Shown: positions 1 through 42,159 of the stretch, in pieces
Layout of the letters: every line of letters begins with the position of its first letter
Position numbering within the stretch: position 1 is the stretch's first letter
Origin: Erysipelotrichaceae bacterium
GTDB lineage: Bacteria > Bacillota_I > Bacilli_A > Erysipelotrichales > Erysipelotrichaceae
Length of the DNA stretch: 42,159 bases
Direction of reading: 5' to 3'
Assembly: GCA_030528645.1 (NCBI GenBank)
Contig: JAUMYM010000012.1
Span: 1 to 42,159 of the forward strand
Notes under the pieces: model-generated
Seen by the model: the letters and a program-made list of their open reading frames with translations, nothing else
Databases searched by the model: none
What the model was told of the DNA's origin: nothing
Program-made: the position numbers and the translations under genes

Positions 1-9
1 GTTTTCTCT

Positions 10-37
10 AAAGATATCTTTTGATATCTTTTTTATT
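10..37 (+). terminator. Rho-independent terminator of an upstream gene
   Basis: A 9-bp perfect stem (10-18 with 23-31) with a TTTT loop runs into a T tract. It probably ends a gene lying to the left of the window. Confidence 0.7.
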
Positions 38-42
38 TTATG

Positions 43-51
43 TGGTATAAT
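43..51 (+). promoter_or_regulatory. Extended -10 promoter for the Spx-like operon
   Basis: TATAAT at 46-51 is preceded by TGG (43-45), an extended -10. The best -35-like hexamer, TTGATA at 21-26, has a long 19-base spacer and overlaps the preceding terminator, so the extended -10 probably carries most of the strength. Confidence 0.5.
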
Positions 52-77
52 TTTTCTAATAATAAGGAGGATTGTAA

Positions 78-422
78 ATGTTATTTCTATGTTATTCAAA
101 ATGTTCTACTTGTAAAAAAGCACAGAACCATCTTGATGAAAAAAAGCTAAAGTACACACTAAGAGATATAAAAGAACATAATCCTAGCAAAGAAGAACTA
201 AGGGAATGGATTTTGAAAAGTGGCTTGGCAATTGATAAGTTTTTTAATACATCAGGTTTAAAGTATAAAGAATTAAACTTATCTCAAAGAAAAAAAGATA
301 TGTCTTTTGATGAAAAACTTGAACTATTATCACAAGATGGCATGTTAGTAAAACGCCCAATACTTGTAAAAGGTAATAAAGTACTTATTGGCTATAAACA
401 AGAGGAATATCAAGCACTATAA
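78..422 (+). CDS. Spx/ArsC-family thioredoxin-fold protein
   Basis: This 114-residue protein belongs to the ArsC/Spx/YffB family of small cytoplasmic proteins with a thioredoxin-like fold. A CSTC (CxxC) redox pair sits at residues 9-12, just after the first beta strand, and an 'LVKRPILV' segment near residues 91-98 matches the conserved Arg-Pro region of the family. It is shorter than typical Spx (about 131 residues), so either an RNA-polymerase-binding redox regulator or an arsenate-reductase-like enzyme is possible; sequence alone does not decide. An AAGGAGG-type ribosome site (around 64-70) supports the start. It overlaps the next gene by one base and appears to lead a three-gene operon. 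Confidence 0.8.
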   Translation: MLFLCYSKCSTCKKAQNHLDEKKLKYTLRDIKEHNPSKEELREWILKSGLAIDKFFNTSGLKYKELNLSQRKKDMSFDEKLELLSQDGMLVKRPILVKGNKVLIGYKQEEYQAL

Positions 423-1006
423 TGACATCACTGAAAGAATATGCCAAAACACATCAAGTACCAATCATTCAAGAGGAAGGCTTAGTATTTTTATTAAAGA
501 CAATTCAAGAACATCATTGTAAACACATCTTAGAATTAGGTAGTGCCATAGGATACTCAGCTATACAAATGGCAAAACTCGATAAAGATATTAAGATTGT
601 TACAATTGAGAAAAAGGAAGAACTTTATCATCAAGCAAAAAAGAACATTACACAGGAACATCTACAAGATCAAATAACGATTCATAATAGAAATATTGAT
701 GATTTTGAAACAGATGAACTATTTGATTTTATATTTGTAGATGCAGCCAAAGCACAATATGGAAAATATCTTGAGAAATTTAAAAAGAACTTAACACAAG
801 GTGGAATCTTCTTCTTTGATAACTTAGCATTTCATGGATTGGTTAAACATCCAGAATTGTGTAAGAGTCGAAATACCAGACAGCTTGTCAAGAAAATTAA
901 GAAGTTTGTAGAAGAAACATTGGAACATCCAAATTATAGTTGTAACTATTATCCAGATATTGGAGATGGTATAATGATATTGAAAATAAAGGAGAACACA
1001 TTATGA
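422..1006 (+). CDS. trmR: SAM-dependent O-methyltransferase, TrmR/YrrM-like
   Basis: A 194-residue class I methyltransferase of the bacterial YrrM/TrmR (COMT-like) family. The SAM-binding motif I is 'LELGSAIGYSA', an acidic residue follows in 'IVTIEKKEE', the metal/catalytic region is 'DFIFVDAAKAQYGKYL', and 'FFDNLAFHG' matches the family's conserved 'DN' strand. TrmR in Bacillus subtilis methylates 5-hydroxyuridine in the tRNA wobble position, and that role is inferred here from similarity only. Length is slightly short for the family (about 210-220). The gene overlaps its downstream neighbour by four bases (ATGA), so the two are translationally coupled. Confidence 0.8.
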   Translation: MTSLKEYAKTHQVPIIQEEGLVFLLKTIQEHHCKHILELGSAIGYSAIQMAKLDKDIKIVTIEKKEELYHQAKKNITQEHLQDQITIHNRNIDDFETDELFDFIFVDAAKAQYGKYLEKFKKNLTQGGIFFFDNLAFHGLVKHPELCKSRNTRQLVKKIKKFVEETLEHPNYSCNYYPDIGDGIMILKIKENTL

Positions 1007-1761
1007 AATTTAAAACATTAGTTGGTTTAGCAGCCATCGCATCTGCAGCAGTTTACTTAGTAAAGAAGTTTGTTAAAGTGGAAGTAGAAGTAAAAGAAGA
1101 CGGCGAAGAAAAAATCCTTCACACGATTGAAGAAACACAAGAAGACGAAGAAGCACAACAGTGTACGTTGCATGAGGAAAGTTGTGGCTGTAGCCTTGTA
1201 GATCAAAGTGAAGAGACATGTGGATGTCACCATGAAGAAGAAACATGCGGTTGTCATCACGAAGAAGAAACATGTGAATGTCACCATGAAGAAGAAGCTC
1301 CTCATGAATGTTGTGATGGAAATGATGAAGCATGTCAATGCAGTTGTCATTATGAAGAACAACCATCTTTTGCTAAACCGGAAGTAAAAGAGGAACCTGT
1401 TTTTCATCAAAATGAAGCTTATCAGTTTGAACATCATGAAACCTATACAAATTTAGATGAAAATTTTAAGTCTTTGATTTTAAATCAAAAAGAAGCCTAT
1501 AATCATGAATATCCAATTGGCAGTCATATCAATGTATATCACCATATGAAGTTTGAAAATACAAATGATTTATATCACTTTGTAGAAGATGCCAAAGGAG
1601 ATGGGTATAGTTGTGATGTGGATGAATATAACCTGACTGTAAAAGTTACAAAAGGTTTATATGTCAATGAAGGTACAATTATTCATAACATTTTAGATGT
1701 TGCGAATCACACAAAAATCTTGCATGGAGAATACTTAGGTTATTCGTTAGAGTTAATTTAA
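1003..1761 (+). CDS. Membrane-anchored Cys/His-repeat protein of unknown function
   Basis: I do not recognise this 252-residue protein. Residues 5-20 form a short hydrophobic N-terminal segment followed by Lys residues, suggesting a membrane anchor. A very acidic stretch follows (28-52). Residues 54-115 hold 14 cysteines and many histidines, including three tandem nine-residue units of the form T-C-x-C-H-H-E-E-E (72-98) and a C-x-C-x-C-H cluster (111-116). From about residue 145 there is a globular-looking, His/Tyr-rich C-terminal domain. The pattern suggests binding of a soft or transition metal, but no known metallothionein or chaperone signature is complete. It overlaps the methyltransferase gene by four bases and ends the operon at a strong terminator. 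Confidence 0.7.
   Translation: MKFKTLVGLAAIASAAVYLVKKFVKVEVEVKEDGEEKILHTIEETQEDEEAQQCTLHEESCGCSLVDQSEETCGCHHEEETCGCHHEEETCECHHEEEAPHECCDGNDEACQCSCHYEEQPSFAKPEVKEEPVFHQNEAYQFEHHETYTNLDENFKSLILNQKEAYNHEYPIGSHINVYHHMKFENTNDLYHFVEDAKGDGYSCDVDEYNLTVKVTKGLYVNEGTIIHNILDVANHTKILHGEYLGYSLELI
1216..1296 (+). repeat. Three tandem 27-bp coding repeats
   Basis: Units at 1216-1242, 1243-1269 and 1270-1296 each encode T-C-[GE]-C-H-H-E-E-E. They differ at a few bases, mostly synonymous (CAC CAT versus CAT CAC, TGT versus TGC). This suggests protein-level conservation after duplication rather than very recent expansion. Confidence 0.9.
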
Positions 1762-1790
1762 AATATCAGTAAAATTACTGATATTTTTTT
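1761..1790 (+). terminator. Rho-independent terminator
   Basis: A 12-bp perfect inverted repeat (1761-1772 with 1775-1786) is followed by a T run. It begins within the stop codon of the Cys/His-repeat gene and ends the first operon. Confidence 0.85.
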
Positions 1791-1842
1791 TATAAGACAT
1801 ACTCTTTATGATAAAATAATGAGTAAGAAAAGGAGATAGGAA

Positions 1843-4800
1843 ATGAATATAAGAAAGATTCTATTAGTAGTATTAGCTAGTATTTTTTTATTTGGTGCTA
1901 GTATAAAAAGTAATGAGTTAAAAGCCTTTAATAATCAAACCATTACTGGTAATGTTGCTCCTGAGGGGAAAGTGTATATTTATTTTGAAGGGCAAGGAAT
2001 TACCAAAGAAAAACAAATCATTTTAGATGAAATTAATAGGATAAGACAAGAAGCTTTTCATGAAGGTTTAGTGAAAGAATATGTAGAAATTAAATGGTCA
2101 AAAGAATTAGAGAAGATTACTGAGATTCGTGCAGTAGAAGCATCTATTCGTCAAGATCATGCTAGACCAAATGGAAGTGATATTCCTTTTGGAGTTACTT
2201 CAAACGGGGTAAGTAGTTACGGTGAAAACTTAGCTTGGAACTTTGAAAGTGATGCCAATACCATCATGAAGTCTATTCAACAGTTTTATGATGAAAAAGC
2301 GGATTATTTACTAAAGTTAAAAGGACAACCACATGATCAAACAGGTCACTATGAGGCACTGATTAATCCTGATTATAACTATACAGCTTTATCTGCGTAT
2401 AAAATTAATGGAGCACGTTATTCTACAACGGCGCAAGCATTTTCTCCATTGCAAGGATTTGATGAAACACAAATTGGTGTTACACAACCAAGTCATGGTG
2501 TGATTGAAGTTATTGATGAAAACATTAACTATGAAGTGGTTGGTGGTAGTCAAGTAGTTGCAGGAGAAAGCATTACATTAGATTTAATGGCTCGTTTTAA
2601 TACATGGAATCGTTTCCCTGCCGGCTTTGATCATTTCATTATTCCTTTAGAAGGAAAAGTAAGAAGTGCCACATGGTCAAGTAGTGCAAATGCGATTGCT
2701 ACAGTGGACAATGGTGTTGTTACTGGGCATGGAAATGGGCAAGTAACGATTTCAGCAGTAGTAAATGGTAAAACATTTACAAAGGTGATTGATGTTGTAG
2801 GGGTTACATCGGTTGAAAACGTACCGATGGTTACAACCGAATCAGGAACCTATCCAAACTTACCACAAACTGTGAAGGCTACATGGTCAAACCAAAGTCA
2901 AACGGATGAACAAGTTCATTGGGATGCAGTAAGTGAAGATGATTATACATCGATGGTAGAAAAAACGATTACTGTAACAGGTCGTATTGATAAGTACGAC
3001 CAACCAATACAAGTACAAGTACTAATAAAGGCGCCAAGAGTTACTAAGGCATTGGATGCTGCACGTGTTGAAACAGAATTTAGAGTAAAACCAGTTCTTC
3101 CAACAACAACAGAAGTGGTATGGAGTAATGGACGTAAAACAGTAGAACAAGTTGTGTGGTCAGAAATGAATCCACAAGATTATAATCAAACACCTAATCG
3201 TACTTTTAAAGTGTCAGGTACTGTGTTAGGACAAACGGTTTTTGTTGAAGTTTTTGTAAGAGAAGCCGTAGCGAATATTGCCACTTTAAATGATATTCGT
3301 GTTCCATCAGGTACAACTCCAACACTTCCAGCTACTGTAGAGGTACGTTGGTCAAACAATCAAGTGACACAAGAAACAATCACTTGGAATCCATTAAATG
3401 ATGCTGATTTTTCAAGTATTCAAGGTGGTAAAGTTACTGTTACAGGAACGGTTTTAAGTCAACCAATTTCTGTAAATGTAATTGTTGAACCAGCAACCAT
3501 TTTAAATATTAATTATGAAAAAACAGTAACGGTAGATTCTGGTACCTATCCAGTTTTACCAAAAGTAGCAAGTGTAGAATATTCAAATAGAGAAGTTGTA
3601 GAAAAAACAATCACATGGAATCAAGTTCCGGAAAATGTGTATAAAAGTCGTAGTGCTACAAGTGCGACTGTTACAGGAAGTATTGATGGAATTTCTACCG
3701 CTGCAGAAGTAACGGTTCATGTAGTAGCTGCAGTAATCAAAGAAGTTCGTTTAAATCCAACCGAAGTTGTAACAGCGTATAAACAACAACCAGTTTTACC
3801 GGTTAACGCTACTGTTGTTTACAGCAATGGGGATGAAGTAGAAGAGCCTATTCAATGGGATGCTATTGATTCAGCTTTATTACAACATCGTCAAGGGCAT
3901 CGTTTTGAACTATATGGAACAGTTTTAGGGCGTAGAGTAACTTTACAAGTTGTTGTAAATCCTGATCAAATTACAGCAATTGCTCCATTTGCAGATATTA
4001 CCGTAGAATCAGGTGTTAAACCTGTATTACCAAAGAAAGCACAAATTACTTGGGCTGCAGGTGATGTTACAGAGGCAGATGTAACTTGGAATGATGTGCC
4101 GGAAGAATTCTATCTTGCAAAAGAAGGACGTACTTTTGTTGTTGAAGGTCGTGTTGCAAATCAACAAGTATCTGTGAAAGTGATTGTAAAACCAGCTACA
4201 ATTGTACAGGTTGAAGCTCTTGCGATGGTGGTAACTCCTTCAGGGACAAAACCGGTATTACCAAAAACAGCGAAAGTTCTTTGGTCAAATGCCGAAGTAG
4301 TTGATGAAGTAATTACTTGGAATGATATTCCCGAGTCTTTATATAAAAATCGTGCCGGTGGACACTTTGAGGCTGTAGGGCGTGTTTTGGGTAATAACGA
4401 AATAAAAGTACAAGTTCAAGTAACTCCGGCGGTGGTTGAACAGATTGAACATGTAGAAGAGATTCGTGTTGCAAATGGTATCAAACCAACATTACCAACG
4501 AATGCACAAGTACGTTGGTCAAATCAAGAAAGTGAAACACATACCATCACATGGCAAGATGTACCGGAAGCTATTTATAAAAATCGTAAAGGTGCTTCAA
4601 CCATTGTCAATGGTCGTATTGATGCATTAAATGTGAATACGGCAATCAAGGTAATTGTTGAACCTGCAAGCTTTACAGTAGGAAATGTAGATGTAACGGT
4701 ATTACATGGACTGCCTGTTCACTTACCAACTACAGTTGAAATTACATGGTCAAACAATGATAAAGAAACATTAGCTATCACAGTAGAAGAAATTAAAAGT

Positions 4801-5424
4801 AATGTATATCCATTAGATCAAGCAACATCGTTTACATTAATGGCTACGATTACAGAATTAAATCATCAATTTCCAATTCGTGTCCATGTAAAACCATTAA
4901 AATCAGACTCACATAAAATCAATGTAAAAGTATTAAATGGAAATGCTGATGTATCATCAACATTAGTTGTTAAGAAGATAGAAGAAAAACTAGGTACATC
5001 AACATTAGAAAACAGTGATTTATATGACATTGTTGTTGCAGATCAAAATGGGAATAGTGTTAATTTTGTAGGGAATGCTGAAGTATATTTGCCAATTGAA
5101 GCAGGACGTGTGGTAGAGAAGGCTTATTATGTGGATGATGCAAATAATACACAAGAAGTTCCATATGTAATAGTAGGTAATTTTGCAAAATTAAGTGTTA
5201 CTCACTTTAGTAAGTATGGAATTACATATAAACCAAAGGTAGTAAATCCTAATTTAAATAAACCTTCTATTACAGTACAACCAAATACGCCAGAGTCAAA
5301 ACCATTTATTAAACCAAACGTTGTTAAAACACAAGATTCAACAAGTATAGGCTTCTATGTTATGGTATTGTCAATGAGTGTAGCTTGTCTATTTGTAGTG
5401 AAGAAACAAAAAGAATCTCATTAA
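1843..5424 (+). CDS. Large secreted surface protein: CAP domain plus nine Ig-like repeats
   Basis: This 1193-residue protein begins with a signal peptide (Lys/Arg then a hydrophobic core, residues 1-22). Residues about 57-200 form a CAP/SCP-PR1-type domain with the expected 'DHARPNG', 'GENLAW' (E128) and 'TGHYEALINP' (H169) segments. A Big_2-like domain follows (about 272-318), then nine Ig-like (Big_4-type) repeats of about 77 residues (322-1018), each with a '[VK]P.LP' strand and a WSN/YSN turn. After a further domain (1022-1128) comes a Pro/Asn-rich linker. The tail is V-K-T-Q-D (1161-1165), a hydrophobic stretch (1167-1186) and KKQK. This resembles a sortase signal of the VKTGD type but lacks LPXTG. 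It is a single-gene unit between two terminators; its ligand is unknown and adhesion or wall association is inferred. The start has a GGAGAT-type ribosome site. Confidence 0.85.
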   Translation: MNIRKILLVVLASIFLFGASIKSNELKAFNNQTITGNVAPEGKVYIYFEGQGITKEKQIILDEINRIRQEAFHEGLVKEYVEIKWSKELEKITEIRAVEASIRQDHARPNGSDIPFGVTSNGVSSYGENLAWNFESDANTIMKSIQQFYDEKADYLLKLKGQPHDQTGHYEALINPDYNYTALSAYKINGARYSTTAQAFSPLQGFDETQIGVTQPSHGVIEVIDENINYEVVGGSQVVAGESITLDLMARFNTWNRFPAGFDHFIIPLEGKVRSATWSSSANAIATVDNGVVTGHGNGQVTISAVVNGKTFTKVIDVVGVTSVENVPMVTTESGTYPNLPQTVKATWSNQSQTDEQVHWDAVSEDDYTSMVEKTITVTGRIDKYDQPIQVQVLIKAPRVTKALDAARVETEFRVKPVLPTTTEVVWSNGRKTVEQVVWSEMNPQDYNQTPNRTFKVSGTVLGQTVFVEVFVREAVANIATLNDIRVPSGTTPTLPATVEVRWSNNQVTQETITWNPLNDADFSSIQGGKVTVTGTVLSQPISVNVIVEPATILNINYEKTVTVDSGTYPVLPKVASVEYSNREVVEKTITWNQVPENVYKSRSATSATVTGSIDGISTAAEVTVHVVAAVIKEVRLNPTEVVTAYKQQPVLPVNATVVYSNGDEVEEPIQWDAIDSALLQHRQGHRFELYGTVLGRRVTLQVVVNPDQITAIAPFADITVESGVKPVLPKKAQITWAAGDVTEADVTWNDVPEEFYLAKEGRTFVVEGRVANQQVSVKVIVKPATIVQVEALAMVVTPSGTKPVLPKTAKVLWSNAEVVDEVITWNDIPESLYKNRAGGHFEAVGRVLGNNEIKVQVQVTPAVVEQIEHVEEIRVANGIKPTLPTNAQVRWSNQESETHTITWQDVPEAIYKNRKGASTIVNGRIDALNVNTAIKVIVEPASFTVGNVDVTVLHGLPVHLPTTVEITWSNNDKETLAITVEEIKSNVYPLDQATSFTLMATITELNHQFPIRVHVKPLKSDSHKINVKVLNGNADVSSTLVVKKIEEKLGTSTLENSDLYDIVVADQNGNSVNFVGNAEVYLPIEAGRVVEKAYYVDDANNTQEVPYVIVGNFAKLSVTHFSKYGITYKPKVVNPNLNKPSITVQPNTPESKPFIKPNVVKTQDSTSIGFYVMVLSMSVACLFVVKKQKESH
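2806..4896 (+). repeat. Nine Ig-like repeats within the surface protein
   Basis: The WSN-type turn recurs at residues about 349, 428, 504, 581, 661, 738, 814, 893 and 970, spaced 76-80 residues apart. The repeats are diverged at both DNA and protein level. The sixth has WAAG instead of WSN, and the ninth has lost the Trp of the later 'ITW' strand. Confidence 0.85.
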
Positions 5425-5449
5425 GCTTTGCATAATGCAAAGCTTTTTT
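5423..5449 (+). terminator. Rho-independent terminator
   Basis: The stem at 5423-5431 pairs with 5437-5445 around an ATAAT loop and is followed by six Ts. It overlaps the stop codon of the surface-protein gene. Confidence 0.85.
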
Positions 5450-5458
5450 GTGTAATAT

Positions 5459-5487
5459 TTGTCACTGCTTTAATGTTGTTGTATAAT
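5459..5487 (+). promoter_or_regulatory. SigA-type promoter for ecfA1-ecfA2-ecfT-truA
   Basis: TTGTCA (5459-5464), a 17-base spacer and a perfect TATAAT (5482-5487) lie 25 bases before the first start codon. This is a strong housekeeping promoter. Confidence 0.8.
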
Positions 5488-5511
5488 GAATTGGCTTAGA
5501 AAAGGTGTTAT

Positions 5512-6339
5512 ATGGAATTTATTGAAGTAAAAAATTTACATTTTCATTATGATAGTGAAAGTCATGCGGTAAATGATGTTTCTTTTGGTATTCCAAAAGG
5601 AAGTTATACAACCATCATCGGACATAATGGTTCTGGTAAAAGTACAATTGCAAAATTATTGGTAGGTTTATTAGAATTGGAATCTGGTGAGATTTATGTA
5701 GATGGCTTGTTACTAAATTTAGAAACGATAAATGCTATTAGAAATAAAGTTGGAATTGTATTTCAAAATCCGGATAATCAATTTATTGGATCTACGGTTC
5801 GTGATGATATTGCCTTTGGTTTAGAGAATCGTTGTGTAAAGCCGAAAGATATGGAAGATATTATTGTTAACTATGCTTCAAAGGTAAATATGGAAAGCTA
5901 TCTTGATAGTGAACCAACAAAACTATCAGGTGGGCAAAAACAACGTGTTGCCATTGCAGGTGTTTTAGCGATGCATCCAGAAATCATTATTTTTGATGAA
6001 AGTACAAGTATGTTAGATCCACAAGGGAAAGAAGATATTAATAAGGTGATTCGTCAATTGCATGCAGATCAAAATCTTACTATTATCTCCATTACGCATG
6101 ATATTGAAGAAGTGAGTAAGAGTGATTATGTCATTGTCATGAATCAAGGTAAAGTTGCAAAAGTAGGAAAACCCAGCGAAGTTTTATTGGATGAGGCTTT
6201 TTTAACAGGTATGCAGTTAGATATTCCTTTTGCGGTGAAATTATGTTACTTATTAAAAGAGAAGGGTGTTGAAGTTCCTTTAACAATAGATGTAGAAAGG
6301 TTGAAAGAAGAATTATGTCAATTAAATTTGAAAAAGTAA
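5512..6339 (+). CDS. ecfA1: ECF transporter ATPase A1
   Basis: One of the two ATP-hydrolysing subunits of a group II (shared-module) energy-coupling-factor transporter, which drives uptake of vitamins or metal ions through interchangeable S components. This 275-residue ABC ATPase has Walker A 'GHNGSGKST' (about residue 38), Q-loop 'FQNPDNQ', signature 'LSGGQKQR', Walker B ending 'IIIFDES' and the H-loop 'ITHD'. The order A1-A2-T matches Bacillota ECF operons. It overlaps ecfA2 by 25 bases. No S component is encoded here; these are usually scattered elsewhere in the genome. Confidence 0.93.
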   Translation: MEFIEVKNLHFHYDSESHAVNDVSFGIPKGSYTTIIGHNGSGKSTIAKLLVGLLELESGEIYVDGLLLNLETINAIRNKVGIVFQNPDNQFIGSTVRDDIAFGLENRCVKPKDMEDIIVNYASKVNMESYLDSEPTKLSGGQKQRVAIAGVLAMHPEIIIFDESTSMLDPQGKEDINKVIRQLHADQNLTIISITHDIEEVSKSDYVIVMNQGKVAKVGKPSEVLLDEAFLTGMQLDIPFAVKLCYLLKEKGVEVPLTIDVERLKEELCQLNLKK

Positions 6340-7160
6340 ATTATACATATTCCTTGAATACACCTTTTAAATATGTAGCCTTAAAGGACATCAACTTAGA
6401 TATTACACCCGGTAAGGTAACTGCCATCATTGGTGCAACAGGTAGTGGTAAAAGCACATTGGTACAACATTTAAATGCATTATTAATTCCGACAAGTGGA
6501 AGTGTAACTGTATTTGATCGTGTTATTTCTAGTTCAGAAAAACCTAAGAAATTAAAAGATTTAAGAAAAAAAGTAGGTTTAGTGTTTCAGTTTCCGGAAT
6601 ATCAATTGTTTGAAGAAACCGTAGAGAAGGATATTAGTTTTGGTCCTAAGAATTTTAATATGGAAGAGATTGAAAAGCGTGCTTTGGATTGTTTAAAGTT
6701 AGTGGCTTTAGATCCAAACATTAAACATAAAAGTCCATTGGATTTATCCGGTGGACAAAAACGTCGTGTAGCAATTGCTGGTATTTTAGCTATGGATCCT
6801 GATGTCTTGGTATTAGATGAACCAACGGCAGGTCTTGATCCTAAAGGGGCAAAAGATATGATGGATTTATTTAAATCTATTAATCAAACGATGAAGAAAA
6901 CGATTATCATCGTTACCCATGATATGGAACATGTATTGAATTATTGTGATGAAGTAGTGGTAATGGATAAAGGAAGTGTTCGTGGGAAATATCAAGTATG
7001 CGAATTCTTTAAAGATACGTCCTTTTTGAAAGAGTTAAAGATTTTGCCGCCAAGTGTCATCCAATTTAAAGAAGCATTGAATGAGTGCGGATTTTCTATT
7101 GGTGAACATGTAGAAGACATTCACTCATTAGCAACTGCAATAGCAAAGGTGGTTTTATAA
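6315..7160 (+). CDS. ecfA2: ECF transporter ATPase A2
   Basis: The second, non-identical ATPase of the ECF module, 281 residues. It has Walker A 'GATGSGKST', the A2-typical Q-loop 'FQFPEYQLF', signature 'LSGGQKRR', Walker B 'VLVLDEPTAGLD' and H-loop 'VTHDM'. The EcfA2 hallmark 'FPEYQLFEETV' distinguishes it from EcfA1. The start lies inside ecfA1, so translation is probably coupled. It pairs with EcfA1 as a heterodimer under EcfT at the inner face of the membrane. Confidence 0.93.
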   Translation: MSIKFEKVNYTYSLNTPFKYVALKDINLDITPGKVTAIIGATGSGKSTLVQHLNALLIPTSGSVTVFDRVISSSEKPKKLKDLRKKVGLVFQFPEYQLFEETVEKDISFGPKNFNMEEIEKRALDCLKLVALDPNIKHKSPLDLSGGQKRRVAIAGILAMDPDVLVLDEPTAGLDPKGAKDMMDLFKSINQTMKKTIIIVTHDMEHVLNYCDEVVVMDKGSVRGKYQVCEFFKDTSFLKELKILPPSVIQFKEALNECGFSIGEHVEDIHSLATAIAKVVL

Positions 7161-7161
7161 G

Positions 7162-7962
7162 ATGGATAATTTAATTCTAGGTAAATATCTTCCTTATGAT
7201 ACCCTTGTGCATCGCTTAGATCCAAGAGCGAAGATTTTAATGATGTTGATGATAATGGTTGCTATTTTTATTCCTGCTGGGTTTTGGGGATATTTGATCA
7301 TTGGTATATTTGCTTTTGTTGGATTAATGCTTTCAAAGATTAAAATAAAATCCATCATTAAGGCATTTAAGCCCATGTGGTTTATGATGCTATTCTTGTT
7401 TGTAATTAATGTATTAGAAATAAAAACAGGGAAGATCTTAGTTGAGTTTAAGTGGTTTACCATTTATGATGATGCTCTTTTTCAAACGTTATATATTATG
7501 GTGCGTCTGTTGTTGATGATCACCATTACAACCATTTTAACCGCAACAACAAAACCCTTGGATTTAACTTTAGCGATTGAAGATTTATTAACCCCTTTTA
7601 AAGTCATTAAAGTTCCAGCACATGAGATTGCGATGATGATTTCCATTGCTTTGCGTTTTATTCCGACATTGATTGAAGAAACACAACGCATTATGAAGGC
7701 ACAGGCAAGTCGTGGGGTGGATTTAGAAGAAGGGAAATTAAAAGAGAAAATCATTGCGATTTTATCTTTGATTGTTCCTTTGTTTGTTACTGCGATACAA
7801 CGTGCTGGAGATTTAGCAAATGCCATGGAGGCAAAGGGATATATTCCAGGGGCAAAGCGTAGTCGTTATAAACAATTAAGGATGAAATCAATGGATTATA
7901 GTTTATTAGGTGTTTGTGCATTGATGATTGTAGCATTGATTGTAGTTGGTCAAGCACTATGA
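7162..7962 (+). CDS. ecfT: ECF transporter transmembrane subunit T
   Basis: The 266-residue membrane scaffold that couples the ATPases to S components. It has several hydrophobic helices in the N-terminal half and a last one near the C terminus. Two coupling-helix motifs are visible: 'QASRGVDLEEG' (Ala-Arg-Gly type) and the degenerate 'MEAKGYIPGAKR'. It begins one base after ecfA2 and its stop overlaps the truA start (ATGA). Confidence 0.92.
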   Translation: MDNLILGKYLPYDTLVHRLDPRAKILMMLMIMVAIFIPAGFWGYLIIGIFAFVGLMLSKIKIKSIIKAFKPMWFMMLFLFVINVLEIKTGKILVEFKWFTIYDDALFQTLYIMVRLLLMITITTILTATTKPLDLTLAIEDLLTPFKVIKVPAHEIAMMISIALRFIPTLIEETQRIMKAQASRGVDLEEGKLKEKIIAILSLIVPLFVTAIQRAGDLANAMEAKGYIPGAKRSRYKQLRMKSMDYSLLGVCALMIVALIVVGQAL

Positions 7963-8723
7963 GATATTGCGTTACAGTTAGTTATTTAGGTATCAATTAT
8001 GTAGGTTGGCAAAGACAATCCAATGGCATCTCCGTACAAGAAGTCATTGAAGATACCTTATCGTCCATTTTAAATCAAACAATTATCATTGTATCTAGTG
8101 GACGTACAGATGCCTTGGTTCATGCTAAAGGACAGTGTTTTCACTTTGATTGTCAAACGACATATAGCTCTAGTTATTTAATGAAGGCAATCAATGGAAA
8201 CCTTCCCAGTGACATCTATGTCTTAGATATATGTAAAGTGAAAGATGATTTTCATGCACGTTTTTGTGTAAGTCGTAAGCATTATTATTATTTAATTAAT
8301 GTAGGACCCTATGATGTCTTTAGTAAGGATTTAGCGTTTCAATGTCGCTATCCTTTAGATCTTACGTATATGCAAGAGTGTGCCAAATTATTTTTAGGAC
8401 GTCATGACTTTGGTGCTTTTTGTGGCAATAGTTATACAACTCATCCCAATCAGGTGCGCAGAATTGATTCTATCATATTTAGCAAAGAGGGTAATTTCGT
8501 GAAGATTGCATTTGTTGGTAAGGGATTTTTAAGATATATGATTCGTATGATTGTAGGGACACTCATTGAGGCTGCAAGAGGTCGTATTGATAAGGCATTT
8601 ATTCAATACATGCTGGAATCTAGAGATAAAGAAGCATGTCGATGGAATGCAAAGGCTTATGGATTGTATCTTGAAAAGGTTGATTATGATGATTTTGAAG
8701 AATATCGTATAGAAGAACTTTAG
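7959..8723 (+). CDS. truA: tRNA pseudouridine synthase A
   Basis: Converts uridines 38-40 of the tRNA anticodon arm to pseudouridine. The open frame extends upstream to a TTG at 7914, but the family N terminus (RYCVTVSYLG, then GW QRQ) begins at the ATG at 7959, overlapping the ecfT stop by four bases, giving 254 residues. The catalytic motif is 'SGRTDALVHA', with the nucleophilic Asp present but Leu where most TruA have Gly. The C-terminal 'GFLRYMIRMIVGTL' segment is canonical. ecfA1-ecfA2-ecfT-truA is a common Bacillota linkage. Confidence 0.92.
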   Translation: MRYCVTVSYLGINYVGWQRQSNGISVQEVIEDTLSSILNQTIIIVSSGRTDALVHAKGQCFHFDCQTTYSSSYLMKAINGNLPSDIYVLDICKVKDDFHARFCVSRKHYYYLINVGPYDVFSKDLAFQCRYPLDLTYMQECAKLFLGRHDFGAFCGNSYTTHPNQVRRIDSIIFSKEGNFVKIAFVGKGFLRYMIRMIVGTLIEAARGRIDKAFIQYMLESRDKEACRWNAKAYGLYLEKVDYDDFEEYRIEEL

Positions 8724-8750
8724 TATGTTAGATAAGAAAGTTCTTTTTTT
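8713..8750 (+). terminator. Probable terminator after truA
   Basis: AAGAACTTT (8713-8721) pairs with AAAGTTCTT (8737-8745) across a 15-base loop and is followed by Ts to 8750. The stem starts within the last truA codons. The AT-rich stem makes it moderate in strength. Confidence 0.6.
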
Positions 8751-8853
8751 CTTGTCTTTTTAAGGAAAAGAGGAAAGAAAAATAAAGGATATTTATTTTA
8801 AGAAAAGGCTTACTAATTATGAAACACAAATAAGCGTTGTCTTAATAAGGTTA

Positions 8854-8879
8854 AAAAGATGCATAAATATCGCATTTTT
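8854..8879 (+). other. AT-rich hairpin with T run in the truA-rpsJ gap
   Basis: AAAAGATGC (8854-8862) pairs with GCATTTTT-type sequence (8872-8879), with one G-T pair and a nine-base loop. It may be a second terminator protecting the ribosomal operon from read-through. The rest of 8751-8853 is purine-rich and I see no gene in it. Confidence 0.4.
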
Positions 8880-8902
8880 ATGAAATTATTTTAAAAAAAC
8901 TA

Positions 8903-8931
8903 TTGCATTTATGTTTTATATTTACTATAAT
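8903..8931 (+). promoter_or_regulatory. Promoter of the S10-spc-alpha superoperon
   Basis: TTGCAT (8903-8908), a 17-base spacer and TATAAT (8926-8931). The predicted transcript starts near 8938 and has about 120 bases of untranslated leader before rpsJ. Confidence 0.8.
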
Positions 8932-8937
8932 ATTACA

Positions 8938-9046
8938 GCATCGCGTTGATGTGGGAGGTTGCCGGCACGCTAGAATGCGTTGTCATAAGTGTGATAACCG
9001 GGGAATTTCGACGGAGCGAGTTAACCGTATGGTTAAGTGAAATGAA
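8938..9046 (+). promoter_or_regulatory. Structured 5' leader of the S10 operon
   Basis: The leader is more G/C-rich than its surroundings and can fold. Visible pairings are CATC/GATG around 8939-8951, ACGC/GCGT (8967-8970 with 8977-8980) enclosed by GGTT/AACC (8957-8960 with 8996-8999), and TTAACC-GTAT-GGTTAA (9021-9036) just before the AAGGAGG site (9045-9051). Autogenous control of S10 operons by r-protein L4 is known in gammaproteobacteria, and leaders upstream of rpsJ are predicted in Bacillota. The ligand here is unknown. Confidence 0.55.
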
Positions 9047-9060
9047 GGAGGAAATATTTC

Positions 9061-9372
9061 ATGGCAAAAAATAGCGTAAAAATTCGCTTAAAAGCTTATG
9101 AGCACAGATCATTAGATGCTGCTAGTGAGAAGATTGTAAAAGCGGCAAAAGATCACGGTGCGAAAAAAGTTGTTGGACCGGTTCCACTTCCAACTGAAAA
9201 ACAAGTGGTAACAATCTTACGTGCGGTACACAAGTACAAAGATTCACGTGAACAATTTGAAATGAGAACTCACAAACGTTTAATTGAGATTATCGGACCA
9301 AGTGCAGAGACAATTGAAGCGTTAAGCCGTCTTGAACTTGCAAGTGGTGTTGATATCGAGATTAAGCTGTAG
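9061..9372 (+). CDS. rpsJ: 30S ribosomal protein S10
   Basis: A 103-residue full-length S10, recognised by '[12 protein letters not shown]', 'GPVPLPT' and '[14 protein letters not shown]'. It is a head-domain protein of the small subunit and, in other bacteria, the NusE partner of NusB in antitermination. It is the first gene of the superoperon. A strong AAGGAGG site nine bases upstream fixes the start. Confidence 0.97.
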
Positions 9373-9388
9373 TTAGAAAGGTGACATC

Positions 9389-10066
9389 ATGAAAGGATTA
9401 TTAGGAAGAAAGCTTGGCATGACACAAGTGTTTACGGCAGAAGGGAAATTAATTCCGGTTACTGTTGTTGAAGTAGAACCAAATGTTGTTATGCAAAAGA
9501 AAACAATCGAAAACGATGGTTATGAGGCTGTTCAATTAGGTTATGAGGATTTAAGTGAAAAGGCTGCAAACAAACCGGAAGTTGGACATGCAAAGAAAGC
9601 AAATACTGTTGCAAAACGTTTTGTAAGAGAAATTCGTGGAAACGGTATGAGCGATCTTGAAGTAGGTAGCTTAGTAAATGTTGATATCTTTTCCGCTGGT
9701 GACATTGTAGATGTTACAGGCGTAAGTAAAGGTAAGGGCTACATGGGTACAATTTATCGTAACAATGCGACAATTGGGCCTAAATCACATGGTTCAGGAC
9801 ATCACAGACACATTGGTTCATTAGCGACAATTGGTCGTAACAATGGTGTAATCAACAAAGGGACTGCGATGGCTGGTCATGAAGGTTTCTTAAAAGTAAC
9901 AAATCAAAATTTAGAAATTATTAAAGTAGATGCTGAAAAGAACTATATGTTAATTAAAGGTAATGTCCCAGGACCTAAACGTGGATTACTTGTAATTAAG
10001 ACAACAGTTAAAAAAGTAAAACATGTAGAACCTAAAGTTTTACTTTCACATAGTAAGGAGGCTTAA
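9389..10066 (+). CDS. rplC: 50S ribosomal protein L3
   Basis: A 225-residue L3, an early assembly protein whose long loop approaches the peptidyl transferase centre. 'MKGLLGRKLGMTQVF' is a typical N terminus and 'LKVTNQNLEIIKVDAEKN' marks the C-terminal barrel. The central loop reads 'SHGSGHHRHIGSLATIGRNN' and then 'GVINKGTAMAGHEG', where most bacteria have a 'RVFKGKKMAGHMG'-like sequence, so it is diverged in an otherwise conserved part. Confidence 0.95.
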   Translation: MKGLLGRKLGMTQVFTAEGKLIPVTVVEVEPNVVMQKKTIENDGYEAVQLGYEDLSEKAANKPEVGHAKKANTVAKRFVREIRGNGMSDLEVGSLVNVDIFSAGDIVDVTGVSKGKGYMGTIYRNNATIGPKSHGSGHHRHIGSLATIGRNNGVINKGTAMAGHEGFLKVTNQNLEIIKVDAEKNYMLIKGNVPGPKRGLLVIKTTVKKVKHVEPKVLLSHSKEA

Positions 10067-10069
10067 TCG

Positions 10070-10699
10070 ATGGCTAAGTTAAATGTTTATAATTTAGAAG
10101 CTAAGGAAGTTGGTACGATTGAACTTTCAGATGCAGTGTTTGGAATTGAGCCAAACCAACAAGCGATCTTCGATGCGGTGCTAATGCAACAAGCAAGCCT
10201 TCGTCAAGGTACACATAAAACAAAAACTCGTAGTGAAGTAAGCGGTGGTGGTAAAAAACCATTCCGTCAAAAAGGTACAGGTAGAGCAAGACAAGGGTCA
10301 ATCCGTGCTACTCAATGGCGTGGAGGTGGGATTGCATTTGGCCCTACACCTAGAAGCTATGCTTATAAGTTAAATCGTAAAGTTCGTCGTTTAGCATTAA
10401 AATCAATCTTATCTGAAAAAGTGTTAAACAATGAAACAGTAGTGATTAATTCACTAAAAATGGATGCAGTTAAAACAAAAGAATTTGTTAAGGTTATGAA
10501 TGCATTTAATTTTGATCGTAAAACATTATTTGTAGTAGATGTGCAAGAAGATTTTGAAAATGCATACTTGTCAATGAGAAACTTACCAAATGTATTAATG
10601 GTAACAGTGGAATCATTAAATGTTTACGATGTTGCAAATGCAGATAAGTTAGTATTAACGGAAGCTGCAGCTACAAAAGCTGGGGAGGTATTTGCATAA
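10070..10699 (+). CDS. rplD: 50S ribosomal protein L4
   Basis: A 209-residue L4 lining the exit tunnel with its extended loop. '[20 protein letters not shown]' and '[13 protein letters not shown]' are the conserved loop signatures. In E. coli L4 represses its own operon, so it would be the first ligand to test on the leader upstream of rpsJ. Its stop overlaps the rplW start (TAATG). Confidence 0.97.
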
Positions 10700-10986
10700 T
10701 GAGTAACGCTAGAGATATTATTATTCGTCCAATCATTACTGAAAAGACAATGAAGTTAATGGATGCAGATAATAAAATTACATTTGAAGTAGCGAAAGGA
10801 ACAAATAAAACACAAGTTCGTCAAGCTATCGAAGAGATTTTCAATGTTAAAGTTGAAAAAGTAAATATCTTAAATGTTCGTCCTAAGACAAAACGTGTAG
10901 GTAAATATGTTGGTAAAACAAGTGCGGTTAGAAAAGCGGTTGTTAAATTACCTGAAGGACAAGATATTAATCTATTTAAAGATTAA
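10699..10986 (+). CDS. rplW: 50S ribosomal protein L23
   Basis: A 95-residue L23 at the tunnel exit, the docking site for trigger factor and SRP. Conserved segments are '[11 protein letters not shown]' and '[19 protein letters not shown]'. It is translationally coupled to rplD by a one-base overlap. Confidence 0.96.
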
Positions 10987-11047
10987 TTAGTAAATTATCG
11001 GAAGAAATATGCTATTTCCGGAAAAATGCATAAGGAGGAATTAATCA
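10987..11047 (+). other. Longest gap inside the S10 cluster, with a small hairpin
   Basis: This 61-base gap separates rplW and rplB. CGGAAG can pair with the later TTTCCG across an AT-rich loop. There is no T run, so it is not a terminator. An AAGGAGG site at its 3' end serves the GTG start of rplB. Confidence 0.3.
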
Positions 11048-11881
11048 GTGGCGATTAAGAAATATAAACCAACGACACCTGGTCGTCGTGGGATGTCAGG
11101 ATTAACTTTTAGTGAAATCACAGCTGTAAAGCCAGAAAAAAGTTTAACTGTTTCATTCTCTAAATCAGGTGGTCGTAATAATACTGGTAAAATTACAACA
11201 CGTCATCACGGTGGCGGACACAAACAACTATATCGTATCATTGACTTTAAGCGTAATAAGGATAATATCCCTGCTAAAGTTGCGACAATTGAATACGATC
11301 CAAACCGTTCAGCAAACATCGCATTATTAAACTATGCAGATGGTGAAAAGAGATATATCTTAGCTCCAAAAGGATTAACTGTTGGTCAAACAGTGGTTTC
11401 TGGAGAAAGTGCTGATATCAAGGTTGGTAATGCTTTAGAAATGAAGAATATGCCTGAAGGTACATTCATTCATAACGTTGAGTTAAAACCTGGTAAGGGT
11501 GGACAACTTGCTAGATCAGCCGGTGTTTCTGCTCAAATCTTAGGGATTGAAAATAAATATGTAATTATTCGTTTAGCTTCAGGTGAAGTTAGAAAAATCT
11601 TAGCTAATTGCCGTGCAACAATCGGTACAGTTGGTAATGAAGACCACAGCTTGGTAAACTTAGGTAAAGCTGGTAGATCTCGTTGGTTAGGTATCCGCCC
11701 TACAGTTAGAGGTTCGGTAATGAACCCTAATGATCACCCTCATGGTGGTGGTGAAGGTCGTACACCAATCGGACGTAAGTCTCCAATGACACCTTGGGGT
11801 AAAAAAGCTATGGGTGTTAAGACTCGTAAGACAAAGAAAGCTTCTACGCAATTAATCGTACGTAGACGTAATAGTAAATAA
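11048..11881 (+). CDS. rplB: 50S ribosomal protein L2
   Basis: A 277-residue L2, needed for subunit association and peptidyl transferase activity. The C-terminal '[20 protein letters not shown]' contains the essential His. The start codon is GTG with a strong AAGGAGGA site, a plausible way to tune output. The length is standard. Confidence 0.97.
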
Positions 11882-11900
11882 CGAAAGGAAGGAAATATAG

Positions 11901-12170
11901 ATGACACGTAGTTTGAAAAAAGGTCCATTTTGCGATGACCACTTAATGAAAAAAGTGGAAAAGCTAAATGAATCTGGTAAAAAAGAAGTAATTAAGACAT
12001 GGTCTCGTCGTTCAACAATTTTCCCTGATTTCGTTGAACACACATTTGCAGTTTATAACGGTAAAGAACATGTTCCGGTTTATGTAACAGAAGATATGGT
12101 TGGTCATAAGCTTGGAGAATTCGTGCCTACACGTAAAAATGGTGGGCATGGCGATGATAAGAAAGGATAG
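11901..12170 (+). CDS. rpsS: 30S ribosomal protein S19
   Basis: An 89-residue S19 in the small-subunit head, contacting S13 and the A-site region. '[18 protein letters not shown]', '[19 protein letters not shown]' and '[11 protein letters not shown]' are all canonical. Confidence 0.97.
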
Positions 12171-12182
12171 GAGGATATAAAC

Positions 12183-12515
12183 ATGGAAGTAAAGTCAACT
12201 GCTAAAACAGTGCGTATCGCTCCTAGAAAAGTAAGACTTGTATTGGACTTAATTAGAGGAAAAGATGCTGCACAAGCTTCTGCAATTCTTAAGTTCACTC
12301 CAAATCATGCTGCTGTAGAAGTTGGTAAAGTACTTAAATCAGCTGTAGCAAATGCTACAAATAATCATAGTTTAGATGCATCAAAGTTATACGTAAAAGC
12401 TTGCTATGCAGATGAAGGTGTAACAATGAAACGCTTTATGCCTCGTGCAAAAGGGAATGCATCACAAATTTTAAAACGCACAAGCCACATCACAGTTGTT
12501 GTGGCTGAAAGATAG
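12183..12515 (+). CDS. rplV: 50S ribosomal protein L22
   Basis: A 110-residue L22 whose beta hairpin narrows the exit tunnel with L4 and shapes macrolide sensitivity. Seen: '[19 protein letters not shown]' and the tunnel hairpin '[20 protein letters not shown]'. It lies between rpsS and rpsC as usual. Confidence 0.97.
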
Positions 12516-12532
12516 GAAAGGGGTCGTAAAAG

Positions 12533-13309
12533 ATGGGTCAAAAAGTAAGTCCAATTGGAATGCGCGTAGGGATTATCCGTGATTGGGAATCTAGATGGTA
12601 CGCAGAAAAAGATTATGGGACATTATTGATGGAAGACGTTAAGATCCGCAAATACATTGATAAAGAATGTAAAGATGCTTACGTATCTCGTGTGGAAATT
12701 GAACGTTCAAAAAATCGTGTTGAAATCATCATCCGTACAGCTCGTCCTGGTGCGTTAGTTGGAACAAATGGTGAACGTATTGAAGCTTTAAAGAAGGCTT
12801 TGATTAAAATGACTGGTGGTAAAACAGTAAACTTAACAGTTGTTGAAGTTGCAAATCCTGATTTAGATGCATATTTAGTTGCTAGAAGAATTGCTGAACA
12901 ATTAGAAAATCGTCAATCTTTTAGAACGGTGCAAAAGAAAGCAATTCAACAAACAATGAGATCTGGTGCAAAAGGAATTAAGACAATTGTTTCAGGTCGC
13001 TTAGGTGGAGCGGAAATCGCTAGAGGTGAAGGATATTCTGAAGGAGTTGTTCCTTTACATACACTTCGTTCTGATATCGATTATGCTTGGGTTGAAGCAT
13101 TTACTACGTATGGTAAATTAGGTGTTAAAGTTTGGATTTGTAGAGGAGAAGTTCTTCCTGGTCAAATGGTGAAAGAACCGGAAGCTGCAAAACTTCCACA
13201 AAAACCAGATCGTAGAAATCGTCGTAATGATCGAGTAAGAAAAGAGAAAGTTAATACTGTAGCAAAAGCGGAAACAGCGGTTGCTGAAGATGAAAAAGGA
13301 GGTAACTAA
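12533..13309 (+). CDS. rpsC: 30S ribosomal protein S3
   Basis: A 258-residue S3 of the mRNA entry tunnel. The N terminus '[19 protein letters not shown]' is typical. The KH-domain loop reads '[13 protein letters not shown]' (commonly iGxxG), and the C-terminal domain contains '[17 protein letters not shown]'. The tail from about residue 220 is long and charged ([13 protein letters not shown]), as in many Bacillota. Confidence 0.97.
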
Positions 13310-13312
13310 CTT

Positions 13313-13729
13313 ATGTTAATGCCAAATAGAACAAAATTTAGAAGACCTCATAGATTGAGTTATGAAGGTAGATCAAAAGCTGGACGTGAAATTACGTTTG
13401 GTGAATTTGGTTTAGTGGCACAATCTGGTGCATATGTAAGTAATAGACAAATTGAAGCTGCGCGTATTGCGATGACTCGTTATATGAATCGTGGTGGTCA
13501 AGTATGGATTAAAATTTTCCCGCATTTAGCTATTACGAAAAAACCGTTAGAAGTGCGTATGGGTTCTGGGAAAGGTGCTCCTGAAGGATGGGTTGCAGTT
13601 GTTCAACCGGGACGTGTTATGTTTGAAATTGCTGGAGTTAGTGAAGAAGTTGCTCGTGAAGCATTCCGTTTAGCTTCTCATAAGCTTCCTGTTAAAACAA
13701 AGTTTTATAAGAAAGGTGAGTGCAAATAG
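13313..13729 (+). CDS. rplP: 50S ribosomal protein L16
   Basis: A 138-residue L16 near the A-site tRNA elbow. '[14 protein letters not shown]' is a typical Bacillota start. '[12 protein letters not shown]' and '[16 protein letters not shown]' match the conserved core. A GGAGG ribosome site overlaps the end of rpsC. Confidence 0.97.
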
Positions 13730-13930
13730 ATGAAGGTTAAAGAAATCAGAGATAAGAGTAATGCTGAATTACTTCAAAGTATTGATACTTTAAAAGAAGA
13801 GCTATTCAACTTACGTTTCCAACAAGCAACAGGGCAATTAGAAAACCCAAGTCGTATGAAGCAAATTAAAAAGACGATTGCTAGAATTAAAACTGTAATC
13901 ACTGAGCGTGAGCTTAGTGAAGTGAAATAA
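13730..13930 (+). CDS. rpmC: 50S ribosomal protein L29
   Basis: A 66-residue two-helix protein at the tunnel exit beside L23. '[21 protein letters not shown]' is the family signature. Its ATG directly abuts the rplP stop with no gap, so it probably depends on coupled translation. Confidence 0.96.
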
Positions 13931-13941
13931 GGAGGCCCTAT

Positions 13942-14202
13942 ATGGAAAGATCTAGTCGTAAAGTATTACGTGGTAAAGTCGTTTCTGATAAAATGGACAA
14001 AACTATCACTGTTGAGATCTCAACAAATAAGAGCCATCCATTATATTCAAAACGCGTAAAATATTCAAAGAAATTTAAAGCTCATGACGAAAACAATGAG
14101 GCAAAAATTGGAGATATCGTAGAAATTATGGAAACACGTCCATTATCTAGAGATAAGAATTTCCGTCTTGTTCGTATCGTTGAAAAAGCTGTTATTCTTT
14201 AG
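13942..14202 (+). CDS. rpsQ: 30S ribosomal protein S17
   Basis: An 86-residue OB-fold primary 16S rRNA binder. '[17 protein letters not shown]', '[19 protein letters not shown]' and '[15 protein letters not shown]' are canonical. Confidence 0.97.
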
Positions 14203-14222
14203 GCCAAGGAGGAAGTGATAAT

Positions 14223-14591
14223 ATGATTCAAAATGAAACTAGACTAAAAGTCGCTGATAACACTGGTGCTAAGGAACTATTAGTTATTAGATGTTTAGGT
14301 GGCTCTAAACGCAGAAATGCAAACATCGGAGATATTATTGTTTGTTCAGTGAAACAAGCTTCTCCAGGTGGAAGTGTTAAAAAAGGTGATGTTGTTAAGG
14401 CAGTTGTTGTTCGTACAAAATATGGTATTGCACGTGAAAACGGTTCTTATATCAAATTTGATGACAATGCAGCTGTAATTATTAAAGATGATAATTCACC
14501 AAAAGGGACTCGTATTTTTGGTCCTGTAGCAAGAGAATTACGTGAGAAAGACTTCATGAAAATTGTGTCTTTAGCACCGGAAGTATTATAG
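14223..14591 (+). CDS. rplN: 50S ribosomal protein L14
   Basis: A 122-residue L14 forming intersubunit bridges and, in other bacteria, the binding site of RsfS. Seen: '[20 protein letters not shown]', '[17 protein letters not shown]' and '[20 protein letters not shown]'. It is the first gene of the classical spc cluster, here with no new promoter visible. Confidence 0.97.
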
Positions 14592-14605
14592 GAGGATGAC
14601 TTTAG

Positions 14606-14926
14606 ATGAAAATTAAAACAGGCGATAAAGTTAAAGTCATTACTGGACATTACAAAGGAACGATTGCAGAAGTAATCAAAGTATTCCCTAAAGAAGAAAA
14701 GGTTCTTGTAGCTGGAGTTAATTTAGTGAAAAAAGCACTTAAACCAACACAAGCTAATCCGGATGGTGGCATTGTTGAAAAAGAAGCTCCTATTCATGTT
14801 TCTAATGTAATGGCTTATGACTCAAAGGCTAAAAAAGCTTCAAGAGTAGGCTACACTGAAGAAAAAGGTAAGAAAGTACGTGTCTATAAAAAGACAGGAA
14901 ATGTTATTAAAGGAGGTAAAAAATAA
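14606..14926 (+). CDS. rplX: 50S ribosomal protein L24
   Basis: A 106-residue assembly-initiating L24. The KOW motif is '[20 protein letters not shown]', followed by '[13 protein letters not shown]'. Its TAA overlaps the rplE ATG by one base. Confidence 0.97.
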
Positions 14927-15465
14927 TGAACCGCCTTTTAAAGAAATACAATGAAGAAGTAAAAAACAATCTGAAAAATAAATTTGGTTATACTTCAGTA
15001 ATGCAAGTGCCAAAGGTTGAAAAAGTAGTTGTAAATATCGGGGTTGGAGATGCGATTAGTAATCCGAAGTTGTTAGATGAAGCAGTTGCGGAATTAACAC
15101 AAATCGTTGGTCAAAAACCGGTAATTACAAAAGCGAAAAAATCAATTGCGAACTTCAAACTAAGAGAAGGTATGCCAATTGGATGTAAAGTTACTTTACG
15201 TGGAGAAAGAATGTATGAATTCTTAGATAAATTAATCAATGTATCATTACCACGTGTAAGAGACTTTAGAGGTGTAAGTGAAACGGCATTTGATGGTCGT
15301 GGTAACTATACATTAGGTATTAAGGAACAAATCATCTTCCCTGAAATTAACTTTGATAAAGTGAATAAAGTAAGAGGTATGGATATTGTTATTGTTACTA
15401 CAGCTAATACTAATGATGAAGCTAAGGCATTGTTAAGTGAACTTGGAATGCCTTTTGCGAAGTAG
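14926..15465 (+). CDS. rplE: 50S ribosomal protein L5
   Basis: A 179-residue L5 of the central protuberance, carrying 5S rRNA with L18. Conserved: '[17 protein letters not shown]', '[19 protein letters not shown]' and 'RDFRGVS'. It is translationally coupled to rplX. Confidence 0.97.
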
Positions 15466-15479
15466 GGAGGAGAATTTAG

Positions 15480-15665
15480 ATGGCTAAGAAATCAATGGTA
15501 GTAAAATCTTCACGTCCTGCAAAATTCTCATCTCGTGAATATACAAGATGTGAGCGTTGTGGACGTCCACATTCTGTTTTACGTAAATATAAAATTTGCC
15601 GTATTTGCTTTAGAGAATTGGCTTATAAAGGTCAAATTCCTGGAGTTAAGAAGGCTAGCTGGTAA
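15480..15665 (+). CDS. rpsN: 30S ribosomal protein S14, zinc type
   Basis: A 61-residue zinc-binding (C+) S14. Two CxxC pairs ('CERC' and 'CRIC', about 24 and 40 residues in) make the ribbon, with '[21 protein letters not shown]' in between. Bacillota often keep a zinc-free paralogue elsewhere for zinc starvation; none is in this window. Confidence 0.97.
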
Positions 15666-15682
15666 TTAAGGAGGAAGCAAAC

Positions 15683-16087
15683 ATGATGAATATGACAGAT
15701 CCAATCGCGGATATGCTTACAAGAATTCGTAATGCGGTTAGTGCACATCACGAATCTGTGGAAATCCCTGCAAGTAAAATGAAGATTGAAATTGCTAAAA
15801 TCCTTAAGGATGAAGGCTTCATCTTAAATTATAACGTTGTAGGTGAAACAGCTAGTGACAAGAAAATTGTTGTTACATTAAAATATGGAGCAAACAATGA
15901 ACGTGTTATTAGTGGTATTAAGAGAATTTCAAAACCAGGTTTACGCGTTTATGCGAAGGCTGGTTCAGTACCTCGAGTACTTAATGGTTTAGGAGTTGCG
16001 ATCATTTCAACTTCTTCTGGACTAATGACTGATAAAAATGCAAGAAAAAATCATGCTGGTGGCGAAGTTGTCGCTTACGTATGGTAA
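15683..16087 (+). CDS. rpsH: 30S ribosomal protein S8
   Basis: A 134-residue S8, a central-domain organiser of 16S rRNA and, in E. coli, the repressor of the spc operon. '[15 protein letters not shown]' marks the N terminus and '[16 protein letters not shown]' the C-terminal motif. Two ATGs in a row (15683 and 15686) leave the first residue uncertain. Confidence 0.97.
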
Positions 16088-16109
16088 TTAAACTGAAAGG
16101 AAAAATATA

Positions 16110-16655
16110 ATGTCACGTATCGGGAATAAAACGATTACCGTTCCTGCTGGTGTTGAAATTACAATTACTAGCAGTAATGAGGTGACAGTTAAAGGGCCTA
16201 AAGGAACTTTAACTCGTCAGTTTAGTCCTTTAATTGGGATTAAAGTTGAAGATGGAGTAGTTACATGTACTCGTGCAAACGAAGAAAAACATACGAAACA
16301 GCTTCATGGTACTACACGCGCTTTATTAAACAATATGATTGAAGGTGTTCATACTGGATTTACAAAAGTACTTGAAATCGTAGGGATTGGATTTAAAGCT
16401 GCGTTAAGTGGTAATAAATTAGTATTAAATGTTGGGTATTCACACCCAGTTGAATTTGTTGCTGAAGAGGGTGTAAAAATTGAAGTACCTTCTGCAACAG
16501 AAGTTCGTGTTAGTGGGATTGACAAACAACGTGTTGGTGAATTAGCTGCTAATATTCGTGCTACAAGAAAACCAGAACCATATAAAGGTAAAGGTATTCG
16601 TTACAAAGGTGAACAAATCCGCCGTAAAGAAGGTAAAACGGCTGGTAAGAAATAG
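16110..16655 (+). CDS. rplF: 50S ribosomal protein L6
   Basis: A 181-residue L6 next to the GTPase-associated centre. '[17 protein letters not shown]', '[14 protein letters not shown]' and the C-terminal '[20 protein letters not shown]' are standard. Confidence 0.97.
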
Positions 16656-16673
16656 TGGAAAGGGGTATAAAAT

Positions 16674-17030
16674 ATGTTTAAGAAAGTTTCTAAGAATTCT
16701 GAAAGACTTCGTCGTCATGCACGTGTTAGAAGAAAAGTTACTGGTACTCCTGAATGCCCACGTTTAAATGTTTTCCGTTCAAATAGTCATATCCATGTAC
16801 AAATCATTGATGATGTAAATGGGAAAACATTAGTTTCTTGCAGCTCTGTTGCATTAAAACTTGAAAATGGTGGTAATATCGAGGCCGCAAAAGTAGTAGG
16901 TAAAAAAGTTGCTGAATTAGCATTAGCTGCTAATATCAATAATGTAGTATTTGATCGTGGAGGTTATGTATACCATGGTCGTATCCAAGCTTTAGCAGAT
17001 GCTGCAAGAGAAGCTGGATTGAAATTTTAG
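16674..17030 (+). CDS. rplR: 50S ribosomal protein L18
   Basis: A 118-residue L18, the 5S rRNA binder. The conserved '[17 protein letters not shown]' strand and the C-terminal '[20 protein letters not shown]' are present. Confidence 0.97.
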
Positions 17031-17039
17031 GAGGGCACT

Positions 17040-17552
17040 ATGGAACGTAAACCAAGAAGAGTTGAACGCGAAAAAGAATTTGAAGAACGCGTCGTTGTTA
17101 TTAACCGTGTTAGTAAGACTGTTAAGGGTGGACGCCGTATGCGTTTCTCCGCTTTAGTAGTAGTTGGTGATAAAAAGGGTCGTGTTGGCTATGGCTTAGG
17201 CAAAGCGAATGAAGTACCTGATGCAATTAAAAAAGCCATCGAAGCTGCTAAGAAAAATGTTATTCGTGTACCATTGGTAAATGGTGGTAAAACAATACCA
17301 CATGATATTACTGGTGTTTATGGAGCTGGTGAAGTATTCTTAAAACCTGCTGCAGAAGGTACTGGGGTTATCGCTGGTGGTGCTGTACGTGCCGTGCTTG
17401 AACTTGCTGGAGTAAGTGATGTTCTATCTAAATGTATCGGTTCTCGTACACCAATTAATATGGTTCATGCGACTGTTAAGGCTTTAAGTGAATTAAAGAC
17501 AGTTAACGGAGTTGCAAAATTGCGTGAAAAGAAACCGCAAGAAATTCGATAG
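17040..17552 (+). CDS. rpsE: 30S ribosomal protein S5
   Basis: A 170-residue S5 involved in decoding accuracy and mRNA unwinding. '[20 protein letters not shown]', '[14 protein letters not shown]' and '[16 protein letters not shown]' are canonical. Only 12 bases separate it from rplO, so the rpmD (L30) gene that normally sits between them is absent. Confidence 0.97.
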
Positions 17553-17564
17553 GAGAGTACTGAT

Positions 17565-18005
17565 ATGAAATTACATGAGTTACAATATAACGAAGGTGCT
17601 CGCCGCGAAAGAAAACGTTTAGGTCGTGGCCAAGGATCAGGTACTGGTAAAACTGCCGGTAAAGGGCATAAAGGTCAAAATGCAAGATCTGGTGGCGGTG
17701 TAGCAATCGGGTTTGAAGGTGGACAAACACCAATTTTCAAACGTATACCAAAGAGAGGTTTTACAAATTTTACTCGTAAAGAATACGCAATTGTTAATGT
17801 GGAATCTTTAAATAAATTTGAAGATGGAGCAGTAGTTACGGTTGAAGCTTTAAAGAATGCCGGTTTAGTAAAGAAATTATTAAATGGTGTTAAAGTTTTA
17901 GGTAATGGTGTAGTAGAAAAGAAATTAACTGTTAAAGTTCATAAATGTTCTAAGACAGCGCAAGAGTCAATCGAAAAAGCAGGCGGAAACGTTGAGGTGA
18001 TCTAG
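17565..18005 (+). CDS. rplO: 50S ribosomal protein L15
   Basis: A 146-residue L15, a late assembly protein. The Gly/Arg-rich N-terminal extension ('[20 protein letters not shown]') and '[17 protein letters not shown]' are diagnostic. It stands immediately upstream of secY as usual. Confidence 0.97.
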
Positions 18006-18006
18006 T

Positions 18007-19296
18007 ATGATCAAAACGTTTACGGGCCTATTTAAGAATAAAGAAATCAGGGGTAAAATTTTATTTACCCTTGCTATGTTGTTTATTTTTAGATTAGGGG
18101 CTGCGATTCCAGTGCCGGGTATTGATGCTTCTTCCATTCGTGAAAGCATTGAAAATAATTCTGTACTAAGTATGATGAATTTACTTGGTGGTGGTTCTTT
18201 GCAGCAGTTATCAATATTTGCAATGGGAGTTGGTCCTTATATTACAGCTAGTATTGTGATTCAGTTATTGAGTATGGATGTTATTCCATCATTAACAGAA
18301 ATGGCAAAATCTGGTCAACAAGGACGTCAACAGTTAGATCGTATTACACGCTATTTAGCCGTAGTATTATCTTTTGTTCAGGCATACACAATGATTTATG
18401 CCTTCAATCATCAATCGACTCCAATTTTAGTGAATAGTAGTTTAGCTACATATTTCTATGTTTCGATTGTCTTTACAGCAGGAACCATGTTCTTACTGTG
18501 GATTGGAGATCAAATCAGTACAAAAGGTATTGGTAATGGTGTTTCGATTATTATCTTTGCAGGGATTGTTTCTTCAATTCCATTTACCTTCATCCAAGTA
18601 TTTAGTATTTTAGTAGATACATCTAGTCGTAGTGCTATGATGAATGGTATCTTTACATTTGGAGCATATATCTTAATGTATTTATTAATTATTGTATTGG
18701 TTATCTTTATGCAACTTGCGGTTCGTAAGATTCCAATTCAATATACGTCAAGTTCTCTTCAAAAGGGTAAAAATGATATTACATTCTTACCATTGAAGAT
18801 TAACTCAGCATCTGTTATTCCTGTTATCTTTGCTTCAGCAATTATGACAGCACCACAGATTGTATTAAGTTTTATTGATACTGCAAAATATCATGCAGTT
18901 GCTGATTTTCTAAGTTTACAAAAGCCTGTAGGTTTAACAATTTATGGAGTATTAATTGTTTTATTTACATTCTTCTATACAAACTTGCAAGTAGATCCAG
19001 CAAAGATTGCGGAAAATCTTGGTAAATCTGGGACATATATTCCAGGTATTCGTCCGGGGAATGAAACGAAAGAATATGTTACGAAAGTTTTAAATCGTAT
19101 TACGGTTTTAGGGGCTATCTTCTTATTAATCGTTGCGTTAATTCCGCATTTATTACCAATGTTTACTTCACTTAGCGCATCAACGGCTGTAGGGGGTACT
19201 GGTATTATTATCGTTGTTGGGGTTGCAATGGAAACAATGAGTCAATTGAAAGGTCAAATGACACAAAAACAATATCGTGGTTTCTTAAATAAATAG
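18007..19296 (+). CDS. secY: Protein translocase channel SecY
   Basis: The 429-residue pore subunit of the SecYEG translocon. It has about ten hydrophobic segments. Seen: 'FRLGAAIPVPGID' at the first helix, the plug/TM2 region 'MGVGPYITASIVIQLL', 'GIGNGVSIIIFAGI' and the cytosolic loop 'GTYIPGIRPGNETKEYV'. It follows rplO after one base and precedes adk, the standard Bacillota order. Confidence 0.97.
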   Translation: MIKTFTGLFKNKEIRGKILFTLAMLFIFRLGAAIPVPGIDASSIRESIENNSVLSMMNLLGGGSLQQLSIFAMGVGPYITASIVIQLLSMDVIPSLTEMAKSGQQGRQQLDRITRYLAVVLSFVQAYTMIYAFNHQSTPILVNSSLATYFYVSIVFTAGTMFLLWIGDQISTKGIGNGVSIIIFAGIVSSIPFTFIQVFSILVDTSSRSAMMNGIFTFGAYILMYLLIIVLVIFMQLAVRKIPIQYTSSSLQKGKNDITFLPLKINSASVIPVIFASAIMTAPQIVLSFIDTAKYHAVADFLSLQKPVGLTIYGVLIVLFTFFYTNLQVDPAKIAENLGKSGTYIPGIRPGNETKEYVTKVLNRITVLGAIFLLIVALIPHLLPMFTSLSASTAVGGTGIIIVVGVAMETMSQLKGQMTQKQYRGFLNK

Positions 19297-19307
19297 AGGT
19301 GTATACG

Positions 19308-19955
19308 ATGAATTTATTAATTATGGGTCCAGCTGGAAGTGGCAAAGGGACAATGTCTGAAAAAATCAAACAAAAGTATCAACTTGCACATATTTCTACT
19401 GGTGATATGCTTCGTGAGGCAGTGAAAAAGCAAACTGCTCTTGGACTTGAGGCATTAAACTACATGAATGCTGGAAAGCTTGTTCCAGATACATTGATTA
19501 ATTCCATGGTTGATGAACGCATTAAGCAAGATGATACCAAGGTTGGTTTCCTAATGGATGGATTTCCAAGAACGTTGGTTCAAGCCGAAGCGTTTGATGA
19601 AATCTTACAAGCAAACAATAAAAACATTGATTGTGTAATTAATTTAGTAGTGGATTTTGAAGTGTTGGCAGATCGCATTACAGGTCGTCGTTTATGTAAG
19701 AGTTGTGGTTCTATCTATCATATAAAGAATAAGCCTAGCAAGGTGGAAGGTGTATGTGATGTGTGTGGTAACAACTTAGTACAACGTAGTGATGATACAG
19801 TAGAACAACTTGAAATTCGTTTACAAGAGCACAAAAAGAATACAGAACCTGTCTTAGAGTATTATCGTAAACAAGGTTTGGTTGTGGATATTCAAGCAGG
19901 GAAACCTGTAGATGAAATCTTTAAAGATATTGAAAGAGCAATCGAACAAATTTAA
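19308..19955 (+). CDS. adk: Adenylate kinase
   Basis: Interconverts ATP + AMP and 2 ADP. An in-frame GTG at 19299 exists, but the family N terminus 'MNLLIMGPAGSGKGT' begins at the ATG at 19308, which has the better-placed GAGGTG site, giving 215 residues. The P-loop is 'GPAGSGKGT', with 'STGDMLR' and 'MDGFPRT' for AMP binding. The LID domain is the zinc form with CKSC and CDVC pairs, typical of Gram-positive enzymes. Confidence 0.95.
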   Translation: MNLLIMGPAGSGKGTMSEKIKQKYQLAHISTGDMLREAVKKQTALGLEALNYMNAGKLVPDTLINSMVDERIKQDDTKVGFLMDGFPRTLVQAEAFDEILQANNKNIDCVINLVVDFEVLADRITGRRLCKSCGSIYHIKNKPSKVEGVCDVCGNNLVQRSDDTVEQLEIRLQEHKKNTEPVLEYYRKQGLVVDIQAGKPVDEIFKDIERAIEQI

Positions 19956-20707
19956 TGGTTTCAGTTAAGAATTTAGAAGAATTAAGTTATATGAAAGAAG
20001 CTGGACGAATTGTCGCTTTGACACACAAGCGCTTAAAAAGTGAAATTCGTCCAGGTATTTCTACAAAACACTTGGATTTTATAGCAAAAAAGTTTATAAT
20101 TTCTATGGGTGCGACTCCGTCTTTTTTAGGTTATGGAGGATTTAAGGCATCTATTTGTACATCGGTTAATGATTGTGTGGTCCATGGAGTACCTAGTGAT
20201 GATGTAATCTTAAACGATGGAGATATCATTTCAATTGATATTGGGGCTTGTTTTAAAGGCTATCACGGAGATAGTGCTTGGAGCTATAAAGTTGGCAATG
20301 TTAGCCAAGAAGCACAAGAGCTATTGAAGATTGGTGAGCTTGCTTTATATGAAGGTTTAAAACAAGTAAAAGACGGTGTACGTGTAGGTGATATTTCCAG
20401 TGCAATAGGAAACTATGTAAGAAACGCCGGATATAGCGTTCCACTGGAGTATACTGGTCATGGTATTGGTCGTTCTCTACATGAAGAACCGGCTATCCCT
20501 AATTTTGGGTATTGTAATACAGGCATGACTTTAAAAAAAGGCATGACGGTTGCGATCGAACCCATGGTAATCAAAGGCAAACCTTTTACCAAAGTTCTTG
20601 CTGATGGCTGGTCAGTAGTAACAAAAGACAAAAGTTTATCAGTACATTTCGAACATACCATCTATATTACAGAAGATGGATATGAAATTTTAACTAAGGA
20701 GGATTAG
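19955..20707 (+). CDS. map: Methionine aminopeptidase, type I
   Basis: Removes the initiator Met from nascent proteins. 250 residues. The metal ligands are recognisable in 'SIDIGACFKGYHGDSAW' (two Asp), 'TGHGIGRSLHEEP' (His), 'VAIEPMV' and 'FEHTIYIT' (two Glu). The start overlaps the adk stop (TAATG). The gene's last codons contain the GGAGG that appears to serve infA. Confidence 0.96.
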   Translation: MVSVKNLEELSYMKEAGRIVALTHKRLKSEIRPGISTKHLDFIAKKFIISMGATPSFLGYGGFKASICTSVNDCVVHGVPSDDVILNDGDIISIDIGACFKGYHGDSAWSYKVGNVSQEAQELLKIGELALYEGLKQVKDGVRVGDISSAIGNYVRNAGYSVPLEYTGHGIGRSLHEEPAIPNFGYCNTGMTLKKGMTVAIEPMVIKGKPFTKVLADGWSVVTKDKSLSVHFEHTIYITEDGYEILTKED

Positions 20708-20719
20708 TTTTTAAAATCT

Positions 20720-20938
20720 ATGGGCAAACAAGATGTAATTGAAATTGATGGTGTCATTGAGGATACACTTCCCAATGCACAATTTAAGGTGAAGTTAAGT
20801 AACGGTCACGAAATTTTAGCTCACGTTTCTGGTAAAATCCGTATGCATTACATTCGCATTTTACCAGGGGATCGTGTAACTGTGGAAATCTCACCTTATG
20901 ATTTAACACGTGGGCGTATAACATTTAGACATAAATAA
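20720..20938 (+). CDS. infA: Translation initiation factor IF-1
   Basis: A 72-residue OB-fold factor that occupies the A site of the 30S subunit during initiation. '[21 protein letters not shown]', '[17 protein letters not shown]' and '[10 protein letters not shown]' are canonical. The closest GGAGG (20698-20702) lies 17 bases before the ATG, farther than usual. An in-frame stop at 20705-20707 and no alternative start codon leave ATG 20720 as the only good choice. Confidence 0.96.
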
Positions 20939-20957
20939 GTCTTAGGAGGGAAAACGC

Positions 20958-21071
20958 ATGAAAGTAAGACCATCTGTCAAACCAATATGCGATAAGTGCC
21001 GTATCATTAAGCGCAAAGGCCGCGTAATGGTTATTTGTGAAAACCCTAAACACAAACAACGTCAAGGTTAA
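20958..21071 (+). CDS. rpmJ: 50S ribosomal protein L36, zinc type
   Basis: A 37-residue L36, small enough to be missed by length cut-offs. It has the zinc ligands C11, C14, C27 and H32 in a '[17 protein letters not shown]' context and ends KHKQRQG. A TAGGAGGG site precedes the ATG. Its place between infA and rpsM is the standard one. Confidence 0.96.
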
Positions 21072-21089
21072 TTAGGAGGAAAACGAAAA

Positions 21090-21455
21090 ATGGCTCGTAT
21101 TGCTGGTGTCGATATTCCACGTGACAAACGTGTTGTAATATCATTAACTTATATCTATGGAGTTGGTCCATCAGTTGCAAAAAAAGTTTTAGCAGAATGT
21201 AACATTAGTGAAGATATTCGTGTTAAAGATTTAACTGATGATCAAATTAACGCTATCCGTCAACAATTAGATGGAATCAAATTAGAAGGAGACTTACGTC
21301 GTGAAGTTCAATTAAACATTAAGCGTTTAATGGAAATTGGATGCTATCGCGGTTTAAGACATCGTAAGGGTCTTCCGGTACGTGGACAACGTACAAAAAC
21401 AAATGCTCGTACACGTAAAGGACCTCGTCGTACTGTAGCGAATAAGAAGAAATAA
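21090..21455 (+). CDS. rpsM: 30S ribosomal protein S13
   Basis: A 121-residue S13 of the head, bridging to L5 and touching P-site tRNA. '[20 protein letters not shown]', '[12 protein letters not shown]' and the basic tail '[20 protein letters not shown]' are diagnostic. Confidence 0.97.
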
Positions 21456-21474
21456 CGATAGGAGGAGATAAGAA

Positions 21475-21867
21475 ATGGCAAATGTAAAAGCTGGTGCACG
21501 TAAAAAACGTGTTAAAAAGAATATCGCCAAAGGCGTTGCACACATTCATTCAACATTTAATAACACTATCGTGACAATTACTGATGAAGCTGGTAATGCA
21601 ATCGCTTGGTCAAGTGCAGGGGCATTAGGGTTTAAGGGTTCTCGTAAATCTACACCTTATGCTGCACAAATGTGTAGTGAAGCTGCTGCAAAGGCTGCAG
21701 TTGATCATGGTATGAAAACTGTTGAAGTTAATGTAAAAGGACCTGGTCCTGGACGTGAAGCTGCTGTTAGATCATTACAAACTGCTGGTTTAGAAATCAC
21801 AGTGATCAATGATGTAACACCAATTCCACATAATGGATGCCGTCCACCAAAGAGACCTCGTGGATAA
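21475..21867 (+). CDS. rpsK: 30S ribosomal protein S11
   Basis: A 130-residue S11 of the platform. '[20 protein letters not shown]', '[14 protein letters not shown]' and '[15 protein letters not shown]' are present. The usual alpha-operon gene rpsD (S4) is not next to it. Confidence 0.97.
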
Positions 21868-21895
21868 TTAATATAACTAAGGAGGAAATAAGCGT

Positions 21896-22855
21896 ATGCA
21901 AAAATTTGAACGTGCTAAATTTGAAATCAAAGAGTATGTTGAATCAGATAACTATGGTAAATTTGTTTTAGAACCACTTGAAAGAGGCTTTGGAACAACT
22001 ATTGGTAATGCATTGCGTCGTGTACTTTTATCCTCTTTACCAGGGGCTGCAGTTTATTCGATTAAAGTTGATGGTGTGTATCATGAATTTACTTCAATTA
22101 AAGGTGTTGAAGAAGATGTTACAATGATGATTCTTAATTTAAAGAAACTTGTAATGAAAATTGATGATGATGAAACTTATACTTTACGAATTTCTTGCAA
22201 AGGACCTATGACTGTAACAGCTGGGGATATTATTTGTCCAACAGGTGTTGAAATTTTAAATACAGATCTAGAAATTGCTCATCTTGAAAAAGGTAGCGTT
22301 CTTGAAATGGAGCTAAAAGCGAAAAATGGTCGTGGATATATCAGTGCTGATGGAAACAAAGCACTATACCAAGGTTCATCTCAAGGTATTGGAACTGTTT
22401 ACACAGACTCTATTTATACACCAATTGAACGTATTTCATATAATGTAGAGCCAACTCGTGTTGGTCAAGATGCAAAGTATGATCGTTTAGTATTTGAAAT
22501 ATGGACTAATGGATCAATCACACCACAAATGTCTTTGGCTCTTGGTTCAAAAATTCTAATTGACCATTTGGATATTTTAACAAATGTAGATCAATTAGTA
22601 GCAGGTATGGATTCACTTATGAAAGATGCTTCTGGTGAAGTAAATAGTAAGTCATCAAATATGATGATTGAGGATTTAGATTTATCAGTTCGTTCATATA
22701 ACTGCTTAAAGCGTGCAGGAATTCAAACCGTAGAAGAATTATTACAAAAAACAGAAGACGAAATGATGAGAGTTCGTAATCTAGGTAAGAAGTCTTTAAA
22801 AGAAGTGAAAGAAAAAGTCTATGAACTTGGCTTAAGTTTTAGATCATTTGAATAG
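21896..22855 (+). CDS. rpoA: RNA polymerase alpha subunit
   Basis: 319 residues. The N-terminal dimerisation domain contains 'LEPLERGFGTTIGNALRRVL' and the C-terminal DNA/activator-binding domain 'LDLSVRSYNCLKRAGIQTVE' followed by 'RNLGKKSLKEVKEKV'. It sits between rpsK and rplQ as in most bacteria. Confidence 0.98.
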   Translation: MQKFERAKFEIKEYVESDNYGKFVLEPLERGFGTTIGNALRRVLLSSLPGAAVYSIKVDGVYHEFTSIKGVEEDVTMMILNLKKLVMKIDDDETYTLRISCKGPMTVTAGDIICPTGVEILNTDLEIAHLEKGSVLEMELKAKNGRGYISADGNKALYQGSSQGIGTVYTDSIYTPIERISYNVEPTRVGQDAKYDRLVFEIWTNGSITPQMSLALGSKILIDHLDILTNVDQLVAGMDSLMKDASGEVNSKSSNMMIEDLDLSVRSYNCLKRAGIQTVEELLQKTEDEMMRVRNLGKKSLKEVKEKVYELGLSFRSFE

Positions 22856-22876
22856 AAAGTAAGGAGAGATTGATTT

Positions 22877-23239
22877 ATGTGGAATCGTAAGTTAGGACGT
22901 ACTGCTGATCACCGTAAAGCAATGTTAAGAAACATGGCTACCGATGTTATCCTTCATGGTAAAATTGAAACAACAGAAATGAAAGCGAAAGAGTTACGTT
23001 CGGTTGTAGATGGTTTAGTAACATTAGGTAAACGTGGTGATTTACATGCTCGTCGTTTAGCTGCTTCATACATCAGAGATGTAGTTGCGGATGAAGAAAA
23101 AGGTCAAACTGTACTTCAAAAATTATTTAGTGAAGTAGCTCCTAAATATCAAGACCGTAATGGTGGATATACAAGAGTAGTGAAGACTCGCAATCGTCGT
23201 GGTGATAATGCACCAATGGCAAGAATTGAACTTGTTTAA
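22877..23239 (+). CDS. rplQ: 50S ribosomal protein L17
   Basis: A 120-residue L17 near the tunnel exit. '[20 protein letters not shown]' and '[20 protein letters not shown]' are canonical. It is the last gene of the superoperon. In many Bacillota it is followed by ecfA-truA and rplM-rpsI, but here by a terminator and glycogen genes. Confidence 0.97.
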
Positions 23240-23252
23240 TTTATACAAAATG

Positions 23253-23285
23253 AAAAACACTTCTACTCATTGAAGTGTTTTTTTT
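23253..23285 (+). terminator. Terminator of the ribosomal superoperon
   Basis: AAAAACACTTC (23253-23263) pairs with GAAGTGTTTTT (23272-23282) around an eight-base loop, with Ts to 23285. An outer TATACAAA/TTTGTATA pair (23242-23249 with 23283-23290) could lengthen the stem. Confidence 0.85.
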
Positions 23286-23286
23286 G

Positions 23287-23292
23287 TATAAT
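23287..23292 (+). promoter_or_regulatory. Candidate -10 element for glgBP
   Basis: A perfect TATAAT lies 23 bases before the glgB start, partly inside the 3' flank of the preceding terminator. No good -35 hexamer is visible at 16-18 bases, so it is weak or activator-dependent. Confidence 0.35.
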
Positions 23293-23315
23293 GTATAGGT
23301 AATCGGAGGTAGGCA

Positions 23316-25187
23316 ATGAATCAAGAATTATTAGATAGTTTTCACTATGGACATTGTACAGATGCTTATAAAATTTTTGGAGCACACTTAGTTCATGAAG
23401 ATGTTTCAGGTGTGCGTTTTACGGTGTGGGCACCTAATGCAAGTGCAGTAGAAGTAATCGGTTCCTTTAATGATTGGAATGGTTATCAACATCGTATGGA
23501 GAAAGTTTCTGATCGAGGGATTTATTCATTATTCGTACCTCGTCTTACAGATAACTATAGTTATAAGTATCGTATTTATACTTTTGATGGACAAGTAAAA
23601 GATAAAAGTGACCCTTATGCATTTTACAGTGAATTACGTCCATCAAGTGGTTCTATTATATATAAGTTAGATGGGTTTAAATGGGCTGATGCTCGTTGGT
23701 TAAAAAAGCGTACAAAGAACTTTGATAAGCCGGTGAATATTTATGAAGTACATTTAGGATCTTGGCGTAAAAATGGACATTATTGGTATAACTATACTCA
23801 GTTTATTGATGAGCTAATTCCTTATGTAAAGGACAATGGATTTACACATATTGAGCTTATGCCTCTTATTGAGCATCCATTTGATGGATCTTGGGGTTAT
23901 CAAGCTTATGGGTATTTCAGTGCAACATCTCGTTATGGTACACCAAAAGATTTAATGAAGTTAGTCAATGAGTGTCATAAGCATAACATAGGGGTTATTT
24001 TAGATATGGTTCCTGTACATTATGTAAAAGACGATTTTGGTTTACGTTATTTTGATGGTAGTCCTCTTTATGAATATCCAAGTGCGTATGATGCTGAAAG
24101 TGAATGGGGTACTATGAACTTTGACTTATGGAAGGAAGAAGTTCGTTCCTTCTTAATGAGTGCAACTGCCTTTTGGTGTGATTATTTCCATGTGGATGGT
24201 ATTCGTATGGATGCGGTTAAAAATTTAATTTATTGGGGTGGCAATAGTGATAAAGGAATTAATGAAGGGGCATTGGCTTTCATTCGTCGTTTGAATTATC
24301 ACATTAGTACAAAGTTCCCAGGTGTTATGTTAATTGCGGAAGATTCAAGTGATTTTCCTAAAGTAACGCATTCAACTATCGATGGTGGATTAGGTTTTGA
24401 TTATAAATGGGATTTAGGTTGGATGAATGATACGCTGAAGTATTTTAAAAAAGATCCAATCTTTAGAAAACATCACCATCATGATTTAACATTCTCTATG
24501 GCATACTTTTATTCGGAACGTTTCTTATTACCACTTTCTCATGATGAAGTGGTACATGGGAAAAAGACGATTATTGATCGTATGTGGGGAAATTATGATC
24601 AAAAGTTTGCTCAGGCGAAGACTTTATATGTGTATATGTTAACGCATCCGGGTAAGAAATTGAATTTCATGGGGAATGAATTGGCGATGTTCCGTGAATG
24701 GGATGAAGATCGTCCTTGTGATTGGTCTTTATTAGGTAATTCTCGTCATGCCTCATTCTTAAGATTCTTTAAGGATATGTCCTTTATATATACTTCATCA
24801 AAAGCGATGTTTGAACATGATTTTGATTATCAAGGATTTCAATGGATTGATGCGGATAATGTGGATCAAAGTATTTATTCTTATTATCGCGAGGATGAAG
24901 ATCATGTATATGTTACGGTATTGAATATGCTTCCTGTAAGTTATGAACATTTTACATTAGGTGTTCCATATCAAGGGGAATATGTTGAAATTATGAATAC
25001 GGAAAAGGATATTTATGAAGGATGTAATATGTGTAATTACTTCCCTTTATATACAAATGAGTATGGTAGTCATCACTTACCTTATAGTATTAATATTCGT
25101 TTAGCCCCTTTTGCAGGGATTGTGTTTCAGTTTACGAAAGAAAAACCGGTTAAAAGAAGAGGTCGTAAGAGAAAGGAAGTTGTATAA
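23316..25187 (+). CDS. glgB: 1,4-alpha-glucan branching enzyme
   Basis: Creates alpha-1,6 branches in glycogen. This 623-residue protein has an N-terminal CBM48-type domain ('VRFTVWAPNASAVEVIGSFN') followed by a GH13 barrel. The catalytic residues are in 'VDGIRMDAV' (Asp nucleophile), 'LIAEDSS' (Glu acid/base) and 'LSHDEVVHG' (Asp). 'HPFDGSWGYQAYGYF' is typical of branching enzymes. The C-terminal tail is basic (KRRGRKRK). It is coupled to glgP by a TAATG overlap. The synthesis genes glgC, glgD and glgA are not in the window. Confidence 0.95.
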   Translation: MNQELLDSFHYGHCTDAYKIFGAHLVHEDVSGVRFTVWAPNASAVEVIGSFNDWNGYQHRMEKVSDRGIYSLFVPRLTDNYSYKYRIYTFDGQVKDKSDPYAFYSELRPSSGSIIYKLDGFKWADARWLKKRTKNFDKPVNIYEVHLGSWRKNGHYWYNYTQFIDELIPYVKDNGFTHIELMPLIEHPFDGSWGYQAYGYFSATSRYGTPKDLMKLVNECHKHNIGVILDMVPVHYVKDDFGLRYFDGSPLYEYPSAYDAESEWGTMNFDLWKEEVRSFLMSATAFWCDYFHVDGIRMDAVKNLIYWGGNSDKGINEGALAFIRRLNYHISTKFPGVMLIAEDSSDFPKVTHSTIDGGLGFDYKWDLGWMNDTLKYFKKDPIFRKHHHHDLTFSMAYFYSERFLLPLSHDEVVHGKKTIIDRMWGNYDQKFAQAKTLYVYMLTHPGKKLNFMGNELAMFREWDEDRPCDWSLLGNSRHASFLRFFKDMSFIYTSSKAMFEHDFDYQGFQWIDADNVDQSIYSYYREDEDHVYVTVLNMLPVSYEHFTLGVPYQGEYVEIMNTEKDIYEGCNMCNYFPLYTNEYGSHHLPYSINIRLAPFAGIVFQFTKEKPVKRRGRKRKEVV

Positions 25188-27568
25188 TGTTTCAAAATAA
25201 AGAGGAATTTAAAAGGGCGTTTCTGGAAGAAATAGAAAAGACGTATGGTCGTAGTGTAGAAGAAGTTAGTAGTATTGAGCGTTATTCTATTTTAGGAGAA
25301 ATGGTACGTGAGTATGCATCAATTAATTTAAAAAAGACAAAAGAAGAAAATAAACGTAATAAAAATAAACAAGTATATTATTTTTCACTAGAGTTTTTAA
25401 TGGGACGTTTATTGACAAATAACTTAATGAATTTAGGGTTATATGAAATTGCTCAAGAAGGTTTAAGTGAATTAGGGTTTGATATTAATGAATTAGAAGA
25501 AATTGAGTCGGATGCAGGACTTGGTAATGGTGGTTTAGGTCGTTTGGCAGCTTGTTTCTTGGATTCAAGTGCTTCTTTAAATTATCCAGTGAATGGAAAT
25601 AGTATTCGTTATCAATATGGTTTGTTTAAACAAAAGATTGTAAATGGTTATCAAGTAGAAGTGCCGGATCAATGGCTACGTTTAGGAAATGTATGGGAAA
25701 TTCGTAAACCAAGACAAGCGGTAGATGTCAAGTTTTGGGGTCGTGTTGAGATGAAGTTTTCGGAAAGTGGTGAAATGTATTTTGATCATGTGGATTGTCA
25801 ACATGTAAGTGCTGTACCATGTGATATACCGATTGTCGGACAAGATACTACTCAAACCAATACTCTTCGTTTATGGTCAGCAGAAGCTAGTGATCAAATA
25901 CCAAGTAATATTGATTTTCGTGATTATTTAGCAGGTGTAAATGAAATCTGTTTGAATGTTTATCCAGATGATTCTAATGAACATGGTAAGTATTTACGTT
26001 TAAAACAGCAGTATTTCTTTGTGGCTGCGGGCTTAAAGTCTATTATTAATAATCACTTGTTAGACCATCCTTCTTTGGATAATCTGGCGGATAAAGTTGC
26101 GATTCAATTAAATGATACGCATCCAGTTTTAGCGATTCCAGAGTTAATGCGTATCTTAATGGATGAGTATCATTATTCATGGGATAAAGCATGGAGCATT
26201 ATGAATAAAGTAATGTGTTATACGAATCATACAGTGATGCAAGAGGCATTGGAAAAGTGGCCTTGTGAGTATGTAAGTAAGTTATTACCTCGTGTTTATA
26301 TGGTTATTGAGGAGATTAATAATCGTTTTAAAGGGTTTGTTCGTCATAAGTATAACGATGCTGAGTTATTTAATCGTGTATCGATTATTCATGATGGTAA
26401 TGTACGTATGGCAAACTTAGCGATTGTTGGTTCAAGCAGTGTAAATGGGGTAGCTCAACTACATACGGATATTTTAATTCGTGATGTCTTTAAAGATTTC
26501 GCAAACATCTATCCTGAAAAATTTAATAATAAAACCAATGGTATTACACATCGTCGTTGGTTATTGTATTCAAATCCACAGCTTACTAAATTTATTGAAG
26601 AAACTTGTGGTGTAGATTTACGTAAGGATATTAATCAAATAGCGAAGTTAGAAGCGTATATTGATGATGAGGCAGTACAAAAACGTTTCTTAGAAATTAA
26701 GCATGAGCGTAAAGAAATTTTAGCGAATTTTTTAAAGGATCAATATAATATTGAGTTAGATACAAATACTATTTTTGATGTTCAGGCAAAGAGATTGCAT
26801 GCGTATAAGCGTCAATTGTTAAATATCTTGCATGTAATTTATCTATACTTACGTATGAAGGAAGATCCAAGTTTTAAGATGGTTCCGACGACCTTTATCT
26901 TTGGAGCAAAGGCAGCTCCGGCTTATCATTTTGCGAAAAAGGTAATTAAGTTGATTAATAGTGTTGCAAGTGTAATTGAAAAGGAAGAACGTATCAGTAA
27001 GTATATTAAAGTAGTCTTTATACCAAATTATCGTGTTACAGTTGCCCAATATTTAATGAATGCGGCAGATGTATCAGAACAAATTTCAACAGCTGGTAAA
27101 GAAGCTTCTGGTACTGGTAATATGAAGTTTATGATGAATGGAGCCTTAACACTTGGAACGTTAGATGGTGCTAATGTTGAAATTGATCGTTTGGTGACAA
27201 GTGAACATGATATTATTTTTGGATTAAAGGCACATGAAGTAGAAGAATTAAGATTCTCTTACAATTGTATTGATTACTATAATCGTGATCCGCGTATTAA
27301 AAAGGTGATGGATTCGTTAATCAATGGTACATTTAGTACGGATGTCAATGAGTTTAAGATGATTTTTGATGAATTGATTTATCGCAATGATGAATATTTC
27401 TTATTTGCAGATTTTGATAGCTATGTAAAAGCACAAGAAGAAGTACGTGCTCGTTACTTAGATCAAGCGAATTGGGCTAGAAGTTGTTTGTATAACATTG
27501 CTAAGTCAGCTTATTTTAGTTCAGATCGTACCATTAAAGAATACGCTACTGATATTTGGAAGTTATAA
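25187..27568 (+). CDS. glgP: Glycogen/alpha-glucan phosphorylase
   Basis: Releases glucose-1-phosphate from alpha-1,4-glucan ends using pyridoxal phosphate. 793 residues, the full family length. 'YFSLEFLMGR', 'DAGLGNGGLGRLAACFLDS', 'QLNDTHPVLAIPELMRIL' and the PLP-lysine region 'EASGTGNMKFMMNGALTLGT' are all present. It pairs with GlgB in a two-gene unit; catabolic use of stored glucan during fermentation is inferred. Confidence 0.96.
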   Translation: MFQNKEEFKRAFLEEIEKTYGRSVEEVSSIERYSILGEMVREYASINLKKTKEENKRNKNKQVYYFSLEFLMGRLLTNNLMNLGLYEIAQEGLSELGFDINELEEIESDAGLGNGGLGRLAACFLDSSASLNYPVNGNSIRYQYGLFKQKIVNGYQVEVPDQWLRLGNVWEIRKPRQAVDVKFWGRVEMKFSESGEMYFDHVDCQHVSAVPCDIPIVGQDTTQTNTLRLWSAEASDQIPSNIDFRDYLAGVNEICLNVYPDDSNEHGKYLRLKQQYFFVAAGLKSIINNHLLDHPSLDNLADKVAIQLNDTHPVLAIPELMRILMDEYHYSWDKAWSIMNKVMCYTNHTVMQEALEKWPCEYVSKLLPRVYMVIEEINNRFKGFVRHKYNDAELFNRVSIIHDGNVRMANLAIVGSSSVNGVAQLHTDILIRDVFKDFANIYPEKFNNKTNGITHRRWLLYSNPQLTKFIEETCGVDLRKDINQIAKLEAYIDDEAVQKRFLEIKHERKEILANFLKDQYNIELDTNTIFDVQAKRLHAYKRQLLNILHVIYLYLRMKEDPSFKMVPTTFIFGAKAAPAYHFAKKVIKLINSVASVIEKEERISKYIKVVFIPNYRVTVAQYLMNAADVSEQISTAGKEASGTGNMKFMMNGALTLGTLDGANVEIDRLVTSEHDIIFGLKAHEVEELRFSYNCIDYYNRDPRIKKVMDSLINGTFSTDVNEFKMIFDELIYRNDEYFLFADFDSYVKAQEEVRARYLDQANWARSCLYNIAKSAYFSSDRTIKEYATDIWKL

Positions 27569-27594
27569 AAAATATTCCCTAGGGAATATTTTTT
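27569..27594. terminator. Bidirectional terminator between convergent genes
   Basis: A perfect palindrome centred at 27580/27581 (core CCCTAGGG, with A run and T run flanks) lies between glgP (+) and the hemolysin III-like gene (-). It can act in both directions. Confidence 0.85.
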
Positions 27595-27595
27595 C

Positions 27596-28237
27596 TTATA
27601 AATAAAGCAATACCGGTATGTACATAAAGATAGAACCTAATAGTACAAATACATGCCATATTACGTGATATAAATTATTGTGTTTTTGAGCGTAGAAGAT
27701 GGTACCGATGGAATAACTGGCTCCTCCTAGAAGAATGAAGAGTAGTCCTTTCCATCCGATGGTATCGTAAAGGGGTTTAATGGTAAAAATTGCTATCCAA
27801 CCGATGGCTAGATATAAAAAGACAGATATTTTAGCCATTTTATTTAAGAAGAGAATTTCTAAGATTGTACCCACAATGGAAAAAATCCACACAAAGATAC
27901 ATACGGCAATACCCAATGTTCCTTTAATGCCTAATAAGCAAAATGGAGTATAGGTACCTGCAATTAAGGCATAGATGGATGAGTGGTCAATTCGTTGCAT
28001 GAGTTTCCCTAGTTTGGTAAATTTTAAACTATGGTATAAGGTGGATGCTAGAAATAAAAGAATCATGGAGCTTCCATAAATACTAAAGCTGATAATGGCG
28101 ATATGATTATTTATATTTAAAGCTTTTAAGATTAAAACAATGAGTCCGGCAATGCTTAAGCCAACGCCTAAACCATGTGTAATTGCATTTAACACTTCAC
28201 CAATAAGGATGGATTTTTTTGACTGTATTTTTTTCAT
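27596..28237 (-). CDS. Hemolysin III / AdipoR-family membrane protein
   Basis: A 213-residue integral membrane protein of the YqfA/hemolysin III (PAQR-like) family with about seven hydrophobic segments. Conserved polar residues: 'NAITHGLG' in the first segment, 'ASTLYHSL' (Ser and His), 'RIDHSSIYALIAGTYTPF' (Asp, His) and 'YHVIWHVFVLLGS' (two His), forming the putative metal site. The frame is open to 28366, but a GAGGAAG site lies just upstream of the ATG at 28235-28237 and the longer start has none, so I use the shorter form. Physiological role is not established; 'hemolysin' is a family name. Confidence 0.85.
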   Translation of the reverse strand: MKKIQSKKSILIGEVLNAITHGLGVGLSIAGLIVLILKALNINNHIAIISFSIYGSSMILLFLASTLYHSLKFTKLGKLMQRIDHSSIYALIAGTYTPFCLLGIKGTLGIAVCIFVWIFSIVGTILEILFLNKMAKISVFLYLAIGWIAIFTIKPLYDTIGWKGLLFILLGGASYSIGTIFYAQKHNNLYHVIWHVFVLLGSIFMYIPVLLYL

Positions 28238-28238
28238 A
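28222..28238. repeat. 17-bp direct repeat, copy 1
   Basis: ACTGTATTTTTTTCATA occurs here over the start codon of the minus-strand membrane gene, and again at 28351-28367 within the livJ promoter spacer. The copies are 129 bases apart, so both encode the same first five residues in the same frame. Confidence 0.7.
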
Positions 28239-28261
28239 TATTTACTTCCTCTGTTGTATAT

Positions 28262-28290
28262 AGTGTAAACTGAAAGATTTATTTTGTCTA
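28262..28290 (-). promoter_or_regulatory. Candidate promoter of the hemolysin III-like gene
   Basis: On the minus strand TAGACA (28285-28290), a 17-base spacer and TACACT (28262-28267) lie 25 bases before the chosen start. Both hexamers are imperfect. Confidence 0.35.
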
Positions 28291-28345
28291 ACAATGTCAT
28301 TTTGAAAGAAATAGAAAATATTTTCTGTAAATTTTCAAAATAATG

Positions 28346-28374
28346 TTGAAACTGTATTTTTTTCATACTATAAT
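28346..28374 (+). promoter_or_regulatory. Promoter of the liv operon
   Basis: TTGAAA (28346-28351), a 17-base spacer and TATAAT (28369-28374), 26 bases before the livJ start. Confidence 0.75.
28351..28367. repeat. 17-bp direct repeat, copy 2
   Basis: The second exact copy of the repeat described at 28222-28238. It fills most of the livJ promoter spacer. Confidence 0.7.
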
Positions 28375-28399
28375 GTAAATATTAATTGGGGGAAAAGTT

Positions 28400-29527
28400 A
28401 TGAAAAAACTATTTAAACTGGTATCGCTATTATTGATGTTAGGGCTGTTGGCTTCTTGTTCGACGAAAGAAGCAACAAAAAATGAAAACAAAAATGATAA
28501 AGATGCGATTAAAATAGGTTTTGTTGGACCGTTAGAAGGAGAGCTTTCCGTTTATGGAAATGCGGTGTTCAATGGTGGTTCACTTTATCTGGAAGAATAC
28601 AATGCGAAGCATGGTACAAATTATGTATTAGTTGCCTATGATTCAAAGGGAAATAATACAGAGGCAGTTAATGCCTATAACAAATTAGTAGATGAAGATA
28701 AGGTTGTTGCTTTATTTGGAGGTGTAGTGTCTGGAGAATCGATTGCGATTGGTTCTGCATCACAGTCGTTTAAAACACCGATTATTTCACCAAGTGCAAC
28801 AGCGTTAGATTTCACTTTAACCGGAGATAATGTATTTAGAGGATGTTTTACAGATCCATTTCAAGCAAAAGTGTTAGGTCAATTTGCTTATAATGATTTA
28901 CAAGCAAAGAATCTAGCGATTATTTATGATACTGGTTCCGATTATTCAAAAGGTTTAACAGAAAATTTTGTAAAAGAATATACGGCTTTAGGTGGTAAGG
29001 TTCTTGCCAATGAAGGATATAACAGTGGAGATGTTGATTTCTCTGCACAATTAACGAAGATTGCAGCTACAAATCCAGATGTATTGTTTGTACCAAATTA
29101 TTATAAAGATGTAGCTTTAATTGTATCACAAGCAAGATCGTTAGGTATTAATGCGCAAATCCTTGGTGGAGATGGTTGGGATGGTGTCTTAGCTGTTGTT
29201 GAGGATGCGAAACTATTAGATGGTGCCATCTTTGTAAATCATTATGCACCAGATGATGAAGATGTAATTGCTTGGTTTGAGGCTTATAAAGCGAAATATG
29301 GTGTAGATGCGAATTCATTTGCGATTTTAGCGTATGATACAATGGGTGTTCTATTAGCTTCATTGGAGAATAGTGATTTAAGTTCAGAGTCGATTATTTC
29401 TTCATTGAAAAACATCTCTTATGATGGTATCTTGGGTAATTTAAAGTTTGATGAAAATGGTGATCCAATTAAAGATTTAGGATACATTGTCATTAAAGAT
29501 GGTAAATATCAAACATACTCAAAATAA
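28400..29527 (+). CDS. livJ: Branched-chain amino-acid ABC transporter, substrate-binding lipoprotein
   Basis: A 375-residue periplasmic-binding-protein type I lipoprotein that captures leucine, isoleucine, valine or a related amino acid outside the membrane. The signal peptide ends in the lipobox LASC (Cys20). The mature part begins with a charged linker, then 'IKIGFVGPLEGELSVYGNAV', and contains 'FGGVVSGESIAIGSASQ' and 'TPIISPSATA' typical of the LivJ family. A GGGGGA ribosome site precedes the ATG. A hairpin terminator after the gene probably makes it the most abundant product of the operon. Confidence 0.9.
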   Translation: MKKLFKLVSLLLMLGLLASCSTKEATKNENKNDKDAIKIGFVGPLEGELSVYGNAVFNGGSLYLEEYNAKHGTNYVLVAYDSKGNNTEAVNAYNKLVDEDKVVALFGGVVSGESIAIGSASQSFKTPIISPSATALDFTLTGDNVFRGCFTDPFQAKVLGQFAYNDLQAKNLAIIYDTGSDYSKGLTENFVKEYTALGGKVLANEGYNSGDVDFSAQLTKIAATNPDVLFVPNYYKDVALIVSQARSLGINAQILGGDGWDGVLAVVEDAKLLDGAIFVNHYAPDDEDVIAWFEAYKAKYGVDANSFAILAYDTMGVLLASLENSDLSSESIISSLKNISYDGILGNLKFDENGDPIKDLGYIVIKDGKYQTYSK

Positions 29528-29531
29528 TTTT

Positions 29532-29564
29532 AATAGAGAATGCTTGAAGTATTCTCTATTTTTA
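29532..29564 (+). terminator. Intra-operon terminator/attenuator after livJ
   Basis: AATAGAGAAT (29532-29541) pairs with ATTCTCTATT (29551-29560), extendable inward to a three-base loop, followed by Ts. It probably reduces transcription into livH while stabilising the livJ mRNA. Confidence 0.75.
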
Positions 29565-29582
29565 TATTAAAAGGGGGACCTT

Positions 29583-30470
29583 ATGCAAGGATTTTCACAG
29601 TTTTTTTTACAGATTATAAATGGATTAAATATTGGTAGTATTTATGCTTTGATTGCATTAGGGTACACCATGGTTTACGGGATTGCAAAATTAATCAATT
29701 TTGCTCACGGAGATATTATCATGGTTGGTGCTTATGCGATGTATTATTGTTATAGTGTTTTAAAATTGCCGGTGTGGCTTTCGATTTTACTTTCAATTAT
29801 TGTTTGTGCGTTGCTTGGTATTGTAATTGAGAAGATTGCATATAAACCGCTTAGAAATGCATCTCGTATATCTATTTTAATCACAGCGATTGGTATTAGT
29901 TATTTATTACAGTCGTCATTTCATCTTACATTTACATCAAATCCTAAAATATTTCCAAGTATTATAACACTGCCGTCTTTTGTTTTGGGGAATGTAACCA
30001 TTAGTGCTAATTACTATTTGACGTTCTTTATTTCTGTTACTTTTATGATTGCTTTAGATTTGTTTGTACGTAAAAGTAAAACCGGAAAAGCGATGCAAGC
30101 TGTCAGTGAAGATATGCAGGCTGCAATGTTGATGGGGATTAATGTTGATAAGACTATTTCATTGACGTTTGCGATTGGTTCTATTTTAGCTGCTGTTGCA
30201 GGTATCTTGTATTGTAGTTTATATCCGGTAGTTACTCCTTATGTGGGAGCACTTCCGGGAATAAAGGCATTTATTGCTGCTGTTTTAGGTGGGATTGGTT
30301 CAATTCCCGGAGCGGTTTTAGGTGGCTTTGTGCTTGGTTTGGTTGAGGCATTATCAAAGGCTTATATTTCATCACAAATGTCGGATACGATTGTATTTTT
30401 CATTTTAATTATTATGTTAGTCTTTAAACCAAGTGGGATTCTTGGTAAGGATTCAAAAGAGAAAGTGTAG
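29583..30470 (+). CDS. livH: Branched-chain amino-acid ABC permease LivH
   Basis: A 295-residue membrane permease subunit. The LivH signature 'GYTMVYGIAKLINFAHGDI' is near the N terminus, and 'GGIGSIPGAVLGGFVLGLVE' near the C terminus is the coupling/last-helix region. A GGGGG-type ribosome site sits within the gap after the livJ terminator. It would heterodimerise with LivM. Confidence 0.94.
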   Translation: MQGFSQFFLQIINGLNIGSIYALIALGYTMVYGIAKLINFAHGDIIMVGAYAMYYCYSVLKLPVWLSILLSIIVCALLGIVIEKIAYKPLRNASRISILITAIGISYLLQSSFHLTFTSNPKIFPSIITLPSFVLGNVTISANYYLTFFISVTFMIALDLFVRKSKTGKAMQAVSEDMQAAMLMGINVDKTISLTFAIGSILAAVAGILYCSLYPVVTPYVGALPGIKAFIAAVLGGIGSIPGAVLGGFVLGLVEALSKAYISSQMSDTIVFFILIIMLVFKPSGILGKDSKEKV

Positions 30471-30478
30471 GATAAGGT

Positions 30479-31438
30479 ATGCGTTTTGGTATCAATGATA
30501 AAAAGTTATCTTTAAAAGTTAAAATCGCTATTGCACTAGCTCTTATTGTATTGGTGTATGCTGTTATACAACTAATGGTTCATTTCGGACTAATTAATCG
30601 TTATTGGCAAGGGATTTTATTGTCGGTGTGTATTAATATAATTTTAGTGGTCAGTTTAAATATTACAACCGGTTTTTTGGGGCAGCTTACATTAGGGCAT
30701 GCAGGATTTATGGCGATTGGTGCTTATGGTGCAGCTTATATTACAAAAACATTTACTATGTTGCCTCCAATTGTCTTATTTCCGTTGGGTTTGCTGTTTG
30801 GTGGACTTATGGCATTGGTGGCAGGTATTGTGGTTGGGATTCCTACATTGCGTTTAAAAGGAGATTATTTGGCTATAATTACTTTGGCTTTTGGGGAAGT
30901 TATCCGTAATATCTTATTAAATTTACCATTTTTTGGTGGTGCTAGTGGATATATTGGTATTGGTCGTTATACAACCTTTACTTTTGCATATTTCCTTGCG
31001 GTGCTTACAACCATTTTTTGTTATTCATTGATTAAAAGTCGTAGTGGTCGTGCAATATTGGCTATTCGTGAAAATGAAATTGCAGCCCTTTCAAGCGGTG
31101 TTAATATTAATCGTTATAAAATTATTGCATTTATCTTTGCGGCGTTTTTTGCAGGAATTGCCGGTGGTCTATATGCACATTATATGGGCATCCTAGAGCC
31201 TAAGGTATTTAAGTTTGATAAGTCGATTGAACTATTGGTTATGGTTGTTTTAGGTGGTATGGGTAGTTTAAAGGGTTCTATTATTGCCGCAATTGTGTTA
31301 ACGATTCTTCCGGAAGTGTTACGTGGTCTTGCAAGTTATCGTACACTTATTTATGCGCTTGCGTTGATTGTGATGATGCTTACAAAGAATAGTATGTTTT
31401 TGAAACGTTTTAAAAAGAGTAAGGAGGATCCATCATGA
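30479..31438 (+). CDS. livM: Branched-chain amino-acid ABC permease LivM
   Basis: A 319-residue second permease subunit. 'TTGFLGQLTLGHAGFMAIGA' and 'GIPTLRLKGDYLAIITLAFG' are characteristic of LivM, and 'VVLGGMGSLKGSIIAA' is the conserved C-terminal motif. It follows livH after eight bases and overlaps livG by four (ATGA). Confidence 0.94.
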   Translation: MRFGINDKKLSLKVKIAIALALIVLVYAVIQLMVHFGLINRYWQGILLSVCINIILVVSLNITTGFLGQLTLGHAGFMAIGAYGAAYITKTFTMLPPIVLFPLGLLFGGLMALVAGIVVGIPTLRLKGDYLAIITLAFGEVIRNILLNLPFFGGASGYIGIGRYTTFTFAYFLAVLTTIFCYSLIKSRSGRAILAIRENEIAALSSGVNINRYKIIAFIFAAFFAGIAGGLYAHYMGILEPKVFKFDKSIELLVMVVLGGMGSLKGSIIAAIVLTILPEVLRGLASYRTLIYALALIVMMLTKNSMFLKRFKKSKEDPS

Positions 31439-32193
31439 GTGTGTTAAAGGTGGAAGGTTTGGGGATTAATTTTGGTGGTTTAAGAGCGGTTGATCGTTTT
31501 CATATTGAAATTAAAGAAAAAGAATTAGTTGGTTTAATTGGTCCCAATGGTGCTGGAAAGACAACAGTGTTTAACTTATTAACCGGTGTATATGCACCTA
31601 GTGATGGTAGTATTTTGTTAAATGGGGAAAGTATTGTTGGTCTTTCTGTAGATGCCATTGCGGAAAAAGGGATTGCTCGAACGTTTCAAAATATTCGTTT
31701 ATTTAATGAGTTAAGTGTATTGGATAATGTTAAAATTGGGATGCATACAAATATCAAGTATTCCTTCTTTGATGGTTTATTTAAAACTAAAATGTATTTT
31801 AAACAAGAGGCTTTGATGAAGCAGGAAGCTTTGCGTTTATTAAAGTTATTTCATTTAGATCAATATCAAGATTATAAAGCTGGTAGTTTACCTTACGGAA
31901 AACAAAGAGAGCTAGAGATTGTGCGTGCTCTTGCCAGCAATCCAAAGTTATTGTTGTTGGATGAACCGGCAGCTGGGATGAACCCAAATGAAACCTTAGA
32001 GTTAATGAAGACGATTGATAAGATTCAAAAGGAATTTAATATTGCGATTTTATTGATTGAGCATGATATGAAGTTAGTTATGGGTATATGTAAGAAGATT
32101 ACGGTTTTAAATTACGGAACGGTATTGGCAAGTGGTAGTAAAGAAGAGATTTTAAATAATAAGCAGGTCATCCGTGCGTATTTAGGAGAATAG
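31435..32193 (+). CDS. livG: Branched-chain amino-acid ABC ATPase LivG
   Basis: A 252-residue ABC ATPase: Walker A 'GPNGAGKTT', Q-loop 'ARTFQNIRLF', the LivG-type degenerate signature 'LPYGKQRELEIVRAL', Walker B 'LLLLDEPAAGMN' and H-loop 'LIEHDM'. The Pro-Tyr-Gly-Lys-Gln signature in place of SGGQ is normal for LivG. Confidence 0.94.
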   Translation: MSVLKVEGLGINFGGLRAVDRFHIEIKEKELVGLIGPNGAGKTTVFNLLTGVYAPSDGSILLNGESIVGLSVDAIAEKGIARTFQNIRLFNELSVLDNVKIGMHTNIKYSFFDGLFKTKMYFKQEALMKQEALRLLKLFHLDQYQDYKAGSLPYGKQRELEIVRALASNPKLLLLDEPAAGMNPNETLELMKTIDKIQKEFNIAILLIEHDMKLVMGICKKITVLNYGTVLASGSKEEILNNKQVIRAYLGE

Positions 32194-32195
32194 TC

Positions 32196-32900
32196 ATGTT
32201 AGAAATAAAAGATTTATATGTTAGTTATGGTATGATTGAAGCAATTAAAGGGATTAGTTTCAAGATTCAAGAGGGAGAGATTGTTTCGTTAATTGGTGCC
32301 AATGGTGCAGGTAAAACAACCATCATGCATACCATTAGTGGACTTTTAAAGCCTAAGCAAGGACAGATTCATTTAAAAGATATGGATTTATTAAAAGTTT
32401 CGGCTGATAAGATTGTGAAACATGGTCTATCGCAAGTCCCGGAGCGTCGTAGAGTATTTGCGAAAATGAGTGTTGAAGATAATTTATTGTTGGGTGCGTA
32501 TACTCGTAAAGATACAGTGAAAGTGAAAGAGGATTTAAATTGGGTGTATGGCTATTTTCCTCGTTTAAAGGATCGTAGTAAGCAGCTTGCGGGAACTTTA
32601 AGTGGTGGTGAACAACAGATGTTGGCGATGGCTCGGGCTTTGATGTCTCGTCCAAAGCTTTTGTTGTTGGATGAGCCAAGTATGGGATTAGCTCCACTTT
32701 TAATTAAAGAGATTTTTCATATCATAGAGGAAATCAATCGTAGTGGAACAACGATTTTGTTAGTGGAACAAAATGCCAAGATGGCGTTGAAGATTTCAAA
32801 TCGTGCCTATGTCTTAGAAAATGGGCGTATTGTATGTAGTGGTAGTGGGCATGAATTGATGAATAGTGATGAAATAAAGAAAGCGTATTTAGGAGGTTAA
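32196..32900 (+). CDS. livF: Branched-chain amino-acid ABC ATPase LivF
   Basis: A 234-residue ABC ATPase with Walker A 'GANGAGKTT', 'PERRRVFAKMSVEDNL', signature 'LSGGEQQMLAMARAL', Walker B 'LLLLDEPSMGLAP' and switch 'LVEQN' (Gln in place of the H-loop His, as usual in LivF). It forms the ATPase pair with LivG. Confidence 0.94.
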   Translation: MLEIKDLYVSYGMIEAIKGISFKIQEGEIVSLIGANGAGKTTIMHTISGLLKPKQGQIHLKDMDLLKVSADKIVKHGLSQVPERRRVFAKMSVEDNLLLGAYTRKDTVKVKEDLNWVYGYFPRLKDRSKQLAGTLSGGEQQMLAMARALMSRPKLLLLDEPSMGLAPLLIKEIFHIIEEINRSGTTILLVEQNAKMALKISNRAYVLENGRIVCSGSGHELMNSDEIKKAYLGG

Positions 32901-32902
32901 TT

Positions 32903-33553
32903 ATGTTTATTAAGAATAAAATGACGTATCATCCTTACTGTATTGATTCTAAAACTCCAATTTCAAAAGCCTTAGATATAATGAGTACTCATAATTTTCA
33001 TCGTTTGCCGGTTGTAGAAGATGGTAAACTGATTGGTTTAATTACAGAGGGGATTGTACGTGCACATACGCCAAGTCAGGCTACGAGTTTATCCATCTAT
33101 GAATTAAATTACTTATTATCAAAAACATGTGTTGAAGAAATCATGATTAAAGAGGTTATTACGATTCAAGCGGATAGTATCATTGAAGAAGCAGCTGTTT
33201 TAATGCGTAAGCATAACATTGGTTGTTTGGTTGTGGTAGATGAACAATATAAAGTAACTGGTATTATTACTAAAAATGACATCTTAGATGCCTTTGTTGA
33301 TTTGCTAGGGTATTATCGTGTGGGATCTCGTTTTGTGGTGCGTGATATTGAAGATAAACCTGGTACTTTTAATGTGATTACTGAACTGTTAACTAAGTTA
33401 AATGCGAATATTTATAATTTAGGTGTATATCACATTGATAATCGTGTAGATGTTGTAATTATTGCAGGTGGGGCAAGTCATGAGCTCATGCTTAAAGGCT
33501 TACAAGATTTAGGTTATGATGTAATTGCGATGTTAAATGAAAATGGCATTTAA
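32903..33553 (+). CDS. CBS-CBS-ACT protein, AcuB-like, linked to the liv transporter
   Basis: A 216-residue cytoplasmic protein with two CBS domains (about 7-55 and 76-132; 'NFHRLPVVEDGKLIGLITEG' and 'HNIGCLVVVDEQYKVTGIIT') and a C-terminal ACT-like domain (143-216, 'RDIEDKPGTFNVITELL'). CBS pairs bind adenine nucleotides and ACT domains bind amino acids. A sensor of energy and branched-chain amino-acid status that gates the transporter is a reasonable inference but not shown. It lies two bases after livF and ends the operon. Confidence 0.8.
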   Translation: MFIKNKMTYHPYCIDSKTPISKALDIMSTHNFHRLPVVEDGKLIGLITEGIVRAHTPSQATSLSIYELNYLLSKTCVEEIMIKEVITIQADSIIEEAAVLMRKHNIGCLVVVDEQYKVTGIITKNDILDAFVDLLGYYRVGSRFVVRDIEDKPGTFNVITELLTKLNANIYNLGVYHIDNRVDVVIIAGGASHELMLKGLQDLGYDVIAMLNENGI

Positions 33554-33565
33554 GTATGCCTTTTT
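33545..33565 (+). terminator. Short terminator after the liv operon
   Basis: GGCAT (33545-33549) pairs with ATGCC (33556-33560) around a six-base loop, followed by five Ts. The stem is only five bp, so leakage is likely. Confidence 0.5.
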
Positions 33566-33600
33566 ATTTCTTTTGTATTACAATTTAAGTGAGGTGTTAT

Positions 33601-34047
33601 ATGGATTGGATTATGTTAATGGTAGTAGGTGGTTTTTGGATTTATAGTTTTTTCATGTATGCCAATGCCAGAAGAATACAATTGGAGTGTCGATTTGGTA
33701 ATCCGAATATAATAGTTATCTTTTTTATTTTGTTAGCGGTATTATCTTTGATCAATCATTTATCACTATTGCGTTTTATTAGTTTTACTCTTGTTATTTT
33801 ATTTGGTGTATTTTATAGTAAAGTTCCTTCGGGTTTTTATAAACAAGGTATCATTATTCAAGGTAGAATATATCCTTTTACCAAAGTGAATCATTTTTCA
33901 TATGAAACCAATGATCGTGATGATTTCGTATATATTAATATTGGAGTAGGACGAAGGATGTATGTCTTGCATATTGAAGAGGCCTATCGTAAAGAGGTAG
34001 ATGTATATCGTATGTTGTATTTAAAGGGAGGTTTGTATGCTAAATAA
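33601..34047 (+). CDS. Small membrane protein of unknown function
   Basis: A 148-residue protein. The frame is open from a GTG at 33589, but that GTG lies beside the GAGGTG ribosome site (33591-33596) serving the ATG at 33601. The N-terminal half has three hydrophobic segments (about 4-22, 41-57, 59-75). The C-terminal half is soluble, with 'GFYKQGIIIQGRIYPFTKV' reminiscent of small bacterial membrane proteins that carry a PH-like 'G..G....Y....I' strand. It overlaps the AlaX-like gene by 11 bases. No function is assigned. Confidence 0.65.
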   Translation: MDWIMLMVVGGFWIYSFFMYANARRIQLECRFGNPNIIVIFFILLAVLSLINHLSLLRFISFTLVILFGVFYSKVPSGFYKQGIIIQGRIYPFTKVNHFSYETNDRDDFVYINIGVGRRMYVLHIEEAYRKEVDVYRMLYLKGGLYAK

Positions 34048-35209
34048 GTATTATGATGATGTGTTTTGTGATCAGATTGAAAGTGAAGTGATGGATGTTT
34101 TTTTAAAAGATGATCTTTACTATCATGCGTTAAAGGAAACGAATTTTTATGTAGAAAGTGGTGGAATACCAAGTGATAAGGGTTGGCTTAATGATCTTGA
34201 AGTCGAAGATGTAAGGGTAAAGGATCAGCGTGTTTATCATGGAGTAAAACAGAAGCTAAGTGGAGTTGTAAGGGTTACTATCGATATGGATAATCGTTTT
34301 AAGAATATGCAGCATCATACCTCACAACATATTATTTGTTCCTATATCAATAAAGTACATGATGGTCCTACGATTATGTTTAAGTCGAATGATGATGTTT
34401 GTGTAATTGAAATGGGTTTAAAAACATTAAATGAAGAAATGATGCAAGATATTGAGCAAGCATGCAATCGTTTTATTTTGCAGGATTTAAAGCTGGAGTT
34501 ATTGTATCCAAGTAAACAGGAGGCACTCAGTTGGTTTGCAAATGCTGAAAAGATGATCAACGAAGAAGGTTTACGTGTTGTAAAATATGGAGATGTTGAT
34601 TTTGGGTTGTGTGGATGTTTGCAGTTACCAAGTTTACGTTGGTTGCAGGCTGTAAAATTATTGTCGTATGAAAAAACGACTCGTGGTTATAAAATTGAGT
34701 ATGTGGTAGGACATCAGTTACTTCAGTATGTAGATGGTTTATATGCTACGGCGTTTGAAGTTTCAAAGTTATTGGCGTGTCCAATTATGCATCTTGATAA
34801 GGAAGTGCATAAACAATTCGAAGATAAGAAGTTATTGATGAAGGAGATTGAAGAGTTAAAGAATGAACGTATGCAATTACAGTTTCAACAACTTCCCAAA
34901 GATATTAAGTTATTCTTATTTGTAGAGAATCAAGATGTAAAAGATTTTGTTCGTTATTGTAGTTTTATTACAAATCATAGTTCTCGCTTCTTAATGGGTT
35001 TATGTAGAAATGAAGAAAAATGTCATGTGGTTGTGGCATGTAGTAAAGATTTAAATGTCAAGGCAAATGAGGTGTTTAAGACGTTACAATCTCGCTTTGA
35101 AATCAAAGGTGGAGGGAATGTAAAAATGGCTCAAGGTGGGGCATTTTACAGCGAAATATTGCATAATGAAATGAAATCGATAGTATTATCAATAAATATC
35201 GAATCGTAA
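34037..35209 (+). CDS. AlaX-like alanyl-tRNA editing protein with altered zinc site
   Basis: A 390-residue long-type AlaX homologue: alanyl-tRNA synthetase editing domain plus DHHA1. Free-standing AlaX proteins deacylate Ser- or Gly-tRNA(Ala). 'VESGGIPSDKGWL' is the conserved N-terminal loop. The first zinc pair HxxxH is present (H94, H98). The second motif, normally C-x-x-x-H (as in CGGTH), here reads C192-G-C-L-Q196: the Cys is kept and the His replaced by Gln. A helical linker (about 255-285) leads to a DHHA1 domain ending 'KGGGNVKMAQGGAF'. Either zinc is held differently (for example by C194) or editing is weakened. It is coupled to the upstream small membrane protein. Confidence 0.8.
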   Translation: MLNKYYDDVFCDQIESEVMDVFLKDDLYYHALKETNFYVESGGIPSDKGWLNDLEVEDVRVKDQRVYHGVKQKLSGVVRVTIDMDNRFKNMQHHTSQHIICSYINKVHDGPTIMFKSNDDVCVIEMGLKTLNEEMMQDIEQACNRFILQDLKLELLYPSKQEALSWFANAEKMINEEGLRVVKYGDVDFGLCGCLQLPSLRWLQAVKLLSYEKTTRGYKIEYVVGHQLLQYVDGLYATAFEVSKLLACPIMHLDKEVHKQFEDKKLLMKEIEELKNERMQLQFQQLPKDIKLFLFVENQDVKDFVRYCSFITNHSSRFLMGLCRNEEKCHVVVACSKDLNVKANEVFKTLQSRFEIKGGGNVKMAQGGAFYSEILHNEMKSIVLSINIES

Positions 35210-35231
35210 GGGCTTACATGTATAGTGTTTC

Positions 35232-35260
35232 TTGACTTACACTTGTTAAAAAATTATAAT
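35232..35260 (+). promoter_or_regulatory. Strong promoter of the pyruvate formate-lyase operon
   Basis: TTGACT (35232-35237), a 17-base spacer and TATAAT (35255-35260), 29 bases before the start. The sequence at 35243-35260 (TTGTTAA-AAAA-TTATAAT) matches one full half-site and part of the other of the Rex operator (TTGTTAA-N4-TTAACAA). It overlaps the promoter where a redox repressor could act. The Rex match is partial. Confidence 0.75.
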
Positions 35261-35289
35261 TTTAGAGTATAAACGATTGTGGAGGTAGT

Positions 35290-37395
35290 ATGGAAAGTAA
35301 GTGGCATGAAAATTGGGAAGGCTTTAAAGCTGGTACCTGGAGTAAAAAAGTTGATGTTAGAGATTTCATTCAAAGAAATTACACTCCTTATGAAGGAGAT
35401 GATTCTTTCTTAGCAAAACCTACAGAGGCTACAAAAGCATTGTGGCAACAAGTGTTAGTACTTATGAAAGAAGAAAGAGAACGAGGCGGTATTTGGGATT
35501 TAGATTCTAAAGTCGTATCTAGTATTACTTCGCATGATGCAGGGTATTTAAACAAAGAATTAGAAACAATTGTTGGTTTTCAAACAGAGAAACCATTTAA
35601 ACGTTCACTTCAACCATTTGGTGGTATTCGTATGGCAGAAGCTGCAGCAGAAGCTTATGGATATCATGTAGATCCGGAAGTAACGGAAATCTTTACAAAG
35701 TATCGTAAAACACATAACCAAGGTGTATTTGATGCGTATAGTGATGAAATGCGTTTAGCTCGTAAGTCTGCGATTATTACAGGTTTACCTGATGCTTATG
35801 GTAGAGGTCGTATCATTGGGGACTATCGTCGTGTAGCTCTTTATGGTACAGATAAGTTAATTGAAGATAAAAAAGAACAATTAGCGACATATAAAACAAC
35901 GATGACAGAAGATGTGATTCGTTTAAGAGAAGAATTATCGGAACAAATTCGTGCATTAAAAGAGTTAGCTAAGCTTGGTGAAATTTATGGTTATGATATT
36001 TCTAAGCCTGCAAAAACGGCACAAGAAGCTGTTCAATGGTTGTACTTTGGTTACTTAGCTGCGGTTAAGGAACAAAATGGTGCGGCAATGAGTTTAGGTC
36101 GTACAAGTACATTCTTAGATATTTTCATTAAAAGAGATTTAGATGCCGGTTTAATTACGGAAGAGCAAGCACAAGAATATATTGACCACTTTATTATGAA
36201 GTTGCGTTTAATCAAGTTTGCAAGAACTCCAGAGTACAATGCATTATTCTCAGGGGATCCAACTTGGGTAACAGAATCATTAGGTGGTATGGGTATGGAT
36301 GGTCGTCCACTTGTTACAAAGACAAGTTTCCGATACCTACATACATTAGATAACTTAGGTACAGCTCCAGAGCCAAACTTAACGGTATTATGGTCTCGTC
36401 ATTTCCCACAAAACTTTAAAGAGTATTGTGCTAAAATGAGTATCAAATCAAGTTCCATTCAATATGAAAATGATGACATGATGAGAGAAACACATGGTGA
36501 TGATTATGCCATTGCATGTTGTGTATCTAGTATGCGTGTTGGTAAGGAAATGCAATTCTTTGGTGCTCGTGCTAACTTAGCGAAATGTTTATTATATGCG
36601 ATTAATGGTGGGGTAGATGAAAAGCTGTTAATTCAAGTTGGTCCTAAGTATCGTGCGGTTACAGATGACATCTTAAATTATGAAGATGTTATGGCGAAGT
36701 TTGATGATATGATGGAATGGTTAGCTGAATTGTATGTAAATACATTGAATGTTATTCATTACATGCATGATAAATATTGTTATGAGCGTATTCAAATGGC
36801 GTTACATGATCGTGAAGTAAAACGTTATTTTGCAACAGGTATCGCTGGTTTATCAGTCGTTGCGGATTCATTGAGTGCAATTAAGTATGCAAAAGTAAAA
36901 TGTGTTCGTAATGAAAGTGGCGTTGTTGTTGATTATGAAGTGGAAGGCGATTATCCTAAGTATGGAAACAACGTAGATGAGGTAGATAACATTGCGGTTG
37001 AAATCGTAAGTAAGTTTATGAATAAAATTCGTAAGCATCAAACATATCGTAATGGGTATCCAACAACTTCAATCTTAACGATTACGTCAAATGTAGTTTA
37101 TGGTAAGAAAACAGGAAATACACCGGATGGAAGAAGACAAGGAGAACCATTTGCACCGGGGGCAAACCCAATGCATGGTCGTGATTCTCATGGGGCTTTA
37201 GCTTCATTAGCGTCAGTTGCAAAACTTCCTTATGGTGATGCACAAGATGGTATTTCAAATACATTCTCAGTGATTCCTGGGGCTCTTGGTAAAGATGATC
37301 AAATCTTTGTCGGAGATTTAGATATTGATTTATGCGATTGCACACAAAGTGCATGTCAGATTCCAAATTTAACAGAAGGAATAGAAAAGGAGTAG
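35290..37395 (+). CDS. pflB: Pyruvate formate-lyase, catalytic part lacking the glycyl-radical domain
   Basis: This 701-residue protein is the large part of formate acetyltransferase (pyruvate + CoA to acetyl-CoA + formate). The PFL barrel is complete: '[15 protein letters not shown]', '[17 protein letters not shown]', the catalytic Cys pair C410-C411 in '[20 protein letters not shown]', and '[20 protein letters not shown]'. Homology runs through '[10 protein letters not shown]' (ending at residue 670), where E. coli PflB continues directly into 'LMDGY' and the glycyl-radical domain. Here there follow 31 unrelated residues with a C-D-C-T-Q-S-A-C cluster and a stop. The radical domain is encoded by the next gene. 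The start has a GGAGG site. Confidence 0.93.
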
Positions 37396-37399
37396 AAAG

Positions 37400-37642
37400 A
37401 TGGAACCTAGCAAACAACAAATTCAAAACTTAGTATCTATGTTAGATGGATACGTAGAAAAAGGTGGACATCACCTAAACGTAAATGTTTTTACAAAAGA
37501 AACATTATTAGATGCTCAAGCACATCCTGAAAACTATCCACAATTAACTGTGCGTGTTTCTGGATATGCTGTAAACTTCATCAAGTTGACAAAAGAACAA
37601 CAAGATGATGTAATTGCTCGTACTTTCCACGGCAAAATGTAA
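37400..37642 (+). CDS. Separate glycyl-radical subunit of pyruvate formate-lyase
   Basis: An 80-residue protein equivalent to the C-terminal domain of PFL. After a short leader, '[20 protein letters not shown]', 'HPENYPQLT' and the radical-site motif 'RVSGYAVNF' (Gly55) match the ends of Streptococcus and E. coli PflB, and the C terminus '[10 protein letters not shown]' ends where PFL ends. It is in a different frame from the large part, begins four bases after that gene's stop, and has its own AAAGGAG site (37386-37392). E. coli GrcA/YfiD, a free-standing glycyl-radical cofactor that rescues damaged PFL, shows such a domain can act in trans. PflA, encoded next, would install the radical. Confidence 0.9.
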
Positions 37643-37647
37643 TTGAA

Positions 37648-37678
37648 AAGCACAGGCTAAGACCTGTGCTTACTTTTT
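37648..37678 (+). terminator. Hairpin terminator between the radical subunit and pflA
   Basis: AAGCACAGG (37648-37656) pairs with CCTGTGCTT (37663-37671) around CTAAGA, followed after AC by five Ts. It probably lowers pflA expression relative to the abundant lyase. Confidence 0.65.
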
Positions 37679-37687
37679 GGAGGTTTT

Positions 37688-38431
37688 ATGAAGGGGTATA
37701 TACACTCTATAGAAACATTTGGGACGGTGGATGGTCCTGGAATACGTTATGTCGTGTTTATGCAGGGATGTCCATTGCGTTGTAAGTATTGCCATAATCC
37801 AGATACATGGCAAATGAATACTGGTCAACAAATGGAAGTCGAAGAAGTACTAAAAGGATTTTATAATAATCAGTCGTTTTATAAAGATGGTGGTGTTACG
37901 GTAACAGGTGGGGAGCCACTTATGCAGATTGAGTTTGTAACAGAGTTATTTAAACACTTAAAACAACATCAAGTACATACTGCACTGGATACCTCTGGAA
38001 TTACTTTTAGTGAAAAAACAAAAGAGAAGTTTGATGAGTTAATAAAATATACTGATTTGGTTTTATTGGATATTAAGCATATTGATCCAAAGGGTCATGT
38101 AGAATTAACACAACAAAAGTTAGAGCCGGTTTTAGCGTTTGCACGTTATTTAAGTGATCATCAAGTACCTGTTTGGATTCGCCATGTAGTGGTTTATGAT
38201 ATTACATATAAAGAAGAATATTTATATCAATTAGGGTTATTCTTAGGTACGTTAGATAATGTAAAAGCGATTGATGTATTGCCGTATCATACTATGGGGA
38301 TTGTAAAATATCAACAGATGAATTTAGAATATCCATTAAAAGATACAAAGGAAACATCAAAGGATGATGCACTACAAGCACGTAATATTGTTTTAAAGGG
38401 GTATCGTGAAAGTAGAAGAAATCGAATATAA
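37688..38431 (+). CDS. pflA: Pyruvate formate-lyase-activating enzyme
   Basis: A 247-residue radical SAM enzyme that abstracts hydrogen from the PFL glycine. The 4Fe-4S motif CxxxCxxC is 'CPLRCKYC' near residue 30, followed by 'HNPDTW'. 'GGVTVTGGEPLMQ' is the SAM-binding GGE region. 'TFGTVDGPGIRYVVFMQGC' is the typical N terminus. Because the Gly-bearing domain is separate here, its natural substrate would be the 80-residue protein, alone or bound to the large part. Confidence 0.95.
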   Translation: MKGYIHSIETFGTVDGPGIRYVVFMQGCPLRCKYCHNPDTWQMNTGQQMEVEEVLKGFYNNQSFYKDGGVTVTGGEPLMQIEFVTELFKHLKQHQVHTALDTSGITFSEKTKEKFDELIKYTDLVLLDIKHIDPKGHVELTQQKLEPVLAFARYLSDHQVPVWIRHVVVYDITYKEEYLYQLGLFLGTLDNVKAIDVLPYHTMGIVKYQQMNLEYPLKDTKETSKDDALQARNIVLKGYRESRRNRI

Positions 38432-38444
38432 CTTCTACTTTTTT
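38409..38444 (+). terminator. Terminator overlapping the pflA 3' end
   Basis: AAAGTAGAAG (38409-38418) pairs with CTTCTACTTT (38432-38441) with a 13-base loop, then Ts to 38444. The MFS gene starts 14 bases later with no room for a promoter, so it depends on read-through. Confidence 0.6.
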
Positions 38445-38457
38445 AAAAGGAGGAAGT

Positions 38458-39609
38458 ATGAAACGTCATGTAGGTTTATTTTCCATTGTCTATTTTTTAG
38501 CCTTTATTAGCTATTCTTTTAGTATTTCACAATTAATACCTTATTTAACAACTTTAGGGTACAATGCCTTTGAAAAGGGTGTGATTATTTCCGTATCTGC
38601 TGTTGTAACTATTATCTTACAGATGGTTGCCGGTTACCTAAGTGATCACTTTAAAACGATTAAACGTTTGTTTATTATCGTATTGCTTGTCTTTGGTAGT
38701 GTATCTTATATGGTTTATCGTTATGAAGTATCTACATTCATTATTACTTGTATCTTAGTTTCGTTGTTAAATAGTTTCTTTAATTTAAGTTTTGGATTTT
38801 TAGATAGTTGGGTATTAGAATCCAGTGATTATTTAAGAAAAACATATAGTTTTATTCGAGCATTTGGATCGCTGGGATGGGGAATTGGTAGTTTATTGGT
38901 TTCTTATATCATTGTGCATTTTCAATATCCAACGTTAGGTTTAAGTATCTTGTTGTTGTGTTTATTGTTGGTGGGTATCGGTAGTTTGTTGCAGGATGTC
39001 AAGAAACAACAGCATATTCAAGTGCAACTTTCGGATTATATCAAGTTAATTAAAAAGAAAGACTATGTCATTTTATTAGTGGTATTATTTTTAGTGAATA
39101 CAACACAGACGTTAAATACGTATGGGGTTGTTGAAAAGTTAGTGGTATTGAATGCGACAAGTTATGAAATTGGTTTGCGTAATTCAATACAAGGTTTGAT
39201 TGAAATTCCTATTTTTATTTTTGGATTTTATCTTTTAAGAAAACTACCACCAAAACATATGATTAAAGTGGCTTGTGTGATGTATGCTGTACAGTTTGTA
39301 TGTTTTGCGTATGCAGATAGTCCAAGGGCTATGATTTATATGACAGTCTTACAAATTGGCACCTATCCATTGTTGTTGATGTCGCAGAAATATTTATTGT
39401 ATGATCTATCACCGGAGGGTTTAAAAACATCCGGACAATTGTTTGCGCAAAGTGTTTCTGTAGGTGGTCCGGCATTGTTAGTACCATTTCTAGGGGGATT
39501 GATTACTACTTATATCCATGTAAATGCGACAATACTGTTTGGGGCTTTTGCTTCAATGGTGGCGTTTGTGTTATTGCTTTGGAATCGTAACGTAAAAAAA
39601 GATGTCTAA
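38458..39609 (+). CDS. Major facilitator superfamily transporter
   Basis: A 383-residue integral membrane protein with about 12 hydrophobic segments, in the MFS_1-like (LacY/nucleoside symporter-like) group. The loop between TM2 and TM3 reads 'GYLSDHFKTIKRL', matching the MFS G-x-x-x-D-R/H-x-G-R-R-type motif. 'SFIRAFGSLGWGIGSLL' resembles the conserved TM5 start of this group. The substrate cannot be told from sequence. Position after pflA hints at a fermentation product or sugar, but the link is weak. An AAAAGGAGG site precedes the ATG. Confidence 0.8.
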   Translation: MKRHVGLFSIVYFLAFISYSFSISQLIPYLTTLGYNAFEKGVIISVSAVVTIILQMVAGYLSDHFKTIKRLFIIVLLVFGSVSYMVYRYEVSTFIITCILVSLLNSFFNLSFGFLDSWVLESSDYLRKTYSFIRAFGSLGWGIGSLLVSYIIVHFQYPTLGLSILLLCLLLVGIGSLLQDVKKQQHIQVQLSDYIKLIKKKDYVILLVVLFLVNTTQTLNTYGVVEKLVVLNATSYEIGLRNSIQGLIEIPIFIFGFYLLRKLPPKHMIKVACVMYAVQFVCFAYADSPRAMIYMTVLQIGTYPLLLMSQKYLLYDLSPEGLKTSGQLFAQSVSVGGPALLVPFLGGLITTYIHVNATILFGAFASMVAFVLLLWNRNVKKDV

Positions 39610-39619
39610 GACATCTTTT
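39597..39619. terminator. Bidirectional terminator between the MFS gene and msrAB
   Basis: AAAAGATGTC (39597-39606) pairs with GACATCTTTT (39610-39619) across TAA. It overlaps the ends of both convergent genes. Confidence 0.75.
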
Positions 39620-40553
39620 ACTTTTCAAATAAGTGTTTATATTGTCCATATCCTTCTTCTTCCAATTTATCATAAGGGATAAAGAGTAAAGAAGCGGAAT
39701 TGATGCAGTAGCGTATTTGATTCGGTGATTCAGGGTCCATTGTAAAAACATGACCTAAATGACTATCGCCAAAGCGTGAGCGTACTTCCGTACGTATCAT
39801 ATTGTAAGAAGTATCCATGCGTTCTTTTGTCGCTCTTTGTTCAATCGGTTTGGTAAAGGCTGGCCAGCCACAACTACTGTGATATTTGTCTAAAGAAGAG
39901 AATAAAGGTTCTTTACTTACAATATCTACATAGATTCCTTTTTCATCAAAGTCGTAATACTTACCGGTAAAGGGATATTCCGTACCATTTAATTGGGTAA
40001 CTTTGAAAGATTCATCATCCAGTTTTTTAATTGTATCTAAGTCTTTTTTATAGACACGTAACTTTGTTGCTTCTTCAATCTTAGTGTTACCTAAATGACA
40101 ATAACCGTCCGGATTTTTTGTTAAATATTTTTGGTGATATTCTTCTGCTTTGTAGAAGTTTCTTAGTGGTTCTACTTCAACGGAAAAGTTTACTATATCT
40201 TTTTTATATTCTTGGACATAAGCCAAAACGTTTGCTTCATCTTCAAGGTAGTAATATATACCGGTTTGATATTGTGGTCCGATGTCATTGCCTTGACGAT
40301 GTTTCACTGTTGGATCAATTACATAAAAATAACTTGCTAGAATTGATTCCAGATTGGTTTTTTCCGCATCATAAATAACTTGTACCGTTTCTTTGTAGCC
40401 GGTGTGTTGTTGGCATACTTCTTGGTATGTTGGATTTGGTGTATCTCCATTAGCATAACCGCTGTAAGCTTCTATTACACCGTGTAGTTTGCTGGCTAGT
40501 TTTTCAATGCCCCAAAAACAACCTCCAGCTAGATAGATTTCCTTTTTATTCAT
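39618..40553 (-). CDS. msrAB: Bifunctional methionine sulfoxide reductase A/B
   Basis: A 311-residue fusion that repairs both stereoisomers of methionine sulfoxide. The N-terminal MsrA domain (about 1-155) has the catalytic 'GGCFWGIEK' and 'VYDAEKTNLESILASYF'. The C-terminal MsrB domain (about 170-300) has 'SSCGWPAFTKPI', 'VRSRFGDSHLGHVF' and the catalytic Cys in 'RYCINSASL'. The structural zinc CxxC pairs found in some MsrB are absent. There is no signal peptide, so the enzyme is cytoplasmic. It lies one base after gpx, with an AAGGAG site in the end of that gene. Confidence 0.94.
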   Translation of the reverse strand: MNKKEIYLAGGCFWGIEKLASKLHGVIEAYSGYANGDTPNPTYQEVCQQHTGYKETVQVIYDAEKTNLESILASYFYVIDPTVKHRQGNDIGPQYQTGIYYYLEDEANVLAYVQEYKKDIVNFSVEVEPLRNFYKAEEYHQKYLTKNPDGYCHLGNTKIEEATKLRVYKKDLDTIKKLDDESFKVTQLNGTEYPFTGKYYDFDEKGIYVDIVSKEPLFSSLDKYHSSCGWPAFTKPIEQRATKERMDTSYNMIRTEVRSRFGDSHLGHVFTMDPESPNQIRYCINSASLLFIPYDKLEEEGYGQYKHLFEK

Positions 40554-40554
40554 A

Positions 40555-41040
40555 TTATTCTCCTTGTTGAAGAAGAGTTACAATGTCTTTTTCTATTTCA
40601 AGTGGATTTGTTGTTGGGGCATAGCGTTTTACGACATTTCCTTTACGATCTACTAGGAATTTTGTAAAATTCCATTTGATTTCTTCGTTAAAGAGTCCTG
40701 TTTTTTCTGATTTAAGGAATGTATAAAGAGGATCTTCTGTTTCACCATTTACATCAATCTTGGCGAATTGATCAAAGGTAACACCATAGTTTAAACTGCA
40801 AAACTGACTGATTTCTTCATCGCTTCCCGGAGCTTGATGTTTAAATTGATTGCAAGGAAAATCTAAAATAGCTAAACCTTGGTTGTGGTAAGTATCATGA
40901 AGTTGTTGAAGTTGTGTATATTGATTGGTAAATCCACAGTGAGTAGCGGTATTTACAATTAAAAGTACCTTTCCTGCATACTGGTTTAAACTAATATCTT
41001 CTTGTTTCTTGTTTTTTACTGTAATATCATATAATTTCAT
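40555..41040 (-). CDS. Glutathione peroxidase-family thiol peroxidase
   Basis: A 161-residue GPx-family enzyme (BsaA/Gpo type) reducing hydroperoxides, in bacteria usually with thioredoxin. The peroxidatic Cys is in 'NTATHCGFTNQY' (Cys, not selenocysteine). The remaining active-site residues lie in 'DFPCNQF' (Gln) and 'KWNFTKFLVD' (Trp, Asn). It is first in a two-gene operon with msrAB, coupling peroxide removal to methionine repair. A GGAG site precedes the ATG. Confidence 0.92.
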   Translation of the reverse strand: MKLYDITVKNKKQEDISLNQYAGKVLLIVNTATHCGFTNQYTQLQQLHDTYHNQGLAILDFPCNQFKHQAPGSDEEISQFCSLNYGVTFDQFAKIDVNGETEDPLYTFLKSEKTGLFNEEIKWNFTKFLVDRKGNVVKRYAPTTNPLEIEKDIVTLLQQGE

Positions 41041-41060
41041 ACTGTTCTCCTTTTTTATTT

Positions 41061-41089
41061 AACATAAGGCTTTCAAGTCAATTTGTCAA
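41061..41089 (-). promoter_or_regulatory. Promoter of the gpx-msrAB operon
   Basis: On the minus strand a perfect TTGACA (41084-41089), a 17-base spacer and TATGTT (41061-41066), about 20 bases before the gpx start. Confidence 0.7.
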
Positions 41090-41124
41090 ATAAGAAGCAT
41101 ATTTTATTACAGAAATGTTAGATA

Positions 41125-41133
41125 TGGTATACT
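41125..41133 (+). promoter_or_regulatory. Extended -10 promoter of ldh
   Basis: TGG-TATACT (41125-41133) lies 17 bases before the ldh start codon. No clear -35 hexamer is seen. It is divergent from the gpx promoter in the same 110-base gap. Confidence 0.5.
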
Positions 41134-41150
41134 TATTATGAGGTGAAAAT

Positions 41151-42104
41151 ATGGCAAATAGAAAAGTAGTTTTAATTGGTACAGGATTTGTTGGTATGAG
41201 TATGGCTTATTCATTAATTGCTCAAAAGGGTATTGATGAATTGGTGTTGATTGATGTTGTAATGGAAAAGGCAGAAGGGGAAGCAATGGATTTATCGCAT
41301 GCGATGCCTTATGCAAGTGGAAAAATGTACATCCATGCAGGTACTTATCAAGATTGTAGTGATGCCAATGTGATTATTTGTACCGCTGGTGCAGCACAAC
41401 GTCCCGGACAAACTCGTTTAGAACTTACAGAAATTAATACAAAAATTATGAAGAGTATTGGAGAGCAAATCAAAGCAAGTGGCTTTAACGGTGTCCTTGT
41501 TGTTGCAAGTAATCCTTGTGATATTATGACATATGTTGCACAGGTTGCCACAGGTTTACCTAAGCATCAAGTATTTGGTTCTGGTACTATGTTAGATACG
41601 GCTCGTTTACGTTATATGTTAGGTGAATATCTACAAGTAAACTATAGCAATATCCATGCTTATATCATGGGTGAACATGGGGATAGTAGTTTTGTTCCTT
41701 GGACACATGCGTATGTGGGTGTTAAGAGTTTATTAGAGGAAATTGAAGAACGTAATATTGACTTTAATGGCTTATTGGATATTTATCAAGAAGTTCGTGA
41801 TGCGGCTTATCATATTATTGAGCGTAAAAAAGCTACATATTATGGAATTGGAATGGCTTTAGTTCGTTTAGTGACAGCGATTTTAAATAACGAAAATACA
41901 ATTTTACCATTGAGTGTATATCAAGAAGGACAATATGGTAAACATGGTATTTATATTGGAGTTCCTGCTGTTGTAAATAGAAGTGGTATTCGTGAAGTGA
42001 TTAAATTAAAATTAAATGATATTGAACAAGAGAAGTTTAATCATTCTGTAGAAGAATTAACGAAGGTGATTGAGGAAGTTGTTAATCCAATCTTAAAGGC
42101 ATAG
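41151..42104 (+). CDS. ldh: L-lactate dehydrogenase
   Basis: Reduces pyruvate to L-lactate with NADH. 317 residues. NAD-binding 'GTGFVGMSMAYSL', with 'LVLIDV' supplying the ribose-binding Asp. Substrate-binding 'AAQRPGQTRLEL' contains the mobile-loop Gln and Arg that mark lactate rather than malate dehydrogenase. 'SNPCDIMTYVA' and the catalytic 'GEHGDSSFVPW' (His) are present. It competes with pyruvate formate-lyase for pyruvate. A GAGGTG site supports the ATG. Confidence 0.96.
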   Translation: MANRKVVLIGTGFVGMSMAYSLIAQKGIDELVLIDVVMEKAEGEAMDLSHAMPYASGKMYIHAGTYQDCSDANVIICTAGAAQRPGQTRLELTEINTKIMKSIGEQIKASGFNGVLVVASNPCDIMTYVAQVATGLPKHQVFGSGTMLDTARLRYMLGEYLQVNYSNIHAYIMGEHGDSSFVPWTHAYVGVKSLLEEIEERNIDFNGLLDIYQEVRDAAYHIIERKKATYYGIGMALVRLVTAILNNENTILPLSVYQEGQYGKHGIYIGVPAVVNRSGIREVIKLKLNDIEQEKFNHSVEELTKVIEEVVNPILKA

Positions 42105-42125
42105 ACACTTAGGTGTCTATTTTTA
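42101..42125 (+). terminator. Terminator of ldh
   Basis: ATAGACAC (42101-42108) pairs with GTGTCTAT (42113-42120) around TTAG, followed by Ts. It includes the ldh stop codon. Confidence 0.8.
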
Positions 42126-42148
42126 ATGTTGTGTGAAAGGAGTTTATT

Positions 42149-42159
42149 ATGAATGGAGT
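42149..42159 (+). CDS. Start of a further gene, cut by the window edge
   Basis: ATG AAT GGA follows an AAAGGAG ribosome site (42136-42142) six bases upstream. Only the first three codons and two bases are present, so the product cannot be named. Confidence 0.5.

Follow-up and report, generated by a model that had tools for sequence, protein, structure and literature searches.

The question raised by this locus is what kind of protein carries 14 cysteines in a short acidic segment, and what the segment could be for. The gene lies in the window, meaning the whole 42,159-nucleotide stretch of Erysipelotrichaceae DNA that was analysed. The features of the gene and its surroundings are as follows.

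10..51, + strand: perfect 9-base inverted repeat with a 4-base loop (10-31) and an extended -10 like TGGTATAAT (43-51), before the operon; read directly from the sequence.
78..422, + strand: ArsC/Spx-type (TIGR01617) protein, probably in the same operon, a genus-specific neighbour.
422..1006, + strand: TrmR/YrrM-like O-methyltransferase, whose stop overlaps the start of the window gene (ATGA, 1003-1006).
1003..1761, + strand: the window gene, an ORF with an ATG start encoding 252 aa (anchor, Cys-rich acidic linker and RraB-like domain).
1003..1065, + strand: N-terminal hydrophobic anchor, residues 1-21, KTLVGLAAIASAAVYLV followed by KKFVK; judged from charge, the topology is probably N-out/C-in.
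1162..1350, + strand: Cys/His/acid-rich linker segment, residues 54-116, with 14 Cys.
1216..1296, + strand: three tandem 27-base units, TC[G/E]CHHEEE, missing in the sister species.
1309..1350, + strand: CCDGxDExCQCxCH core, residues 103-116, the sole Cys block kept in the sister species.
1435..1758, + strand: C-terminal RraB-like domain of ferredoxin type, residues ~145-252, from alignment and model.
1762..1790, + strand: AT-rich hairpin (11-base arms) and T run behind the gene, probably its terminator; read directly from the sequence.

The layout given in the initial annotation was confirmed. The hydrophobic anchor occupies approximately residues 4-20, a separate C-terminal domain was recovered by both alignment and modelling, and the linker cysteines (54, 61, 63, 73, 75, 82, 84, 91, 93, 103, 104, 111, 113 and 115) amount to the reported 14 within the 62 residues 54-115, with one additional Cys, C204, inside the domain. 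Against a background of 0.87% Cys in the 19 ORFs of the window, this density has a binomial probability of about 3e-16 per placement. The three near-identical nine-residue units were also found as described, with TCGCHHEEE at 1216-1242 and 1243-1269 and TCECHHEEE at 1270-1296. When CxCHHEEE was back-translated and searched for in the 1.38 Mb genome of the bacterium itself (1,379,491 bases), all three matches were in the window gene, and the reversed-pattern control gave 0 matches in the same genome. In the full-length model of the protein, residues 1-144 have a pLDDT below 50, leaving the model uninformative on the linker.

It had further been claimed that the differences between the repeats are mostly synonymous and that this implies selection on the protein. 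The count itself stood, with four synonymous differences and one non-synonymous difference from unit 1. Random single changes in a unit are synonymous in 13 out of 81 cases, which gives P = 0.003 for at least four synonymous changes out of five, and if transitions alone are considered (9 out of 27 synonymous) P is 0.045. Selection on the protein is therefore suggested by the sequence, with just five changes as its basis.

The initial annotation had judged the protein unlike the families known to it, and this reading as an orphan family was rejected, as the C-terminal domain is RraB-like by Foldseek, by VIA-align and by orthologues that pass the Pfam threshold. The domain model (AlphaFold, seven sequences) is ferredoxin-like with a pLDDT of 92.4, and its top PDB match in Foldseek was 1nxi (VC0424, E = 1.4e-3), which we take to be a YjgD/RraB protein. 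The model has the alpha/beta ferredoxin-like fold of VC0424; VIA-align gave Z = 9.9 over 110 aligned residues with a large rmsd of 5.4 Å, and the next rows were designed ferredoxin folds with Z of 8.6 and below. By sequence, the window domain alone had no match to RraB structures in the PDB, and the best profile matches obtained there (E = 0.0015-0.0023) were to de novo designed proteins and were taken as chance. Against Pfam RraB (PF06877) the window protein scored 16.2-17.3 bits, under the cut-off of 23.3, while the family was matched by 8 out of 10 aligned members (with E up to 1), and of 309 genomes from the order 41 have a match above the cut-off. One of the orthologues, L069 from genome G165, reached 35.7 bits against the cut-off of 23.3; it is located between methyltransferase and EcfA1 genes, and this ORF is the same as the match to our family profile. 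Because a same-locus orthologue that matches the family profile passes the cut-off, the window protein is, judged from alignment and modelling, a diverged relative of the Pfam RraB proteins, though itself below the cut-off. A phage origin was also considered and rejected: tblastn against phage records gave no match, and the matches in PHROGs were weak and nearly all without function.

Proteins of this kind occur throughout the window's bacterial family and hardly outside it. Profile A1 matched in 192 of 315 genomes and profile A5 in 191 of 309, with one match per listed genome in both cases, and in a class-wide draw of 395 genomes there were 25 matches, 24 of them in the window's own family and a weak one outside it (5.7e-4). 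In the order, 195 genomes yielded the architecture of anchor, acidic linker and domain, as a rule in a single copy, with the hydrophobic segment recognised in 148 of the 195 members, a set in which 13 frames are open at the 5' end. Their acidic linkers (D+E 33%, Cys 0.17%) vary in length between nil and several hundred residues. L087 (genome G277) and L127 (genome G273) have long E/P-rich repeats in the linker, so that the same domain sits on a tether of quite another kind. At L084:2761-4323 (- strand, genome G137) the open frame of the RraB-like gene also takes in an upstream gene, which by its sequence looks like an aspartate-semialdehyde dehydrogenase. Judged by the search listings, the literature on RraB together with RNase Y apparently held no paper about such proteins, the term 'ribonuclease E inhibitor RraB' returned nothing but an unrelated genome announcement, and Erysipelotrich with cysteine-rich and metallothionein returned only unrelated work. 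In the accessible parts of the Bulleidia extructa genome paper (PMC12786226), RraB, metal, zinc and cysteine-rich were not found.

Linker cysteines were absent from 149 of the 195 members; 34 members have one, five have two, one has three, one has four, two have six, and the highest counts, 13, 14 and 15, are found in one member each. Two apparent cases were set aside, as the 11 Cys of G137 came from its in-frame upstream gene and were excluded from the linker counts, and the 6 Cys of G273, spread over 401-402 residues and never forming a CxC, were not treated as an array. At least three CxC were present in four members: the window genome G000 (14 Cys), its sister species G001 (6), G025 (15) and G286 (13). 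The linker of G025 (L098:2746-3426, + strand) has CCC, CSC, CGC, CTC and CAC, among others, and that of G286 (L110:1498-2151, - strand) has three CCC[H/Q] blocks, so both differ in detail from the window's array. In the genus of G286, whose genome is incomplete (79%), linker Cys are absent from G283 and G285 and number two in G282, so the gain of the array there looks recent; the copy in G284, of the same genus, is broken off by a contig end. The sister species shares 90% identity with the window protein in the domain, yet its linker has no CxCHHEEE unit and its 6 Cys are in a CxCC...CQCxCHH block. The dN between the two species is 0.35 in residues 51-125, compared with 0.05 for the N-terminus and likewise for the domain. 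As the Cys vary so strongly between two sister species, the array is not tightly constrained, and the number of repeats, for which a comparison among strains had been proposed and two species were compared here, is not conserved. The retention of Cys by the repeats in relatives, on which the initial annotation had staked its reading, did not hold up: the sister species lacks the units, and with 149 members free of linker Cys, the cysteines are not needed for the core function of the family.

On the domain tree, which comprises 109 domains and 105 columns, leaves out 86 later-added members and places G000 and G001 on a long branch, the arrays need three changes, all three forced by well-supported branches, and one change was sufficient in 0% of 200 bootstrap trees. 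Similar arrays thus appear to have about three separate origins, in three genera, although one gain followed by several losses could still account for the pattern. The array is a late, lineage-specific decoration of a disordered linker on a domain of a known kind.

Such a decoration could have grown out of a low-complexity acidic linker by slippage and drift, neutral or nearly so and having no metal or redox function. The free variation in linker length and composition fits with this, as do the sister species, which lost or never had the units, its linker dN of 0.35, and the three units, which are near-copies in DNA and therefore recently duplicated. However, Cys is otherwise depleted from these linkers, 13-15 of them in CxC or CCC blocks are found in three genera with mixed TGT/TGC codons, for which slippage alone is insufficient, and four out of five unit differences are synonymous. 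We therefore regard a neutral origin as possible but rather unlikely, and prefer a functional array on the tether.

The metal or thiol role proposed in the initial annotation is still the best guess from sequence, and it has gained from the arrays in the two other genera and from a motif in a heavy-metal ATPase. The exact back-translated CxCHHEEE was present in 2 of 315 genomes, the window's own and G092, and the CGCHHEEE site in G092 (L071) is flanked by HMA domains and His-rich stretches in the N-terminus of an E1-E2 heavy-metal ATPase. This N-terminus contains three HMA stretches and near-identical, duplicated His-rich stretches besides the CGCHHEEE. E. coli ZntA needs its N-terminal CCCDGAC motif to bind Pb (PMC10800456). 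Because of these two parallels, a soft-metal site is the leading idea, followed by thiol buffering. The window's own genome has one heavy-metal ATPase above the cut-off, with a CPC motif, and the genes beside the window gene include none recognised as a metal transporter or metal sensor.

For the gene neighbourhood, the initial annotation had coupled the protein to a Spx/ArsC-like protein and a methyltransferase. The former is a feature of the window's genus only, with an ArsC-like gene upstream in 2 of 167 members, whereas the methyltransferase is an older neighbour, being fused or within 300 bases upstream in 79 of the same 167 (members for which 650 or more bases of upstream sequence are present); many members without it are apparently from one genus. 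It matched YrrM 5zw3 (E = 3.5e-29) and the tRNA 5-hydroxyuridine methyltransferase 8k1f (E = 1.2e-18), and in G025 and G286 it is directly upstream of the RraB-like gene. At L064:4860-6209 (- strand, genome G271), methyltransferase and RraB-like part are in one open frame, either a natural fusion or a base error in the assembly. Of 24 members with enough sequence, 15 have an EcfA1-like gene no further than 2.5 kb downstream; in G001 the EcfA1 match is 2.3 kb downstream of the RraB-like gene. Among 20 hand-chosen loci, the methyltransferase was the adjoining gene in 11, and 16 had an EcfA1-like match no more than 2.5 kb downstream, which was weak in one case. In the window, a gene at 1843-5424 (+ strand) encoding a 1193-aa surface-type protein with a CAP domain, nine Big_4 domains and a C-terminal hydrophobic segment sits between the window gene and ecfA1. 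The promoter and terminator scan did not return the element at 10..51, required three G-C pairs and did not list the AT-rich hairpin at 1762..1790; its 14 promoter-like sites compared with 10.3 in shuffles are uninformative.

The orientation of the tether also has to be considered, as the segment could face outside, where it would serve near the cell wall as a surface tether or spacer linked by disulphides. The N-terminal hydrophobic stretch could then be an uncleaved signal anchor, and the CAP/Big_4 protein is the product of the very next gene. This is improbable in our view, as positive residues number 67 after and 24 before the hydrophobic segment (23 members, in stretches of unequal length), the hydrophobic N-terminus is only weak in some orthologues, and the partner gene looks like that of a tRNA methyltransferase and shares an open frame with the RraB-like part in G271. 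A tether facing the cytosol is thus preferred.

RraB represses RNase E by binding to its C-terminal scaffold half, as described in PMC3997798 and PMC10126417. That the window protein is a true RraB, a membrane-tethered inhibitor of an RNase E family ribonuclease, is hardly credible despite the fold and the Pfam relation, as RNase E/G was detected neither in its own genome nor in any of 60 relatives (0 of 60) by a search whose control was positive in 6 of 14 known genomes. RNase Y, which is a membrane-bound enzyme, is present. RNase Y or the TrmR-like neighbour are therefore candidates for the partner of the RraB-like domain. The conservation of the family where RNase E/G was not found raises the question of what role RraB-like domains have without RNase E.

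Taken together, the sequence comparisons and models favour an RraB-like regulator tethered to the membrane and facing the cytosol, with a tether that in a few lineages turned into a soft-metal or thiol site, a reading to which we assign a probability of roughly 0.55. The N-terminal anchor would hold a single-copy protein at the membrane, with the long acidic disordered linker carrying the RraB-like domain; linker and domain would face the cytosol, as indicated by the charge distribution and the fused or adjoining methyltransferase. At the membrane the domain may bind another protein, most plausibly one of RNA metabolism other than RNase E. The linker would have gained Cys/His/Glu arrays in the window's genus and also, apparently by independent events, in two further genera; the most likely role of these arrays is binding of a soft metal (Zn, Cd or Cu) or thiol buffering, giving a metal- or redox-responsive tether. 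A more speculative and rather doubtful extension is that metal on the arrays, which would have at least three origins, changes the reach or occupancy of the tether, so that metal stress could control RNase Y-type RNA decay or tRNA U34 modification by the coupled TrmR-like enzyme at the membrane. Since the tether is otherwise poor in Cys, its apparently convergent Cys/His arrays offer a natural experiment on metal-responsive linkers, between sister species and between genera with and without them.

Compared with known systems, the likeness to the TrmR/YrrM tRNA U34 methyltransferases belongs to the upstream neighbour and not to the Cys-rich protein. With the RraB/YjgD family (PF06877; VC0424, 1nxi) the window protein shares the predicted fold and a sequence relation at the level of the domain, and same-locus orthologues pass the cut-off; it differs in its membrane anchor, long acidic linker, Cys-rich array and score below the cut-off, and in its setting in a genome where RNase E/G was not found. 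Bacterial metallothioneins such as SmtA are short proteins made up of a Cys-rich metal-thiolate domain. The window array resembles them in its dense CxC pairs and His, but it is a disordered linker within a 252-aa membrane protein with an anchor and a folded domain, and the protein had no match to a metallothionein in Pfam or NCBIfam. Closer in composition are the N-termini of Zn/Cd P1B ATPases, as the window linker likewise has CxCHHEEE and a CCDG-type block in an acidic, His-containing region, with its CCDGNDEACQC resembling the CCCDGAC of ZntA. Unlike these ATPases, the window protein has neither an HMA domain nor an ATPase, and its array is joined to an RraB-like domain.
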